Assembly (NCBI RefSeq): GCF_907164905.1
Contig: NZ_CAJRAF010000001.1
Coordinates: 841,001-905,000, forward strand
Direction: 5' to 3'
DNA: 64,000 nt
From: Dyadobacter sp. CECT 9275
GTDB taxonomy: Bacteria > Bacteroidota > Bacteroidia > Cytophagales > Spirosomataceae
The notes under the pieces: generated by a model
Seen by the model: the letters and a program-made list of their open reading frames with translations, nothing else
Database searches by the model: none
Told to the model about the DNA's origin: nothing
Shown here: piece after piece, positions 1 to 64,000 of the stretch
Layout: every line of letters begins with the position of its first letter
Position numbering within the stretch: position 1 is the stretch's first letter
Program-made: the position numbers and the translations under genes

Positions 1-585
1 AGCGATCTGCTGAAAACATTAAACAGGGACACCTATGCCAATGTACTGGCACCCAGGATGCTTTCTGGCCAGCTGCAGGGAAGGTTCCTGTCGATGGTTT
101 CCAGAATGGTGCGGCCGGAACGTATCCTGGAAATTGGTACCTATACCGGTTATTCAGCCATTTGCCTCGCAGAAGGGCTCGTGACTGGGGGAAAGCTGAT
201 TACGGTGGATATCAACGAAGAGCTTGAAAACCTGGCAAATGGTTATTTTAGTAAATCAGCATTTGCATCACAAATTGACTACCGGATCGGCGATGCACTC
301 GAAATAATTCCTACGCTGACTGAAACTTTTGACCTGATATTTATTGATGCGGATAAAATAAATTATCTTGCATATTATCAATTGTGCCTTCCCAAGGTAC
401 GAAGCGGTGGATTTATTATTGCGGATAATGTTTTGTGGAGCGGGAAAGTCCTGGAACAGAAAGGGAAAATAGATAAGGATACCCAAGCGTTATTAGATTT
501 TAACCGAATCGTAAACGAAGACCGCCGGGTTTCTAACATTCTGCTTCCAATACGGGACGGATTAATGGTACTCCAAAAATTATAG
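1..585 (+). CDS. SAM-dependent O-methyltransferase (5' end cut off)
   Basis: Class I O-methyltransferase of the family 3 / caffeoyl-CoA type, transferring a methyl group from S-adenosylmethionine to a small hydroxylated substrate. The reading frame is open from base 1, before the first ATG at 58, and those upstream codons (ending LAPRM) match the family, so the true start lies left of the window. Visible motifs are the SAM-binding LEIGTYTGYSA loop, the acidic end of strand 2 (TVDIN), and the FIDADK / ADNVLWSG segment, which carries the metal-binding Asp and Asn of this family. The stop lies about 30 bp before the next gene. The substrate cannot be told from the sequence. Confidence 0.9.
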   Translation, partial: SDLLKTLNRDTYANVLAPRMLSGQLQGRFLSMVSRMVRPERILEIGTYTGYSAICLAEGLVTGGKLITVDINEELENLANGYFSKSAFASQIDYRIGDALEIIPTLTETFDLIFIDADKINYLAYYQLCLPKVRSGGFIIADNVLWSGKVLEQKGKIDKDTQALLDFNRIVNEDRRVSNILLPIRDGLMVLQKL

Positions 586-615
586 GTCTCCAAATTGACA
601 ACCATTTTATTTTTT

Positions 616-3003
616 ATGACTTCTGTTTACACCTCTAAGCTTAGAGAACTGGGGCTGACCATCACATTTTTCCTGCTGATTGCAGCCAGGGTAATGGCCC
701 AGGAAATCCCCGAAATACCTTCAAGTGTATCTTTTGGTGGGGTCACCGTTAAGTTTGACAGAAATGCTCAGAATATTATTGAAGAGGACATTAAAAGCCT
801 GATGGGCAATAAAAAGTTCTGGGAAGAGAAAATGGACCGTGCCATTTTGCACTTTCCCATTGTCGAAGGTATTCTGATGGACGAAGAGGTGCCCATCGAT
901 TTTAAATACCTGGCAGTTCAGGAAAGTTCTTTTAAGCCGGACGTTGTTTCGAGCTCCAACGCAGTGGGATACTGGCAGTTTAAACCGGAAACAGCAAGAG
1001 AACTTAATTTACGGGTTGATGACGAGGTGGATGAACGTAAGAATATAAGTTCTTCAACCCATGCCGCAGCCTGGTATCTCAAAAAAAATAACCAGCAATT
1101 CAATAACTGGGTTTCAACACTGTATTCGTACTATCTGGGTGCTGGAGGGGTAAAAAAAATAGTACCGCCGAACTGGACTTACGCAAGAGAAGTAACGCTT
1201 ACAGGAAAAACTGACCGCTATGTACTTCGGTTTTTTGCGCATAAAATAGCGCTGGAGGCGGGTATCGAACGTCATCGGAGTGCGAATACGCTAGTTCTTT
1301 TTGAATCCGAAACTGGCAAAGGGCAGACATTTGATGAAATTGCCCGGTCGCTCGGGGTGAATGTACAGGATCTTCAGGCTTATAACCGGTGGTTTAAAGG
1401 AGATCGGGTACCTTCCGACAGGGAGTATTATATGATCATTCCGAGTCCTGCCAATCAGGCGTCGGCAGTAAGAACGAGGTTGTCGTCACCCGTTGCGGCT
1501 AGTCAGCCGGAAGAAATTGTGCGTCCTTATGAGCCAACGGGCTTTCCGGTGTTAAAAGTTTCAAAGGAAATGTCGGAAAAAAACGGCCATACCTTTTATC
1601 AAATCAATGGCTTGCCGGGTATACAGGCGAAACAAGGAGACAAACCCAAAACGCTTGCGAGTGAAGGAAATCTCAGAGCGCCCCGCTTTATGCGACACAA
1701 TGATATGCTTCGGGATATGGCGCTGGTTCCGGGAAATATATACTACCTGGCTAAGAAAAATAAAAAGGCAGCTACTCCTTTTCATACTGCCCGTCCCGGT
1801 GACACCTGGCATGGCGTTTCGCAACAGTATGGGATCAGGCTGGTGAATCTTCTCAAATACAACAGAACCATTAGCAGAAACTTTCCTATTGAAACGGGAC
1901 AGGTATTGTGGTTAACTAAAAGGAGACCAAGAAAACAGCCTGTTGAGATTGTGCCACCGAAATCTACCACACCTGCACCAGTGCCAGCAGAGGAGCCGGT
2001 AATTGCAGCTGCACCCGCTCCTGTGGTTACACCACCTGTGGCAGAACCAGCCGTTTCCGTTCCCGAAAAACGATCGGGAAGAAAGAAATACAAACCTGTT
2101 CTGGTAGAAAATAAGGACTCGGGAAAGGGAAATCAGTCTTTTGAGAGCGAGCCATCTGCGTCGGGAAATGTTCCGCCCAACGAGGCCGACCGGTCTGCCG
2201 GCGGTTCAAAAAGCCAGTCAACAAACGACAGGGTAGTAATTATAAATCAGGACAATCCTTCGGCGCCAGCCAGTAACCCTACCCTATATACCCGTTCCGA
2301 ATCTTCCAAATCAGCTAAATCACCTCAGTCAGGCAAGCCTGACGTACCGGTGGGCTCCGGCCGTACAGGTAGTGCGGCAGCTTCCGCACCTCAAATGCAC
2401 CAGGTTGCTGCTGGAGAGACTTTATTCAGTATTTCACGTAAATACAATGTTCCTGTGAGGGAGCTGTTGGCAATCAATGATATGACAACCAGCAGTAAGC
2501 TTGTTACCGGACAACGGATTAAGGTACCCCAAAGCGCAGGTGCACCAGAGGCGGGTACTGAGCTTTTAGCGGTGAAACCGGAAGTGAGGCCTGTTAAACC
2601 TGCTGAGGCTGCCAGAGCGCAGGAATCTGAGGCTATAAAAACGGTTGAAGCAGGTTCGGACTTCCATATTGTACAACCGGGGCAAACCTATTACAGCATT
2701 TCCAAAATGTACGGCTTGAGCGTAAATGAATTGTTAGCCATTAATGGACTAAGGAATACCGAACATTTGGAAGCAGGCCAGAAATTGCGCGTAACCAAAG
2801 AAGAAGGCTCTGATGCAGTACCTTCAAGGTTGTCGTCGGCTGTTTCCAATACCGATGCCCTGATTCATACTGTTGCTGCTGGCGAAACTTTGTTCGGCGT
2901 AGCTCAGCTCTATAAAACATCGGTGAATGAGGTGAAAAAACTGAACAATCTTTCAGGGAATAATGTGGTGGTAGGACAAAGACTTAAAATTCCTCAACGC
3001 TAA
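616..3003 (+). CDS. LysM-repeat lytic transglycosylase (MltD-like)
   Basis: Periplasmic or outer-membrane murein lytic transglycosylase. After an N-terminal hydrophobic signal (about residues 10-29) comes a GH23/SLT domain (about 70-190) with the catalytic Glu in LAVQESS (near residue 103) and the [10 protein letters not shown] motif. A long Pro/Ala/Ser-rich linker carries at least four LysM peptidoglycan-binding repeats, near residues 390-435, 590-640, 685-730 and 745-795, each beginning H-x-V/A-x-x-G-[ED/QT]-T. The TTG at 595 would add seven residues. ATG 616 is preferred because it places a normal signal peptide at the N-terminus. At about 795 residues it is longer than E. coli MltD. It is followed after 4 bp by the DUF3109 gene, probably in one operon. 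Confidence 0.92.
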
Positions 3004-3007
3004 GATC

Positions 3008-3592
3008 ATGATTTTAATAGATAATACCTGTATTAGTGATGATATTGAAGATCAGTTCTTTGTATGTGATCTTGATAAGTGTAAGGGAGCCTGTTGTGTG
3101 GAAGGTGATTCAGGCGCTCCTCTGGACGAAGAAGAACTGACAGTTCTCGATGAAATTTATGATAAGGTAGCGCCCTATCTGTCGGAAGAGGGAAAACAGG
3201 TAATTGCCCGGGAGGGTAAGTATACAAAGGATTGGGATGGAGATTATGTAACGCCGGTGATCAACGGAAGGGAATGTGCTTATGCTATTTATGATTCAAA
3301 AGGCATTCTCAAGTGCGGTATTGAAGAGGCCTATAATGATGGCAAAATAAGTTACAAAAAGCCTGTTTCCTGTCATCTTTATCCGATAAGGGTAACTAAG
3401 TACGAGCAGTATCACGCACTTAACTATGACCGTTGGGGAATATGCAGCCCCGCTTGTGATTTGGGACAAAAACTGGGTGTGCCGGTTTATCAGTTTCTGA
3501 AAGAACCACTGGTCAGAGCTTATGGGCCGGAATGGTACCAACAATTAACGCAAGAAATAGATGAACGTCGGGCAGCCAGAGAAGAAGCATAA
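3008..3592 (+). CDS. DUF3109 family cysteine-rich protein
   Basis: Cytosolic protein of the DUF3109 family, widespread in Bacteroidota and of unknown function. It has a cysteine cluster near the N-terminus ([11 protein letters not shown]) and further cysteines around SCHLYP and GICSPAC, a pattern resembling proteins that hold zinc or an iron-sulfur centre. A metal-binding role is inference from the cysteine spacing only. No signal peptide or membrane segment is seen. The ATG lies 4 bp after the transglycosylase stop, and the last 32 bases overlap the alkyltransferase-like gene in another frame, so the three genes are probably co-transcribed and translationally coupled. Confidence 0.85.
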
Positions 3593-3908
3593 TGACTTTT
3601 TTCAAAATGTTTATGACGTTGTACGCCTTATTCCTGCCGGAAGAGTTACCTCTTACGGTGCAATAGCGGCGTATCTGGGAAGTAAGGGAGGAGCACGGAT
3701 GGTGGGCTGGGCGATGGGAAGCAGTTATACCGAACATGGAATACCGGCTCACAGAGTTGTTAACAGAGAAGGTGTTCTGACGGCTAAAATGCAATTTAGA
3801 ACACCGACCACGATGCAGGAATTGCTAGAAAAGGAGGGGGTTATCGTAAAAAACGATAAAATACAAAACTGGAAGGAAAGGTTCTGGGATCCTGAAAAGG
3901 AGTTATAA
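3561..3908 (+). CDS. MGMT-family alkyltransferase-like protein (ATL, no active-site Cys)
   Basis: Small protein (115 residues) matching the DNA-binding domain of O6-alkylguanine-DNA alkyltransferases: [10 protein letters not shown] helix-turn-helix entry and ARMVGWAM recognition helix. The position of the usual PCHRV active-site motif reads PAHRVVN, so the alkyl-accepting cysteine is replaced by Ala. Proteins of this kind (ATLs) bind alkylated guanine without repairing it and hand the lesion to nucleotide excision repair; that role is known for the family and inferred here. The ATG lies inside the end of the DUF3109 gene (32-bp overlap), and no other in-frame ATG sits before the conserved domain. 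Confidence 0.9.
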
Positions 3909-3949
3909 TTACAGCAAAGAGCTCCGTTTGCCGGAGCCCCTTGCTGTAA
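3909..3949. terminator. Hairpin between convergent genes
   Basis: Inverted repeat TTACAGCAA (3909-3917) / TTGCTGTAA (3941-3949) enclosing a second stem GCTCCG / CGGAGC (3921-3926, 3932-3937). It lies exactly between the alkyltransferase-like gene (+) and the next gene (-), so it probably ends transcription in both directions, although there is no long T-run. Confidence 0.7.
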
Positions 3950-3955
3950 GATGTT

Positions 3956-4351
3956 TTAGTTGACAGCGATGAACCTGGTATTGTCGGTTTTTAGCTGTAT
4001 TTCCTTGGTGATTTTTCCTCCTACTGAAGTTATTTCAAAAGTATATACGCCGTCGGCCATAGTTTCCAGGTCGAAAACCCGGCGATACTTTTCTTCATTC
4101 TGACCAACTGATTCGGTGTAATACACCATGCCAGATTTGTCCTTTAAATAAATATTCAATTTTCTGTCGCTGTCGTTGTCAATCGCCAGTTTAACTTTGC
4201 TGGTACCCTGTACCTGAAAAAGACTTGCAGCAAATTTTACATTTTTTTTCCCTTTGTCAGCAGTGGTATCAGCATTGGCATTAGAAAAGGAAAACAAGGA
4301 AAGAGAAAGTGCAGCGGCACAGAACAGGTTTGAAATTGATTTGATTTTCAT
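3956..4351 (-). CDS. Small secreted protein of unknown function
   Basis: A 131-residue protein with a clear signal peptide (positive MKIK start, hydrophobic segment, likely cleavage after SNANA). The rest is predicted to be mainly beta, with phrases such as YTFEITSVGGKITKEI that resemble the short Ig-like or Por-secretion C-terminal folds common in Bacteroidota. It lacks an obvious sorting-domain ending, so it is more likely a free-standing periplasmic or secreted beta-sandwich. I do not recognise a specific family. It is transcribed alone on the minus strand, with about 240 bp between it and the gene upstream, in which a palindrome lies at 4534-4549. Confidence 0.75.
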   Translation of the reverse strand: MKIKSISNLFCAAALSLSLFSFSNANADTTADKGKKNVKFAASLFQVQGTSKVKLAIDNDSDRKLNIYLKDKSGMVYYTESVGQNEEKYRRVFDLETMADGVYTFEITSVGGKITKEIQLKTDNTRFIAVN

Positions 4352-4533
4352 GACTATAGATGTTTTAAATTTTTGGTCTCCGATTATCCGGACAACTTAA
4401 TATATAAAAAACAATATGCCAGACATCCGAATGATTACAGATATCTCCCATATTGTTTTTTGTAACTAAATGAAAATCAATTTGTTGTAATCTGTTTGAG
4501 ATCGAATGGCACAAGGTTAGCCAGCCGTTTAAC

Positions 4534-4549
4534 TGTTCGTTTGCGAACA
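4534..4549. repeat. Short palindrome TGTTCG-TTTG-CGAACA
   Basis: A perfect 6-bp inverted repeat with a 4-base spacer in the 239-bp gap between two minus-strand genes; a further half-site (CGAACA) occurs at about 4564. It could be an operator for the small secreted protein gene, but the distance to that start (about 180 bp) is large. Nothing else was recognised in this gap. Confidence 0.35.
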
Positions 4550-4590
4550 CCGTTTTCTGATTACGAACAATTTTAGGAAGTCATGCAACT

Positions 4591-5169
4591 TTAGATCTTG
4601 TTTTTACCTCGGCTCTCATTAGCGATTTTCTGAATCAGCGGAAGACGATTAGCAGGTATCAGATTTTTGTAATCCCAGAAAGCGGTAACACATACAATTT
4701 TCCATTGCCCGTTAATTTTTTCCATGAGGCGTACTTCTTTACTGTGGTGAAAATTCTTTTCTTCCTGGTCACTATTGAACTGGTCCCAGGTAAGGTAGGC
4801 AACGTCATCACCATAGAATTTGTAAATCATGTTTTTTCGTTCGACTTTGGGGTGACTGGAAACAGGTTCAGGGTTTTCGGCTATGTATTTTCCGATCTGT
4901 TTATTAATGTCATCCCAGCCAACGTTGGAGTCAAAGGTGCCATCGTTGTTGCTCCATGCCTGAAAAGCATAATCAGTTTGTGCATAATTGGATTTCCAGG
5001 CTTCGTAATTTCTTGCAAAAAAGGACTCGGTTTCATTCTCGATCACAGTTTTAATAGCTTTTTTTTCACTTTCGAGATGAGCTTCCTGCATTTTCTTCTC
5101 TTCGTCGGCATTTTTGCCGCAGGACCAGAACAGTAGTGTAATGGTTACAAAAAATGATAGTGTTTTCAT
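4591..5169 (-). CDS. Lipoprotein with NTF2/SnoaL-like domain
   Basis: Lipoprotein signal: MKTLSFF then a hydrophobic stretch ending FWSC, where the Cys would be lipidated. The mature part (about residues 35-165) has the layout of an NTF2-like/SnoaL fold: an N-terminal helix with FFARNYEAWKSNYA, followed by beta strands including DDVAYLTWDQ and a late GQWKIVCVTAFWDY strand. This fold occurs in enzymes and in simple binding proteins, and no catalytic set can be assigned. A TTG at 5178 would extend it by three residues; the ATG at 5169 is preferred. It stands alone on the minus strand. Confidence 0.8.
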   Translation of the reverse strand: MKTLSFFVTITLLFWSCGKNADEEKKMQEAHLESEKKAIKTVIENETESFFARNYEAWKSNYAQTDYAFQAWSNNDGTFDSNVGWDDINKQIGKYIAENPEPVSSHPKVERKNMIYKFYGDDVAYLTWDQFNSDQEEKNFHHSKEVRLMEKINGQWKIVCVTAFWDYKNLIPANRLPLIQKIANESRGKNKI

Positions 5170-5371
5170 TTTGTACAAAGTTTAGTTTGCTAAAAGAATA
5201 ATTCAAACTCACTGCACCCAAACAAACATCCATCAAATAATCTTCAGAGGTATCTCTGAATTCGCTTATAAATTTATCATAAAGTTAATATTTTTTTGTA
5301 TTTATAAAAGTAAATAGGAATATATTTCGTGCCTAACCACGGACGCGTTTTACATGCCCGCTGAGCGTAAT

Positions 5372-5398
5372 AAAAAAAGCGCCCTTTCAAGGAGCGCC
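5372..5398 (-). terminator. Terminator of the symporter gene
   Basis: Read on the minus strand this is a GC-rich stem (GGCGCTCC / GGGCGC) followed by a run of seven T, just after the symporter stop codon: a classic intrinsic terminator. Confidence 0.75.
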
Positions 5399-5424
5399 CC
5401 ACTAAATAGTGCAGGTGATACTGG

Positions 5425-6888
5425 CTACAGACGGGCCACGCTATGTTGACTTTTACCCTTTAAAAGCCACAAGCCGATAAAAGTGATGAGTCCGTTAATG
5501 ATCAGCCTTTCAAAGCCGAATTTGTATCCATTGAACCACTCAGCCGAATGATCACTGATAACATAGGTTATAACAGGGGCGGCAATACATACCAGCGGTA
5601 CCCACTTATCCAATACAGGCCTGCGCATAAAGGCCCCGAATGAAAATAGCCCCAGCAACGGGCCGTAGGTATAACCTGCGAGGTCAAAAACGGCCGTAAT
5701 GACTTCTTTGCTGTTGAGCTTGTTAAATACCAGAATTACCAGATAAAAAACTACCGAAAAGCCGATATGTACCCAGAATTTGATAGCAGACCGTTTCCCC
5801 TCTGGACGTTTTTCAATATCCATAAAGTCGATACAGAACGCTGTTGTAAGGGCGGTTAGTGCAGAGTCGGAGCTGGCATAAGTGGCGGCCGTAATGCCCA
5901 GTAAAAACGTAATTCCCACCACAATTCCCAAATGATTGAGTGCCAGCATAGGATAGAAATCGTCCGTTTTGGCCGTAACCGGTATACCCTGTGAGCTGGC
6001 ATATACGTATAGCAATGCGCCCAGGGACAGGAACAAAAAGTTAACGATTACGAGCACAACCGTAAACCAGAACATGTTTTTCTGCGCTTCTCCGATATTT
6101 TTACACGTAAGGTTTTTTTGCATCAGGTCCTGGTCCAGGCCGGTCATGACGATGGCAATGAATACCCCGGCAAAAAATTGTTTGAAGAAATTCTTCGGAT
6201 CGTTTGTGTCCCAGTAAAAAATCTGAGCATACCCGCTGTCCCGGACCGTTTCCCAGATGGCCGCGGGGCTTCCCAGGTGCAGTTCCTGAGAAACCAGCAC
6301 AATGGTCAGTACAACGGCTGTGATCAGGAAAAAGGTCTGTAAGGTATCGGTCACAATGATGGTTTTGACTCCCCCTTTGAAAGTGTAAACCCATATCAGA
6401 AAGATGGTGATGGCAACGGAAATTTCAAACGGAACACCGAGCGGCTTAAACAAAGCGATCTGCAGAACCTGTGCAGCAACGTACAGCCTGACCGCCGACC
6501 CCACCGTCCGGGACAGGAGAAAAAAGGCAGAGCCCGTTTTATAGGACCAAAAACCAAACCGTTGTTCGAGATAGGAATAAATGGAAATAAGGTTGAGCCG
6601 GTAATAAAGCGGCATAAGTACCGTGCCGATCACCAGGTATCCCAGAATGTAGCCGAGTACTACCTGAAAGTAAGAAAACTGTATGTTTGCTACTGCACCG
6701 GGAACCGACACGAAAGTGACACCGGAAAGCGACGTCCCGATCATCCCGAAAGCAACCAGGTACCAGGGAGACTGCCGGTTGGCCGTAAAAAAAGTATTGG
6801 TGTCCGCTCCTCTGGAAGTGTATATCGAGACAGTGATAAGCAATCCAAAATAGACGACCAGTATGAATAACGCTATGAGTGGGTTCAT
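5425..6888 (-). CDS. Sodium:solute symporter family protein
   Basis: Inner-membrane carrier of the SSS family, coupling sodium entry to uptake of a small solute. It has about 13 hydrophobic segments. The early part GADTNTFFTANRQSPWYLVAFGMIGTSLSG is typical of the family: the transition from helix 1 to helix 2, with the serine/threonine residues used in sodium sites. The later DQDLMQKNLTCKN loop is also characteristic. The ORF opens upstream at 6978, but the ATG at 6888 (MNPLIALF) places the start at the first membrane helix and is preferred. The substrate cannot be predicted; family members move sugars, amino acids, vitamins or sialic acid. It is divergent from clpS, sharing a 107-bp gap. Confidence 0.9.
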   Translation of the reverse strand: MNPLIALFILVVYFGLLITVSIYTSRGADTNTFFTANRQSPWYLVAFGMIGTSLSGVTFVSVPGAVANIQFSYFQVVLGYILGYLVIGTVLMPLYYRLNLISIYSYLEQRFGFWSYKTGSAFFLLSRTVGSAVRLYVAAQVLQIALFKPLGVPFEISVAITIFLIWVYTFKGGVKTIIVTDTLQTFFLITAVVLTIVLVSQELHLGSPAAIWETVRDSGYAQIFYWDTNDPKNFFKQFFAGVFIAIVMTGLDQDLMQKNLTCKNIGEAQKNMFWFTVVLVIVNFLFLSLGALLYVYASSQGIPVTAKTDDFYPMLALNHLGIVVGITFLLGITAATYASSDSALTALTTAFCIDFMDIEKRPEGKRSAIKFWVHIGFSVVFYLVILVFNKLNSKEVITAVFDLAGYTYGPLLGLFSFGAFMRRPVLDKWVPLVCIAAPVITYVISDHSAEWFNGYKFGFERLIINGLITFIGLWLLKGKSQHSVARL

Positions 6889-6962
6889 TAAAAGTGGATT
6901 AATTTGAAACCGGAAGGTATTAAAAGAAGGTACTAAAACTTCCGATACTCTTTGTTTTTGAT

Positions 6963-6970
6963 TAGATTTG
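6963..6970 (+). promoter_or_regulatory. Possible -7 box TAGATTTG before clpS
   Basis: Matches the Bacteroidota -7 consensus TAnnTTTG, 25 bases before the clpS ATG, and lies inside a small palindrome GATTAG-ATTTG-CTAATC (6960-6976). No clear -33 TTG is seen at the expected distance. Confidence 0.3.
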
Positions 6971-6995
6971 CTAATCAAACAGAAATTTGGTTGTT

Positions 6996-7271
6996 ATGCA
7001 AGTCCTGATAGATACAGACGAAGAAATTCTGGAGAAAACCGTTGAAACGGATATTAAAAAATTGGTGATTTACAATGATGATGTCAATACTTTCGATTGG
7101 GTAATTGATACACTCATTGAAGTTTGCAACCATTCCAGCGAGCAGGCAGAGCAGTGCACAATTATTATACACTACAAAGGCAAATGTTCCGTGAAGGAAG
7201 GTGAATTTGAGGAACTGGTACCGATGCGAAACGAGATATGCAAAAGAGGGATATCAGCAGAAATTCATTAA
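6996..7271 (+). CDS. clpS: ATP-dependent Clp protease adaptor ClpS
   Basis: ClpS binds the N-domain of a ClpA/ClpC-type unfoldase and delivers N-degron substrates. The protein (about 91 residues) has the diagnostic LVIYNDDVNTFDWVI segment, whose Asn-Asp-Asp and following residues line the N-end residue pocket, and the C-terminal IIIHYKGKCSV strand with the expected EL, R and I residues after it. The upstream TTG at 6987 would add three residues; ATG 6996 is chosen. It is followed after 27 bp by recR. Confidence 0.93.
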   Translation: MQVLIDTDEEILEKTVETDIKKLVIYNDDVNTFDWVIDTLIEVCNHSSEQAEQCTIIIHYKGKCSVKEGEFEELVPMRNEICKRGISAEIH

Positions 7272-7298
7272 TACTCCTTACTTTTTTAAACTGCCTTC

Positions 7299-7919
7299 AT
7301 GAATTACCCCTCACGTCTTATTGAGGATGCCGTAAGTGAAATTTCCCGTCTTCCGGGAATTGGCAAGAAAACAGCGCTACGTCTGGCATTACATTTGCTG
7401 AAAAGAGAAGAGGCGCAAACCTTGTCTCTTTCGGAAGCGCTGGTGAATATGCGTACCAAAACAACTTACTGCCGGAAATGTCATAACATCGCGGATGACA
7501 TCTTGTGTAATATATGTGGCAATTTTAAAAGAGATCAAACGATTATCTGTGTAGTTGTTGATACCAGGGACGTTTTGGCAATAGAGGCAACCAGCCAGTA
7601 TCGTGGGCTATACCATGTTTTGGGCGGTATCATCTCCCCCCTGGAGGGAATAGGTCCGGCCGATCTGAAAATTGATTCTCTCCTGGCTCGTGTTGATCCG
7701 GAAGGCTCGGAGGAAACGGACAAGGTGCAGGAGATTATTCTTGCATTGAGTCCAACCATGGAGGGAGATACTACGGCATTCTATTTGCAGAAGAAATTAA
7801 AACCTACCGGAGTGAAAGTGAGTACCATAGCACGGGGCGTTCCTATTGGCGGAGATCTGGAATATGCCGATGAAATCACCCTGGGGCGGAGTATCGTGAG
7901 CCGGGTGGCTTACGATTGA
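7299..7919 (+). CDS. recR: Recombination mediator protein RecR
   Basis: RecR works with RecO (and RecF) to load RecA on single-stranded DNA during gap repair. All parts are visible over 206 residues: an N-terminal helix-hairpin-helix SRLPGIGKKTALR (about 14-26), a four-cysteine zinc finger (CRKCHNIADDILCNIC, about 56-71), a Toprim domain (ICVVVDTRDVLAIE, then HVLGGIISPLEG) and the C-terminal Walker-B-like IARGVPIGGDLEYAD. The length is normal. The stop abuts the next open frame, so superoxide dismutase may be co-transcribed. Confidence 0.96.
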   Translation: MNYPSRLIEDAVSEISRLPGIGKKTALRLALHLLKREEAQTLSLSEALVNMRTKTTYCRKCHNIADDILCNICGNFKRDQTIICVVVDTRDVLAIEATSQYRGLYHVLGGIISPLEGIGPADLKIDSLLARVDPEGSEETDKVQEIILALSPTMEGDTTAFYLQKKLKPTGVKVSTIARGVPIGGDLEYADEITLGRSIVSRVAYD

Positions 7920-7943
7920 TTGCTAAATTTTAACAAATTTCAA

Positions 7944-8657
7944 ATGATGAATAGAAAAGAATTTTTGCGTACAATGGCTGGTGGTACATTAGGTGTTGCT
8001 GCGTTGGCTGATGTAGCTTTTGCTGGTTTATCCAATGTTTCATCTCTTGAAACGGCTCCTTTTAAACAAGCTCCGCTTCCTTATGACTTTGCTGCTCTGG
8101 AGCCCAGCATCGATAAAATGACCATGGAAATTCACTATGGCAAGCATCATGCAGCCTATGTTAAAAATTTGAATGACGCTGTAAAAGGTACCGAGTTCGA
8201 GAAGAAATCTTTAGAAGAAATTATAAAATCCATTAGCAAAGCGCCAACAGCGATCCGCAATAATGGAGGCGGGCACTGGAACCATACCTTTTTTTGGGAA
8301 GTAATGGGCCCAAAAAAGGGAGGCGCACCCAAAGGAGCCGTAGCCGATGCAATCAATGGGCAGTTTGGTTCTTTTGATAAGTTCAAAGAGGAATTTGGCA
8401 AGGCAGCTACCACCCGCTTCGGATCGGGGTGGGCCTGGCTGGTTGCAAAGGGAGGAAAACTGGCTGTGGGTTCCACGCCCAATCAGGATAATCCTTTAAT
8501 GGATGTCAGTGACGTGAAGGGCACGCCAATTTTGGGCCTTGATGTCTGGGAACATGCTTATTACCTGCATTATCAAAACAAACGTCCGGATTATATCAAG
8601 GCGTTCTGGGATGTTGTGAACTGGGATGTTGTAGCCGAGAAATTGAAAAAAGCCTGA
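7944..8657 (+). CDS. Fe/Mn superoxide dismutase with an export signal
   Basis: Superoxide dismutase of the iron/manganese family. Metal ligands are visible: His in [13 protein letters not shown], His in [11 protein letters not shown], Asp and His in [12 protein letters not shown]. The mature domain (about residues 35-235) has normal length. Unusually, about 30 extra residues precede it: [14 protein letters not shown], then a hydrophobic stretch ending DVAFA, which looks like a Tat-type signal with Arg-Lys in place of Arg-Arg. The enzyme is therefore probably folded with its metal and exported to the periplasm; this is inference. ATG 7944 or 7947 is the start; the open frame from 7920 (TTG) has no support. 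Confidence 0.93.
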
Positions 8658-8685
8658 TGGGCTCTTATGGATAGAGTTAAAGTAA

Positions 8686-8717
8686 GAGGGGGTCTCATTT
8701 TAATTTGGGACACCCTC
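8686..8717 (+). terminator. Probable terminator after superoxide dismutase
   Basis: GAGGGGGTCTC and GGGACACCCTC can pair with one mismatch around an AT-rich loop, 28 bases after the sod stop. There is no T-run, so the assignment is tentative. Confidence 0.4.
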
Positions 8718-8830
8718 CATAACGAAATGTTAAGACTTCCAATTTACCCTACTGATTGAAAGTGGTTTTTTGATTCTCAGTGCTTATATTTTGTAAATAA
8801 TCGTCTCCAGATTTATTAATATACTGAGGT

Positions 8831-9460
8831 CTAAAAGCGTTTTCCAATTGACAGTAAAAATTGTGGAAATAGAACATCACCATTAGTGTCCAGTTGAAGG
8901 CCTGTGATCGCACCGATTGCGCAATTATTTGTAAAATTATGCCTGGCAAATATTTGTAAGGTTCCTCCAGCTGACACTATCCGTTGCGGTTCTGTATTTC
9001 GATTAATTCTTAGTGGCAATGGATATCCCGTAAGTGCCGGGAATAGAATCTCCCTGTCGTCCGCTAAGGAGGAGGATTGGAAGCGCACTAATAGACCTGC
9101 CTTACCGCCCATCTCAAATTTGTTAGTTCTCAAAAAGTAATACCCTATTTTTCCTGCAACCTGTACGGCTGCGATGGTATACCTATATGATAAATCTTGT
9201 TCGGGCAAATTGTCTATTTTTACTTTCAAGATGTCAGCACCATCATGTATAGTAGTGGCCAATTCGGTTGACCATAAAAGTCTTTGGCGAAATATCCTTT
9301 CATATTCCATACCTATCATCAGGCCATAGCTGTCTCCTGTGCCAAGCTTTGCAAGCCCAATACTACTACTTATGATTTTACGAGGAAATGGTTGAATACT
9401 TTGGCTAAGCGATGACTTTACTATGAATAGGCAAACGAAAAGTATTTGTATTTTTCTCAT
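8831..9460 (-). CDS. Outer-membrane beta-barrel-like protein, unknown function
   Basis: A 209-residue secreted protein: signal peptide MRKIQILFVCLFIVKSSLSQ, then repeated alternating polar/hydrophobic strands (for example YGLMIGMEYERIF and VQVAGKIGYYFL) and a C-terminal aromatic residue (IGKRF), as in small outer-membrane barrels. No specific family is recognised. It lies 58 bp downstream of the HEIGH-motif lipoprotein gene on the same strand and may be co-transcribed with it. Confidence 0.7.
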   Translation of the reverse strand: MRKIQILFVCLFIVKSSLSQSIQPFPRKIISSSIGLAKLGTGDSYGLMIGMEYERIFRQRLLWSTELATTIHDGADILKVKIDNLPEQDLSYRYTIAAVQVAGKIGYYFLRTNKFEMGGKAGLLVRFQSSSLADDREILFPALTGYPLPLRINRNTEPQRIVSAGGTLQIFARHNFTNNCAIGAITGLQLDTNGDVLFPQFLLSIGKRF

Positions 9461-9518
9461 ACGCTCATTTTTATTTCGGTACCGGACTCGTTTCCGGCGC
9501 CACCAATATATGCATTGA

Positions 9519-10631
9519 TTAAAATCTCCTTTTAAAATTCATGAAACTTATTTGATATACCTGAGTTGCTGGATCAGTAAACTGAACCATTGAAAGTCCA
9601 AAGTTATTGTCATCAGACCCATGGTTCACTGTGTAGGATAGCGCGGGAAGTCCATTGGAAGAGGGGACCGAAACTGTAGTGGAGGAGGTCCCCCCTCCAT
9701 CTCGTTCCCACCAGTTTTCGATCGTATAGTTGCCCCAATTAATAGGATTCCAGTTTCCAACTGAGTGCCCAATTTCGTGCCATACCTGATTTCGGAAGTT
9801 TTTCCGTTTAAGTTTTCCGAAATCGCGATTTGAGATCTCCACATTATTTGCACTGCAAATTATTACCTTAAATTCCAGTTTTCCAGACGTCCAGTGTTCT
9901 ATCGAGTTTAAGTCAGTTACTTGAATGATACCTCCATATTCCGCACCGCCATTAACCCTTGCACTGTTTTGTTCAACATTTTCATCAGTACCGATTACAT
10001 AAATGTCATTTTCCCAAGCATATTCTTCATCCACCTTTTGAACAAAAAACCAAACACCGCTATAAGGAGATTGAATCATATATCCATTTAAAGCAAGTGG
10101 TGGAGTGTCGGGGAAGTAGTCTGATGAAGTTCGACCGCCAGCATCTGCACCGGCAGTGATTGCATCTGCTTGAAGTACGGCAAGAGGTTCTGTTGTTACT
10201 ACTTCTGATACTCTCGCGGTGGAATTCTCAACCATACTCTCTTCTATTGTTTCAGCTCGCGGATAGAAAATAAGTGGTTCGTTGTAGTGAACTAAGGGTC
10301 TTATTTGCCTAATAAGAGCCTCAAGTCGTTGCATAGGAGCTTTATATTCTTCTTGGTCTTTATATTTTGCGATAATATCTCTAATATAAACGTTGTAATC
10401 GCCATGCTTTTGTTTTAGGCATTCTTCCAATACGAACTGTCTAAATTGTTGTTCTTTGGCTAAGGACAAAACTTCAACCATGACCTTTAGTTGGAGTTCT
10501 CGTAGAGGGCTATTAACAATTTCAAGCGGATTGTTGTCCGTTTTTTGAACCACGTGCATCTCATTCTGGCAATTTGTAAGTAATCCTGCGAGGAGGACTG
10601 CAATCGATAAAGGCTTTAAATTTTTTGACAT
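9519..10631 (-). CDS. Putative zinc metallopeptidase lipoprotein with HEIGH motif
   Basis: Lipoprotein-type N-terminus (LSIAVLLAGLLTNC, with Cys near residue 21), a helical region rich in charged residues, then a domain near residues 190-360 containing VWHEIGHSVGNW. HEIGH is a zincin HExxH motif; it resembles M57-like and related secreted peptidases, though the third ligand is not obvious (downstream Asn/Glu/Asp residues are candidates). The ORF opens at 10670, but ATG 10631 gives a proper signal. Function as a protease is inference from this single motif. It precedes the barrel-like gene by 58 bp on the same strand, and the region upstream of it is AT-rich and nearly gene-free. Confidence 0.65.
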   Translation of the reverse strand: MSKNLKPLSIAVLLAGLLTNCQNEMHVVQKTDNNPLEIVNSPLRELQLKVMVEVLSLAKEQQFRQFVLEECLKQKHGDYNVYIRDIIAKYKDQEEYKAPMQRLEALIRQIRPLVHYNEPLIFYPRAETIEESMVENSTARVSEVVTTEPLAVLQADAITAGADAGGRTSSDYFPDTPPLALNGYMIQSPYSGVWFFVQKVDEEYAWENDIYVIGTDENVEQNSARVNGGAEYGGIIQVTDLNSIEHWTSGKLEFKVIICSANNVEISNRDFGKLKRKNFRNQVWHEIGHSVGNWNPINWGNYTIENWWERDGGGTSSTTVSVPSSNGLPALSYTVNHGSDDNNFGLSMVQFTDPATQVYQISFMNFKRRF

Positions 10632-10670
10632 AGCTGTGTGAATTGAATTATGAATAAATGAAACTTTCAA

Positions 10671-11535
10671 TATAAAAATTTCTTACTGGTCAGGAATTAA
10701 TTTTGCGTTATTTTAACGTTAATTCGGGGCAATAATTTCTCTTTTTTTATAAATCAGGTAAATATTGATATATTTATTTATCTACATTTAAGTACTATAA
10801 TCAATGGATTTCCATTTTTTTATTAAGTTAATATACCGAATATTTTTGCGTTGTAAACGATCCTTATCCAAAGAAATCAAAGATTTGAAGCGGGTACATT
10901 TAGTCCCGGATAAGCAGCCTATAAACCTGACGTTGAGCATCTCGGACTCTGAGATATTGACAATTTTAGTTTGTTTTTATTTGAGGGCTTATAGAACCTT
11001 TTAGTATCAACAGGTGGTTCTGGGTCATTGGGCGGATTTATTTCTAATTCTCTGTCTTACAAAATGTATTTTTGAAAGACAGAGAGGTTGTTTTATCGTT
11101 TTAGCTTTATTCTTCAAAGAAAATATTTAGAAAAGTGTTCTGTAATCAGTCTATCGTTGTTTTCCGAGCTTCATTCTGTTCTGAATATCAGTACTACTCA
11201 TCAAACTTCAAAACGAAGTTTTAAAATGCATCCTGAAATTTTTAGTTTTTTTCGAAAGCTAAATATTTTATATAATTACTATCGTTCAAAAACTTCGTGG
11301 TATCTACATCCAAGTTAAGCCGAGTAAGTTACTTCTATACCCAGATCGAGTCTAACCTGCGTATCTTTTTTATAATACGCAGAACTAAATTGTTTATTGG
11401 TCAAAATTAATTTTACGAATCGCAAACAACAATTTATTCAGGTTGTGAAATACAACTTCTCATGTTGTATTTCACAACCTGTGCAGTCAACAATTATTTG
11501 AGTTTTATCTTGTAACAGCCGTTAGGTACCTAAGT
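10671..11535. other. AT-rich gene-poor region with several hairpins
   Basis: No convincing coding frame on either strand; the short open frames have AT-driven composition and no family resemblance. Three inverted repeats stand out: CTCTGTCTT/AAGACAGAG (11050-11058, 11076-11084), CTGCGTAT/ATACGCAG (11357-11364, 11375-11382) and the 17-bp repeat at 11440-11480. Composition is clearly poorer in GC than the flanking genes, which suggests acquired or decaying DNA. Confidence 0.6.
11440..11480. repeat. Perfect 17-bp inverted repeat upstream of XRE regulator
   Basis: AGGTTGTGAAATACAAC (11440-11456) and GTTGTATTTCACAACCT (11464-11480) are exact reverse complements around a 7-base spacer, ending 55 bases before the ATG of the helix-turn-helix gene. 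The position suits an operator bound by a dimeric regulator, perhaps that gene's own product; as RNA it would form a stable hairpin without a T-run. Confidence 0.75.
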
Positions 11536-11784
11536 ATGGAGGATTTTTATAAAACATTACGTCCCATCAGAACTTTAAGGGGAATGAAGCAACAGGAACT
11601 TGCTTTTTTATTAAATGTCAGGCAGCAATCAATTAGCAAGATGGAAATAGGACTGATAAAGATCAGTTCCCAAACGGCTAAAAAGATAGCTGTTCATTTT
11701 GGTTTTGAAACCAAAGAGGATATGTTGAATTTTTATATGTCCTTGTTCAATACACCTCTTGAAAACAAGAAAGAGCACGAATAG
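11536..11784 (+). CDS. Small XRE-family helix-turn-helix protein
   Basis: An 82-residue DNA-binding protein made of almost nothing but a Cro/C1-type helix-turn-helix: LRGMKQQELAFLL (helices 1-2), then NVRQQSISKMEIG (recognition helix, about residues 28-40). Such proteins are autoregulators, phage-type repressors or antitoxins. No toxin gene is visible next to it, so antitoxin is only a possibility. The perfect inverted repeat at 11440-11480, immediately upstream, is a natural operator candidate. It stands alone in an AT-rich island between the HEIGH lipoprotein and the TPR protein. Confidence 0.8.
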   Translation: MEDFYKTLRPIRTLRGMKQQELAFLLNVRQQSISKMEIGLIKISSQTAKKIAVHFGFETKEDMLNFYMSLFNTPLENKKEHE

Positions 11785-12291
11785 GTTTTCCTTCTTCTCG
11801 ATCTTCGGCAACATTTATAGAACTAATTTAAGAGGATGTTTGGGATTTGAGTGAGAAGAACGAGGGGCGTGCCATCGTTGCAGTGACTAAATATTCAAGA
11901 CTTGATTAAAAGGTATGTTAGACTAATGGCACGTGCCATTTCGCTATCCTGAGTGGATAGGCAATTTCGGGATTTCTAATTCGAAAACTAAAGGAAATAT
12001 GATTTAAAATCGATTGGATGTACTTTTTTATGTCCAAACAGGTTGTTACTGGGTCGCCTGGTGGTGGAGAATCACCTCTGATTGTTCTCCTACATGGCAG
12101 TCAGTTTACTGGCATGTCAGCCGATGGAAAACACAAAATACTCTTAGCGAGATCAATTGTTTTCTCAATCAAGTTGATCGAAAGGAGAAAAAATAAACGA
12201 AAATCCATCACCTTTTTGTGAAGATGGCTAAAATGCTTAGTTATTTTCAATGATTTTGAAACCGTGGTACGGATGTAAACAAAAAAAGTAA
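11785..12291. other. Gene-free stretch with palindromes
   Basis: Two short open frames (near 12014 and 12018) overlap each other and resemble nothing known, so I do not call them. The stretch holds a 16-bp perfect palindrome AATGGCAC/GTGCCATT at 11925-11940, and immediately after it CTATCC-tgagt-GGATAG (11943-11959). Confidence 0.5.
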
Positions 12292-12609
12292 ATGGACGGA
12301 ATTGCAAGTATTAGTCGATACTGGCTGAGGAATACGGTTTGCTCATATCATGCCGGTAGTCAGCATGATGGCCCTGCTGCTTTAAATCTTTGTGCCGATA
12401 TTTTTTATCAAAAGGTTATCCTAATCGGACCGCCGAAGCGGTTCGACTACAACGTTGTTTTCGCTCTAAGAATGAAGGTGTTCGGTATCAAATTGGAAAA
12501 GGCATCTCGTGGAGAGTGGGTCAAGGGCTTTGTTCACGTAGCTAAAGGTGGACAGTTGAATGGATCATCTCCTGGACCAATTTCTTTTGAAAGACGTAAA
12601 GGATTATAA
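12292..12609 (+). CDS. Doubtful hypothetical protein
   Basis: An open frame of 105 codons starting at ATG 12292. The product has no signal peptide, no membrane segment and no motif I recognise; the middle (FYQKVILIGPPKRFDYNVVFAL) could be a beta strand pair but supports no assignment. Its GC content is higher than that of the DNA on either side. It may be a remnant of a larger decayed gene rather than a functional one. Confidence 0.25.
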   Translation: MDGIASISRYWLRNTVCSYHAGSQHDGPAALNLCADIFYQKVILIGPPKRFDYNVVFALRMKVFGIKLEKASRGEWVKGFVHVAKGGQLNGSSPGPISFERRKGL

Positions 12610-13012
12610 ATATACCGTCTCTTCTTCCATTGTATTGATACTTTTGGTAAATAGTCAACTGACTTTATGGAGAATCAAGCCTATTGGCCAAACATAATTC
12701 TTAAACAAGTTCAAATTCTTTTCCTTCTCTCATACAGGAGGGTGCATTTCGATTCTAAGTAGCTAAAAGATCGGTAATTTTCTTCCGGGACTATCATGCA
12801 GGGGAGCTAATATGGAATAAAATCCGTCAGCTGCAATCCTGTGCGAAGCCTGTTAATCAGAGTTAATCGGTTATGTGGCAAACATAATTCGGCGATTTTT
12901 TCTCATTCGAAGTTTTGAAATACACGCACAGGAAACAATAAAGACGAATTGCTTTCTTTTATCTAACAAACGGTAAGATGAATTTTGGTGATTTTTTTAG
13001 CCACCTCTTCTT
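12610..13012. other. Gene-free stretch with a 12-bp direct repeat
   Basis: No coding frame is credible. CAAACATAATTC occurs twice (12689-12700 and 12879-12890) in direct orientation, 190 bp apart, each preceded by a G-rich triplet. Nothing else was recognised before the stop of the TPR gene. Confidence 0.4.
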
Positions 13013-14356
13013 CTAATTACAATAACTACTTATCGCCTTGTAGGCCTGCAAGTAACCGAGTTCTCCCGCTTTGCTGAGATCCAGACAGCCTTCGTGCGTT
13101 TGTCCCAGGCTGTTTTTAAGAATACCCCGGATGTAATATGCTTCCGAAAAATCAGACCTGAGTTTAATGGCACTGCTCATGTCAAGTACCGCGCCCAGCT
13201 GATCGCCTGCCGCTGAACGGATCAGGCCTCTGGCGAAAAATGCAGACGTGTAGGTAGGGGTAAGTTCAATAGCTGCGGTCATATCATTTGCGGCACCGTT
13301 TCTATCTCCAATTTTTGATTTGCTGATACCACGGATGTAATAAGCCTCAGCTCTTTCTTCGGACAGTGGATCTATTTTGAGCTGTGGCTGTACCTGATCC
13401 CGGAGGTCATCAAGAATAGCTTTGGTGATTTTGCCTGGGTATACTGTTTTTTTCGGATTCCCTATATAAATATTTTTAAATTCTATCGCCTTGTCCAGGT
13501 CGGCAATGGCGCCACGCTGGTCGTTGAGTTTGTTCTTTGCAAATCCACGTCCATAGTAGGCTTCATAACTGTCAGGGTTGAGCTGAATGGTTTTGTCAAA
13601 GTCAATAATGGCTCCTTCGTAATCTTCAAATTTGTTTTTGGCAAATCCCCTCTTAGTATAGTATAAACTTTCATTAGGACTGAGTTCAAGGGCACGGGTG
13701 AAATCTGCGGCAGCTCCCTGATAATCTCCAAGCTCTATTTTGGCTAGTCCGCGGCTGGCATAGGCACCAGTTCTTTTAGGACTAAGTTCAATTACCCGAG
13801 TGAAGTCGGCAAGGCTGCCGGAATATTCCTGCAGGTCCTGCTTGCAGTTACCTCTGGCATACAATGCCGAAATATCATCCGGATTAAGTAAAACAGCCTT
13901 GTCCAGATCTACCATTGCAAGCCGTAAATTATTAAGCTTCGCATAGCTGACACCGCGGTTATAGTAAGTTTTGGCCTCATCCGGATTCAGCTCAATCGCT
14001 TTGGAGTAATCCTGCAGCGCCGAACGAAAATCTTCCTGGATACTCTTGCTTACGCCCCGGCTCTGATAGTACATCGCCTCTCGCGGGTTGATTTCGATGG
14101 CACGATCATAATCCAGGATAGCTCCCCGGTGGTCTTTAAGGTTGGCTTTAGCCAGTCCGCGGTTGAAATAACTCGGGGCATGGTCAGGGCTCATGGAAAT
14201 CACCACAGTATAAGCCTGCATGGCTCCTGCGAAATCACCGGTACGGGCTTTGGTATTTCCTTCTTCAAAATATTCGGCTGCAGAACGCTGTGCAAAAGTA
14301 GGATGGGATAGTAACAGGGTAAGCGAAGCAAGTGAGCTCAGTAAAAAAACTTTCAT
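13013..14356 (-). CDS. Secreted TPR-repeat protein
   Basis: A periplasmic or surface scaffold protein. After a signal peptide (MKVFLLSSLASLTLLLSHPTFAQ) almost the whole length (about 425 residues) is made of tetratricopeptide repeats of 34 residues, roughly eleven, with the usual pattern A-Y-x-x-R-G then A-I-x-D-x-x-K-A-I-E-L-N-P; a spacer with KTVYPGKITKAILDDL interrupts the array near residue 285. TPR arrays bind other proteins; no partner can be named. The open frame begins with TTG at 14377, but ATG 14356 starts the signal peptide and is preferred. It is divergent from the thioredoxin gene. Confidence 0.88.
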   Translation of the reverse strand: MKVFLLSSLASLTLLLSHPTFAQRSAAEYFEEGNTKARTGDFAGAMQAYTVVISMSPDHAPSYFNRGLAKANLKDHRGAILDYDRAIEINPREAMYYQSRGVSKSIQEDFRSALQDYSKAIELNPDEAKTYYNRGVSYAKLNNLRLAMVDLDKAVLLNPDDISALYARGNCKQDLQEYSGSLADFTRVIELSPKRTGAYASRGLAKIELGDYQGAAADFTRALELSPNESLYYTKRGFAKNKFEDYEGAIIDFDKTIQLNPDSYEAYYGRGFAKNKLNDQRGAIADLDKAIEFKNIYIGNPKKTVYPGKITKAILDDLRDQVQPQLKIDPLSEERAEAYYIRGISKSKIGDRNGAANDMTAAIELTPTYTSAFFARGLIRSAAGDQLGAVLDMSSAIKLRSDFSEAYYIRGILKNSLGQTHEGCLDLSKAGELGYLQAYKAISSYCN

Positions 14357-14527
14357 GAATGTAGACCTTTTCCTCAAATCTGATAAGATATAATATTGCC
14401 TATAAAAGTATTTAAATTCTCTGTCTGCATCAAATAGGCCCCGCCGTATTTTTGAAATAGACGGATGTATCCTTTTACTTATATTATCCCTATTTTTACG
14501 TTGTTGTAAAAGAAGTTGTTAACTAAC

Positions 14528-15070
14528 ATGAACGAAATGGAAACCGGGAGAAGATTTCTTGTGATCATACTGATTCTTGTCGCTATGGGAGCGATATATT
14601 TTGTATTCGTTAAGGAGCCGGAGTCAGTGAGTGTTAATAGTACGGGTGAAGTTCCGAATCCTGCCTCGCTCTATCTTTCCAATCTGAAGGATCTGGAGGG
14701 GAATCCGATTGCGATGGATGAAAATAAGCTCGTGTTTCTGAATATATGGGCCACCTGGTGCGGGCCTTGTAATATGGAAATGCCAGGTATCCAGAAACTA
14801 TATGATAAATACAAGAATCATAAAAGTGTTGCTTTTTATATTATTTCGGACGAAGACGCTGAAACAGTAAATCCTTTCATTGCCCGGAAGGGATACCAAT
14901 TGCCATTTTATCAATATGCAGGTACTTACCCAGAGGCGTTGGATGGAAATGCCATTCCTCGTACCTACATTATTCACAAAGGTAAAATTCTGGCAGAGCA
15001 AACGGGTGCTTCCCAATGGGATACGCCAGAAGTGGTAAGCTTGATCGAAAAGAATATTTCGGAGATTTAG
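14528..15070 (+). CDS. TlpA-like thioredoxin-fold protein, membrane anchored
   Basis: Periplasm-facing thioredoxin-fold protein: one N-terminal transmembrane helix (FLVIILILVAMGAIYFVF, about residues 9-26), then a TlpA/ResA-type domain with the redox motif WATWCGPCNMEMPG (Cys-Gly-Pro-Cys, about residues 78-81) and the cis-Pro region NAIPRTYIIHKGKI. Family members reduce disulfides in the periplasm, for example for cytochrome c maturation. Starts at 14528 or 14537 are both possible; the frame opens with TTG at 14516. It is convergent with the azurin gene, with the 15138-15181 hairpin between them. Confidence 0.9.
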   Translation: MNEMETGRRFLVIILILVAMGAIYFVFVKEPESVSVNSTGEVPNPASLYLSNLKDLEGNPIAMDENKLVFLNIWATWCGPCNMEMPGIQKLYDKYKNHKSVAFYIISDEDAETVNPFIARKGYQLPFYQYAGTYPEALDGNAIPRTYIIHKGKILAEQTGASQWDTPEVVSLIEKNISEI

Positions 15071-15099
15071 CAGCTTGATTGGGAGTTTTGGGAAGTTAA

Positions 15100-15131
15100 C
15101 AGTAGGCAGTAAGAAGTAAGCAGTAGGCAGT
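15100..15131. repeat. Short tandem repeat CAGTAGGCAGT
   Basis: CAGTAGGCAGT occurs at 15100-15110 and 15121-15131, joined by a similar AAGAAGTAAG spacer (21-bp period). Such short degenerate repeats are common between genes in Bacteroidota and cyanobacteria and have no known function. A related phrase (CAGTAGGGAGTGGG) lies near 62395. Confidence 0.6.
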
Positions 15132-15137
15132 GGGTAT

Positions 15138-15181
15138 AAACAGAAAGAGGAGCTGGATCACCCCAGCTCCTCTTTCTGTTT
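15138..15181. terminator. Strong bidirectional terminator
   Basis: A perfect 19-bp stem (15138-15156 with 15163-15181) and a 6-base loop between the convergent thioredoxin and azurin genes. The A-rich start and T-rich end serve both directions. Confidence 0.9.
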
Positions 15182-15199
15182 AAATACTATCAGGAGAAA

Positions 15200-15697
15200 T
15201 TACTCAACGATAAAATCGCCTTTCATTAACGCATAATGGCCAGGGAAGCTACAGATAAAGGTATATTTTCCTTTTTTTGGAGCAGTGAATTCAATAGTAT
15301 CACTTTCTCCGCCACCTACAAGCTTCGTGTGTGCTAAAATGCTTCCCTCTTCTGATTTTGGGATATAGTCCGTTTCACGGGCAGCAGCTGCTTTGGACCC
15401 GAAAGCGGCAACGTCCACACCTGGCTTAAGTAATACCCAGTTATGCCCCATTGCTGCTTTTGCAAGCTTGCCTGAATGCGTTAAGGTAAGTTTCACTTTC
15501 TGGCCTGCTTTTACTTTGATTTCTTTCAGGTCAAATTGCATGGCATCGCTGCCTTTGATGGTAATGGTTTTAACCTGTTTTGCATCACGTGTTTCGACAG
15601 CAGCTGTCAGTGTTTTAGCGTTAACAGGGTTAAGGGAGTAACTTCCAAATGCTACTACAGAAGCGAGCAGGAGCATACCAGACTTTATTCTTTTCAT
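15200..15697 (-). CDS. Azurin-type blue copper protein
   Basis: Periplasmic electron carrier. After a signal peptide (about 27 residues, cleavage near VNAK) comes one cupredoxin domain with the azurin ligand set: His in MGHNWV, then Cys, His and Met in FICSFPGHYALMKG. The order and spacing are those of azurins, including SDTIEFTAPKKGKYTF before the Cys loop. Azurins pass electrons between respiratory complexes or to peroxidases; the partner here is unknown. It stands alone on the minus strand and ends at the strong bidirectional hairpin. Confidence 0.94.
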   Translation of the reverse strand: MKRIKSGMLLLASVVAFGSYSLNPVNAKTLTAAVETRDAKQVKTITIKGSDAMQFDLKEIKVKAGQKVKLTLTHSGKLAKAAMGHNWVLLKPGVDVAAFGSKAAAARETDYIPKSEEGSILAHTKLVGGGESDTIEFTAPKKGKYTFICSFPGHYALMKGDFIVE

Positions 15698-15800
15698 CTT
15701 AAAGTTATAGTAAACTTGTTTGTTTAAAATTTAACTGGTGCAAGTTACTACATGGCTTTTTAAAAAAACAATCCGTTAACAATTGTTTGGAAACATTCTG

Positions 15801-16403
15801 TCAAAATAACAATTTGTATTCATTTTTGACCGCCTTTCCCACGCATACAATAGCCAGGGTAAGCATGTAATGATAGATATCCACCGGATTCATGGGGATG
15901 TTCAGCCGGGCTGATTTGCTTGCCAGTGCCAGGAACATCATCGCAAATATTACCCAGAGGGCGCTTTTTTGCCTGCCGCCCAGTCCCAGGCAGGATACGA
16001 TCATGGTTACCACAATACAAAATGACTGGATGATCAGGCCAATATATTCAACGTTAAACCAGGTAATGCAATAAAGCAAAAGCAGGCCAATGCTGATGGT
16101 GGAGACGAGCTGAAAAGTTTCAGTTTGTGTCTGCCTGATCAGCGACCAGCTGGCAGATACCAGGCACACTGCACCGAGCGTCATCTCGGCAGCCTGGGTT
16201 ATTTTTAACAGGCCCTGAAGGTTTTCTTTGCCCGTATGTACCACCAGGTCGGTCAGGGCATTCAGCGAAAGGCAGAAAAGAAAAATTCCCCATAACAGGC
16301 GGTTATTGGCAGGCTGAGATCCGAAATGGCGGAAAAAGATATATATCCCTGTGAAACTCAAAACAAGGTTGGAAAAAAAATGAGGATTTGTAAGAATATT
16401 CAT
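15801..16403 (-). CDS. Seven-helix membrane protein, unknown function
   Basis: An integral membrane protein of about 200 residues with seven hydrophobic segments and short polar loops, starting MNILTNPHFFSNLVLSF. A conserved-looking HTGKENLQ loop and a late MNPVDIYHYMLTLAIVCVGKAV helix are visible. I cannot assign it to a family with a known function. The open frame begins at 16424 with TTG; ATG 16403 is preferred. It is divergent from sucD with a 103-bp gap. Confidence 0.75.
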   Translation of the reverse strand: MNILTNPHFFSNLVLSFTGIYIFFRHFGSQPANNRLLWGIFLFCLSLNALTDLVVHTGKENLQGLLKITQAAEMTLGAVCLVSASWSLIRQTQTETFQLVSTISIGLLLLYCITWFNVEYIGLIIQSFCIVVTMIVSCLGLGGRQKSALWVIFAMMFLALASKSARLNIPMNPVDIYHYMLTLAIVCVGKAVKNEYKLLF

Positions 16404-16506
16404 ATAACAGCCCTGGATTCTCAAAAAAGCAATTTACAAATTCTGGCTACATTTTGCTACTTCGTGCTTTTCGTCCTACTTTTACCAAAAAAACTGATTT
16501 ACCAAC

Positions 16507-17385
16507 ATGAGCGTTTTAGTTAATAAAAATTCTAAGATTATAGTTCAGGGATTTACCGGTTCTGAGGGTTCTTTTCATGCCCAGCAAATGATAGAGTATG
16601 GTACCAATGTTGTCGGCGGGGTGACTCCAGGCAAAGGCGGCCTTTCCCATCTTGACAGACCGGTATTTAATACAGTGGACCAGGCTGTTCGTTCAACCGG
16701 AGCAGACGTGGCCATTATATTCGTACCGCCAGCTTTTGCTGCAGATGCTATTATGGAAGCAGCAGATGCAGGAATAGCTGTGATTGTGGCTATAACAGAA
16801 GGCATTCCTACAAAAGATATGCTGTTTGCCAAAGAATATATTAAAGGTAAAAACACGCGCTTGATTGGTCCTAACTGCCCTGGTATCATTACTGCCGAGG
16901 AGTGTAAAGTGGGTATTATGCCAGGTTTTATCTTCAAAAAGGGAACGGTTGGACTTGTTTCTAAATCAGGTACATTGACTTACGAAGCGGTTGACCAGCT
17001 GACCCGCGCCGGATTGGGGCAAACCACGGCCATTGGTATCGGAGGTGACCCCATTATTGGTACCACTACCAAAGAGGCAGTTGAATTACTGATGAATGAT
17101 CCTGAAACCGAGGCAATTGTGATGATTGGTGAGATCGGGGGTAGCATGGAAGCGGAAGCCGCCAGTTACGTGAAGTCGACAGGTAATAAAAAACCGGTGG
17201 TAGGTTTTATAGCTGGCCAAACTGCACCCAAAGGCAGAAGGATGGGCCATGCAGGAGCCATCATCGGAGGAGCTGACGATACCGCGGAAGCGAAGATCAG
17301 AATTATGAAAGAATCAGGTATTTTTGTAGCAGAATCTCCTGCACTCATCGGAGAAACAATGCTTCTTGCTCTTGGTAAAAAATAA
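16507..17385 (+). CDS. sucD: Succinyl-CoA ligase (ADP/GDP-forming) subunit alpha
   Basis: Alpha subunit of succinyl-CoA synthetase, which makes ATP or GTP while converting succinyl-CoA to succinate in the TCA cycle. It has the N-terminal CoA-binding Rossmann domain ([25 protein letters not shown]), the [11 protein letters not shown] segment and, in the C-terminal half, the phosphohistidine loop [13 protein letters not shown] with the active His. Length (292 residues) is normal. The beta subunit gene sucC is not in the window, so the pair is split, as often in Bacteroidota. A terminator-like hairpin follows. Confidence 0.97.
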
Positions 17386-17417
17386 TTGTTGGTACTGTTT
17401 CTTTAAATATAATAGAG

Positions 17418-17443
17418 AGGGCGGGGGAAACCCGGCCCTTTTT
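17418..17443 (+). terminator. Terminator after sucD
   Basis: AGGGCGGG and CCCGGCCCT form a stem with one bulged G around a GGAAA loop, followed by TTTTT; it ends 7 bases before the DUF4271 ATG. Confidence 0.75.
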
Positions 17444-17450
17444 CATACAC

Positions 17451-18632
17451 ATGAAGTCCATCCGGTTTCTGTTCATTTGGGCTTTCCTGGTTTTTCTACT
17501 ACCCTTCGGTGCACAGGCGCAGGGGGCCGGTAAGGTTGTGCCTCCGGATGAATTTTTTCCGGTATACAATTTTCATTACGACTGGCTGGTTTTTAACAAT
17601 CAGTACAATGACTTTGTGCCGTTTTCACAAGGCCTCAATGAAGATTCCCGTTCGGTAAGCGTATATGTTGACCTTGTTAAAAACCGTAGGTACAGTTTGT
17701 TGTTTAAAACTGAAAATGAAGGATACCTGTTTCTGGAAGGGGCTTTACAACGGCGGATTGCTGCCAATAAATGGGTTCAGTTTAATATAGACAGCCTCTA
17801 CCGCATTTACAAAAAAGATGAGTTACTGTTTACAGTGTACGGGAGCTCCGGAATTTTGGACAAGACCTTGCTGATATGCAATAAAAAGACGGCGAACGGG
17901 ATGAACCTCATGGATAATCCCAGGGCCAGTTTCATTAATATCCGTCCGGTGGCAGTATCCCCCTTCGGGAATTTTGCAATACTGGCTTCCATGATTATCC
18001 TCATCATCTGCGGATGGGTTTTCAACACAGATCCGCTCTCTTTCGAGAGGCTGGTGAATCCCATTGAGTTTTTTAATAATTCACCCCGCGATCAGTTATC
18101 CAAAGTCAATAAACCATATAGTTCCAACGTCGTATTCTTTGTACTGGGGTCCTCCATGCTGATGAGTTTTATTCTGGTTTTCCTAACCACCCAAAAGATA
18201 AATCTCTTTTCCGTAGACACGATCCTTTCCGAGCAGAACGGTACCTTGCAGTTCCTGGGCGATTTTTTTCTGATTTCCATCCTCTTTTTTTTGCTGACCT
18301 ACGGGAAGTACATTCTGATGGTGATGGTGGGGAACGTACTCAATCTGGATAAGTTGGTAGATACCTTATTTCTCAAAATAGTACAATCATCTTACCTGTT
18401 TCATGCGGGGCTCTTTCTTCTTGTTTTTATGCTAAGCTTCAATCACGCACCATGGATGGAGTCGTGGAGGCCTTATATACTTTTACCATTTCTGTTTTTT
18501 TATTCTGTACGCTTTCTGGCTTTGTATGTTGTGGTCAAGCCAGCGGGGACACTTATTAATCTGTATTTATTTTCGTACCTTTGCGTCATCGAAGTGATCC
18601 CCCTCATTATTGGCATCAAATTTGCCCTGTAA
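17451..18632 (+). CDS. DUF4271 family membrane protein
   Basis: Signal peptide (MKSIRFLFIWAFLVFLLPFGAQAQ), a periplasmic N-terminal domain of about 150 residues, then six or so membrane helices in the C-terminal half (from about residue 175), typical of DUF4271. Function unknown. In many Bacteroidota this gene stands directly before hemD and the gliding/T9SS genes, as here, which hints at a link with the cell envelope; that link is inference from position. hemD starts 43 bp downstream. Confidence 0.85.
   Translation: MKSIRFLFIWAFLVFLLPFGAQAQGAGKVVPPDEFFPVYNFHYDWLVFNNQYNDFVPFSQGLNEDSRSVSVYVDLVKNRRYSLLFKTENEGYLFLEGALQRRIAANKWVQFNIDSLYRIYKKDELLFTVYGSSGILDKTLLICNKKTANGMNLMDNPRASFINIRPVAVSPFGNFAILASMIILIICGWVFNTDPLSFERLVNPIEFFNNSPRDQLSKVNKPYSSNVVFFVLGSSMLMSFILVFLTTQKINLFSVDTILSEQNGTLQFLGDFFLISILFFLLTYGKYILMVMVGNVLNLDKLVDTLFLKIVQSSYLFHAGLFLLVFMLSFNHAPWMESWRPYILLPFLFFYSVRFLALYVVVKPAGTLINLYLFSYLCVIEVIPLIIGIKFAL
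18576..18583 (+). promoter_or_regulatory. hemD: Possible -7 box TACCTTTG for hemD
   Basis: Exact match to TAnnTTTG near the end of the DUF4271 gene, 92 bases before the hemD ATG. No TTG is present at the -33 distance. Confidence 0.3.
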
Positions 18633-18675
18633 AGGAACGAGAGGAATGGGACTTAAAATTAATTGAGGATTTTAC

Positions 18676-19458
18676 ATGAGTGAGACTATCAAATTTGATC
18701 AGGAAAGGCTGAGAAAGGTTACCAGCCTTCTTGTAAGCCAGTCCAGACCAGCAGACGAAAACTCCCCGTATTTTGAATTAGCGAAGAAGTATAATATCAA
18801 AGTGGATTTTCGTCCTTTCATTCAGATCGATGGAATTTCTTACAAGGATTTTCGTAAGCAAAAAGTTAATATCCTCGATCATACTGCTGTTATTTTCACA
18901 AGCAGGAACGCCATTGACCACTTTTTCAGGATCTGTAACGAGGGTAGAATAGAGGTACCGGCTACCATGAAGTATTTTTGTATTTCAGAGCAAACCGCCA
19001 ATTATCTCCAGAAGTACATCGTGATCCGTAAACGCAAAATTTTTACGGGTACCAAAACAGCTGCGGAACTAATAGAACTGATGCGTAAGCATAAAAAGGA
19101 GAAGTTTTTGTATCCTTGTTCGGATGTCCGCAAAAATGATATTCCTGAGTTTGCGGACACGGAGGAATTCCATTTTACCGAGGCAACGATGTATCAGACT
19201 GTCCCATCCGATTTGTCCGATCTTGAGGATGTTTATTATGATATCATTGCCTTTTTCAGCCCGTCCGGTATTAAATCCTTATTCGAAAATTTCCCAGATT
19301 TCAAGCAGAACGTTACAAGGATTGCAGCTTTTGGACCTACCACTGCCAAAGCGGTTGAAGACGCAGGCCTGATACTTGATATTCAGGCACCTTTACCCAA
19401 TGCTCCGTCAATGACCGGCGCGCTTGAACTATACATCAAAAAGGCCAACAACGGTTAA
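18676..19458 (+). CDS. hemD: Uroporphyrinogen-III synthase
   Basis: Cytosolic enzyme that closes hydroxymethylbilane into uroporphyrinogen III, inverting ring D, the branch point to heme, siroheme and cobalamin. The protein (260 residues) shows the two-lobed HemD pattern: lobe one with VDFRPFIQIDGISYKDF and VIFTSRNAIDHFF, lobe two with FLYPCSDVRKND and IAFFSPSGIKSLFE, and the end motif IAAFGPTTAKAVEDAGL. It lies between DUF4271 and the PorP/SprF gene and is followed by a strong terminator. Confidence 0.93.
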   Translation: MSETIKFDQERLRKVTSLLVSQSRPADENSPYFELAKKYNIKVDFRPFIQIDGISYKDFRKQKVNILDHTAVIFTSRNAIDHFFRICNEGRIEVPATMKYFCISEQTANYLQKYIVIRKRKIFTGTKTAAELIELMRKHKKEKFLYPCSDVRKNDIPEFADTEEFHFTEATMYQTVPSDLSDLEDVYYDIIAFFSPSGIKSLFENFPDFKQNVTRIAAFGPTTAKAVEDAGLILDIQAPLPNAPSMTGALELYIKKANNG

Positions 19459-19470
19459 AAGAATCAGTCG

Positions 19471-19505
19471 AAAAAGGGCCGGGAAAATTTCCCGGCCCTT
19501 TTTTT
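19471..19505 (+). terminator. Terminator after hemD
   Basis: AAAAAGGGCCGGG and CCCGGCCCTTTTT flank AAAATTT, followed by more T: a long perfect stem with a T-run, separating hemD from the T9SS genes. Confidence 0.9.
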
Positions 19506-19587
19506 ATTATATATCAATTTTTTTGAGCAATATGCGTTATTGAATAAAATATCGGGGAATACCGGATGTTTAAACCATTTCAGAAGC

Positions 19588-20565
19588 ATGACCCTTACTT
19601 TTACGATTCAAAATATAAAATGGAGCGGGCTGAGTGCTGTCTTTTTACTGTTGTCCACAGTCGCTTTTGCTCAAAAGGATGCACAGTTCAGCCTATTTTC
19701 GTTAAACCAGCTTTATTTAAATCCTGCCGCCGCAGGTGCTGACGGGCTTACCAGGTTTCAGCTCACGCACCGGACCCAGTATGCAGGATACCAGTCAACC
19801 AATCCGGACGATGCAGGCGGAGCCCTGTCAACACAGATGGCCTCTTTCAGTATGCCTCTGAAAAACTTCGGGATTGGTTTTTATGCACTCAATGACAAAA
19901 GCGGGCCCCGTAACGATCAGGACTTTAAGCTCTCTGCTGCCTACCATATACCTCTGGGAGGAGGAAAATTGCAGATCGGAGCCAGCGCAGGCCTCTTCAG
20001 GCAGTCTATTGACTATGGAAAACTAAGGGCCAGAGACCCTGATGATCCCTTGATACAGACCGGGGTGGTTGCGGAGATGAATCCCGATTTCGCAGCAGGT
20101 GTCCGTTACGAAGCCGATGCATTTTATGTGGGAGTTTCGATGAATCACCTCTTGCAGCCCAAGTATCAGCTGGGTGCCGAAACTGCTACCAACCCGTTAC
20201 CACGAACAGCTTACTTCAACGCTGGTTTTAATATTGAGCTGGGTTATCTTCTGGATATACAGCCTATTGTTTTGGTAAAATCCGATATTTCAACCATTTC
20301 CGCGGAAGGAGGAGCAACCGTCACCTATAACAAGCGTTTTTGGCTTGGAGGTACCTACCGGCAGCAGGATACCTATTTTATCCTCATGGGAGGGATTTCC
20401 TTTTTACCGGATCAGTCACTCCGGCTCTCAGGAGCGTATGACATGGTGTTGGGAGGAAACAAGACAAAAGCGCCGTCTTCATTTGAGGTAATGCTCTCAT
20501 ATGCACTGTCTTCTCCGAAATTCGGGAAGAAAACAATTATAAGAACCCCCCGTTTCCGGTTCTGA
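19588..20565 (+). CDS. Type IX secretion membrane protein, PorP/SprF family
   Basis: Outer-membrane beta-barrel protein of the PorP/SprF family, which accompanies the T9SS and helps attach or export particular surface proteins. After a signal peptide (ending VAFAQ) comes the family hallmark: QFSLFSLNQLYLNPAAAGA, then LTHRTQYAGYQ, then regular amphipathic strands and a short aromatic C-terminus (RFRF). The length (325 residues) is normal. The frame opens with TTG at 19540; ATG 19588 directly precedes the signal peptide. A 351-bp gap with possible promoter boxes separates it from gldK. Confidence 0.92.
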   Translation: MTLTFTIQNIKWSGLSAVFLLLSTVAFAQKDAQFSLFSLNQLYLNPAAAGADGLTRFQLTHRTQYAGYQSTNPDDAGGALSTQMASFSMPLKNFGIGFYALNDKSGPRNDQDFKLSAAYHIPLGGGKLQIGASAGLFRQSIDYGKLRARDPDDPLIQTGVVAEMNPDFAAGVRYEADAFYVGVSMNHLLQPKYQLGAETATNPLPRTAYFNAGFNIELGYLLDIQPIVLVKSDISTISAEGGATVTYNKRFWLGGTYRQQDTYFILMGGISFLPDQSLRLSGAYDMVLGGNKTKAPSSFEVMLSYALSSPKFGKKTIIRTPRFRF

Positions 20566-20916
20566 ACTCAACGCTAAATCAGGGTTGGATATTTACTGTT
20601 TTGCATTAAAATAATCTAATCTGTTAAAATTGCTGTACAGTGTTTGATCAATTTGTGCTTTACAAAGATGGTCAACCTGTTCTGTTTGCGAAAGTTTACT
20701 TTATATTTGTAAAATTATACTGCTTTATACAATTAACTAAAAAAGTTACGTTATGACGGCAGATTTTTGGAAAAGGAGTTATTAACAGGTTTGCATAACT
20801 GAATAAATCTTAATTTCTTTATCCACACTGTTACTTTTGTTTTTTTTTCGGTATACTATATAATCAACGGTTGACGTTTTTAGGCTGACATTTATTACTC
20901 AAATATCAAAATCACT
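20566..20916 (+). promoter_or_regulatory. Intergenic region with candidate gldK promoter
   Basis: AT-rich gap without a coding frame. TATATTTG (20702-20709) and TACTTTTG (20832-20839) match the Bacteroidota -7 consensus; the second lies 77 bases before the gldK ATG. Neither has a clear TTG at the -33 distance. Confidence 0.35.
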
Positions 20917-21990
20917 ATGAATGTGAAAGTATTCTATCGGGATGGAGTCAAAAGCCTGCTTTTGTTATCCGCACTTATGCTTATGCAGAGCTGCGGTTTT
21001 ATCAAAAGCAAGTTTGGAAAGGGCGGGAAGGAAGAAAGTGGTATCAGCAATGGAGAGATCACGGCAACTGAAAGAAAGGGTTTTAAACAAACTACACCTG
21101 CAGGGATGGTTGTCATTCCATCCGGGTCCTTTATCATGGGGCAGGCCGACGAGGATATAGCGTCCTCCATGAATAATATGAACAGAAGGGTAACCATCAG
21201 TTCATTTTTTATGGATGATACCGAAATAACAAACCATGAGTATCGCCAATTTGTGAATGCCTTGCTGGTCGATTCCGTTTCGGTTTTGGGAGAAGAGGAA
21301 ATAATGTCAAAATATTACCCTGATACCACTGCATGGAAAAAGGATTTCGCTTTCACCAACGGAGATCCGATGGTTGAATATTATTTCCAACATCCAGGTT
21401 TTGATACTTACCCTGTAGTTGGAGTGAGTTGGCTGGCAGCCCAGTACTTCTCTAAATGGCGGACTAATATTTTACACGATTTCCAGAATAAAGAGGGGCA
21501 GTTCAATTCCACTGGTTGGCGTTTACCAACTGAGGCCGAATGGGAATGGGCAGCCAGAGGAGGCCGTGCCGTGGCGAAGTATCCATGGGGGAATCCATAT
21601 ACTATGAATGCTAAGGGGTGTTTCTTAGCTAATTTTAAACCTCAACGGGGTAATTTTGATTCTGACGGTTATCCCTATACAGCTCCTGCAAATGCTTATA
21701 ACCCAAATGATTTTGGTTTGTACAACATGGCAGGAAACGTAGCAGAATGGACGCTGGATGCTTATGCAGATAACGCCTCTGCCATTGTGTGGGATATGAA
21801 CCCCAAATATGATAATCCAGACGAACCCCGCAAAGTTGTAAAAGGTGGTTCATGGAAAGACATCGCCTACTATCTTCAGACTGGTACCCGCTCTTTTGAA
21901 TATGAAACAGAGCGAAGGGCTTTTATCGGGTTCCGTTGTGTAATGGACAACGTAAACGACAGAGGTGGAGCCCGTGCTCGTCGTCGCTAA
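20917..21990 (+). CDS. gldK: Gliding motility / T9SS lipoprotein GldK
   Basis: Outer-membrane lipoprotein forming, with GldN (PorN), the periplasmic ring of the type IX secretion system. N-terminus LLLLSALMLMQSC is a lipobox. The body is a formylglycine-generating-enzyme (SUMF1) fold: PAGMVVIPSGSFIMG, DDTEITNHEYRQF, WRLPTEAEWEWAARGG, YNMAGNVAEWT and GGSWKD. The fold is used structurally here. Length (357 residues) is slightly short for GldK. It begins the order gldK-gldL-gldM-gldN, and a terminator-like hairpin lies between it and gldL. Confidence 0.95.
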   Translation: MNVKVFYRDGVKSLLLLSALMLMQSCGFIKSKFGKGGKEESGISNGEITATERKGFKQTTPAGMVVIPSGSFIMGQADEDIASSMNNMNRRVTISSFFMDDTEITNHEYRQFVNALLVDSVSVLGEEEIMSKYYPDTTAWKKDFAFTNGDPMVEYYFQHPGFDTYPVVGVSWLAAQYFSKWRTNILHDFQNKEGQFNSTGWRLPTEAEWEWAARGGRAVAKYPWGNPYTMNAKGCFLANFKPQRGNFDSDGYPYTAPANAYNPNDFGLYNMAGNVAEWTLDAYADNASAIVWDMNPKYDNPDEPRKVVKGGSWKDIAYYLQTGTRSFEYETERRAFIGFRCVMDNVNDRGGARARRR

Positions 21991-22005
21991 AATATAAAAT
22001 TTCGG

Positions 22006-22043
22006 AGGAAGCAGTGTCTTAACAAGCTCTGCTTCCTTTTTTA
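22006..22043 (+). terminator. Terminator-like hairpin between gldK and gldL
   Basis: AGGAAGCAG (22006-22014) and CTGCTTCCT (22029-22037) form a perfect 9-bp stem followed by a T-run: an intrinsic terminator in the middle of the gld cluster. Confidence 0.8.
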
Positions 22044-22110
22044 CGGCCTTCTCTAATCAAATTATTTTCTAAGTAACTCTTTTTATTCACTGTAACCGAT
22101 TTTTATTCGT

Positions 22111-22926
22111 ATGGCTAAGGATAGCGGACCTAGTTTTTTTTGGGATAAACTAGTACCAACAATATATAGCGCCGGTGCTGCCGTCGTTATTTTAGGAGCG
22201 TTAGCAAAAATTCAGCACTGGGATTTTGGAGGTCCATTGCTTACAGCGGGGTTGGGTACTGAGGTTTTGATTTTCTTATTATATGCATTGCAGACATTAA
22301 CCCAAAGCACTGATAAAGAACCGGATTGGACACGCGTTTACCCAGAACTTTCCGATGACTACAAAGGGCCGGCAATTGACAGATCTGCCCCCGTTGTCGG
22401 AAGCGGCATCACAGCCAAACTTGATAATATGCTTGATAATGCAAAGCTGGGACCCGAAGTTTTCGATAGCCTGGGGAAAGGTTTCAGAAATCTGTCGGAA
22501 ACGGTTGGTAAAATTTCGGACCTTACAGATGCGACCGTGGCTACCAATGACTATGCCAGAAATGTGAAAACGGCATCGGTTGCCATCAGCGATATGAACA
22601 AGTCCTATGGCGTAGCCATTACTGCCATGACCTCCATGGCTGATGCAACCAAGGATGCACAGAACTACCGTGAAAAATTCCAGGAAATCACCAAAAATAT
22701 GGGCGCCCTGAATGCCGTTTATGAACTCGAATTACAGGATACTACCAAACACCTGAAAGCCATGAATGCTTTCTATGGCAACCTTACCACAGCTATGGAA
22801 AATATGGCGGATGCAACCAAAGAATCTCAGGTGTTTAAAAATGAGATGTCCAAGCTGACCACCAACATATCATCGCTGAACAATGTATATGGAAATATGC
22901 TGACAGCAATGCGTGGCAATGCCTGA
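22111..22926 (+). CDS. gldL: Gliding motility / T9SS motor protein GldL
   Basis: Inner-membrane subunit that, with GldM, forms the proton-driven rotary motor of the T9SS and of gliding. Two transmembrane helices lie at about residues 17-33 and 41-62, with Lys33 and His36 near the end of the first and Glu51 in the second, matching the charged residues known to matter for proton flow in GldL/PorL. The rest (about 70-271) is a cytoplasmic helical, repeat-rich domain (MNAFYGNLTTAMENMADATKES type units). Length is normal. gldM follows after 102 bp. Confidence 0.95.
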   Translation: MAKDSGPSFFWDKLVPTIYSAGAAVVILGALAKIQHWDFGGPLLTAGLGTEVLIFLLYALQTLTQSTDKEPDWTRVYPELSDDYKGPAIDRSAPVVGSGITAKLDNMLDNAKLGPEVFDSLGKGFRNLSETVGKISDLTDATVATNDYARNVKTASVAISDMNKSYGVAITAMTSMADATKDAQNYREKFQEITKNMGALNAVYELELQDTTKHLKAMNAFYGNLTTAMENMADATKESQVFKNEMSKLTTNISSLNNVYGNMLTAMRGNA

Positions 22927-23028
22927 TCATAAATCCCTAACAAGCATATAGTAAATCCTTCGTGGTCTCCTTTTAAAATGTTTGTTATCATAAATTATTT
23001 AATCACTGATAACTGATTACTGAACAAT

Positions 23029-24621
23029 ATGGCAGGTGGCAAAGAAACACCCCGTCAAAAGATGATTGGAATGATGTATCTGGTGCTTACAGCAATGCTT
23101 GCATTGCAGGTAAGTTCGGCCATCATTGAAAAATTCATCCTCTTGAACAATTCTCTGGAGCTGTCCTCCGGAGCAGCCAATAAATTAAACCAGGAAACGG
23201 TACTTAAAATAAAAGCGGCAGTCGAAAAGTCGGGTAACCGTGCAAGTGACGTGGCGGTAATGAAACAGGCGGATGAAGTACGCCAGTCTTCTACCGATAT
23301 GATTAATCAGTTGAATGCGCTGAAACAGGAAATTATTTCCGGTGCAGGTGGCGGGCTGAATGAAGAAGGCGGAATTAAAAACCCGCAGGAGGAAAGCAAA
23401 GTGGCGGAATTGATGGTGGGTGTTCAGAAAAACGGAAAGGCGTACAAGCTGAAGGAAGCCCTCAACGGTTATGTTACGAAACTGAATGGGTACGTTCCAA
23501 ACCAATTTCAGATGCTGGCACTGGATGGTAAAGAAGATCCTATTACCAAGGATAATAAAGAGCAAAAGAATAAAGACTTTGCAGAACTGAACTTTGCCCA
23601 AACTCCTGTTGCTGCTGCGCTCGCAGTATTGAGCCAGAAACAAACGGATATCCGCAGAATGGAAGGCGAAGCACTCACTTATCTTGCAAGCAAGGTAGGC
23701 GCTGCCGACATAAAATTCGACCGGGTATTGGCCATGGTAAGTGCCGATGCAAAGACTGTCGTAGCAGGTACCAAGTTTAAGGGGCAGATGTTTATTGCTG
23801 CTTCTGCTTCGGGTATCACACCGCGCATGAGCTTAAACGGCGCGCCTGTTAAGGTGGAAAATGGCGTAGGGCTCATAGAGTTTACAGCCCAGGGTGGCGG
23901 GTACAATGCCGAAGGTCTGGCACGCAGGGAATTGAAAGGGCAAATCACGATACCAACTCCTTCGGGAAGAGACACAACTTATACCATGACACAGGAGTAT
24001 TTTGTTGTGAAGCCGTCTTATCAGATCGAGACAGGTACTTTACCCCCGTTGTATCTGGGTTGTGCTAACAAATTAAGCATTCAGAGCCCTGCCTTAGGAG
24101 CTTTGTGGGCACCAAGTTTTTCTACTGATGGTGGTGAAATTATCCCCAGCGGTGCGAAGGGTAAATTTACGATCGTACCATCGAAGGCGCAGTTGAACAT
24201 TACAGTAAGCAATGCGGGCAATGTATTGGGTACGGAACCATTCAGAGTGAACCGGGTACCTAAGCCTTCCATTGAAGTAAGAGTGAATGGTGCAACTTTT
24301 GATGAGCGACGAGGAGCTCCTGCTGCCGGTACGAGGAGTCTTCAGGTATTGGCTATCCCTGATGAAAGTTTTAAAAACTTCTCTCCTGAGGATGCTAAGT
24401 TCCGGGTGTCACAGATTGAGGTTTCACTGGCAAGAGGGAACAGGCGGATTGCAGGGGTAACACTGAATGGAGGTGGAGGGTCAATTTCTTCACTTGCACA
24501 GCAGGCCCAGCCCAATGACCGTTACGTGATTACCATTTTGAAGGTTGAAAGACAGAATTTCAAAGGTGCGATCAACGATGTAGAAATGGGAACTCAAATT
24601 CGCCAGATCACTTTGTACTAA
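23029..24621 (+). CDS. gldM: Gliding motility / T9SS motor protein GldM
   Basis: Motor partner of GldL: one membrane helix near the N-terminus (about residues 14-32, after MAGGKETPRQKMIG, a strongly conserved opening) and a long periplasmic shaft of beta-rich domains that reaches the GldK/GldN ring. Visible later segments such as YQIETGTLPPLYLGCANKLSIQ and the C-terminal domain are typical of GldM/PorM. Length 530 residues is normal. gldN starts 37 bp downstream. Confidence 0.95.
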   Translation: MAGGKETPRQKMIGMMYLVLTAMLALQVSSAIIEKFILLNNSLELSSGAANKLNQETVLKIKAAVEKSGNRASDVAVMKQADEVRQSSTDMINQLNALKQEIISGAGGGLNEEGGIKNPQEESKVAELMVGVQKNGKAYKLKEALNGYVTKLNGYVPNQFQMLALDGKEDPITKDNKEQKNKDFAELNFAQTPVAAALAVLSQKQTDIRRMEGEALTYLASKVGAADIKFDRVLAMVSADAKTVVAGTKFKGQMFIAASASGITPRMSLNGAPVKVENGVGLIEFTAQGGGYNAEGLARRELKGQITIPTPSGRDTTYTMTQEYFVVKPSYQIETGTLPPLYLGCANKLSIQSPALGALWAPSFSTDGGEIIPSGAKGKFTIVPSKAQLNITVSNAGNVLGTEPFRVNRVPKPSIEVRVNGATFDERRGAPAAGTRSLQVLAIPDESFKNFSPEDAKFRVSQIEVSLARGNRRIAGVTLNGGGGSISSLAQQAQPNDRYVITILKVERQNFKGAINDVEMGTQIRQITLY

Positions 24622-24658
24622 AATATACTTTTAGTCGTTGCTAAGGCAATAAAACTAT

Positions 24659-25732
24659 ATGCTTGATATGAGAAAAATGAATGGTAAAACAATCGCTTGG
24701 TCGTTATTATCCTTTTCACTTGGGACTGGCTCGGTTTTTGCCCAGGAGAAGTTGGATTCTACGGTGAACCAGTTTTCGTCGCGTCCGATTAGTGACGGTG
24801 ATATTATGATGAAGCGAACGCTTTGGAGAAGAGTGGACCTGAAGGAGAAGCAGAACGTTGCCATGTTTTCCAAAAATAATGAGATCACCCGTTATTTGTT
24901 GGAAGCAGCCAAAGCGGGGTTGATAGAAGCATATACGAATGATTCCTGTGCCACTCCTTTGACGAAGGAGGAGCTACACAAAAGAATTGTAATCCCTAAT
25001 CAGACGGCAGGTTTGTCGGCCGAGGAAGTTGCAGCCGGGTTTGGTGCTGCTCCTGCTGCCAACAATGCGGATGGCTGGGGTGATCAAAAACCAAAGACAG
25101 ATCCAAGCAAACAGGCTAACGCCGCTGGTGACGGTTGGGATACCCCTAAAAAGGACACTAAAAAGGAGGTAGCTGTGGAGGATGATGGCTGGGGACCCCC
25201 GAAGAAGAAAAGCAAAAAAGGTTCTAAAAAAACGGAGGTTCCCAAAGAGGAGCCAGTCGTAGAAAAGCCTAAGGTTGACACTACCACTTTTAACACTGCG
25301 GTGGCCGTAACAGAAGAGGAGTATTTCCCTGATCAGCTGTCCATTCTGGAGGTTAAGGAAGACTGGGTTTTTGACAGAAAAAGATCAAGACAGTATAACG
25401 ATATTCAGACACTGTCCATCATTCTGCCTTCGGAGCAGACAGCAACAGGTCTGGAATTGCCGGTAGCTTCTTTCCGATATAAGGATGTGGAGAGGCTTTT
25501 CAGAAGTGATCCTAAGAAGTATATCTGGTATAACTCCCGTAATACAGCCCAGAACAAAAATCTTGCTGATGCTTTTGATTTAAGGTTGTTTTACGGAAGG
25601 ATCGTAAAATACAGCAATGCAAATGACAAGGCATTTCTGGACATCTACGGTGGTGAAAAGGAAGCTTTAACGAAATCATTGAATTACGAACAGGAGCTCA
25701 TGGAGCTGGAACACGGCCTTTGGGAGTACTGA
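24659..25732 (+). CDS. gldN: Gliding motility / T9SS ring protein GldN with a long insert
   Basis: Periplasmic ring partner of GldK. Signal peptide ends VFAQ; the N-terminal part MMKRTLWRRVDLKEKQN and the C-terminal part ending ELEHGLWEY are typical of GldN/PorN. Between about residues 112 and 207 lies a low-complexity insert, rich in Lys, Pro and Asp, with three copies of DGW (residues 138-140, 158-160, 176-178, the third DGWGPPKKK). This raises the length to 357 residues, against roughly 290-310 usual in my recollection of the family. It is followed by a terminator and by convergent genes. Confidence 0.94.
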   Translation: MLDMRKMNGKTIAWSLLSFSLGTGSVFAQEKLDSTVNQFSSRPISDGDIMMKRTLWRRVDLKEKQNVAMFSKNNEITRYLLEAAKAGLIEAYTNDSCATPLTKEELHKRIVIPNQTAGLSAEEVAAGFGAAPAANNADGWGDQKPKTDPSKQANAAGDGWDTPKKDTKKEVAVEDDGWGPPKKKSKKGSKKTEVPKEEPVVEKPKVDTTTFNTAVAVTEEEYFPDQLSILEVKEDWVFDRKRSRQYNDIQTLSIILPSEQTATGLELPVASFRYKDVERLFRSDPKKYIWYNSRNTAQNKNLADAFDLRLFYGRIVKYSNANDKAFLDIYGGEKEALTKSLNYEQELMELEHGLWEY

Positions 25733-25764
25733 TCAGTAGGATAGCGTAAGAAACGAATATGGAA

Positions 25765-25796
25765 GAAAAGAGGGACCAGTGATGATCCCTCTTTTC
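25765..25796. terminator. Terminator after gldN
   Basis: GAAAAGAGGGA and TCCCTCTTTTC form a perfect 11-bp stem around a 10-base loop between convergent genes; it can serve both strands. Confidence 0.85.
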
Positions 25797-25833
25797 TTTG
25801 TTGCCCAGGCGAAGGGTGATGGAGCTAAAAATC

Positions 25834-26220
25834 TTAAAAACCTTCTTCGTTCGGATACCGAGGGGACATGGCACGAAAGGTGCCGGACATATATATGAGA
25901 TTTTCTACCTGATCATAAGCCTTCCGGAAAATGAATGAGCTATACCCCTGACTGATCAGCATCAGGAAAATATCCTTCAGTATAAGAAGTTCGTCGGTAT
26001 GCTGTGAAAAATCCTCCACTACAAACATTTGAAATCCCCGGTCACCGGGGGTGGCAAAGTAGAGCACAAGATGAAGATTGTCTTTATGAAAGAACTTAAT
26101 GGCCTGGTCGGACTCATAACCGGATGGCATTTCATGATGGTCGGTAAGCAAGTCAATTATGATGACCTCGTCCCGGGTCATATACATGTGCTCGGTAAGA
26201 TAATTGGTTGCTGATTCCAT
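25834..26220 (-). CDS. Unknown 128-residue protein beside the T9SS plug gene
   Basis: A cytosolic-looking protein (no signal peptide or membrane helix) starting MESATNYLTEHMYM at ATG 26220; the open frame continues upstream to 26346 but would overlap the preceding gene. Predicted alternating beta strands and helices (EVIIIDLLTD, LHLVLYFATP, FQMFVVEDF, LLILKDIFLMLI) suggest a small alpha/beta protein. I recognise no family. It follows the plug-protein gene by 16 bp on the same strand, so the two are probably co-transcribed and it may share a role with the secretion locus; this is inference from position. Confidence 0.65.
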   Translation of the reverse strand: MESATNYLTEHMYMTRDEVIIIDLLTDHHEMPSGYESDQAIKFFHKDNLHLVLYFATPGDRGFQMFVVEDFSQHTDELLILKDIFLMLISQGYSSFIFRKAYDQVENLIYMSGTFRAMSPRYPNEEGF

Positions 26221-26236
26221 TGATGCCAAGGTTAAA

Positions 26237-27517
26237 TTATCTGCGCCTGTTCCACTCAACGGTTCTGTAACCAATGAGTAAATCGGATCTTCCGGCAGGT
26301 GGACGGTAGTATACCAGAATATCAAAATCGTTTTCAGTAGTGGCATAATTTCCTTCTACATAAGCTTCGTCCGATTTCTGGTCAGTATTGTTAACGGCTA
26401 CGTAATCGTAATTAATAACACCCTGTTTGATCATTATTTCAACTTCATACACCTTCAAATCCGGGTTATAAGTCATTTTATTCCGCTCGTTCAGCTGCCA
26501 CAGATTGAAAGCTCCGTTGGCATAGTAGGTGAGGCCGGGATCTTCTTCGGTTTTCAAAGTAAAAAGTACCGGTGTGTAGTCGGCCTCAATACTTCCCCTG
26601 CCAGACTCCCGGTGATCTATCACATACTGACCGTTAAAATCATCAATCTGCAAATAGCCATTATCAGCCCTGAATTTATCCGGGAAAAGCAGGAGGCGTG
26701 TGAAATCCTGGGTTTTTTCCAGTGCCTGAATACCATACCCCCTTGCAGCGGTGGTCCGGCTATCGAAATACCGGAATTCGTTTCCTCCGGGAAATGTGTT
26801 TTCGAGGTCAAAGAAATTATATTCAAGCAACTGGTCAAAAGGTCGTACGTTGGTGGGCTTGAAACCTGTACGGATCTGATCCCATCTGAAATTTTTTCTC
26901 ATCACCACTTTCAGATCTGACTGCGGAGCGTTCAGGGGCAAACCTTTGTAATCAATCTTGAAATCGATCTGCTGGTCGGAGAACTGCTGTTGAATGCCCT
27001 GCGAAAAACGCGCTTGTGCAGTGATATTTACTTTGGTATCATAAAGCATGAACCGACGGCTTAAAACTGGTTTTCTGTCATCGTCATAAATAACCACCAG
27101 GTAATTTCCTGAAAGCTTCAACCTCGGTATTTCAAAGCTGTAGTGCACATAGGGTACCTTGGTGCTGAAAGACTGGGTCCTGTCGATCAGCGGGTAATCA
27201 TTAAATTCAAAGGTGAACTCTATATCATTAAGATTGGATTTCTTCCAATCGGCGTTACAGTGGAAAATCTTGGCACGGTACCCGACAGATCTGCCCGACA
27301 GATCATCAAATTCCAGGACAAGAGGTACCTGGCTCAGCAGAGGAATGACAGGAGGGCTCAAAAGTCTTTTGGGGTTTTCAGGGTCATTTATGGCCGGATA
27401 AAGCAGTACAGTCGCTATGTTGGGATTATAAATATGATCTTCAAACAACACCGGTGCTTGCTGGGCACGTGATGAAGTGTAACAAAAAACGATCAGGATG
27501 ATCAGAACGCTTCGCAT
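26237..27517 (-). CDS. T9SS plug-domain protein (DUF5103)
   Basis: Secreted protein (signal peptide MRSVLIILIVFCYTSSRAQ, 426 residues) of the DUF5103 family, whose first domain is now named the type IX secretion system plug domain: such a protein was found closing the periplasmic end of the SprA translocon. Visible family features are the opening segment with NPNIATVLLYPA, LVLEFDDLSG, AKIFHCNADWKKSNL and, near the C-terminus, YEVEIMIKQGVINYDYVA. It is convergent with gldN, placing it beside the GldKLMN genes. Function as plug is known for the family and inferred here. Confidence 0.88.
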   Translation of the reverse strand: MRSVLIILIVFCYTSSRAQQAPVLFEDHIYNPNIATVLLYPAINDPENPKRLLSPPVIPLLSQVPLVLEFDDLSGRSVGYRAKIFHCNADWKKSNLNDIEFTFEFNDYPLIDRTQSFSTKVPYVHYSFEIPRLKLSGNYLVVIYDDDRKPVLSRRFMLYDTKVNITAQARFSQGIQQQFSDQQIDFKIDYKGLPLNAPQSDLKVVMRKNFRWDQIRTGFKPTNVRPFDQLLEYNFFDLENTFPGGNEFRYFDSRTTAARGYGIQALEKTQDFTRLLLFPDKFRADNGYLQIDDFNGQYVIDHRESGRGSIEADYTPVLFTLKTEEDPGLTYYANGAFNLWQLNERNKMTYNPDLKVYEVEIMIKQGVINYDYVAVNNTDQKSDEAYVEGNYATTENDFDILVYYRPPAGRSDLLIGYRTVEWNRRR

Positions 27518-27599
27518 GGTCGGGGTTTTTGATTTTAACGCAATTTTCCTGGCTTTAAGTACAATGTAGGTTTTATTCCTGGGATGGGCAATACAACAA

Positions 27600-27630
27600 A
27601 AAGAGGAAGCCTTTGTAGAGCCTCCTCTTT
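27600..27630 (-). terminator. Terminator of the ABC-F gene
   Basis: AAAGAGGAAGC and GCCTCCTCTTT pair with one mismatch; on the minus strand the stem is followed by TTTTTGTT. Confidence 0.75.
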
Positions 27631-27650
27631 CATATTTGATTTGGATAATG

Positions 27651-29594
27651 TTATCCGGCCAGTTCTTCCACCGCCATCATTGCTTTTTCCCAATCTGCGG
27701 TTGCATTATCCAGCTTGTTTTTTACATCGGTATAAAACCTGTTAAGCTCTGCCAGCGCAACGGGATCGTTGTATATTTTAGGGTCCGCCAGTTTAGTTTC
27801 GGTATCGGCCTTCTTGTTTTCCAGATTATTGATCGTATTCTCGAGTTCCTCTACCTGTTTTTGTGCTTTCTTCAATTTCTGCACATCCTCATTGCTGGTT
27901 GGTTTTGCGGGCTTGTTTTGGTTTCCCGCTGACTGCGCAGATTTCTTTTGGGGTGGTGCGCTGCTCACGACTGCTTTTTCACTTACGGCCGATTGCAAGC
28001 CTCTTTCCGCCACCCAGATTTCGTACTCTTCATACGTGCCAGGGTATTCCTTGATCTGATGATCCTCGATGTACCAGATCTTGTTGGCGATATTCTCTAC
28101 GAAGTAACGGTCGTGGGAAACAACGATGTAACTGCCTTCATACTGCTGCAATGCCTGGATAAGAATGTTAACCGACTGCATATCCAAGTGGTTGGTAGGC
28201 TCATCCAGTAAAAGGAAATTGGCTTGCGAAAGCAATACCTTTGCCAAAGCAACCCTGGATTTTTCACCTCCAGATAATACCTTTATCTTTTTGAATACAT
28301 CGTCTCCCGAAAAAAGAAAACAGCCCAGTACGGTCCGCAGTTCTGTTTCCGTTTTGGTCGAGTTTGCGTATTTAAGTTCTTCTAGCAGGTTATGCTGAAC
28401 ATTAAGGGACTCAAGCTGGTGCTGTGCGTAAAATGTGAAGGATACATTGTGACCAAGCCTTCTCTTGCCTTCAATCGGTTCGGTACCTGCTACCACGCGC
28501 AAGACGGTGGACTTACCTCTTCCGTTGGCGCCTATCAGGGCAATTTTATCGCCCCGTTCCATGCTGATATTGGTGCCTTCCAGAATGACTTTGTCGCCGT
28601 ATGCTTTCGAGGCGTCTTCCAGCTGGAATACATGGCGGCCGGGCTGGGTTGTAAACTGGAACCTGAAATGCACTTTTGCATTTTCATCAATTACTTCATC
28701 CACGGTTTCCATCCGGTCAAGCGCTTTCACACGGCTTTGTACCTGTTTGGATTTGGTAGCTTTGGCTTTAAATCGTTCAATAAAGCGCTCTGTCTGGCGG
28801 ATCTTGGCCTGCTGATTTTCGTATGCGCCACGCTGTATATCATTACGCAGTGCTTTTTCTTCGATATAAAAAGAATAGTTTCCTGCGTAATAATTGAGTT
28901 TTCCTCCTGAAACTTCCACGGTTGTATCAATGGTATTGTCCAGGAACTGCCTGTCGTGAGAAACAACGATCACTGCTCCTTCATAGCTTTGTACATATTT
29001 CTCCACCCACTGGATAGATGGTAAGTCAAGGTGGTTGGTAGGCTCATCGAGCATCAGCAGCGATGGTTTCTGAAGCAAAAGCTTGGCCAGCATCACACGC
29101 ATACGCCACCCTCCGGAGAACAACCGTAAAGGCCTGTGAAGATCATCGGTTACAAAACCAAGACCCTCCAGGATAGCCTCTGCCTTGGATTGAACGGTAT
29201 ATCCGTCCAGTGCCTCAAATTCTTCCTGTACACGGGCCAGTTTATCCACGAGTTCATCACGGTAATTGTGCTCCATTTCATGCAGGATTTTATCTATCTG
29301 TACTTGCAGTTCATTTTGCCGTTCGAAGGCCTGCATGGCTACGGATAAAATGGAATCGTCGCTTTGATAGGAAAGTAAATCCTGGTTAAGAAAGCCGATT
29401 GTACAGTCGCCTGATTTGGAAATGTGCCCACCATCCGGCTGGAATTCACCGTTGATCATTCTCAAAAGGGTAGACTTCCCCGTTCCGTTGAGTCCGATAA
29501 GGCCTATTTTTTGTTTTGGCTTAATATGTAACGACGCGCTGTCATAAAGTGCGCGGTCGCCAAGAAAATAACTGAGGTTCGTAATCGCGATCAT
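27651..29594 (-). CDS. ABC-F family ATP-binding protein
   Basis: Soluble ATPase of the ABC-F type, which binds the ribosome and relieves stalling or gives resistance to ribosome-targeting antibiotics. Two nucleotide-binding domains: Walker A GLNGTGKST (about residue 36) and GANGRGKST (about 350); signature motifs LFSGGWRMRV and LSGGEKSRV; Walker B LLMLDEPTNHLD and LLLDEPTNHLD. A charged linker joins them, and a C-terminal coiled-coil domain (about 560-647), as in Uup, follows a Ser/Ala/Lys-rich linker. It has no membrane domains. A TACCTTTG -7-like box lies only 4 bases before the ATG (29599-29606, minus strand). Confidence 0.94.
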   Translation of the reverse strand: MIAITNLSYFLGDRALYDSASLHIKPKQKIGLIGLNGTGKSTLLRMINGEFQPDGGHISKSGDCTIGFLNQDLLSYQSDDSILSVAMQAFERQNELQVQIDKILHEMEHNYRDELVDKLARVQEEFEALDGYTVQSKAEAILEGLGFVTDDLHRPLRLFSGGWRMRVMLAKLLLQKPSLLMLDEPTNHLDLPSIQWVEKYVQSYEGAVIVVSHDRQFLDNTIDTTVEVSGGKLNYYAGNYSFYIEEKALRNDIQRGAYENQQAKIRQTERFIERFKAKATKSKQVQSRVKALDRMETVDEVIDENAKVHFRFQFTTQPGRHVFQLEDASKAYGDKVILEGTNISMERGDKIALIGANGRGKSTVLRVVAGTEPIEGKRRLGHNVSFTFYAQHQLESLNVQHNLLEELKYANSTKTETELRTVLGCFLFSGDDVFKKIKVLSGGEKSRVALAKVLLSQANFLLLDEPTNHLDMQSVNILIQALQQYEGSYIVVSHDRYFVENIANKIWYIEDHQIKEYPGTYEEYEIWVAERGLQSAVSEKAVVSSAPPQKKSAQSAGNQNKPAKPTSNEDVQKLKKAQKQVEELENTINNLENKKADTETKLADPKIYNDPVALAELNRFYTDVKNKLDNATADWEKAMMAVEELAG

Positions 29595-29598
29595 GTCG

Positions 29599-29606
29599 CA
29601 AAGGTA
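29599..29606 (-). promoter_or_regulatory. Possible -7 box TACCTTTG abutting the ABC-F start
   Basis: Exact TAnnTTTG on the minus strand, ending 4 bases before the ATG. If used, the mRNA would begin at or near the start codon (leaderless). Confidence 0.35.
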
Positions 29607-29809
29607 CGGCGAAAGATGCAGATAGCGAAAGGGTAATTGTTGGAATAGTTATAAAATGAAACACTTGGTAAGTAATCCAACATTATTCCTGTAAATTTGG
29701 GTAGGAAATTGTGCAAATAATTTCTTGCGTACCTTTCTCAAACCAATAGGGCCTGGTGTTACCAGTTTGCAGACGTAAGCCCAGGTCACTGTACTTAACC
29801 AACTATCTT

Positions 29810-30391
29810 TTGAACAACCTATTTCCCATATTCGTCAAACTGGAACAACTTCATACTTTAATCGTAGGGGGAGGTTATGTTGGATTAGAAAAGATCAGCG
29901 CGGTACTGGCCAATTCCCCTCAAGCAATGGTTACACTGGTAGCACCTGAAATCAGGGAGGAAATCAGGGAGTTGGCAGCGAGCAATGCAAAAGTGTCACT
30001 GATCAACAGGAAATTTGAAGAAACAGATTTGTTTGAGAAAGATCTCGTTATTGTTGCAACCAATGACAAAGCCGAAAATGAAAATATCAGCAATCTGGCG
30101 CGAGCCCGTCACTTGCTCACCAACGTTGCAGATACCCCGGGCCTTTGTGATTTTTACCTTTCTTCGGTTGTCAGGAAGGGTAACCTGAAGGTTGCTATCT
30201 CAACCAACGGTATGTCACCGACTATGGCAAAGCGTTTGAAAGAAGTACTTGCAGAGGCACTTCCGGATAACCTGGAAACTGCTATGGAGCAGCTCAAGGC
30301 CGTCAGAGAGATGTTGCGCGGTGATTTTACCAGCAAAGTTGATGAGCTCAACAAAATTACCTCGGTTCTGATCAGCAGGAAGGAGGAATAA
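29810..30391 (+). CDS. Precorrin-2 dehydrogenase / siroheme synthase-like protein
   Basis: Bifunctional NAD-dependent dehydrogenase and ferrochelatase of the CysG N-terminal/Met8 type, converting precorrin-2 via sirohydrochlorin to siroheme, the cofactor of sulfite and nitrite reductases. The nucleotide-binding LIVGGGYVGLEK loop lies near the N-terminus; NVADTPGLCDFYL and ISTNGMSPTMAKRLKE are the family's active-site and dimer motifs. No ATG precedes the domain: the frame is open from a GTG at 29756, and a TTG at 29810 gives (M)NNLFPIFVKLE, the usual opening of the family, and is preferred. The methyltransferase half of CysG is absent. Confidence 0.88.
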   Translation: MNNLFPIFVKLEQLHTLIVGGGYVGLEKISAVLANSPQAMVTLVAPEIREEIRELAASNAKVSLINRKFEETDLFEKDLVIVATNDKAENENISNLARARHLLTNVADTPGLCDFYLSSVVRKGNLKVAISTNGMSPTMAKRLKEVLAEALPDNLETAMEQLKAVREMLRGDFTSKVDELNKITSVLISRKEE

Positions 30392-30697
30392 CAACACCGT
30401 CAAGGACAGTTCGAGGAATGTTGGTTGCGATTCTTTTTTGGTTCTATTCACGCTCCAATCGCATGCCTCAAAAAATGAAAGTGTTGAAAACATACGCCTG
30501 GCTAGGTTGGTGAGATCCGTCTTGCCAGGCTATGTATTGCAACTAGTTCTAGTTTCGGTGTTAAATTTTTTGAAGTAATTTGACAAGGTTGTTTGTGTAA
30601 AAGCTGGGAAACCACTTACATTTATGGAATTTAAACGCACGGCAACAGTTCATTCCGGTCAAATCTTTTTTGGTACTACCTTTCTTTTGGGCATTTT
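30392..30697. promoter_or_regulatory. Structured gap before a response regulator
   Basis: 306 bases without a gene. A hairpin (ACATA-c-GCCTGGC with GCCAGGC-TATGT, 30490-30502 and 30524-30535) and a palindrome AACTAG-TT-CTAGTT (30541-30554) lie in the middle. TTTG (30592-30595) and TACATTTA (30617-30624) resemble a promoter for the regulator at 30698. Confidence 0.4.
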
Positions 30698-31378
30698 ATG
30701 GCAATTCGCCTCTTAATTGTTGATGATCACTCCGTAGTGAGGCAAGGAATTATAGCCCTTCTTGAAGACGAAGAGGATATTGATATTGTAGGAGAGGCAG
30801 GTGATGGGGACGAGGTAGCCGAGGCAATCATCAGGTACAGCCCGGATGTTATTCTTCTGGACATCACAATGCCCAGGATGTCGGGTACGGAGGTGATGCA
30901 GTGGATGCCTGCCCGCTTTCCAGAAGTAAAAATTTTGATTTTCAGTATGCACAATAATCCGGATTATATCCTGGCCGCTGTGCATTATGGTGCTTCGGGT
31001 TATCTCCAGAAGGATACCAGCCGCGCCGAAATTCTGAGAGCGGTAAGAAGTGTAGCGAAAGGTGAGCTCTATTTTCCACCCAAGGTATCTTCTATCATCA
31101 TTCAGAACCTTGTAAAAAACGGCAATCATGGCGCGAAACCGAATCTTGTAGGGATAGAGGAAAAAAATGGGGAGTCGGTCTGGAAAAAAATAACTTCCAG
31201 AGAGCAGCAGATCCTAGAATGTCTGATAGAGGGCATGAGCAGCAAAGATATTGCCGAACGTTTTGAGCTCAGTACCAACACCGTGGCTAATCAGCGCGCA
31301 AGTATCATCAAAAAGGCTAACGTAAAAAATACGGCCGAACTGGTGAGCCTTGCATTGAGAGAAAAGTCCAGGGTATAA
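30698..31378 (+). CDS. NarL/FixJ-type response regulator
   Basis: Two-component regulator: receiver domain (residues 1-120) with acidic pair DDHS near the start, the phospho-acceptor Asp in VILLDITMP, the conserved Thr/Ser region FSMHN and Lys in YLQKDTSRAEI; then a LuxR-type helix-turn-helix (about 160-220) with TSREQQILECLIEGMSSKDIAERF and STNTVANQRASIIKKA. No sensor kinase is adjacent. It precedes the SusC/SusD module by 263 bp on the same strand and might control it; that is a guess from position. Confidence 0.93.
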   Translation: MAIRLLIVDDHSVVRQGIIALLEDEEDIDIVGEAGDGDEVAEAIIRYSPDVILLDITMPRMSGTEVMQWMPARFPEVKILIFSMHNNPDYILAAVHYGASGYLQKDTSRAEILRAVRSVAKGELYFPPKVSSIIIQNLVKNGNHGAKPNLVGIEEKNGESVWKKITSREQQILECLIEGMSSKDIAERFELSTNTVANQRASIIKKANVKNTAELVSLALREKSRV

Positions 31379-31641
31379 TTACAATAAAAGGACTTCTAAA
31401 ATAGTTGTATTAATGAAAAATTGGCCTTTAGGTCAAATCACCCCACGTCGAAGAAAGGTTTCCGGGAATTATTTACCTATCGGTTACCATTCTTGAAATT
31501 CTATATTTTACTTTTATTGAAAATTAATTGCGGTCGGTAAGGGATAAAGAACTTCTCGTTTTTTATTTTATTATTGTGTATTATTGATTTTAGGAACCTA
31601 TAAATCCCTTTTATTTAGCGTTATACCTGTACTTTTTACAT

Positions 31642-34600
31642 ATGAAGGTTTATTATCGGATTCGTGGGCTGCGGCTTTGGACGTCTCTCCAGATTGTAGC
31701 GTTTATTGCCATATTTTCATTTCTTTCTCCTTTAGGTGTTTCTGCCGCCATTATTGACGTAAAAGGAGTTGTAAAAAGTGGAACGGGTGAAGTACTGATC
31801 GGCTCTACGATCAGAGTAAAAGGTACTCAGAAGGGAACCGTTACCAACGAAAAAGGGGAGTTCCAGTTACAGGATGTGAACGAAGGTGCCACGCTTGTGG
31901 TGACGATGATCGGTTTCCTCTCTAAAGAGGTACCGGCTTCCCGTAATATGTCCATTGAACTGCAGGAAGATGCCGTTGGGCTACAGGATGTGGTGGTAAC
32001 GGGGTTTCAACAGATTGACAAAAACAAGTTCACTGGATCGGCGGTTACACTCAAATCGGATGATGTAAAAATTGATGGCCTTCCCGACGTAAGCCGTATG
32101 CTGGAAGGCCGTGCGGCGGGTGTTTCCATCCAAAGTGTTTCAGGTACTTTCGGCGCTGCGCCCAAGGTCCGTATCCGTGGGGCTACTTCGCTAAACGGGG
32201 ATAACAAACCTTTATGGGTAGTAGATGGCGTTGTGCTGGAAGATATCGTCAATATTTCCAACGATCAGCTTTCCAGTGGAGATCCCACCACGTTGCTGGG
32301 TTCGGCGGTTGCCGGGCTTAATCCCAATGATATTGAAACTTTTGATATCCTGAAGGACGCTGCCGCTGCGGCATTATACGGTGCCCGCGCCATGAATGGC
32401 GTAATCGTGATCACAACCAAAAAAGGTAAAAGTGGAAAGCCCGTTATTTCCTATTCCGGGAACTTCAGTACGCAGATGAAGCCTCAGTACCGCAATTTCA
32501 ATATTATGAATTCTGCGGAACAAATGTCCGTGCTAGGTGAACTGGAAAGAAAAGGCTACCTGAATTCAGACATCCTGTCTAAACCCGATTATGGCGTTTA
32601 TGGTAAATTTTACGCCTCTCTGGCCGGGGATGACCAGGGGAATTTCCCGATTGTCAACACGCCTGAATCCAAACGAAATTTTCTTTTAAGGTATGCCAAA
32701 GCCAATACCGACTGGTTTGATGTACTCTTTAAGCAGAATTTCATCCAGGAGCATTCACTGAGTATCTCCTTCGGAACGGATAAGTCACAAAGCTATTTTT
32801 CAACCAGTTACCTGCACGACAATGGATGGACTATCGCCGACAAGGTAAGCAGGTATACGTTGAATTTCAGAAATAATTATAAACTTTCCGATAAGGTATC
32901 GCTCGGTTTTTCAACACTGGCATCTGTCAGGAGACAGCAGGTACCGGGTTCTTTAAACAGGAGAAGTAATCCGGTAGAAGGAAAGTTTGACCGGGATTTT
33001 GATATCAATCCATTCAGTTATGCGCTGAACACAAGCAGAACACTTACCGCTTATGACGAAAACGGTGATCTTGAATATTTTCGCAGGAACTTTGCACCTT
33101 TTAATATTATCTCCGAACTGGCCAATAACAAGATTGAGCTGAACCTGGCCGACATAAGGCTGCAAGGTGATTTTTCATACAAGATTACGGATCACCTCAC
33201 GTACGATTTCCTGGGTGCATTAAGGTATATTCAGACAGGGAGGGAGCATCGCATTACGGAACATTCCAACATGGCGAATGCCTACCGCGCCGCTGATAAT
33301 GCCACCATCGCCGATGCCAACAAGTATCTCTACCGCGATCCGGACGATCCGAACGCTTTCCCGGTGGTAGTACTTCCAAGCGGTGGTTTTTATAACCGGA
33401 ACGAAGACCAGATGATCTTCTATAATGTCCGTAATAATTTAAGATATAACCAGACCTTTAGGGAGCGGCACGCGGTTAACTTGCTGGTAGGCCAGGAAAT
33501 AAAATATACCGACCGGAAAAATAGCAACAATACAGGTTACGGTTTTCAGTACGACCAGGGAGGAACACCATTTGTTGACTATAGAATCCTGAAACAGACA
33601 ATAGAATCCAATTTCCCTTACTATGGGATGAGAGAGGACTATGAAAGGTTTGCCGCCTTTTACGGAAGTGCGGGGTATACCCTGGATGACAAATACAACT
33701 TTACTGCCTACCTCCGTTATGACGGGTCCAATGGCTTTGGTAAATCAGCTATTGCGCGCTGGCTGCCCACATATACCGTTGCGGGATCCTGGAATTTTGA
33801 CCGGGAGAATTTTATTAAGAAATTTTCCTGGCTGAGCATGGGGCGGCTCCGGGCCAGCTACGGTCTGTCGGCAGATACAGGGCCAGCAACCAATTCGGCG
33901 GTTTTGTTTCAAAGTATCATTACCAGAAGGCCTTTTGCTGACGAAAAAGAGTCTGCGCTGCAACTTGCCTCTCTTGAAAATACAGAACTTACCTGGGAAA
34001 AGCTTTACAGCGGCAATGTCGGGCTGGACCTGGGCTTCATGGCTAACCGTGTAAATGTTTCGATTGATGGATACATCAGAAACAGTTTTGACCTTATAGA
34101 CGAAATCAAGACGTCCGGAATTGGAGGACAAATCTACAAGGTTGCCAACTATGCGGATATGGAGTCGCACGGTGTGGATGTATCTCTGAATGGTGTAATT
34201 TTCAAAAACAAGGACTGGGATCTTCGTTCTACGGTTAATTTTGGTTATGCCAAAACACTGATTACCAGCGTAGATAACAATCCTGGTATTTTCGATCTGG
34301 TCAAGGCAGAGGGCGCTAACATGCAGGGGCGACCCGTGAGAAGTTTGTTCTCTATTGACTACAAGGCTTTGAATCCCAAAACAGGTGTCCCGATTTTTGT
34401 AAATGAAAATGGAGAGGTAAGCTCTGATGTATATCTTCAGGATCAGAATGTCAGTTACCTGAAATACGAAGGACCCGTGGATCCGCCTTTTACAGGAGGT
34501 TTTAACAATACGCTTACTTATAAGAATATTTCGCTCAACATTCTTTTTACGGCCCAGGCAGGAAATAAAATCCGCCTCAATCCGCTTTACAAAGGGTCGT

Positions 34601-34995
34601 TCAGTGATCTGGACGCGATGCCCAAGGAATTTCTGGACAGGTGGGTAATCCCCGGGGACGAGACGGTAACCAATATGCCTTCCATCAGTGATAAGCTGGA
34701 GCAGCAGTATCTGACGGGCACCTACCCTTATAATATCTATAATTATTCAACGGAAAGGGTTGCAAAAGGAGATTTTATCCGCCTGAAAACGGTATCAGTT
34801 TCCTATAAAGTACCCTTGCCTGCAGTGAAAAAAGTAGGACTTTCGGGAGCAAATATCCAGATTTCATCCATTAATCCATGGCTTGTTTATGCCGATAAAA
34901 AATTGAAAGGACAGGATCCCGAGTTCTTCAACTCAGGAGGGGTTGCCCAGCCTATTCAAAAGCAATTTACAGTTTCATTGAAACTCACGTTATAG
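31642..34995 (+). CDS. SusC-type TonB-dependent outer-membrane transporter
   Basis: A 1117-residue outer-membrane barrel that imports large nutrients using TonB energy, with SusD as its lid. Signal peptide of about 36 residues, a carboxypeptidase-regulatory-like Ig domain (IIDVKGVVKSGTGEVLIGSTIRV, about 36-115), then the SusC/RagA plug with LQDVVVTGFQQ, SRMLEGRAAGVSIQ and DAAAAALYGARAMNGVIVITTKKGK, then the barrel ending FTVSLKLTL. No anti-sigma or ECF sigma gene is next to it. Together with the following SusD, zinc metallohydrolase-like and DUF4302 genes it forms one uptake operon. Confidence 0.95.
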   Translation: MKVYYRIRGLRLWTSLQIVAFIAIFSFLSPLGVSAAIIDVKGVVKSGTGEVLIGSTIRVKGTQKGTVTNEKGEFQLQDVNEGATLVVTMIGFLSKEVPASRNMSIELQEDAVGLQDVVVTGFQQIDKNKFTGSAVTLKSDDVKIDGLPDVSRMLEGRAAGVSIQSVSGTFGAAPKVRIRGATSLNGDNKPLWVVDGVVLEDIVNISNDQLSSGDPTTLLGSAVAGLNPNDIETFDILKDAAAAALYGARAMNGVIVITTKKGKSGKPVISYSGNFSTQMKPQYRNFNIMNSAEQMSVLGELERKGYLNSDILSKPDYGVYGKFYASLAGDDQGNFPIVNTPESKRNFLLRYAKANTDWFDVLFKQNFIQEHSLSISFGTDKSQSYFSTSYLHDNGWTIADKVSRYTLNFRNNYKLSDKVSLGFSTLASVRRQQVPGSLNRRSNPVEGKFDRDFDINPFSYALNTSRTLTAYDENGDLEYFRRNFAPFNIISELANNKIELNLADIRLQGDFSYKITDHLTYDFLGALRYIQTGREHRITEHSNMANAYRAADNATIADANKYLYRDPDDPNAFPVVVLPSGGFYNRNEDQMIFYNVRNNLRYNQTFRERHAVNLLVGQEIKYTDRKNSNNTGYGFQYDQGGTPFVDYRILKQTIESNFPYYGMREDYERFAAFYGSAGYTLDDKYNFTAYLRYDGSNGFGKSAIARWLPTYTVAGSWNFDRENFIKKFSWLSMGRLRASYGLSADTGPATNSAVLFQSIITRRPFADEKESALQLASLENTELTWEKLYSGNVGLDLGFMANRVNVSIDGYIRNSFDLIDEIKTSGIGGQIYKVANYADMESHGVDVSLNGVIFKNKDWDLRSTVNFGYAKTLITSVDNNPGIFDLVKAEGANMQGRPVRSLFSIDYKALNPKTGVPIFVNENGEVSSDVYLQDQNVSYLKYEGPVDPPFTGGFNNTLTYKNISLNILFTAQAGNKIRLNPLYKGSFSDLDAMPKEFLDRWVIPGDETVTNMPSISDKLEQQYLTGTYPYNIYNYSTERVAKGDFIRLKTVSVSYKVPLPAVKKVGLSGANIQISSINPWLVYADKKLKGQDPEFFNSGGVAQPIQKQFTVSLKLTL

Positions 34996-35069
34996 GAGTA
35001 AGATTGGGTGTGTCAAAACCGGTCTGGATGGGTATCAGGCCACTATCTTCCAAGAACAAGATAAAAGAA

Positions 35070-36560
35070 ATGAAGAAACCGGATATAAATATAAAATTAC
35101 GATCACTGCGGATACTCGTCGTGCTACCCACCTTATTGGTGCTGGCAGGTTGTGAGGACTTTCTGTCCAAGGAACCAGATAGTACAAGGGCCAGAATTGA
35201 GACACCCAAGCAGGTATCTCAGCTATTGACAACCGCCTATCCACAGGCAGGCTATGTTGTCTTTGCCGAATCTATGACGGACAACGTGGCGGATAAGGGC
35301 GTAGGGACCGATGATAAAACCAACCGGTTTTCTTTCCTTTTTGAAGAAGTGGAGGCCTCTGTGGACGCATCGGATTCGCCAGATTTTTACTGGGCTGAAT
35401 GTTACAGGGCAATATCAGTAGCTAATCAGGCACTGAAAATAATAGAAGAATCGGCAGATCCTACCATTTATTCGGCCCAGAAAGGCGAGGCATTGCTGGC
35501 AAGAGCTTACGCACATTTTATGCTGGTTACCTTTTTTAGTAAATTTTATAATCCTCAGACAGCTTCCTCGGACGCAGGTATTCCTTATGTGACAGAACCC
35601 GAAACGGTAGTTATAAAAGAATATGAACGCAAGACGGTTGCCTACGTTTTCGATATGGTGGAGAAGGACATCCTGGCTGGTTTGCCGCTGATCTCCGACG
35701 GGTCTTACACTGTACCCAAATATCATTTTAACCTGGCTGCTGCCAATGCGTTTGCTGCGCGTTTTTATCTGATCAAGAAAGATTACAACAAGGTGATCCA
35801 GTATGCCAACGCAGCTTTTCCAAGTAATAATTTCGGAGATAATATGCGTCCGTGGAATACAACCATGCAAAACATGTCGCCAGCCGAACTGTTTGCAATT
35901 TATTCCAAAGCAAGCCAGGCAGCAAATCTATTGCTGGTCGAAACGGCTTCGGACATCGGCAGATACATGCCTTCCTACCGCTATGGTATGTCTTTTGCCA
36001 AGTCACAGGAAATTATGAGCAGTGAAGGGCTTGTATCATCTTCGGCGAGCTGGGCGTATCCATTATACTATCGTGGGGATAATAACTATTTTGTCCCCAA
36101 ATGGTACGAATACTTTGTGAGAGAATCCGTGAATGCTGATATAGGGTTTCCTTATGTGATGCTTCCTTTGTTCACCGTGGAGGAATTGTTGTTCAACCGG
36201 GCCGAAGCCAATGCATATCTTGGAAACCAGGCGGCTGTTCTGAGTGACCTCAACCTGTTTGCCAGCAAAAGGATTTCGGGTTACAATGCTTCTACCCATA
36301 ATATTACCATTGCGAAGGTCAGAAGCTTTTATCAGACTACTAACAATACCACCGGGCTGATCAACGCGATCCTGGATTTTAAAAGAGTAGAGTTTTTACA
36401 GGAAGGTATGCGCTGGCTGGATATTCAGCGATATAACCTGCCGGTGGAACATATCACCAGGGATGGGCAAGTGATCAGTATTCCTGCTGATTCGCCGCGC
36501 AGAGTACTTCAGATTCCGCAGTCGGCAATCCAGTATGGGCTCGAAAAAAATCCAAGATAG
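35070..36560 (+). CDS. SusD-family nutrient-binding lipoprotein
   Basis: Surface lipoprotein that binds the substrate and closes over the SusC barrel. Lipobox VVLPTLLVLAGC, then the family's EDFLSKEPDS opening, TPR-like helices (YWAECYRAISVANQALKIIEES; LLARAYAHFMLVTFFSKFY) and the C-terminal half with FTVEELLFNRAEANAYLGN and DFKRVEFLQEGMRWLDIQRY. An open frame begins at 35004, but ATG 35070 gives a proper lipoprotein signal. It follows SusC directly and is followed after about 57 bp by the HExxH lipoprotein. Confidence 0.95.
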   Translation: MKKPDINIKLRSLRILVVLPTLLVLAGCEDFLSKEPDSTRARIETPKQVSQLLTTAYPQAGYVVFAESMTDNVADKGVGTDDKTNRFSFLFEEVEASVDASDSPDFYWAECYRAISVANQALKIIEESADPTIYSAQKGEALLARAYAHFMLVTFFSKFYNPQTASSDAGIPYVTEPETVVIKEYERKTVAYVFDMVEKDILAGLPLISDGSYTVPKYHFNLAAANAFAARFYLIKKDYNKVIQYANAAFPSNNFGDNMRPWNTTMQNMSPAELFAIYSKASQAANLLLVETASDIGRYMPSYRYGMSFAKSQEIMSSEGLVSSSASWAYPLYYRGDNNYFVPKWYEYFVRESVNADIGFPYVMLPLFTVEELLFNRAEANAYLGNQAAVLSDLNLFASKRISGYNASTHNITIAKVRSFYQTTNNTTGLINAILDFKRVEFLQEGMRWLDIQRYNLPVEHITRDGQVISIPADSPRRVLQIPQSAIQYGLEKNPR

Positions 36561-36617
36561 AACGGGCAAGTGGTCTTACATGAAACCCTGGCCCCAGTAC
36601 CTTATAATTTTACTGTA

Positions 36618-37547
36618 ATGATAAGCAAACCAACTTCAAATCCGCTGTATGTAATGCTCCTGCTGCTGGGCGTTGTATTCAGTTCCTGTAAGGAAGAAAA
36701 AATAGGAGACGTTGAAAATATTCCCGGCCTGGGCGGTGATACCTGGGCACAGAGCAATATTGACAAATGGATTTTGGACAATATGACAACTCCCTACAAC
36801 ATCTCCGTTAAATATAAATGGGACCAGTTTGAGTTTTCTGATATTACAAAAAATCTTGTTCCGCCGGATGAGAAACAGATCATTCCTTTGCTTTCCAGCA
36901 TTGATAAGGCCTGGGCAAAGCCTTACACTGAAATTGCCGGCAAGGTTTTCTTTAACAAGTATTCTCCCAAAATTTTTGTTTTGTCGGGCAGTGTGGAATA
37001 TAACCTGGATGGTTCGGTAACCGGCGGGCAGGCGGAAGGTGGCCGGAAAATTGTAATGATGGGTATCAATACCTTCAAAATAAAAGGAATGCCCGGATAC
37101 GATGCAAAAACCGATTCCATTTTTGCCAAGTTCTTCATTTTCCATGTTATTCAGCATGAGTTCGGGCACATCCTGCACATGAACAAGAACTATCCGGCCG
37201 AGTACAAATCGATCAGTGCAGGGAAGTATTATGGTGCCAACTGGATCAATTTTAACGATGAAGATGCACTTAGGGATGGTTTTGTCTCCAGTTACGCAGC
37301 TTCGGGTTTTGATGATGATTTTGTTGAAACCATAGCCATTATGCTCATGGAGGGAAAACAGGGGTTTGACAAAATGGTCAATAGTATACCTGACGGGACT
37401 TCTGATAAAGGGACGACCAGGACCCAGGCTCAGGCAGCTTTGCGCCAAAAGGAAGCAATGATCGTAGCGTATTATAAAAACTCCTGGAATATCGATTTTT
37501 ACGAATTACAGAAAAAAACCAGGAGTGCAATGCTTGAGCTATTCTAG
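36618..37547 (+). CDS. Substrate-import-associated zinc metallohydrolase lipoprotein
   Basis: Lipoprotein (LYVMLLLLGVVFSSC) with a zincin motif IQHEFGHILHM: two His and Glu of HExxH, followed by a Glu in FVETIAIM that could be the third ligand. This matches the family that occurs beside SusC/SusD pairs and is named for that context; it is predicted to cut a substrate at the cell surface before import. The substrate is unknown; peptides or peptide-bonded molecules are a guess. ATG 36618 is chosen over the open frame from 36570 because it starts the lipoprotein signal. Confidence 0.85.
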   Translation: MISKPTSNPLYVMLLLLGVVFSSCKEEKIGDVENIPGLGGDTWAQSNIDKWILDNMTTPYNISVKYKWDQFEFSDITKNLVPPDEKQIIPLLSSIDKAWAKPYTEIAGKVFFNKYSPKIFVLSGSVEYNLDGSVTGGQAEGGRKIVMMGINTFKIKGMPGYDAKTDSIFAKFFIFHVIQHEFGHILHMNKNYPAEYKSISAGKYYGANWINFNDEDALRDGFVSSYAASGFDDDFVETIAIMLMEGKQGFDKMVNSIPDGTSDKGTTRTQAQAALRQKEAMIVAYYKNSWNIDFYELQKKTRSAMLELF

Positions 37548-37659
37548 TATGTTATCGTTTTACTCCGTTTGAATCATACTTAAATGATTCATGCTGCAGA
37601 TATAGGCGGCTTGACATAACACTTGCACAGCAATTAATTATTTGTAAATATTCAGGTGA

Positions 37660-38970
37660 ATGAAAAATTCTGTTTTATACTTCTTCCTTCTGGCAATCCC
37701 TTTCTGGTCGTGTAAAAATACTGACGATAGCGTCTTTGAACAATCGACAGATGCCCGCCTGAATGAGGCACTGGCAAGTTATGAAAAAGAACTTGTGGGG
37801 GCCCCTTATGGCTGGAATGCGGTGATATATCCCGGCGGCGGAGGCAGTTACGGGTTCTACTTTAAATTTAATGACCAGAACCGCGTGACGATGTACTCTG
37901 ATTTTTCGGCAGAGTCGTCTGTTACGTCCAAGGAAAGCAGCTACCGCCTAAAAGCGATGCAAACGCCTTCACTGATCTTTGATACGTATTCATATCTCCA
38001 TGTACTTTCCGACCCCGACCCGGGCGTGAACGGAGGCTCTGCGGGCGAAGGCCTTTTGTCGGATTTCGAGTTTACGATATTCCCTGATTCCGTTAAAACG
38101 GATGTGATCACACTTACAGGGACAAAAAACAAAAGCCGCCTTGTACTTACCAAAGCTACCCAGGCTGAGGCCAATGCATTTACCAACGGAGATCTGGCAA
38201 AGGCTCTTGTTTTTAATAATATATCAAAATATCTGACCTATTTTAAACGCATTAACATCGCCGGAACCACCTATGAACTTGCTGTAAACCAGGAGGAACG
38301 GACCATTAAAATGGGCTGGGCCGAAGGAGCTACCGGAAAGTCGGTCACAACCCGTTATTTTTACAATTCAAGTGGTGTCTCATTTGTGACTCCAATTGTC
38401 AACGGCTCACAAACCATCACCGGATTTACGAATATTCAATGGGACGGCAGCAAAACACAACTCAGTTTTACGGCCAATGGAACGAATGTCATAGTGGCCA
38501 GTGCTGACAAACCTCTGCTAATAGATACCGGAGCACCAAGCAGATGGTGGAATGCGCCCATTGAGTCGGGAGGGGAATGGCGTTCTGTGGAGGGCTTCCA
38601 TGTCAACGGAGTGGACAACGCTTTTGGATTGGAAAATCTTAAGCTGGGGGAAGACCCTTATGTAGTTTTAATTTTTCAACCCGGCCTGACTTCCACGTAT
38701 GACCTTTTTGGTCCTGCTTTTTTTGTGGATGGTTCACTCAGTCTTGATTACTGGTATGCTACCAGAAGGCCTACTTTTAACACCAGCGGCAAAATCACGT
38801 TTTCACTGCTGGGCACGGCCGGTACAGCACCCACATCGGGACCAATGTTTGAAACACAAAAACAGCTGTTTGATACCAACGGTTATTATTTTGTGCAGAC
38901 GTCGGATAAAACTTACGATATGGTAAGCGCCAAAGATGCCAAGGCATGGATAAGCTGGTTCAGGATTTAG
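37660..38970 (+). CDS. DUF4302 family lipoprotein
   Basis: Lipoprotein (YFFLLAIPFWSC) of 436 residues belonging to DUF4302, known mainly as a companion of SusC/SusD operons. The opening ARLNEALASYEKELVGAPYGWNA and GGGGSYGFYFKFNDQNRVTM are typical; the rest is predicted to be beta-rich. Function unknown; surface binding of the substrate is plausible. It is the last gene of the uptake operon. It ends about 50 bp before a convergent glycosyltransferase gene. Confidence 0.85.
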   Translation: MKNSVLYFFLLAIPFWSCKNTDDSVFEQSTDARLNEALASYEKELVGAPYGWNAVIYPGGGGSYGFYFKFNDQNRVTMYSDFSAESSVTSKESSYRLKAMQTPSLIFDTYSYLHVLSDPDPGVNGGSAGEGLLSDFEFTIFPDSVKTDVITLTGTKNKSRLVLTKATQAEANAFTNGDLAKALVFNNISKYLTYFKRINIAGTTYELAVNQEERTIKMGWAEGATGKSVTTRYFYNSSGVSFVTPIVNGSQTITGFTNIQWDGSKTQLSFTANGTNVIVASADKPLLIDTGAPSRWWNAPIESGGEWRSVEGFHVNGVDNAFGLENLKLGEDPYVVLIFQPGLTSTYDLFGPAFFVDGSLSLDYWYATRRPTFNTSGKITFSLLGTAGTAPTSGPMFETQKQLFDTNGYYFVQTSDKTYDMVSAKDAKAWISWFRI

Positions 38971-39022
38971 GGAAGGTGAATCATTCGATCCAAAATAATG
39001 AACCTGGTTCCCGAGCTGTGTG

Positions 39023-39793
39023 CTACCAGTATTTCCCGTTCCGCCGGGCAAAAATGAACCCGCGCCAGAAAATCCGGATATGATTGAGTAAGGTAGGGAG
39101 CAAGCCAAAATGTTTCCGAAGAACCGTGAAACGGCCCATAAGGGACTTTCGGTGGTTGGTAACGGAGAGTCCCCCGAGCAGGTAGCGGCACAAGGGCCGG
39201 TTCAGGTACTGGGTGTTGTTTGAATTTTTCAGGCAATTAATCTCCCAGTCGATATCGGCGCTGAGATTGTCGGTCAGGTATGTCGGAGCAATGCTTTTTT
39301 TAGCGATAAAAGCCTGATGGCAAACCTTCATTCCCAGTGAAAAGTCCTTCCATGTGAGGTTTTGAGGTAGCAGATGTGCCGAAAATACGCTGCGAAGCCC
39401 TACCTCAGAGCCATCTTCCCGAACGAACATGGCATCACTGTAATAAATGTCAGCACCTCCGTTGAGGGCCTTCAGCAAATTATGAAGCGTCCTGCGCTCA
39501 AAAATTTCATCTCCAGCGTTCAAAAACCACAGATACCTGCCCGACGCCAGACTTTGCCCTTTATTCATGGCATCGTACAGCCCTTTATCTGGTTCCGAAA
39601 CAATTCGGGTGATCAGTTCTCCGTACATCGTGGCTATAGCTAGTGTTTGGTCAGTGGAGTTTCCATCTATCAGCAGATATTCCACGCTGTCGGGATTCTC
39701 AATTTCAGCCAAAGCCTTTTTCACACTTTCCAGCGTCCGCCGCAGATACCGCTCTGCATTGAAAGTAATCGTGATGATGGTGAGCAAAGGCAT
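39023..39793 (-). CDS. Glycosyltransferase family 2
   Basis: A 256-residue GT-A enzyme adding a sugar to a growing polysaccharide at the cytosolic face. Motifs: TIITITFNAERYLRRTL at the N-terminus, IDGNSTDQTL (nucleotide binding), EPDKGLYDAMNKG, and the metal-binding LNAGDE. The C-terminal region lacks membrane helices. It follows the GT4 gene by 24 bp on the same strand, making a two-gene unit at the left end of the polysaccharide locus. Confidence 0.93.
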   Translation of the reverse strand: MPLLTIITITFNAERYLRRTLESVKKALAEIENPDSVEYLLIDGNSTDQTLAIATMYGELITRIVSEPDKGLYDAMNKGQSLASGRYLWFLNAGDEIFERRTLHNLLKALNGGADIYYSDAMFVREDGSEVGLRSVFSAHLLPQNLTWKDFSLGMKVCHQAFIAKKSIAPTYLTDNLSADIDWEINCLKNSNNTQYLNRPLCRYLLGGLSVTNHRKSLMGRFTVLRKHFGLLPTLLNHIRIFWRGFIFARRNGKYW

Positions 39794-39817
39794 GTGTAAT
39801 TTGAGTAGGTATGCTGA

Positions 39818-41056
39818 CTATAATAATTTCGTGTAGAGCTGGGTGTACCTATCGGCAACAACCTTTTCTGAATAATTGTGCAATACCTTTTCACGGGCGT
39901 TGAGGGAAAGGTCTTTGTCCTCATTGTTTTTCAATACCCATTGTATACCTTCGGCAAGTGATACAGAGGATTTGAAATCGGCCAGATACCCATTTTCTTT
40001 ATGATCAATCATTTCACCAATCCCCCCGGTTTCGAATCCTACGGCGGGCGTTCCGCAGGCCATAGCTTCCATAATGGTATTGGGCAGATTGTCTTCCAGT
40101 GAAGGTACTACAATCAGGTCAGCCGTATTATAGGCGTCGACCATATACTCCACTTCCGAAATTTTACCAAGGTAATGGACCCGGGTACCTAAATCATCAA
40201 AGGCATTGCTCCCCGACTTCCCGAAGATCAGTATTTCATAACTTTCATCCTGCAGGAGCTGCATGGCCTCCCGGAAATAAAGGAAGCCCTTGCGGATATC
40301 CAGGGTATTGGCTCCCGCAAACAGGATCAGTTTTTTGTCCCGAGGGAGGTTCATTCGGTTCCGGATCCCGGTCTTGTCTTTGGGTCTAAAAATATCCGTA
40401 TCAATACAATTGGGGATAGAGAGTGCGCTCAGTTGGTTGGTGAGAGCGGCATTTTGAACCAGTTGTTGCAGCCAGTGGCTGGGGGATACCAGAGAAAGAT
40501 TGGCATGCTCATATATCCGGGCTTTGATTTCAAAATGTTCGAAAGATACATCATACTGTCCGGGGCGGGAAAGGTACGGGCAATTGCAGCAGTGAGTCAG
40601 GTAATTGTTGCAGCCCCGGCTGTAATGACAGCCTCCGGTGAAGGTCCACATATCGTGCAAGGTCCAGACGACCGGCTTCCCAAGCGCTAAGAGTTTTTTG
40701 AGCGATTCCAGAGAGAGAAAGCCAAAGTTAATCCAGTGCAGATGCAGGATGTCAGCTTTTCGCACCAAAGGATGTCCACTGATGTCGTTACCAACAACTG
40801 CAGGGGAATAGGCAAACCGGACAGAGCTATCTTTTTCAAAGGGCAGAAACGCGAGTCTTTCGCCTATAAAACGACCGAGCGCCAGCTTTTTCTGCCATTT
40901 TGAATGTGCGAGTGGAGTTACGTTATCCTCGGTAATGTCGGAATCATGCACTAACATTTGCGAGGCAATACCATTATTTTGCAATGCACGGTTCAGTCTC
41001 GACGCGGCCACGGCCGCTCCTCCCTCCCGGTGAAATGTGCTTAAATGTAAAACCAT
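39818..41056 (-). CDS. Glycosyltransferase family 4 (WcaC-like)
   Basis: A 412-residue GT-B enzyme. The N-terminal half starts with LHLSTFHREGGAAVAASRL and contains VWTLHDMWTFTGGCHY followed by a cysteine-rich stretch (HCCNCPYL), features seen in colanic-acid-type transferases such as WcaC. The C-terminal half has IPNCIDTDIFRP, ILFAGANTLDIRKG and the nucleotide-sugar site PSLEDNLPNTIMEAMACGTP. It begins the short minus-strand operon with the GT2 gene and is divergent from a methyltransferase gene. Confidence 0.92.
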   Translation of the reverse strand: MVLHLSTFHREGGAAVAASRLNRALQNNGIASQMLVHDSDITEDNVTPLAHSKWQKKLALGRFIGERLAFLPFEKDSSVRFAYSPAVVGNDISGHPLVRKADILHLHWINFGFLSLESLKKLLALGKPVVWTLHDMWTFTGGCHYSRGCNNYLTHCCNCPYLSRPGQYDVSFEHFEIKARIYEHANLSLVSPSHWLQQLVQNAALTNQLSALSIPNCIDTDIFRPKDKTGIRNRMNLPRDKKLILFAGANTLDIRKGFLYFREAMQLLQDESYEILIFGKSGSNAFDDLGTRVHYLGKISEVEYMVDAYNTADLIVVPSLEDNLPNTIMEAMACGTPAVGFETGGIGEMIDHKENGYLADFKSSVSLAEGIQWVLKNNEDKDLSLNAREKVLHNYSEKVVADRYTQLYTKLL

Positions 41057-41158
41057 AGATCGTCAGAACCTGCAAATTTTATGCTCAAAAATAACAAGCC
41101 TTCTTGAATTCATTTGATATAATGTTCCAAAGTAGTTTGTTTTACATAACATTTACCA

Positions 41159-42094
41159 ATGGAAATTATGGCATTTGAAGATTTGAGTCATGATGCGCAC
41201 TCAGGATGGTTTGAAAAAAGATACTCATCTGCCGACCTGCAGGAGAAAGCCATAGAAAGGTGGAAAAAAGATAAGCGTGAAAATACCATCAATTACTGGC
41301 TGCACAAACGACTGCTGGACCTGACATTACCCTTCAGTGCAGACTTGTCCAAGACCTGGCTGACAGTGGGTGATGGCTACGGCTTTGATGCCAGTTATTT
41401 TTACGAAAAAGGATTACAAACGACTGCCACGGATATTGCCGGCACTTTTCTGCCCTTGTCGGTAAATCATAAGTTAATCGCTGATTACAGTGTTGAAAAT
41501 GTAGAGGCGCTTTCATTTGAAAACGATAGTTTCGACTACGTGTTCTGTAAAGAGGCTTATCACCATTTCCCGCGGCCTTACCTGGGAGTATATGAGATGA
41601 TCAGGGTGGCCCGGGAAGCGGTTATCATTGTTGAACCGCATGACCCGATTTCCAAAATGCCACTTTTATTGGCCATGCGTAACCTGTTTGACCGGATCGA
41701 CACAAGGCTTCTGCAGCGTTACTGGAAAAACCGGTATTCATTTGAAGAGGTGGGTAATTATGTTTTTAAGCTGTCTGAACGCGAAATGGATAAGCTGGCC
41801 AACGGCATCGGTTTGCCTATGGTAGCTTTTAAGGGCATCAATAACAACTATTACAACCCTGCCACCGGCGACCAGAAGGCGGATGACTCTTCTCCGGGTT
41901 TCAGAAAGATCAAACAAAAACTAGCCATTCACAACCTGCTCACGGATCTAACCCTGATGCCTTCCCAGGTTTTATGCGCGGTGATTTTCAAGAAGGTTCC
42001 ACAGCCCGGCGTAATGGAAGAGCTGAAAAGACAAGGTTTTCAGATTCACGTGTTCCCGCCCAATCCGTATCTGCGGAAAGTGGCGGCACAATGA
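41159..42094 (+). CDS. Class I SAM-dependent methyltransferase
   Basis: A 311-residue methyltransferase with the glycine-rich motif TVGDGYGFDASYF, the acidic strand end ATDIAG and the motif DYVFCKEAYHHFPRP; related to type-11 methyltransferases. In a polysaccharide locus it may methylate a sugar or a lipid intermediate; the substrate is not evident. Start ATG 41159, or ATG 41168 three codons later. It ends 6 bp before the convergent FkbM-type gene. Confidence 0.85.
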   Translation: MEIMAFEDLSHDAHSGWFEKRYSSADLQEKAIERWKKDKRENTINYWLHKRLLDLTLPFSADLSKTWLTVGDGYGFDASYFYEKGLQTTATDIAGTFLPLSVNHKLIADYSVENVEALSFENDSFDYVFCKEAYHHFPRPYLGVYEMIRVAREAVIIVEPHDPISKMPLLLAMRNLFDRIDTRLLQRYWKNRYSFEEVGNYVFKLSEREMDKLANGIGLPMVAFKGINNNYYNPATGDQKADDSSPGFRKIKQKLAIHNLLTDLTLMPSQVLCAVIFKKVPQPGVMEELKRQGFQIHVFPPNPYLRKVAAQ

Positions 42095-42100
42095 GGGAAG

Positions 42101-42910
42101 TTATTTAGGACGATATCCAAAAATATTCAGCTGAAGGTCCATCACATCGTTATCCCGGTACCGGTGGTTGATGAAAGGATTCCTGCGGTGCTGCATTGTA
42201 TCCAGGACGTAGCGGAAACCATTTTCTTCTAATACCTGCATAACAGTAGCAAGTGTTTGGTAATGATCAATATAAGAGTGGAACTCAACAAAGATATTTT
42301 CCACTTTGCCAAGTACGTTACGACAGTCTTTCAATACCTCGGTTTCAGCACCTTCGATGTCAATTTTTAAAAAATCAACCTTTTGTTCCGTTTTTAAGTA
42401 GTCGGCAAGGCGGATGGAAGGCACCAGAATTTTGTTGCCACCCAGGAACATGGAGGATGAGTCGGCCTCTTCGTTAGCGAACCATATTCCGTTGTCGTCC
42501 GTCCAGACAGCCTTTTCAATAACTTTTACATCCTCAATATGATTGTCGGAGAGGTTTGAACGCAGAAGATGGGCAATCGCCGGCGAGGCTTCAAACGCAG
42601 TGATGTCGGCCTTGGGGAAGAGGTTTTTGAAATACAGGATGCTCATGCCGATGTTGGCGCCACAGTCAATAATAACGGGCGTTTCGCTGCCACTGCTGAA
42701 CTTGTAACTGCCATCGGCAAAGATTTCCTTGTACTGCCACAGGAAGGACATGCAATCAGGAACCACCATTTTGTATTGATCAAAAGTTACTGCAGTTTTT
42801 TTATACCTTGGTTTGTCGCCATACTTCATCAGAAGCCGCAGGAGCATCCGGTCCTCGGGCGTTTTTAATGAATTGTAAGGTTCCTTCAGCAGGTAGCGCA
42901 GCCAGTACAT
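42101..42910 (-). CDS. FkbM family methyltransferase
   Basis: FkbM-type enzymes methylate hydroxyl groups, often of sugars. Motifs: IDCGANIGMSILYF (SAM loop), ADITAFEASPAIA, FLKIDIEGAETEVLKD, and the late VENIFVEFHSY. The open frame begins with TTG at 42949, but ATG 42910 (MYWLRYLLKEP) is the likely start, giving 270 residues. It sits alone on the minus strand among polysaccharide genes and is divergent from the UDP-sugar dehydrogenase gene. Confidence 0.88.
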   Translation of the reverse strand: MYWLRYLLKEPYNSLKTPEDRMLLRLLMKYGDKPRYKKTAVTFDQYKMVVPDCMSFLWQYKEIFADGSYKFSSGSETPVIIDCGANIGMSILYFKNLFPKADITAFEASPAIAHLLRSNLSDNHIEDVKVIEKAVWTDDNGIWFANEEADSSSMFLGGNKILVPSIRLADYLKTEQKVDFLKIDIEGAETEVLKDCRNVLGKVENIFVEFHSYIDHYQTLATVMQVLEENGFRYVLDTMQHRRNPFINHRYRDNDVMDLQLNIFGYRPK

Positions 42911-43078
42911 ATGGTTCAATTGAATTTCGTAGATCAATACCAGCGTCAAAGATATTACTATTGCTTCATTTTTGACTGGCCAGTTGAATTATCCTTCAGG
43001 CACTTAATAGTTAGAACAGGATTTTCTCCTGAAAATTAATATGTCTAGATTTATACCCCAGAAATAAATATTTTTTTC

Positions 43079-44344
43079 ATGCCCGAAATTTCGTCTTCTA
43101 AAATCGCAGTGATTGGCCTTGGTTATGTAGGACTTCCGCTTGCTGTTGAGTTCAGTCATAAATATTCTGTTTTAGGTTTTGATATCAATCAGGAGCGGAT
43201 TAAGGAGCTTAGGGACGGCCACGACCGCACGCAGGAAGTAGCTTCTGATCAACTGAGAAATGCCAAAACTTTGAATTTTTCGGCCGAAACAGAGGATCTG
43301 AAGACATGTAATGTTTTTATCGTTACGGTTCCGACACCCATCGACAGTTACAAGAAACCCGACCTTGTGCCGCTTCTGAAGGCCAGCCAGACGGTCGGCA
43401 AGGCATTGGCGCCGGGTGATATCGTGATTTACGAGTCAACCGTGTATCCCGGATGTACAGAGGAGGATTGCGTGCCGGTACTTGAGAAGGAAAGCGGACT
43501 GAAATATAATGTCGACTTTTTCTGCGGTTATTCACCTGAAAGGATTAATCCCGGGGATAAGGTTAATACGCTCACCAAAATAAAGAAGGTGACCTCGGGG
43601 TCTACAGCGGAGATAGCGCTTTTCGTGGATCAGCTTTACGGCAGTATTATCGAGGCCGGAACGCATCTGGCATCCAGTATTAAAGTTGCCGAGGCTTCCA
43701 AAGCTATAGAAAATGCCCAGCGTGATGTGAATATTTCTTTTGTCAATGAACTTGCTCTGATCTTTGACCGAATGGGAATAGACACCACCGAGGTACTGGA
43801 AGCAGCCGGTACCAAATGGAATTTTCTGAAATACAAACCTGGCCTGGTGGGTGGACATTGCATCGGGGTGGACCCTTACTACCTTGCCTATAAAGCCGAG
43901 TCACTGGGGTATTATCCGCAGGTAATTTTGTCGGGAAGGCGCGTGAATGATACCATGGGCGTTTTTGTCGCGAATAAGCTGGTGAAACTGCTGATCAGAA
44001 AGGGTCATAAAATAGAAGGTAGCCGGGTGCTTATCCTGGGTATAACGTTTAAAGAAAACTGTCCGGATATACGGAATACCAGGGTTGTGGATGTGTACGA
44101 GGAACTCACCGATTTTGGTATGAAAGTCGAGATCTTTGATCCGTGGGCTTCGGCAGCGGAAGTTTATGAAGAATACGGAATTTCCATGGCCGATGAGATA
44201 ACAGGCCATTACGAAGCGGTGGTTCTGGCAGTGGCGCATCACGATTTCCTGAACCTGAACCTTTCGGATTTTACCGATCAGAAATCGGTTTTGTTTGATA
44301 TCAAATCAACGCTGCCCAAGGATTCCGTAGACTCAAGGCTGTAA
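43079..44344 (+). CDS. Nucleotide-sugar 6-dehydrogenase (TviB/WbpO type)
   Basis: Oxidises the C6 alcohol of a UDP-N-acetylhexosamine to a carboxylate with two NAD, giving an acidic sugar precursor. Motifs: NAD-binding VIGLGYVGLPLAVEF, the DRTQEV segment typical of TviB/WbpO, VPTPIDSYKKPDL, the catalytic Cys in GGHCIGVDPYYLAYKAE, and GITFKENCPDIRNTRV. The DRT segment makes it closer to UDP-GlcNAc/GalNAc dehydrogenases than to UDP-ManNAc dehydrogenase WecC, although it lies near a wecB gene. Length 421 residues is normal. Confidence 0.9.
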   Translation: MPEISSSKIAVIGLGYVGLPLAVEFSHKYSVLGFDINQERIKELRDGHDRTQEVASDQLRNAKTLNFSAETEDLKTCNVFIVTVPTPIDSYKKPDLVPLLKASQTVGKALAPGDIVIYESTVYPGCTEEDCVPVLEKESGLKYNVDFFCGYSPERINPGDKVNTLTKIKKVTSGSTAEIALFVDQLYGSIIEAGTHLASSIKVAEASKAIENAQRDVNISFVNELALIFDRMGIDTTEVLEAAGTKWNFLKYKPGLVGGHCIGVDPYYLAYKAESLGYYPQVILSGRRVNDTMGVFVANKLVKLLIRKGHKIEGSRVLILGITFKENCPDIRNTRVVDVYEELTDFGMKVEIFDPWASAAEVYEEYGISMADEITGHYEAVVLAVAHHDFLNLNLSDFTDQKSVLFDIKSTLPKDSVDSRL

Positions 44345-44381
44345 AGCTTTCTCACTTTAATTAAAATTCTTTGCGAATGTG

Positions 44382-44389
44382 TACTTTTG
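44382..44389 (+). promoter_or_regulatory. Possible -7 box TACTTTTG
   Basis: Exact TAnnTTTG in the 68-bp gap between the dehydrogenase and the next glycosyltransferase, 23 bases before its ATG; no TTG is found at the -33 distance. Confidence 0.3.
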
Positions 44390-44412
44390 CACTTTCTCAA
44401 TGAATTAGGTAC

Positions 44413-45627
44413 ATGCGTGTTTGTTTTGTCATGGCGGGTCTGCCGCACTATTTCACCCTGATCCTTAATAAAATGGTATCCGAAACCGGTACCGAAGTTG
44501 TTCTGATCAAACCGAGCCATAAAAGTAAGGCCCTGGGTTCAGGAGTGAAAGAGGATACCTCCTCCGTAAAATTCCGGTTGATAGAGCTACCCGAATATAC
44601 AGCCTGGTATGGGAAACCCTTTTTTAAGGATCTTGTTCCCACTTTAGCGGAGATCAAACCGGATATCATTGTAATGTCGGCCTGGCCCTATTTTCTTCAG
44701 CTGGTACTTAATCCATTTTTCTATTCTAAATTAAGGGGGTTGGGGGCAAAATTAATCTGCCGGGATATTCCTTTTAATATATCTTACTGGGGCAAAAGCC
44801 GGGAATATTATTTTTCAGGACAGAATATTACCGAAGATTTGGACAGAAGTGGCGGCAAAAGCTGGGGTGGTTATCTGTTTTTCTATATACTTACTATCCT
44901 TCGCCGACTGTATTTGCCACTTGCCGATGCACATATCAATTATTTTGATGAAGCCAGAAATATCACGGGGAGTTATGGTGTCCCGGATGAAAAGATTTTT
45001 ATCGCCGCTAATTCGCCTGATACGGACCTGTTGCTGGCTACCTACGAGGAAGTATTAAAACAACCCTTACTTTTGCCGATCAACAATTACCGGCTGATTC
45101 ATGTTGGCAGGCTGGTGAAATGGAAACGGGTTGACATGCTCATCCGGTGCGTGAAAGATTTGGCTCATGTGTTTCCTGATATTGAACTCGTTGTCATAGG
45201 TTTCGGGCCTGAGGAGGAAGCTTTAAAAAAACTGGCTCAAAATGAAGGAGTTGGATTGAAGGTCAATTTTGTAGGTGGTGTTTATGATTCCCTGACCTTG
45301 GGAAGGTACCTGCATGCGTCATCAGTCTATGTTTTGGGAGGCATGGGGGGATTGTCCATTAATGATGCCATGTGTTTCGGAAAACCGGTGATTTGTTCGG
45401 TGGCGGACGGGACGGAAAAGCGGCTGGTCAGGGAGGGGTACAACGGTTATTATTTCGATAATGGTGACCAGGAAAGTTTGAACACCGCGGTAAAAAACCT
45501 GCTTTCCGACCCGAAGAAAATAGAGCGCTTTGGTATTCATTCGTTGAAAATTATACAAGATGAAGTGAATATACACAGTGTGCTCCGAGAATATGATGCA
45601 GCGTTTAAGTATGTAATGGCTCACTAA
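44413..45627 (+). CDS. Glycosyltransferase family 4
   Basis: A GT-B enzyme of 404 residues. Middle and C-terminal motifs are clear: RLIHVGRLVKWKRVDMLIRC, VVIGFGPEEEALKKLA, VNFVGGVYD and the donor site GGMGGLSINDAMCFGKPVICS, where the usual acidic residue of the E-x7-E motif appears as Asn-Asp rather than Glu. The N-terminal acceptor half includes a hydrophobic stretch near YLFFYILTILRRLYLPL, suggesting membrane attachment. wecB starts 19 bp downstream. Confidence 0.85.
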   Translation: MRVCFVMAGLPHYFTLILNKMVSETGTEVVLIKPSHKSKALGSGVKEDTSSVKFRLIELPEYTAWYGKPFFKDLVPTLAEIKPDIIVMSAWPYFLQLVLNPFFYSKLRGLGAKLICRDIPFNISYWGKSREYYFSGQNITEDLDRSGGKSWGGYLFFYILTILRRLYLPLADAHINYFDEARNITGSYGVPDEKIFIAANSPDTDLLLATYEEVLKQPLLLPINNYRLIHVGRLVKWKRVDMLIRCVKDLAHVFPDIELVVIGFGPEEEALKKLAQNEGVGLKVNFVGGVYDSLTLGRYLHASSVYVLGGMGGLSINDAMCFGKPVICSVADGTEKRLVREGYNGYYFDNGDQESLNTAVKNLLSDPKKIERFGIHSLKIIQDEVNIHSVLREYDAAFKYVMAH

Positions 45628-45646
45628 ATGAATTTCCCGTATCAAA

Positions 45647-46747
45647 ATGAAAATATTAAGTATTGTTGGAGCGCGTCCGAATTTTATGAAGGTGGCACCG
45701 CTTCACAGAGCATTTGCAAAAGACAGTACCATTGAGTCGAGAATCATCCACACCGGGCAGCATTATGATGCCAAGATGTCCGATGTTTTTTTTAACCAGC
45801 TGGAATTACCCAAACCGGATTATTTCCTGGGAATCGGAGGAGGCTCTCATACCGTGCAGACGGCAAAAATCATGCTGGAATTTGAGCAGGTAATGCTTGC
45901 AGAAAAGCCAGATGTGGTACTGGTGGTGGGCGATGTGAATTCAACAATCGCCTGTGCAACGGTGGCTGTGAAGGAGCATATTCCCGTTGTCCATGTGGAA
46001 GCCGGGCTGAGGAGCGGTGACAGAAGAATGCCCGAGGAAATTAACCGGATCATGACGGACAGCATTTCTGACCAGTTATTTGTTACGGAATCGGCAGGTA
46101 TGGTCAATCTCAGGAATGAAGGGGTAGCGGATGAAAAGGTGCATTTCGTTGGTAATGTCATGATTGATTCGCTGGTGTATTACCGGGAAAAAGCAAGTAA
46201 ACTGACAATACTGGATGACTTTGGCCTGGAGCCCAAAACCTATGTACTGGTAACCATGCACCGGCCAAGTAATGTGGATGATGAACAGGGGCTCAAAAAT
46301 ATCCTGGAAATAGTAAGGACAACTTCTGAAAAACGGAAGATACTTTTTCCGGTACACCCAAGAACATTGCGTAACATGGAAACTTTTGGTTTGCTGGATG
46401 AACTGAAAACTCTTCCGAACGTCATCCTTCTTGATCCGCAGGGGTATCTTGAGTTCCTGCAGCTGATGGCAAATGCTGAACTGATAATTACGGATTCGGG
46501 AGGTATTCAGGAGGAAACAACCTTTTTGCAGGTACCATGCATTACTTTCAGAGCGAGTACAGAGCGGCCAGTGACTGTAGAACTGGGGACCAACTACTTG
46601 CTAAGTGACCTCAACCCCGCATCTGTGAACACGCTTGTACTGGATATACTGGAAGGCAACGCCAAGAAGGGCACCATCCCGCCGCTTTGGGACGGCCGCG
46701 CCGCTGAGCGGATCGCGGCCATTCTTAAGGAAAAATATGCGGGATAA
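45647..46747 (+). CDS. wecB: UDP-N-acetylglucosamine 2-epimerase (non-hydrolysing)
   Basis: Interconverts UDP-GlcNAc and UDP-ManNAc. The 366-residue protein shows the full set of motifs: IVGARPNFMKVAPLHRA, IIHTGQHYDAKMSD, VVGDVNSTIACATVA, HVEAGLRSGDRRMPEEINRI, TMHRPSNVDD and, near the end, TDSGGIQEE with PCITFRASTERPVT. With the dehydrogenase two genes upstream it could supply an acidic or rare aminosugar for the polysaccharide. Confidence 0.95.
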   Translation: MKILSIVGARPNFMKVAPLHRAFAKDSTIESRIIHTGQHYDAKMSDVFFNQLELPKPDYFLGIGGGSHTVQTAKIMLEFEQVMLAEKPDVVLVVGDVNSTIACATVAVKEHIPVVHVEAGLRSGDRRMPEEINRIMTDSISDQLFVTESAGMVNLRNEGVADEKVHFVGNVMIDSLVYYREKASKLTILDDFGLEPKTYVLVTMHRPSNVDDEQGLKNILEIVRTTSEKRKILFPVHPRTLRNMETFGLLDELKTLPNVILLDPQGYLEFLQLMANAELIITDSGGIQEETTFLQVPCITFRASTERPVTVELGTNYLLSDLNPASVNTLVLDILEGNAKKGTIPPLWDGRAAERIAAILKEKYAG

Positions 46748-46847
46748 TTTATCGACGTAAAATGCTGATTATCCATTTCAATTTGAAAAGGTCGTGGCTG
46801 CAGACAGTATCCCGGAGCCTTGCCTTACCTAACACCGAATCAGTATA

Positions 46848-48356
46848 GTGGGAATCGTAGTCCGTCAGAGTTTAAAAGCAGGGGTTGGGTCCTACATCGG
46901 CGTGGGGATAGGTATGATCAACCAAATGTATGTTTCCACCAAGTTTCTTTCGGTTGAACAGCTTGCTTTATCCAGGTTACTTTTTGAAAACAGCCTGTTA
47001 TTTTCAGCCTTTGCGCATCTGGGCACCCCCTTTATAGCTGACAAATTCTTTGGGCTTTTCCGGGACGAAGAGGAAGAACATCATGGTATACTGCCGTTTC
47101 TACTTTTTCTGCCGTTTATCGGGGCCTTACTTTTTACATTGATCTACCTGGCAAGTTCAGACTGGATCCACGCCTATTATGCCGAGCGCTCACCCATGCT
47201 GCTGCGCTACCATATTCTGGTGATCCCGCTCACGATTTTCTGGATTTATATTTCTGTCCTGGAATCTTATTGCAGGAACAACGCCCGGATCGCCATTCCC
47301 AACTTTATCCGGGAAGTGTACCTGCGGCTGGCTAATTTGGTATTGATCTTTATTTTCGGGCTTGGCTGGCTTAGTTTTGACACCATGTTGTATCTGGTGG
47401 TGGCCTCGTATGGTATGGCCATTTTATTTCTGGGATTTTATATCAAAAAACTAGGGAAATGGTACTGGCGTTTTCCAGACAGAAACATCCTGACCAAACC
47501 ACTCATCAGGCAAATGCTTGGATACGGGAGTTTTACCTTACTGGGGGGGATAGGCGTTAATCTGATGCTTTTTATTGACCGGTCCATGTTAGCGGGTGAA
47601 CGGGGGCTGGTCAGCACCGGGATTTTTATCATTGCTTCCTACATGGCAGGTGTGATTGAAATTCCAAGAAAGGCGATTGCCCAGATATCCATACCCTTAT
47701 TGTCAACAGCATTGTTAAACGGAGATCATGCGCATGTCCGGGTAATGAATCAGAAATCAGCCTTGAATCAGTTAATTGCCGGAGGGCTGTTTTTTTTGCT
47801 GATCTGGGCGAGTATTGATGATATTTTCTATCTTATCCCGAAAGGGGAGACCTATGGCGAAGGGAAATACGTGGTTTTGTTTATAGCCATCGTCAAGGTT
47901 TTTGACATAGCAACCGGTCTTAGTACGGAGATTATCCTGTATTCCCGCTATTTTAAATTTGCCACACTTTTTATCGTAAGTTCGGCCATAGTGGGTTTTT
48001 GCCTTAACCTTTGGCTCATTCCTCTCTATGGCTTTACCGGAGCAGCCATTGCTACTGCCCTGACAACCCTGATTTATTCAGTTTCCCGTATGACCTTTGT
48101 CTGGATGAAATTTAAAGTACTGCCTTTTACCTCCAAAACGCTGCAGATCGTGCTGGTATTATCGGTCTTATACGCCCTCACATGGCTCGTACCTTCCTAC
48201 ACCCGCACGGTATTTTCGGCCATGTCAATACTTTTTTTACGTTCCGCAGTTCTGCTTGTTATTTTTGCAGTACTGGTAGTCTGGCTGCGGATTTCAGAGG
48301 AAATAAATGGATTGGTGGCGATGGCTTTACAAAAGATTAGACGCAATAAAATATAA
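46848..48356 (+). CDS. Polysaccharide flippase (Wzx-like)
   Basis: An inner-membrane protein of 502 residues with 12 to 14 hydrophobic helices, of the MOP/Wzx type, expected to flip lipid-linked oligosaccharide repeat units to the periplasm. Family-like features are the opening RQSLKAGVGSYIGVGIGMINQMYV, the helix after LTKPLIRQMLGYGSFTLLGGIGVN and the IDRSMLAGERG loop. The start codon is GTG 46848; no ATG lies at the right place. The stop is 12 bp before the next gene. No Wzy polymerase is in the window. Confidence 0.88.
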   Translation: MGIVVRQSLKAGVGSYIGVGIGMINQMYVSTKFLSVEQLALSRLLFENSLLFSAFAHLGTPFIADKFFGLFRDEEEEHHGILPFLLFLPFIGALLFTLIYLASSDWIHAYYAERSPMLLRYHILVIPLTIFWIYISVLESYCRNNARIAIPNFIREVYLRLANLVLIFIFGLGWLSFDTMLYLVVASYGMAILFLGFYIKKLGKWYWRFPDRNILTKPLIRQMLGYGSFTLLGGIGVNLMLFIDRSMLAGERGLVSTGIFIIASYMAGVIEIPRKAIAQISIPLLSTALLNGDHAHVRVMNQKSALNQLIAGGLFFLLIWASIDDIFYLIPKGETYGEGKYVVLFIAIVKVFDIATGLSTEIILYSRYFKFATLFIVSSAIVGFCLNLWLIPLYGFTGAAIATALTTLIYSVSRMTFVWMKFKVLPFTSKTLQIVLVLSVLYALTWLVPSYTRTVFSAMSILFLRSAVLLVIFAVLVVWLRISEEINGLVAMALQKIRRNKI

Positions 48357-48368
48357 GATTTTCTAATT

Positions 48369-49013
48369 ATGTTCAGACCAATAAAAAATATCGTTTGGAG
48401 TGTACTTAACAGGCTGGGTTTGGGCGGTAGCGTTCAGCTTTATCTGGAAAGTGCTTTGAAACAATACGGATGGTATAAGAGCTTCCATGACAAACAATCC
48501 GTTGATGCCTCCGGTAATCCGCTTCCATGGTATACCTACTCGTTTATTTTCTTCCTCGAACCTCGTATTAAACCACATTTTGAGGTATTTGAATATGGCT
48601 CCGGAAATTCTACACGCTGGTATGGGGCACGGGTACGCCGAATCACCGCGGTGGAACATGATGCTCAATGGATTCAGATCATCAGACCCCAGCTGCCTGC
48701 TAATGCAGAAGTGTTGTCCCGGGAGTTGGGAGAATCGTATATACAGGCCCCAAAAGAAAAGGGAGCGCGGTACCAGATAATTGTAGTGGATGGCCGGAAT
48801 CGTGTCCGCTGTACCGAATTTGCGTCCGAATATCTCACAAACGACGGCGTACTTATACTCGATAATTCTGAAAGGGCTTTTTACCAGAGAGCAAAAGATC
48901 TGATGAAGGAGCGGGGTTTTAAAAGGCTGGATTTTCAGGGTATGGCACCAATTGTCGGGCATGAAACCTGTACGACGGTCTTCTACAGAGAGGGGAATTG
49001 TCTTGGTATTTGA
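48369..49013 (+). CDS. SAM-dependent methyltransferase-like protein
   Basis: A 214-residue protein with a Rossmann methyltransferase core: FEYGSGNSTRWYG (glycine-rich loop), ITAVEHDAQWIQII (acidic strand end), YQIIVVDGRNRVRC and GVLILDNSERAFY. It resembles small class I methyltransferases found in polysaccharide loci and FkbM relatives; substrate unknown. It follows the flippase gene by 12 bp. Its TGA ends exactly at the base before the stop of the opposing gene. Confidence 0.8.
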   Translation: MFRPIKNIVWSVLNRLGLGGSVQLYLESALKQYGWYKSFHDKQSVDASGNPLPWYTYSFIFFLEPRIKPHFEVFEYGSGNSTRWYGARVRRITAVEHDAQWIQIIRPQLPANAEVLSRELGESYIQAPKEKGARYQIIVVDGRNRVRCTEFASEYLTNDGVLILDNSERAFYQRAKDLMKERGFKRLDFQGMAPIVGHETCTTVFYREGNCLGI

Positions 49014-50024
49014 TTAACTCAAAAACTTCACATAACTTACCTTTTCACCCTCCTGACCGCCAATGTTTTTCTTAAAACGCGCCAGACTGGGTTTGAAATG
49101 TCCATTGTGATCCAGGGATATTCCCAGGTCAAGGTATTTAAAGTTCTCTTTTTGGCAGTACCGATACAGGCATTCTGTGAGCATCACCACCGGGCTGAAA
49201 GAGCGGTATTCGGGAAGGTCTGCTGCCAGAAAGTTATAAACGACCTGCCTATTAGCAGTCACTACAATGGTAAGCGCTATTATTTTGTTCTGATCCATCA
49301 CTCCGAAAATAAGGAATCTTTCGGGGAAAGTCTTCATCAGATGGGTAAGTTCTGAGTCTGATAATGAGAGTGTATAACCTCTTTGGAGCCGGAAAGCTTT
49401 TAAAAAGTTATAAATATCCTGAGGCGGCAGATCATTGCATAAGGCTGATCTGAATCCTGCTTTCCTGCATTTTTTGATACGCCGTTTTTCCTGAGGCAGG
49501 ATTCCTGATTCAAAATCGGCCGTTGTAACGGGTATACAGTGGTTAACATGTTGCTGATGCATAAAATATCCGCATGAAGAGTAGAGGCCGGCTGATGTCT
49601 GGTTGGCCGCCAGATAAAAAAGGGGGGGAGCTTTGATCGTAAAGCGGTAACCGCCTCTGCTGATAATCAGTGCTTCGGTACAGGATATCAGGAAAGTAAG
49701 TGCTTCTTTAGGGCAGTCGGGAGAGGATTCAACACCGCCGAAAGGAGCCTTGGAAGGAGATATCCAGCTTCCTTTCTCCTGTTCTGAACAATGGAGCAAT
49801 GCAACAATTGCAGGACCGGATTGGTGAAACAGATAAAAGGAAGAGATACCACGTGATCCCTGAGTAACCAGATGCGGAACAGTATTATACAGGCACGGAG
49901 TGAAACCCATGGCAGCCGGAGTTTCCTGCAAACCTTCAAAGTGCTTTACCTGCCAGCCGGCTTCATGCCATATGTGATCGGGGTCGGGAATAATTCTTGA
50001 AATGGAAGTTACTATTTGTATCAT
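49014..50024 (-). CDS. GNAT/FemAB-like N-acetyltransferase
   Basis: A 336-residue protein with two GNAT-like halves, as in FemAB-type aminoacyl or acyl transferases found in capsule and exopolysaccharide loci. Visible are KRRIKKCRKAGF, DLPPQDIYNFLKAFRLQRGY, KIIALTIVVTANRQVVYNFLAADLPEYR and the end KYLDLGISLDHNGHFKPSLARFKKNIGG, the typical terminal motif of this group. It may attach an acyl or amino-acid group to a sugar. The frame opens at 50078 with TTG; ATG 50024 (MIQIVTSIS) is preferred. Its stop meets the stop of the preceding gene without a gap. Confidence 0.78.
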   Translation of the reverse strand: MIQIVTSISRIIPDPDHIWHEAGWQVKHFEGLQETPAAMGFTPCLYNTVPHLVTQGSRGISSFYLFHQSGPAIVALLHCSEQEKGSWISPSKAPFGGVESSPDCPKEALTFLISCTEALIISRGGYRFTIKAPPLFYLAANQTSAGLYSSCGYFMHQQHVNHCIPVTTADFESGILPQEKRRIKKCRKAGFRSALCNDLPPQDIYNFLKAFRLQRGYTLSLSDSELTHLMKTFPERFLIFGVMDQNKIIALTIVVTANRQVVYNFLAADLPEYRSFSPVVMLTECLYRYCQKENFKYLDLGISLDHNGHFKPSLARFKKNIGGQEGEKVSYVKFLS

Positions 50025-50241
50025 TAGCCCGTCAAATATAGAAATTATGAAAATTACCTGGTACATTATTTTAAACAATTGCTGGCGAGTATGGTTTTTA
50101 CGTATATAAGTACCTTGTCTTGTACTAATTATGTAATTTTCTAGTTTATTATTCTATAGACTATTATTTTTGGGCACTTAAAATACATTTGCAGTAGAAT
50201 TCACTGGTATTTAATCTTTTAAAAAAAAGCACAGGATTTAA

Positions 50242-50270
50242 TTGAAATTTGATCGTTTACTCTAACTTTG
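50242..50270 (+). promoter_or_regulatory. Promoter candidate with both boxes
   Basis: TTG at 50242-50244, an 18-base spacer and TAACTTTG at 50263-50270 fit the Bacteroidota -33/-7 pattern. Transcription would begin about 50277, 37 bases before the response-regulator ATG. Confidence 0.6.
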
Positions 50271-50313
50271 ATGTTGGCGTATTCCCATACTTATTTGTAC
50301 ATAAAACCCATTC

Positions 50314-50934
50314 ATGAAACACATACTAATTGCCGAAGACCATGCTGTGGTAAGAATCGGGACAAAACATCTTCTTCAATCTTTGATCCCGGACGCAGTC
50401 GTTTCGGACGTAGACGATTTTGATAAAATTATTCAGGCGATCGACGTTCAGTACTATGATCTTCTTATCCTGGATATTAACATTCCCGGGGGTAACAATA
50501 CGAAGATGGTAGAGCTGATCCGTGCTAAATCTCCGTCAATAAAGATCCTGATGTTTTCCAGTTATGATGAACAGTTGTATGGACTGTTGTACCTGCAGGC
50601 AGGTGCAGACGGTTATTTGTCCAAGGATGCGCCTGAGGAGGAGTTTAAATCCGCGGTTCTCAGCGTTTTGAACAACAGAAAATACATGAGCCAGGATATG
50701 CAACAGCTCAATATCAATCGGCTTATAAATCCTAAGGAGTTTATGCCGGATCCGGTTGTGACGCTTTCTCCCAGGGAAACAGATGTTATGAATTTGCTGA
50801 AGGAGGGTCTGGGTACAGCGAAAATCGCTGAAAAGCTTAACTTACAGCTTTCTACTGTCAGTACTTACAAGGCCAGGATTTTTGAGAAACTGGGAGTTAA
50901 AAATATAGTTGAGCTTATCACCAAGATTAAATAG
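50314..50934 (+). CDS. NarL/FixJ-type response regulator
   Basis: A 206-residue two-component regulator: receiver domain with IAEDHAVV at the start, the phospho-acceptor Asp in LLILDINIPGG, FSSYDEQ and Lys in GYLSKDAPEEEF; LuxR-type helix-turn-helix at about 145-205 with SPRETDVMNLLKEGLGTAKIAEKL and STVSTYKARIFEKLGV. No kinase is adjacent. A well-formed promoter precedes it and a strong terminator follows, so it is transcribed alone. It may control the polysaccharide genes next door, which is a guess from position. Confidence 0.92.
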   Translation: MKHILIAEDHAVVRIGTKHLLQSLIPDAVVSDVDDFDKIIQAIDVQYYDLLILDINIPGGNNTKMVELIRAKSPSIKILMFSSYDEQLYGLLYLQAGADGYLSKDAPEEEFKSAVLSVLNNRKYMSQDMQQLNINRLINPKEFMPDPVVTLSPRETDVMNLLKEGLGTAKIAEKLNLQLSTVSTYKARIFEKLGVKNIVELITKIK

Positions 50935-50945
50935 CTTACCAAATT

Positions 50946-50985
50946 AAAAAAGCCCCATCGCCGTTAATTGGTGATGGGGCTTTTT
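50946..50985 (+). terminator. Terminator after the response regulator
   Basis: A-rich AAAAAGCCCCATC pairs with GATGGGGCTTTTT (50947-50959 with 50973-50985), a 13-bp perfect stem with a T-run. Confidence 0.92.
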
Positions 50986-51029
50986 GTTTATTTTGAAGTC
51001 CTGTTCACAGTACTAACACATTTGATCGA

Positions 51030-51560
51030 ATGAGAAAACTGATGGTGGAGGAGATGAACCGGTTGTCGGTGGAGGAATTTAAGAATTCTGATAAATTTCC
51101 TTATGTAATCATTCTTGATAACATCAGAAGTCTGAATAACGTTGGGTCGTTTTTCAGAACGGCTGATGCTTTCAGGGCTTCAAAGCTAATTTTAGGAGGA
51201 TATACCCCGCAGCCCCCGCACCGTGAAATTACAAGGAGTGCTCTTGGTGCGGAAGTATCAGTGGCATGGGAGAAGGCGGAAAACCTGCTGGAGCCCATAG
51301 CGGAGCTGAAATTACAGGGATATAAAATATTTGCAGTAGAACAGGCAGAAGGAAGTATTTTACTTCAGAACTTTGAGCCGGAGGCAGGATCGCCCGTTGC
51401 TTTTGTTTTTGGAAATGAGGTAGAAGGCGTTTCAGATGAAATCATTGACGCTTGTGATGCCTGCCTGGAAATACCGCAGTTTGGTACCAAACATTCTTTC
51501 AATGTGGCGGTATCTGCCGGTATCATTTTGTGGAAGTATGTCGAAAAAAAGATAACATAA
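51030..51560 (+). CDS. SpoU/TrmH-family RNA 2'-O-methyltransferase
   Basis: A cytosolic SPOUT enzyme, methylating a ribose 2'-OH in tRNA or rRNA. The 176-residue protein has the three family motifs: motif 1 LDNIRSLNNVGSFFRTADAF with the catalytic Arg, motif 2 AFVFGNEVEGVSDEII and motif 3 EIPQFGTKHSFNVAVSAGIILW, which form the SAM-binding knot. There is no N-terminal RNA-binding extension, so it is the short TrmH/TrmL-like form. The exact RNA position is not predictable. Confidence 0.92.
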   Translation: MRKLMVEEMNRLSVEEFKNSDKFPYVIILDNIRSLNNVGSFFRTADAFRASKLILGGYTPQPPHREITRSALGAEVSVAWEKAENLLEPIAELKLQGYKIFAVEQAEGSILLQNFEPEAGSPVAFVFGNEVEGVSDEIIDACDACLEIPQFGTKHSFNVAVSAGIILWKYVEKKIT

Positions 51561-51713
51561 ATATAATACGATAAATTTGGTGATCTGGAAATAAAAACTT
51601 GACTTTGTAAGTTTAAGTCTGGGGTTTTGATTTAAGGATATTTATCTGATTGTCAGATCTATCCGCATTGCTTCAGGTGGGATATATTAGTAATCAACTA
51701 TTTTTATGAATTT

Positions 51714-52136
51714 ATGAAATCGGCAACCAAAAAATTATCAACGGAGATCGCAGAAACCCTTACCGGGAAAATTGATAATGTTATCTCAGGTTCAAAAAAA
51801 ATTAAGAAATCAATAGAGAAGGCTGCTGAAAAACTGGCGAAAAAGGTTGCGAAGTTTGAAAAGGACGAACTGAAAAGAAAAGCCAAAGAAGCAAAAAAGT
51901 CGGAAAAAAAAGGAAAAGAAAAGGCTGGTAATAAGCAGAAAGCAGATAAGAAAAAGGTGAAGAAAACGGGTCAGATCGCGGATATCGTGGCTACAGTTAC
52001 CGCAAAAGTACCAGTTGAGCGTCCAAAGACTGTCCCAAAACCTGCACCGGCCCCTGTAAAAACACCAAGGACCACTAAAAGTAAAGTTGTTCCCCCGGCA
52101 CCGGTGGCGGTGATTACCGAAACGGAGTCTAACTAA
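51714..52136 (+). CDS. Lysine-rich histone-H1-like protein
   Basis: A 140-residue, strongly basic protein. Residues 1-65 look helical and Lys/Ala/Glu-rich (EKAAEKLAKKVAKFEKDELKRK); the centre is an almost uninterrupted run of Lys, Glu and Ala, and the tail (about 95-135) has Pro/Lys/Ala repeats (VPKPAPAPVKTP) like the tail of eukaryotic histone H1 and of bacterial H1-like and AlgP-like proteins. Nucleic-acid binding or a cell-envelope role are both possible; no domain proves either. There is no signal peptide. It is flanked by a terminator and the IS110 element. Confidence 0.75.
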   Translation: MKSATKKLSTEIAETLTGKIDNVISGSKKIKKSIEKAAEKLAKKVAKFEKDELKRKAKEAKKSEKKGKEKAGNKQKADKKKVKKTGQIADIVATVTAKVPVERPKTVPKPAPAPVKTPRTTKSKVVPPAPVAVITETESN

Positions 52137-52164
52137 ATGTAATACCTTTAAGGAAGTTAATTAC

Positions 52165-52204
52165 GAGAGCCTGACCCCGGGGAGGATTAGGCTCTCTTTT
52201 TTTT
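52165..52204 (+). terminator. Terminator after the lysine-rich gene
   Basis: GAGAGCCT (52165-52172) and AGGCTCTC (52189-52196) form an 8-bp stem around a GC-rich loop, followed by eight T. Confidence 0.88.
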
Positions 52205-52232
52205 CTGAAAGTCTCTTCTGAACCCGAATACC

Positions 52233-52385
52233 CACAGCAATCCCAAGATCGCAGATCGATCTAAGCGATTTTCCTCTTAGAGAAAAATTTTTTCTACGTG
52301 CTCTATGGCAACAGCTGTGGGTGCTTAGCGTCTGTTATCAGTTTTGTTAACGGGGTATAGTCCACCAAAAAAAGCCTCGACCTTT
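52233..52385 (-). ncRNA. Candidate IS110 guide (bridge/seek) RNA region
   Basis: The non-coding segment downstream of the transposase folds well: ACCCACAGC (52230-52238) with GCTGTGGGT (52314-52322), CTAAGC (52261-52266) with GCTTAG (52323-52328) and CTAAG with CTTAG (52261-52280). IS110-family elements encode a structured RNA in one non-coding end that guides insertion; in the IS1111 group it lies 3' of the gene, as here. The opposite end has only about 94 bases. RNA identity is inference. Confidence 0.3.
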
Positions 52386-53609
52386 CTATTGGGACGCTAA
52401 TATTTTCAACTTTCTCACCCGGTTTTCCAACCGTTGGATTTCAGCTTTCCTTCTTTCGATCAGGATTTCAGCTTTCAGGGTTGGTTCCTTGTAAGGTAGT
52501 TTATCCCGAAGGATATGGTATGCAGCTGTTAGTATCTGATGGGCGATAGCCATTGCCGCCTTTTTCTTTCCTCGCCTCTGCGCCAGTTTGTGGTACTTGA
52601 ATGACAAGAAAGTGTTCAGGGTATGGCTGGCAGCCCAGGAAGCTTCGATCAATGTGGTTTTCAAATAGGTATTTCCGTGGGTTATCCTTGCTGACCTTAC
52701 TTTACCCGCACTCTCGTTATTTCTCGGGCAGACCCCGGCCCAGGAAGCCAGGTGTTTGTCAGAGAGAAACTGGGACATATCCAGACCGATTTCTGATACG
52801 ATACCAATAGCTGATTGCCTTGACACACCCGGGATGGTTTGTAGCAATGCGAGCTCGGCCTGCTTATCGGCCAGGCAAAGTTCTATCTGCTGGTCAAGCT
52901 GGCTGATGAGCTCGTCTAAGGCATGCATCGTCTGGATAATCAAGCTCAACATAAAACGGTGGCGTTCACAGAAGCGGCCGTAAAGTGCTTGCTGCAAAGC
53001 TTGCTTTTTGTTCACCAGCGAACCTTTGGCCTGGTTTGATAACACAACAGGATCGGTAACACCGGCCAATAACAAATCTATAATCCCCTGCCCGGTTTTG
53101 GAAAACACATCGCTGACCACGCTGCCGAGCTTAATGTTGGCATCCTCTAAGATATTTTGTAAGCGATTCTTTTCCCTGCTGCGCTCATTGACCAGCTTTT
53201 TACGGTGTCGCAGCAATGTTCTTAGCTCTCGCACCCAGCTTTCGGGGACAAAACTATGCCGGAGAAGACCACTCAAAAGTAGTTTAGCGATCCATTCAGA
53301 ATCCTTTTTATCGGTTTTATGGCCGGGAACATTCTTGATATGACGGGCATTAACCAAAATAATCTCAAAGCTGCCTTCCAAAACATAATATACAGGCCGC
53401 CAGTAAACGCCGGTACTCTCCATAGCAATATGGGTAATCTGGTGGTCCTCAAGCCATTGCAACAACTCTTCCAGATCTTTGGTGAACGTGGCGAAGGTCC
53501 GGGTTTCTTCCTTGATTCCAGTTCCTTTGATCGAAGCAACTACTGTATCTTTGTGTACGTCCAGGCCACAACCTCGGGCTATGAGCTGGGGGAATTCTAC
53601 TACTGCCAT
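52386..53609 (-). CDS. IS110-family transposase (DEDD recombinase)
   Basis: A 407-residue transposase. The N-terminal RuvC-like DEDD domain is visible: GLDVHKDTVVASIKG (first Asp), AMESTGVYWRPVYY (Glu), and KTDKKDSEWIAKLLL (Asp pair). The C-terminal transposase_20 domain has LLQTIPGVSRQSAIGIVSEIG and the ASWAGVCPRNNESAGKVRSARI segment with the serine used in recombination. There is a coiled linker between them and a charged C-terminal coil. The gene is complete, without frameshift, so the element may be active. Confidence 0.95.
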   Translation of the reverse strand: MAVVEFPQLIARGCGLDVHKDTVVASIKGTGIKEETRTFATFTKDLEELLQWLEDHQITHIAMESTGVYWRPVYYVLEGSFEIILVNARHIKNVPGHKTDKKDSEWIAKLLLSGLLRHSFVPESWVRELRTLLRHRKKLVNERSREKNRLQNILEDANIKLGSVVSDVFSKTGQGIIDLLLAGVTDPVVLSNQAKGSLVNKKQALQQALYGRFCERHRFMLSLIIQTMHALDELISQLDQQIELCLADKQAELALLQTIPGVSRQSAIGIVSEIGLDMSQFLSDKHLASWAGVCPRNNESAGKVRSARITHGNTYLKTTLIEASWAASHTLNTFLSFKYHKLAQRRGKKKAAMAIAHQILTAAYHILRDKLPYKEPTLKAEILIERRKAEIQRLENRVRKLKILASQ

Positions 53610-53763
53610 GTCGTTTGATAGGTTGGTCTCTATTTAAACGACTTTCATGCGCGTGGGTGAATTCCCCAATTCATAATTGTTTTGTTTTATCTGACCGAAT
53701 ACCGTTACCACTACCTGGAAAATACGTATAAGGGGTGTTGATCACACACTAACTCAGACGTAT

Positions 53764-55449
53764 ATGAACAGGATTTTATCCCTCGCGTTCTTTTTATTGC
53801 TCCTCACGATTCGTCAGGGCGCTGCACAGCGCTACAATGATATTCTGATAACGGAGATCATGGCCGATCCAAGTCCGGCTGTGGGTCTTCCGGAAGTGGA
53901 ATACATTGAACTTTATAACAGGACTGATAAGCAAATTTCATTCAAAAACTGGCATCTGAATTTGGGATCAAAAAAGATACCCATGCCGGATTCTGTGCTG
54001 GGAGGTCATGAACATGTGGTTATAAGCCAGAAAAATAATGCGGTTAAATTTCAAGGCCTGGCAAAAAGCTGGGGGGTAAACGGCTTTTCACTGGTAAATG
54101 AAAACGGGCTGATCGCAATTTACAACAGCCGGAACCAGCTTGTTTGTGCCACAGATTATAAAGCGGGCTGGTGGGCCCCTGAAAAACGGGATGGAGGGTA
54201 TGCACTGGAAATGGCCGATATTGAGGCACCTTGCACCGGCAGGAAGAACTGGGATGTTTCTTCAGATGCGCATGGAGGTACCCCCGGAAGAAAAAACAGC
54301 CTTAGCCGCCCTGTTTCTGACAAAATAGCGCCATGGCCGGAGCGGGTTGATCTGAATTCTGCCAGGGAGCTGCTGGTATATTTCAATGAGACCATTGACA
54401 GCGCAAGTGCGGTCAATACAATCAATTTTAGTATTCAGGGAAGGGATGTCCTGGATGCGGAGGTAGAAATGCCCCTGTTCAGGCAATTGAAACTGACGCT
54501 TCATGATGCTCTGGCCGATAATCAGAGATATACGCTTACGATCAAAAATATATCAGATTGTGCTGGCAATATTCTCCGGCAGGCGGTAATGGATATTGCA
54601 TTGCCGATTGGTGCGGATTCGGGCGACGTGGTACTCAACGAAATATTATTTAATCCCCGCGACAACGGAGTCGATTTTGTAGAGGTATACAACCGGTCGG
54701 CAAAGTATATTTCCTTAAAGGATTGGTCTTTGGGTAATATCAAAAAGGGCAATCCTGACGCATTCGAATCATTAACTGCCCAAAATTTTGTAATGCCGCC
54801 CGGTTCCTTTCTCGCATTATCTGCAGATTCGGATGTTGTGCGGGAACAGTATCCGGTAGAAGTTACAAGAAGTTTTCTGGAAATGGAAAGATTTCCGGTT
54901 TATGCCAATACAACCGGAGGGGTGGTACTGAGGGATGCTCAACAGCGGATTGCCGACAGGTTTGATTATGCAGAAAGCATGCATAGCGTTTTACTCAACA
55001 GTGTGGAAGGAGTTTCGTTGGAAAAGGCAGATGCCTCAAAAAGCTCGCAGGAGTCCGGAAACTGGCGGTCGGGGTCAGGTGTAACGGGATACGCAACACC
55101 GGGTTACAGAAATTCGCAAGTTTACGCAATGAATGAAGAGGAATTTGTAAGGTTTCAGCAGAGCGGGGTGAGTCCAAATGGCGATGGACAGGATGATCAG
55201 GCTGTTTTTGATTACCAGTTTTCAGGAGCAGGTAATTTTTGTAATATGAAGATTTTTGATATCCAGGGAAGGCTGGTTAAAAGCCTGTTACAAAATCAAT
55301 CCGTTGCTGCCAGCGGGCAGGTTGTCTGGGACGCTACCGATAATAAAAATACGGTGGTCGCACCGGGCTATTATCTCCTGCTTACAGATGTCTGGAATGC
55401 TTCGGGAAGCACGCGTAAATTCAGGAACCGTGTAGTGGTGGCCCGCTGA
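53764..55449 (+). CDS. Lamin-tail domain surface protein with gliding-type C-terminus
   Basis: A 561-residue exported protein (signal MNRILSLAFFLLLLTIRQGAAQ). Two lamin-tail (LTD) domains are visible: one at about 25-165 with ILITEIMADPSPAVGLPEVEYIELYNRT, another at about 285-420 with VVLNEILFNPRDNGVDFVEVYNRS; between them is an Ig-like region (IAPWPERVDLNSARELLVYF). The last 90 residues (SPNGDGQDDQAVFDY, then VKIFDIQGRLVKSL-like and APGYYLLLTD) form a FlgD/CHU-type C-terminal domain as on T9SS cargo, so export by the GldKLMN system is likely. The IS110 element sits just upstream of its start and may affect expression. Confidence 0.85.
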   Translation: MNRILSLAFFLLLLTIRQGAAQRYNDILITEIMADPSPAVGLPEVEYIELYNRTDKQISFKNWHLNLGSKKIPMPDSVLGGHEHVVISQKNNAVKFQGLAKSWGVNGFSLVNENGLIAIYNSRNQLVCATDYKAGWWAPEKRDGGYALEMADIEAPCTGRKNWDVSSDAHGGTPGRKNSLSRPVSDKIAPWPERVDLNSARELLVYFNETIDSASAVNTINFSIQGRDVLDAEVEMPLFRQLKLTLHDALADNQRYTLTIKNISDCAGNILRQAVMDIALPIGADSGDVVLNEILFNPRDNGVDFVEVYNRSAKYISLKDWSLGNIKKGNPDAFESLTAQNFVMPPGSFLALSADSDVVREQYPVEVTRSFLEMERFPVYANTTGGVVLRDAQQRIADRFDYAESMHSVLLNSVEGVSLEKADASKSSQESGNWRSGSGVTGYATPGYRNSQVYAMNEEEFVRFQQSGVSPNGDGQDDQAVFDYQFSGAGNFCNMKIFDIQGRLVKSLLQNQSVAASGQVVWDATDNKNTVVAPGYYLLLTDVWNASGSTRKFRNRVVVAR

Positions 55450-55682
55450 AGTATTCTCCTCTAATCTCATAGCGTTTAAGAAACAGTTAACTGATTGTAG
55501 TTTGAATTAATCAGGATAGCGGACGGCGTAGGTCCTTGTTGCTACCCGATTTATTTACATTCGCTAAAAGAAATCAGTATACGATAAGGGTTTGGCTCTC
55601 TTTAAAATGTCTTTATCCAGAAGACTTTACATGTAAAACTGTAAAGCTCTGGCTTATTTGATATTTTCACCAATCCCGACTT

Positions 55683-56828
55683 ATGAACTTCAAGAATTCT
55701 CCGATCCGTTCCGTCCTGCTTTTGCTTATTTATGTTCCGTTTCTGGCAGGATGCAGTCAGAAATCAGAGAAAAGGGAAACAGTACCTAAACCGGTGGTTA
55801 TCGGTTACGTGGGTGGGTTCAGAGGATTGGTCAATACGGATGAAATAGATGCAGCTAAGCTCACGCATATTAACTATGCCTTCGTAGATATCAAAAATGG
55901 CAACGCATTTCTGACCAACGAGAAAACGGATAGTACTAATTTCAGAAAACTTAATTTGTTCAAAAAGACAAATCCTGATCTCAAAATCCTGATATCCATA
56001 GGAGGCTGGGCCTGGAGCGAAAACTTTTCGGATGCGGTACTGACAGATTCGTCCCGAAAGGTTTTTGCAGCAAGTTCCGTGGAAATTATCAGAAAATACA
56101 AACTGGATGGTGTAGACATAGATTGGGAATACCCGGGTATGCCAGGTGAAGAAGATAATGTTTACAGGCCGGAGGATAAGCAGAATTTCACCTTGATGTT
56201 TGAAGCGATCCGGAAGGAACTGGATGTGCTGGAAAAGGAAACCGGTCAGGAAAAGCTCCTGACAACCGCCGTAGGTGGTTTTGCCAAATTTCTGGAACAC
56301 TCCGAAATGGATAAGGCATCCGCATACCTGGACTACATCAACCTGATGACCTATGATTTATTTGTTGGCGATACTGCTGTAAACCATGCTGGGTTGTATC
56401 AAAGTAAATTTTACACTTCTGACCGGAATGCGGATCATTGTGTGAAAGCATTCGTAGCCGCAGGGGTACCGGTTGAAAAGCTGGTGTTGGGTATACCTTT
56501 TTACGGACGCTCATTCACTGTTGATAAAAATGCCAAAATTCCACTAGGTCAGAAGTTTACGAAACAAGCCTATATAGACGGGTATAGTTACATTAAAGAT
56601 AGCCTTGTCAACAAAAAAGGTTTTAAGGAGTATCGGGATGAGGTTGCAAAGGTGCCCTATATTTTTAATTCGCAAACAGGTGAGATGATCAGTTATGAGG
56701 ATGAAGAATCGCTGAAGGAGAAATGCAAATATGTTAAAGATAACAAACTTGCCGGAGTGATGTTCTGGGAGACTACATCCGATCCTAAGGGTTATCTGCT
56801 TAATGCTATCAATCAATCATTCAGATAA
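55683..56828 (+). CDS. GH18 family glycosidase (chitinase-like) lipoprotein
   Basis: Lipoprotein (LIYVPFLAGC) with a glycoside hydrolase family 18 barrel of about 350 residues. The catalytic motif DGVDIDWEYPG carries the D-x-x-D-x-D-x-E set with the acid Glu near residue 150. Also present are KILISIGGWAWSENF, YINLMTYDLFVG (the stabilising Asp/Tyr strand), LGIPFYGRSF and GVMFWETTSD. It would cut beta-1,4 N-acetylglucosamine chains such as chitin. The ThuA gene follows after 2 bp, so they are translationally coupled. Confidence 0.94.
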   Translation: MNFKNSPIRSVLLLLIYVPFLAGCSQKSEKRETVPKPVVIGYVGGFRGLVNTDEIDAAKLTHINYAFVDIKNGNAFLTNEKTDSTNFRKLNLFKKTNPDLKILISIGGWAWSENFSDAVLTDSSRKVFAASSVEIIRKYKLDGVDIDWEYPGMPGEEDNVYRPEDKQNFTLMFEAIRKELDVLEKETGQEKLLTTAVGGFAKFLEHSEMDKASAYLDYINLMTYDLFVGDTAVNHAGLYQSKFYTSDRNADHCVKAFVAAGVPVEKLVLGIPFYGRSFTVDKNAKIPLGQKFTKQAYIDGYSYIKDSLVNKKGFKEYRDEVAKVPYIFNSQTGEMISYEDEESLKEKCKYVKDNKLAGVMFWETTSDPKGYLLNAINQSFR

Positions 56829-56830
56829 CT

Positions 56831-57610
56831 ATGTATCGGATACTATTTACAATGATGTTGTTTGCTGGTGTAATGGCAGGCAATCGGCAACTGGCCGCCC
56901 AGACTCCCAAGTTCAGGGTGTTGGCTATGTATGAGAATGGCGGACATCATGTGGCTTATTCCAGGGAAGCAAAAGTATGGCTGGATAAACTCGCTTCTGA
57001 TGCGCAGTTTAGCATCGATTATATCCAGAATACAGATCAAATAAATGATGCGTTTCTGGTTAATTATCAGCTTATTATCCAATTGGATTATGTCCCATAT
57101 GCCTGGAAACCCGAAGCGGTAACTGCTTTTGAAAGGTACATAAGTGAAGGAAAGGGTGGCTGGATCGGTTTTCACCATGCCACCCTGCTGGGTGAATTTG
57201 ACGGATATAAGATGTGGCCCTGGTTTTCTGATTTCATGGGCGGTATTCGTTATAAAAACTATATTGCCACTTTTGCGCAGGCAACTGTAAAAGTGGAGGA
57301 TCATAGACATCCGGTTATGAAAGGTATATCCCGCTCATTTCAGGTCAAAAAAGAGGAATGGTATATCTACGATAAAAGTCCGCGTCCCAATGTGCATGTG
57401 ATAGCCAGCGTGGACGAGACGACCTATTCGCCGGATTCAGATATCAAAATGGGAGACCACCCGGTGATCTGGTCCAATCCCAGGATGAAGGCGAGAAATG
57501 TTTATATTTTTATGGGCCATTCACCTGTATTATTTGAAAGCGAGGACTATAAAAGGCTGTTCAAAAATGCTATTTTCTGGGCAGCTGCCGGTATGCGTCA
57601 TAAGAGGTGA
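56831..57610 (+). CDS. ThuA domain protein (secreted)
   Basis: Periplasmic protein with a ThuA (trehalose-utilisation type, class I glutamine-amidotransferase-like) fold. Signal peptide about residues 1-23 (ending LAAQT). Motifs: VLAMYENGGHHVAYSREAK near the N-terminus, GGWIGFHHATL (the loop that replaces the GATase nucleophile region) and HPVIWSNPRMKARNVYIFMGHSP near the C-terminus. The family acts in sugar breakdown, probably on oxidised or keto-sugars. Coupling with the GH18 gene by a 2-bp gap suggests a common saccharide. Confidence 0.9.
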   Translation: MYRILFTMMLFAGVMAGNRQLAAQTPKFRVLAMYENGGHHVAYSREAKVWLDKLASDAQFSIDYIQNTDQINDAFLVNYQLIIQLDYVPYAWKPEAVTAFERYISEGKGGWIGFHHATLLGEFDGYKMWPWFSDFMGGIRYKNYIATFAQATVKVEDHRHPVMKGISRSFQVKKEEWYIYDKSPRPNVHVIASVDETTYSPDSDIKMGDHPVIWSNPRMKARNVYIFMGHSPVLFESEDYKRLFKNAIFWAAAGMRHKR

Positions 57611-57657
57611 TGACGTAAGTATGCGGCAGACTGCGGGACTACCGCTTTTTTTACCCT

Positions 57658-58716
57658 TTAAACCAGAGGCTCCTGCTGGCTCAGGCAATGGAAACTTCCC
57701 TGGCCCCAGATAATTTCCGTAGCGGGCAGGGGAATCACTTCTCTTGCCGGGAATGCTTTTTCCAGAATATCCACGGCAACCTGGTCGTTGGGGTTATTGA
57801 AAACCGGCACAATCACACCTGCGTTGCATATCAGAAAGTTGGCATAGGAGCCCGGTGTCCGAAAGCCATCGATTACAACAGCCTCAGGCATAGGCAACTC
57901 GATGATATTGAGCTGTTTGCCGTTGAGCAGCCGCATCTTTTTGAGCATTTGCAGATTGGTATCTAATATTTTATGATTTTCATCGCCTGGGTTATATTCA
58001 ACACAGGCAACCACGGTATCTTCATTAACAAAACGCGTGGTATCGTCAATATGCCCGTCGGTATCGTCTCCCGCAATACCATCTTCTACCCATAACACCT
58101 GCCCGGCTCCGTAGAAATCGAACAGGTACTGTTCAATTTCAGCCTGATTAAGATGCGGATTACGGTTTTTATTGAGCAGGCAGGATTTGCTGGTCAGGAT
58201 GGTTCCGGCCCCGTTAAATTCTACTGAGCCCCCCTCCATAATAATACCCGGGCTCACGAAGGGTAATCCGAGGTAGGAGGCAATTGCTTGCGGTGTCCGG
58301 TTGTCGTCGTCAAATGGCGGATACTTTCCTCCCCATGCATTATGGCCCCAGTCTACTACCATCCGCTCCCGGGTGCCAGGATTAATCAGAAACGCCGGAC
58401 CGTGGTCGCGGCACCAGGCATCGTTAGTGGGTTTTACAACGAATTCAATTTTGGAAAGATCAACCTCCTGCTTGTCAAGTTCAGCCATGATGAATGATTT
58501 CAGCGTTTCATCATGCGCGACTATCCCCACATTTTCGGCCCTGCTGATCGCCTTTATAAATGCAAGATACTGAGGCCGCATTCTGGCCAGTCTGTTACCC
58601 TGCCACGACGATTCATTGTGCGGAAAGGTCAGCCAGGTGGCTCTGTGCGGATGCCATTCAGGCGGGAAAAAAAATCCGGATGTTTGGGGTATGTATGTGT
58701 TTAAATTGGCAGACAC
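57658..58716 (-). CDS. aguA: Agmatine deiminase
   Basis: Converts agmatine to N-carbamoylputrescine and ammonia, in the cytosol. The 352-residue protein has the family set: WHPHRATWLTFPHNESSW, TNDAWCRDHGPAFL, DWGHNAWGGKYPP, EGGSVEFNGAGT, the catalytic His/Asp in DTDGHIDDTTRF and the nucleophilic Cys in QGSFHCLSQQEP at the end. The start is a GTG at 58716; no in-frame ATG precedes it. The next step is N-carbamoylputrescine amidase, encoded 4.4 kb away on the same strand. Confidence 0.96.
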   Translation of the reverse strand: MSANLNTYIPQTSGFFFPPEWHPHRATWLTFPHNESSWQGNRLARMRPQYLAFIKAISRAENVGIVAHDETLKSFIMAELDKQEVDLSKIEFVVKPTNDAWCRDHGPAFLINPGTRERMVVDWGHNAWGGKYPPFDDDNRTPQAIASYLGLPFVSPGIIMEGGSVEFNGAGTILTSKSCLLNKNRNPHLNQAEIEQYLFDFYGAGQVLWVEDGIAGDDTDGHIDDTTRFVNEDTVVACVEYNPGDENHKILDTNLQMLKKMRLLNGKQLNIIELPMPEAVVIDGFRTPGSYANFLICNAGVIVPVFNNPNDQVAVDILEKAFPAREVIPLPATEIIWGQGSFHCLSQQEPLV

Positions 58717-58837
58717 GGTATTTTACTGTATGAGTGAGCTGACTTAATGAAGATGTAAAGTTCGTAAAAGGTTCAATTTTAAAAAGGATAATGCTGGATT
58801 GTATCTCGTAAATACCTGATTAATTTCCTGAAACATA

Positions 58838-58845
58838 TACATTTG
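58838..58845 (+). promoter_or_regulatory. Possible -7 box TACATTTG
   Basis: Exact TAnnTTTG 41 bases before the sterol-desaturase-family ATG; no clear -33 TTG. Confidence 0.35.
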
Positions 58846-58885
58846 TATTCATTGTGACCATAACTTCATCAGCGAAAATATATTT

Positions 58886-59779
58886 ATGAAAGATGTTATT
58901 TACTATGCCATACCATTTTTTGTAATATCGATCATAGTCGAAATTCTGTATTTCAGGCACCTCAAAAGTCATGAGGATCATTTTGATACACGAGATACCG
59001 TAGGAAGTTTGTCGATGGGGATCGGCAACGTTCTGACCGGTCTTATTTCAAAGGGTGTTGTTTTCGGAGCGCTGATTCTGTTTTATAAATATCATTTTTT
59101 CGAGCTGAACAGAAGTACCTGTTGGTACTGGGTTGCCATTTTTTTTGCTGATGACTTCAGCTATTACTGGTTTCACAGGGCCAGCCATATGGTCAGGTAC
59201 TTTTGGGCCTCCCATGTGGTACACCATTCCTCTCAGTTTTATAACCTGGGTACGGCATTACGACAGACCTGGACCGGCAATATCACCGGTGCATTTATTT
59301 TTTATTTATGGATGCCATTGGTCGGCTTTCATCCGGCGGATATTTTTCTCATGCAGACCATCAGCCTGATCTACCAGTTCTGGATACATACTGAGGCTAT
59401 TGGCCGCCTGCCATGGTTTCTTGAGTATATATTCAATACACCCTCACACCACAGGGTGCATCATGGGTCCGACGTGCAATACTTGGATAAAAACCATGCA
59501 GGTGTACTCATTATTTGGGACAGGATGTTTGGTACATTTCAGCAGGAAATGGAGCGGCCGCATTACGGATTGACCAAAAACCTGGCAGGTCATAATCCTA
59601 TTCAAATTGCCTTTCATGAATGGTATGATATGGTAAAAGATATATCCAGGGCACCTGACCTCAAAGCAGCATTGGGGTATATCTTCGGCCCGCCAGGGTG
59701 GAGCCACGACGGCTCTCGAATGACTTCAAAACAGTTACAGGAAAAAAGAAGCCAAAACCGGGCGAGGGATAAGGAATGA
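58886..59779 (+). CDS. Sterol desaturase / fatty-acid hydroxylase family protein
   Basis: Integral membrane di-iron oxygenase of 297 residues. About four to five hydrophobic helices and the eight-His pattern are visible: WFHRASHMVRYFW, HVVHHSSQFYN and HRVHHGSDVQYLDKNHAG. Such enzymes hydroxylate or desaturate lipids. In Bacteroidota, possible targets include sphingolipids, ornithine lipids or carotenoids; the choice is not supported here. It is divergent from aguA and convergent with the AEC transporter gene, the two stops being 20 bp apart. Confidence 0.9.
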   Translation: MKDVIYYAIPFFVISIIVEILYFRHLKSHEDHFDTRDTVGSLSMGIGNVLTGLISKGVVFGALILFYKYHFFELNRSTCWYWVAIFFADDFSYYWFHRASHMVRYFWASHVVHHSSQFYNLGTALRQTWTGNITGAFIFYLWMPLVGFHPADIFLMQTISLIYQFWIHTEAIGRLPWFLEYIFNTPSHHRVHHGSDVQYLDKNHAGVLIIWDRMFGTFQQEMERPHYGLTKNLAGHNPIQIAFHEWYDMVKDISRAPDLKAALGYIFGPPGWSHDGSRMTSKQLQEKRSQNRARDKE

Positions 59780-59798
59780 AATGGTCGCCGGTAAAATA

Positions 59799-60908
59799 TT
59801 ACCGGGTCATCTCCTCCTGTTTGGAAACCTTCAAAAATATTTTGGAGAGCGCATTGGGAAGCAATCCCAGGCATATTAGAATGAGCCCGGCAGTCACCAG
59901 TCTGGTTATGTCGGTAAAGAACGGGCCGGATGAAAGTACTGCGAGGATCAGGGTTGTGGAAAAAGGTAAGGAAAATGCAAGCAAAAGGACCGCCAGTTCA
60001 AGGTCAAAAGTGCGTTTTTCTTTGGGTAATGACCTGGCGTCTTCCCGCAGGTTAAAAGCTGAAATATGCGCCAGGGGCCAGAAACTTGCTGCACTCAGTG
60101 GAATGACAATCGCTAACAGGATCATGGAAACATCATCCAGGTGGAGTACATATATCATTCCGGCGCTGATCAGCATGGTAATACCCGCGCGGAAAAACAG
60201 AATACTCATTACAAGTCTTTTCTTCCCCTCTTTGAGTTGTACGGCCAGTCCTATGAAAAGTAAGACCAGGGGAGTCATCAGTGCACTAGTCTTATCCAGC
60301 AGGTCTGTCACTACAGAAGGCAAACTTTTGTAATTGACACCAAGGCTTAGCAGGAAGATGGCCAGGAAAATCAGAAGGTTGATCGGCTCCTGAAACATGC
60401 TTACAAAGAGGCTTTTCAGCTTGCTGCTTATTTTCGTGTCTTTGTCCTCGCTGTTTTTCAGGAACATGTTCATTGCAAGGATGTAAAGTGATATCAAAAC
60501 AAAAAATTTGTTTCCGACATCGGCGAGAGCAGCTATGGCGAGGCTTTTTTCTCCCAGAAACTCGGCTATTAACGGGAAGCAGGAAAGGCCCGGAGCGAGT
60601 GATGGGATGAGCATCAGAAGGGTTCTTCCGGTGGGGCTGTTCTTTTCAATGCCAAAAAGGGTAAGTCCAATGGGCGCTGAAAAAAACATCAGGAAGTTAA
60701 AGACCAATGTGATGAGCGGAATGAAGATCATCGAGGAGTCGATTTCGATCTTCATCAGCGATATAAAAATGGTTGAGGGAAGCGCTACGGAAAGAATGAT
60801 TTCTTTAATTCCGTTCGTCTGTTCCCGATTTCTGAACTTTCCCTTTAATAAAAGGCCCAGGCCAATTAATAGTAGAAGCGTTATGGTTTTTTGTAATGCA
60901 TCACTCAT
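59799..60908 (-). CDS. AEC-type transporter / permease
   Basis: Inner-membrane transporter of about 369 residues with around ten hydrophobic helices, of the auxin-efflux-carrier (AEC) family. Typical points are the opening MSDALQKTITLLLLIGLGLLL, NGIKEIILSVALPSTIFISL with the conserved Pro, and PSLAPGLSCFPLIAEFLG. The open frame runs upstream to 61094 into the aminotransferase gene, but ATG 60908 starts the first helix. Substrate unknown (malate-, amino-acid- or auxin-like). It follows the aminotransferase gene by 113 bp on the same strand. Confidence 0.85.
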   Translation of the reverse strand: MSDALQKTITLLLLIGLGLLLKGKFRNREQTNGIKEIILSVALPSTIFISLMKIEIDSSMIFIPLITLVFNFLMFFSAPIGLTLFGIEKNSPTGRTLLMLIPSLAPGLSCFPLIAEFLGEKSLAIAALADVGNKFFVLISLYILAMNMFLKNSEDKDTKISSKLKSLFVSMFQEPINLLIFLAIFLLSLGVNYKSLPSVVTDLLDKTSALMTPLVLLFIGLAVQLKEGKKRLVMSILFFRAGITMLISAGMIYVLHLDDVSMILLAIVIPLSAASFWPLAHISAFNLREDARSLPKEKRTFDLELAVLLLAFSLPFSTTLILAVLSSGPFFTDITRLVTAGLILICLGLLPNALSKIFLKVSKQEEMTR

Positions 60909-61021
60909 GACAAAAATAATAATCCTGATCCGGTAGTGACGGTAACGGGGTATCACACACTTAAGGCCAAAATGTTCCCCGCTGTCATCCGGACATTCTT
61001 TTGATGAAGAATCCTCCCTTC

Positions 61022-62209
61022 TTAACTGAGCTGCCCCAGCGCATTTACGAATACCTTCATTTCTTCCATTGTGCCGATACTCACCCGGCACCACGGCCTG
61101 TTCTGGATATCAAATGCCCTTATACCAATACCCTTCGTCGTCATTTTTGACAATAATTCTTCTCCCGGGATTGTGACAGGAAACAGCACAAAATTGGTAT
61201 AAGAGGGGATGTATTTGTATCCCAGTTTATCCAGGTTTTTATAAAGGTATTGTTTTGCTTCGTGGTTAAGTTTGCGTGTAACATTCTGGAAATCCTTGTC
61301 GTCGAGACTGGCTGAAGCGGCAAATACGGAGGTGTAAGAAATACCCATCCCACCGCGGGTAATTTTATTTATCTTTTCCAGAAAAGCCGGCAAAGCCGCC
61401 ATATAGCCTACGCGCAAACCAGCCATCCCCATGATTTTAGAGAAGGTACGGGCCACGATCACGTTTTTCTTTTCTGCCAGAAGCGAAACCATGCTTTGGG
61501 TATCTGCCCCCACGGCCAGTTCGATGTAAGCCTCATCCACAAATACCGGTACTTTTTCGGATACCCGCGAACAAAAATCGAGCAGATCCTTGCCTGTCGT
61601 AATTGCTCCCGTGGGGTTGTTAGGGTTGCAGACGTACACAAGCCTGGTGTTTTCGTCTACAGCCGCTTCCATGGCTTTGAGGTCATGCGACCAGTCGGCC
61701 GTACAGGGGACTGCTTTCCATGTAGCACCCACCGATTCTGCCACTTTAATCAGAGACATATAACAGGGGTCTGCCGAAACCACATTGCCACCGTTCATAA
61801 AGAGTACCATCGCTACTTTTTCCAGCAGATCGGAAGAGCCGGGGCCCATCATAATATGATCGGTAGGTACTCCTTCCTTTTTGGCGATTTTGTCAACCAG
61901 GTCAAACATTTCTTTCCAGGCATAACGGTTGCCATTTTTAACCGAATCCATCACCGCTTTTTGGGCTGACTGAGGCGGGCCATACGGATTTTCGTTGGCA
62001 TTAAGTCTGGTGAGTAGCTTCGGAGCCTTGAAACCGGCTGGTAAAAAATGCTCTCTTACCATCGGGCTGCGGTAAATGCGGTGCTCGGGGTCTAGCGAAA
62101 ATGGTGCGTCTGCGAAAGCTCCCATGCTCAGGTGGGGTGCCAGAGCCATTCCTCCGATGGCCATTAAGCCTGATTTTAACAGATTCCTGCGGTCTATTTT
62201 TGGATTCAT
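61022..62209 (-). CDS. HisC-like aminotransferase with Tat signal
   Basis: PLP-dependent class I/II aminotransferase, most like histidinol-phosphate aminotransferases (LTRLNANENPYGPPQSA, VYVCNPNNPTGAI, and the PLP lysine in ARTFSKIMGMAGLRVGY). It begins with MNPKIDRRNLLKSGLMAIGG and a hydrophobic stretch ending SMGAFA, a Tat signal with twin arginines, and is 395 residues long, about 35-40 longer than HisC. It should therefore be exported folded with its PLP, and so is unlikely to be the histidine-pathway enzyme. Its substrate is unknown. The AEC transporter follows. Confidence 0.88.
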   Translation of the reverse strand: MNPKIDRRNLLKSGLMAIGGMALAPHLSMGAFADAPFSLDPEHRIYRSPMVREHFLPAGFKAPKLLTRLNANENPYGPPQSAQKAVMDSVKNGNRYAWKEMFDLVDKIAKKEGVPTDHIMMGPGSSDLLEKVAMVLFMNGGNVVSADPCYMSLIKVAESVGATWKAVPCTADWSHDLKAMEAAVDENTRLVYVCNPNNPTGAITTGKDLLDFCSRVSEKVPVFVDEAYIELAVGADTQSMVSLLAEKKNVIVARTFSKIMGMAGLRVGYMAALPAFLEKINKITRGGMGISYTSVFAASASLDDKDFQNVTRKLNHEAKQYLYKNLDKLGYKYIPSYTNFVLFPVTIPGEELLSKMTTKGIGIRAFDIQNRPWCRVSIGTMEEMKVFVNALGQLS

Positions 62210-62448
62210 TGCGCGCTGAGTTTAGAAAGTTTTAATCATCGGTGGTGAAGAGGTGCGTCCAGGAATCTAATTTACGATTTCGTTTCCATAATCTGATATA
62301 TCGCAAAGAGAATCATTGCTTTATGCGAAATTTAAAGTACTGGGGAAGTATTAAAATCAACGTTTTGGCGGAAGGGAAGCGTATGGAAGCTCAACAGTAG
62401 GGAGTGGGAGAGATGTCCTTTTCTGAATACCGTTTTAAAGGTAAAAAG

Positions 62449-62521
62449 TTATGGCTGTGTGGTGCCCACGTTGCTGTGCGCCGCACACACGTTCACGTGG
62501 ACAAATCAAACACAGCCATAA
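62449..62521. repeat. Nested palindrome, 12-bp outer stem
   Basis: TTATGGCTGTGT (62449-62460) and ACACAGCCATAA (62510-62521) are exact reverse complements. Inside are CCACGT (62466-62471) with ACGTGG (62495-62500) and TGTGC (62475-62479) with GCACA (62483-62487). The three stems nest into one elongated hairpin of 73 bases, locally GC-rich in an AT-rich gap. Confidence 0.7.
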
Positions 62522-63088
62522 GCTTGCACAACTGCTTTTCCGGAAAGCAATACCCTCTTTAATCGAGGACAAACAGCCGGTCCATAAGGGTAGACGATCA
62601 ACTTCCAGACCCTGATGGATATCAATGTTTGTCCCTGTTACAGGGATTTAATATTAAAATTATAAATGCCGGGATTGGAAATGAATGCTTCATGTTTCAG
62701 CGATGCTTCCATTCATATCAATTATCCCCCCTGCATTCAGATATATTCAGTGCGGCTAAAATACATCTGGTATCTTGGAGTCTTGCTATTGATTTAATAA
62801 CAGATCAAATATACTGACTATGTGAAAAAATACAATATAAATTATCTTAAAAATAATTTTATCTGCAATAATAGTTGGCTATTGTGGTTTCGGATAAAAT
62901 TTATTGAAATAATCCTTTATTTTTTATTAAAAATTTTATTCTACCAGCCTCCGTAGTTCCGAATTTGGAATTGTAATGAATATTTAGGTATAATTTGTTT
63001 ATAATCAGTTAGTTGTGTTTATTTTTTGAGGTGGCCAGTATGGATTGCAGGTTTTTATTTTCAACCTACCATATATATGCTTCAACGC

Positions 63089-63118
63089 AAAGGAGAGCCA
63101 CCTGAGCGACTCTCCTTT
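63089..63118 (-). terminator. Probable terminator of aguB
   Basis: AAAGGAGAG (63089-63097) and CTCTCCTTT (63110-63118) form a perfect 9-bp stem 36 bases after the aguB stop; the T-run on the minus strand is short. Confidence 0.6.
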
Positions 63119-63153
63119 ACTAATTCTTAGAAACAATTACGGTTACCGGTGAG

Positions 63154-64000
63154 CTACTGGTCTATAAACCTTTTCAATATGGGCTGATAGGAATCCACAC
63201 GGCGGTCGCGCAGGAAGGGCCACGTGGTACGGTACTGGTCCAGTTTGTCAAGATCCAGGGTTTCGGTATGAATGACTTCTTTATCATGGGGGGCCAGGTA
63301 TAAAAGTCTTCCCTGGGGGTTGGCAATAAAGGAACCGCCCCAGAACTGCTGGTCGGCCTCGCGGCCCACACGGTTGACCGAAACCACATAGATTCCGTTA
63401 GCAACTGCATGCCCTCTTTGTATGGTTTGCCAGGCGCCATATTGTTCTTCATTGATAACCGGATCCTTTTCGTTGGTATCCCAGCCAATTGCAGTGGGGT
63501 AAAACAGAATATCTGCACCCATGAGGCTGGTGATCCGGGCAGCTTCCGGATACCATTGATCCCAGCATATCAGTACTCCTATTTTCGCGAATTTTGTCTC
63601 AAAAATCCGATAGCCCGTTTTGTCGGTTTCTCCTGGCAGGGGTGCATCCCCAGGGGTAAAATAGAATTTTTCATAGTAGCCAGGGTCATCAGGGATGTGC
63701 ATTTTTCTGTATTTCCCCAGATACGTACCGTCTGCGTCCAAAACAGCGGTAGTATTGTGGTACAAACCTTGAGCACGTTTTTCAAATAGGGAAGCGATAA
63801 TCACAACATGAAGTTCTTTGGCAAGCTCGCCAAGTACCTCAGTGGAAGGGCCAGGAATAGGCTCAGCCAAATTAAAGTTGCTATGATCTTCAACATCGCA
63901 AAAATAAAGTGATTTAAAGAGTTCCTGAAGACAAATGACCTGCGCGCCCTGTGCGGCTGCCTCACGAATTTTTTCTACCGCCTTGTTAAAGTTAGCATCG
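63154..64000 (-). CDS. aguB: N-carbamoylputrescine amidase (5' end cut off)
   Basis: Nitrilase-superfamily enzyme hydrolysing N-carbamoylputrescine to putrescine, CO2 and ammonia. The frame is open up to the right edge (63999 is a codon boundary), so the start is outside the window. The catalytic triad is visible: Glu in VICLQELFKS (near 63930), Lys in KYRKMHIPDDPG and Cys in VLICWDQWYPEAARI, the last a hallmark of AguB. Later segments WDTNEKDP and VNRVGREADQQFWGGSF are also typical. It shares the strand with agmatine deiminase but is separated by three other genes. Confidence 0.93.
   Translation of the reverse strand, partial: DANFNKAVEKIREAAAQGAQVICLQELFKSLYFCDVEDHSNFNLAEPIPGPSTEVLGELAKELHVVIIASLFEKRAQGLYHNTTAVLDADGTYLGKYRKMHIPDDPGYYEKFYFTPGDAPLPGETDKTGYRIFETKFAKIGVLICWDQWYPEAARITSLMGADILFYPTAIGWDTNEKDPVINEEQYGAWQTIQRGHAVANGIYVVSVNRVGREADQQFWGGSFIANPQGRLLYLAPHDKEVIHTETLDLDKLDQYRTTWPFLRDRRVDSYQPILKRFIDQ

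Follow-up and report, generated by a model that had tools for sequence, protein, structure and literature searches.

RNA-guided target choice has been published for IS110 and IS1111 elements, and in IS1111 elements the guide RNA is encoded 3', downstream of the transposase gene (tnp) (PMC11187229, PMC11208160). In the parts of the published account drawn on here, the IS1111 elements with a seekRNA (ISEc11, ISKpn4, ISPst6 and ISPa11) combine a DEDD recombinase with a guide RNA downstream of tnp, insert in a fixed orientation at a specific site that is often palindromic, and have attC, REP or the ISEc11 site as targets (PMC11187229). The other close reference is IS621, whose recombinase uses a bridge RNA and whose core dinucleotide is CT (PMC11208160, PMC11208158). 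Outside the family, group IIC introns insert after intrinsic terminator motifs (PMC4424553, where Robart 2007 is cited); these are retroelements with a ribozyme, unrelated in enzyme and mechanism to the element described below.

Here, we describe an IS110-type element of Dyadobacter sp. CECT 9275, found in a stretch of 64,000 nucleotides that was analysed as a whole and that we call the window. The sequences of the element and its relatives present an intact tnp, recent copies, a covarying loop, guides that match their junctions and an association with terminators. We consider it likely that this is a mobile IS110-family element with an IS1111-like layout, whose 3' guide RNA sends insertion into the T-tract of intrinsic terminators. 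A first-pass annotation of the window had proposed that the 3' non-coding end of an IS110-family element encodes a structured guide RNA, and covariation and guide-to-DNA matching now bear this out at the level of sequence. It had also seen a novelty in the 3' location of the RNA, which the guide RNAs already published downstream of tnp in IS1111 elements take away (PMC11187229, PMC11208160). Within the literature searched, it is the terminator target and the natural retargeting among relatives that look new. No terminator targeting by the IS110 family was found in the titles and abstract openings of the open-access papers listed.

Comparison with described elements

The transposase (recombinase) gene lies at 52386-53609 on the reverse strand and encodes 407 aa. 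It had been annotated as an intact DEDD transposase gene, rightly so: the ORF is uninterrupted and both IS110 Pfam domains are matched (DEDD_Tnp_IS110, E=3.2e-32; Transposase_20, E=2.1e-21). The protein has the DEDD RuvC-like N-terminal domain and the Transposase_20 C-terminal domain with a nucleophilic serine that mark the IS110 family in its broad sense. D17, E64, D100, D103 and S300 are invariant in 8/8 aligned sequences, its own counted, and as read off the alignment to PDB 8wt6 they correspond to the catalytic set of IS621, which is matched at E=2.1e-20 by a profile built from eight such transposases.

As in IS1111 elements, a long non-coding region lies downstream of tnp, and by its sequence this end is predicted to encode an RNA matching target and donor, as is characteristic of IS110 elements. 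The IS1111 guide order, in which a complement of the top strand comes before a match to the bottom strand (PMC11187229), is found here too, with U7 preceding AACAAAA, given the guide assignment made below. Insertion in a single orientation at a specific site, often a palindromic one, is likewise common to both. Other IS1111 features differ. The sub-terminal inverted repeats of 11-13 bp, placed 7 and 3 bp from the ends (PMC11187229), are absent; by eye, there is only an 8-bp inverted repeat, roughly 5 bp from one end and 32 bp from the other (TGAAAGTC at 52206-52213 with GACTTTCA at 53640-53647), and relatives have a similar one. The published transposases have 330-350 aa and the motif GL-P----S(T)G (PMC11187229), whereas ours has 407 aa and GVCPRNNESAG, with SAG in place of S(T)G. 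The targets differ too, being attC, REP or the ISEc11 site there (PMC11187229) and, by our prediction, a terminator T-tract here. Because the long sub-terminal repeats, the protein length and the motif were each tested and each depart from IS1111, the element is not a strict IS1111 member. On its sequence, we place it in the IS110 family broadly and call it IS1111-like in layout and guide order.

The element resembles IS621 in its catalytic residues and in having a predicted core dinucleotide (PMC11208160, PMC11208158), in a target loop ordered stem-guide-stem-loop-guide, and in a matching base beside the core that recalls the handshake guide (PMC11208158). Unlike in IS621, the RNA is at the 3' end, the guide order is reversed, the protein is longer, and the predicted core is AA rather than CT (PMC11208160, PMC11208158, in the parts drawn on here).

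The element, its ends and its copies

With both copies of the predicted TT core (AA on the tnp strand) included, the element spans 52199-53681 on the reverse strand, its unique part being 52201-53679 (1479 bp). These limits come from a comparison of the three copies in the same genome and six further Dyadobacter insertions, with A-run arithmetic weighed against stem symmetry by eye. The crossover point inside the T-run is not one that sequence can fix, and the boundaries should be taken as good to within the T-run.

The three copies of the host genome (L001, L002 and L003) begin to agree at the T-run (52197-52204) and continue to do so rightwards through CTGAAAGTC; towards the other end, they are alike through GTTTTGTT (53679-53686) and divergent beyond. 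This contradicts, on both sides, the first-pass placement of the junctions at a 9-bp direct repeat, CCGAATACC, which occurs at 52224 and 53695: both junctions of the three-copy comparison lie about 24 bp further left. Since the copies already agree from 52197-52204 on, the left repeat (52224-52232) is internal to the element, and since they part after GTTTTGTT, its partner (53695-53703) is host flank of the window copy. The window contains 264 pairs of identical 9-mers 1200-1800 bp apart, so a 9-bp bracket is cheap by itself. Among nine distinct Dyadobacter insertions (the three in the host genome, L005, L034 and four in genome G334), the left side shows a T-run of 7-9 and the right side GTTTTGTT in 9/9.

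The host genome (7.2 Mb) has three full copies in all, and the closest named relatives with the element are Dyadobacter. One of its two other copies is identical to the window copy across 1493 bp and the other shows 99.7% identity across 1497 bp, and G334, of the same genus, has four copies with equal scores; on account of these copies, the element has probably been mobile recently.

Several side observations concern the relatives. A left-end block, CACC(A/C)AC..CATGAAAGTCG at window 53640-53679, is alike in the left ends of L036-L042, L046 and L048; relatives with this block have TGAAAGTC inverted at the right end, again at unequal distances, and CACCAACAG of the block reappears, as GCACCAACAGUUG, in the RNA of many relatives. 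Some of L222 (=L040), L223 (=L041), L046 and L048 have a transposase frame that is split or interrupted by an in-frame stop, so decayed copies exist among the relatives. The usual right end is missing from L243 and L245 (genome G1325), which have their downstream sequence in common and are perhaps carried by another repeat. The tandem head-to-tail copies L246, L235 and L238 (genome G1262) keep the junction AACTTTCAG-AAAAA-CATTCATGATAC, and the left guide of that lineage, GUGAAAAAAAC, is similar to the lineage's own right end, as though it had retargeted itself. Relatives were found in 79 plasmid records, each at <60% identity; of 28 viral-contig loci listed, none was counted as a member of the element.

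Structure of the guide RNA

An alignment was made of 18 of the 20 non-coding ends (L040 and L054 were left out). Its consensus has two short helices around two single-stranded segments, which in the window copy are a U-rich one (UUUUUUU) and AACAAAAC. The putative target-binding loop, at 52337-52382 on the reverse strand, is composed of an outer stem GGUCG/UGAU, a right target guide (RTG), an inner stem-loop UGGUGG..CCCCG and a left target guide (LTG). The right guide, RNA GGC-UUUUUUU at 52367-52376 (reverse strand), is complementary to the A-run/T-tract and the first bases after it, and the left guide, RNA AACAAAAC at 52341-52348 (reverse strand), matches AACAA, the core AA and the first base of the element.

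The first-pass annotation had looked to covariation among homologues, and to loops complementary to the flanking target, as the marks of such an RNA, and both are present. In the target-binding loop, 96.9% of cells are paired and 5/9 pairs have changed on both sides; of five measures of these compensatory changes, four were equalled by 0/500 shuffles and the fifth (further pair types) by 17/500. Slid controls were 30-56% paired, a comparison that favours the loop because its structure was predicted from the same alignment. The fold of the whole non-coding end has no advantage over shuffled sequences (z -0.62, with 49/200 of them as good); with a folding energy this ordinary, the case rests on covariation and guide matching, not on stability.

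The domain with the donor guide is enclosed by a helix of CTAAGC (52261-52266) with GCTTAG (52323-52328), spanning 52261-52328 on the reverse strand. Within it, the putative left donor guide, RNA AGAAAAAA at 52288-52295 (reverse strand), matches the right end of the element, CAGAAAAAA. Complementarity in this helix reaches shuffle p<=0.008 in 7/20 elements, all distant relatives, and is weak in Dyadobacter and Sphingobacterium (p=0.19 for the window copy); by position, we read CTAAGC/GCTTAG as a weak form of the helix that is clear in the distant relatives. This 6-bp stem, one of two singled out in the first-pass annotation, holds up in part, being kept in L005 and L034 and having one pair broken in L050. 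The other, a 9-bp stem of ACCCACAGC (52230) and GCTGTGGGT (52314), is present here but missing in L005, L034 and L050, elements of three other Dyadobacter lineages that are 85-87% identical, and it does not survive the comparison. A right donor guide was looked for and none was identified. The Rfam scan of the locus gave a single match at E=0.4, with 20.7 bits against a gathering score of 60, and a search of 98 genomes with a pattern of the donor-guide motif returned 0, the pattern being so strict that it missed a known copy in the centre genome.

Guides match their own junctions

In 15 elements, the eight left-guide bases and the left junction of the same element agree at 117/120 positions, against a permutation mean of 81.9 (p<=1e-5), and random re-pairing of left guides reached a maximum of 103 in 100,000 tries. 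In this permutation, the Dyadobacter copies together counted as one row; L039, L041 and L049 were excluded, the last of them being without the RNA end. A 19-row rerun, with L039, L041 and two new lineages added and with some rows sharing the same guide, gave 146.2/152 versus 107.5 (p<=1e-5), the poorest match being that of L041 (6/8). Taken separately, both subfamilies show the left-guide match: p=2e-4 for the A-run subfamily and, for the ATGAAA subfamily, 0.03 over 7 nt or 0.003 over 9 nt. A/T-rich guides may slip in register.

Past its U-run, the right guide matches the bases after the A-run of its own target better than those of re-paired targets (p=0.054, 0.015, 0.0097 and 0.032 for 1-4 nt), most clearly in L036 (4/4), while L048 and L052 do not fit. 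For the left donor guide, the summed longest match to the element's own right end is 88 in 11 elements, against a permutation mean of 66.9 (p=2e-5), a signal that comes mostly from differences among subfamilies; for the five elements of the ATGAAA group alone, p=0.017, and the match of L048 is poor.

Insertion sites and terminators

At the window copy, a hairpin (52165-52196) with a flush stem of 8 and the T-run at 52197-52204 make up a host intrinsic terminator (52165-52204, forward strand), in whose T-run the host T's, the core and the element T's are merged. The predicted target is hairpin-T6-GTT, the T-tract of an intrinsic terminator. A flush hairpin stem of >=5 adjoins 7/9 Dyadobacter insertions, against 18/123 intergenic A6+ runs (Fisher p=1.1e-4), 70/760 A6+ runs of all kinds (p=2.4e-6) and 2/13 intergenic AACA5+ sites (p=0.006), the background being 400 kb of the same genome with genes marked by a simple ORF mask. 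Folding energy is <= -5 kcal/mol in 8/9 insertions versus 62/236 A7+ runs; L060 has no hairpin by either the flush-stem or the folding measure.

A later test, made after the model had been formed, covered 93 genomes of the genus around Sphingobacterium alimentarium. Five genomes had copies, two of them new and with many copies. Of 15 loci listed, we kept the ten with an intact right end and not in tandem, thereby excluding L243 and L245 (differing right end) and L235, L238 and L246 (tandem). All ten adjoin a hairpin with a flush stem of 5-10, against 68/198 intergenic A6+ runs (p=3.8e-5) and 32/72 intergenic AA[TC]-A5+ sites (p=7e-4) in 400 kb of one copy-bearing genome. The contrast shrinks as the stem criterion is tightened: with a stem of 6 bp the count is 7/10 (p=0.008 and 0.054 against the same two backgrounds), and with 7 bp it is 6/10 (p=0.02 and 0.07). 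When a following G is also demanded beside similar left bases, p=0.011 in Sphingobacterium and 0.028 in Dyadobacter; the exact AAC-A5+-G background gives 8/13 (p=0.038) and 0/1 (p=0.3), respectively. Ten relatives examined earlier had a 5-bp flush stem in only 4/10 cases, and the Sphingobacterium copies among them in 1/3: L036, L037, L038 and L052 showed no hairpin, and the Sphingobacterium L040 and L041 had shorter stems only (4 and 3 by script), which brings the Sphingobacterium copies overall to 11/13.

Survivorship of intergenic insertions may explain part of this association. That any T-rich site is entered, with insertions into genes and operons subsequently lost, is a possibility that we take seriously without favouring it, and it need not exclude the guide model. 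It would accommodate L060 and the 6/10 earlier relatives that lack a 5-bp flush hairpin. In intergenic DNA, many T-tracts are terminators in any case (44-60% of guide-like motifs in Sphingobacterium), and unoccupied exact sites mostly are not: 42 AACA8 sites were found and 30 examined, of which 9 fold at <= -5 and only 7 at <= -7, so the guide match alone does not mark a terminator. Against survivorship, the enrichment holds in both genera when only intergenic runs are compared, weakly so once the runs must also have similar left bases and a G after them, and the hairpin is one-sided, standing on the tnp-downstream side in 17/19 insertions and on the other, scored more leniently, in 4/19. A T3 on the far side of the hairpin was found in 12/17 insertion hairpins versus 6/18 and 33/68 background hairpins, which is no more than suggestive of bidirectional terminators.

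Empty sites and the host side of the junction

Across the element from the hairpin, TTGTT at 53682-53686 (forward strand; AACAA on the tnp strand) is read as the left-target half, that is, as host DNA. This half is constant in 9/9 Dyadobacter insertions. For the window site, 29 orthologous loci were examined, ten of them with a detectable trmH - lysine-rich - lamin-tail order. At the spot, 8/10 of these syntenic loci read hairpin-T6/7-GTTT, the remaining two being a variant (L068) and a different hairpin (L088). The lysine-rich 140-aa gene itself (window 51714-52136) comes after a gene for a TrmH-like methyltransferase in each of the 29 other loci examined in the genus Dyadobacter, and matches to its protein cover chiefly the N-terminal part.

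The G334 site L059 was compared with 11 orthologous loci, of 48 genomes with a match; the 11 carry the hairpin, and their T-tracts are variable. By eye, the stem symmetry of several orthologues predicts GGCATTTTTGTTTGAT, whose GTTTGAT equals the right flank exactly, and hairpin-T5-GTTTGAT restores that symmetry. With the left A-run at 4 and the right one at 7, the donor junction then works out as CAG-A6-C. These numbers are consistent with strand exchange at AA and a left target AACAA, and with a native A-run of five at L059 and six at most other sites. The second site, L003, fits the same run numbers; its 29 orthologous loci offered no usable empty site, the intergenic sequence being too diverged, and no exact empty site of the same species was found.

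It could be argued that AACAAAAC at the left end is instead the element's donor end, the guide segment being a donor guide and the target only the A-run. We regard this as improbable, although AACAAAAC stands at 9/9 Dyadobacter left ends and the guide matches through the last base (the C or T after the core), which is element DNA. In eight copies of one Sphingobacterium genome (L243 and L245 included), the same guide, AAAT-AAAAC, faces AAAT, AAAT, TAAT, TAAT, AAAC, AAAT, AAAC and AAAT, followed by a constant AAAAC-GTT-CATGA. Because the segment varies under one guide while the element side is constant, the bases left of AAAAC are most probably host DNA, selected with some leeway. The T-run-GTTT of the orthologous empty sites also speaks against a donor end, less clearly at the L059-site loci, and the guide has the polarity expected of a left target guide, its matching last base resembling the handshake guide in the part of PMC11208158 drawn on here. 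Two earlier candidates, AACAAAAC as the element's own left end and the whole of T8-GTTTTGTT as target, were dropped after the empty-site and Sphingobacterium comparisons.

Natural retargeting

The right guide of L036 reads UGCG-UUUU, and the element is located at AAAA-CGCA, where there is no terminator; on this match of guide to site, we read L036 as a case of natural retargeting. A sister subfamily (L162, L053, L047, L045, L054 and L006), 47-54% identical in amino acids across the best segment, carries ATGAAA in the right junction and donor guide and, except in L006, in the left junction and left guide as well. L162 is inserted at what we take, from the peptide, to be a pheT-like start (ATGAAAATATCTTATAACTGG), and L053 is located at ATGAAAGTTTTC. 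Together, these observations suggest IS110 elements that target start codons.

Proposed mechanism and significance

In the mechanism that we propose, the 3' non-coding end would be transcribed with or after tnp to yield the guide (bridge or seek) RNA. Its right guide U7 and left guide AACAAAA would pair with the two target strands, the host strand reading hairpin-TTTTTT-GTT, and the donor loop AGAAAAAA would pair with the element's own right end. The recombinase would then exchange strands at the TT (AA) inside the T-tract, joining the circular element there. That the RNA is made and bound, that exchange occurs at AA, and the order of these events are inferred by analogy with the biochemistry of IS621 and IS1111. 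A circular intermediate whose ends abut is a feature of the IS110 family. The boundaries proposed here would imply a circle junction CAG-A(n)-CAATTATG, without AAC; in the Sphingobacterium genome G1262, the tandem right-end/left-end junction reads CAG-AAAAA-CATTCATGA, which tandem insertion could also produce. Given targeting of the T-tract, the element would land immediately after genes, its tnp-downstream end abutting the hairpin.

More tentatively, and on balance we doubt it, the recombinase might also read the hairpin, as a DNA hairpin, a paused transcription complex or an R-loop at the T-tract, so that terminators would be a structural safe harbour. The guide RNA being encoded at the hairpin side, the invaded and often bidirectional terminator would on this reading also end the guide RNA. 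An ordinary IS with no RNA guide and a 9-bp target duplication at CCGAATACC has practically no chance of being correct: the repeat exists and its spacing equals a normal element length, but the three copies refute both of its junctions and 264 comparable pairs in the window weaken it further.

If the proposed mechanism is true, an RNA-guided recombinase addressed to the terminator T-tract would be a safe-harbour strategy for IS110 elements of a kind otherwise known from group IIC introns. The examples of natural retargeting (L036, one Sphingobacterium lineage and the ATGAAA sister group) would help in learning the pairing rules of this IS110 branch, and insertion into terminators could change read-through between neighbouring genes.
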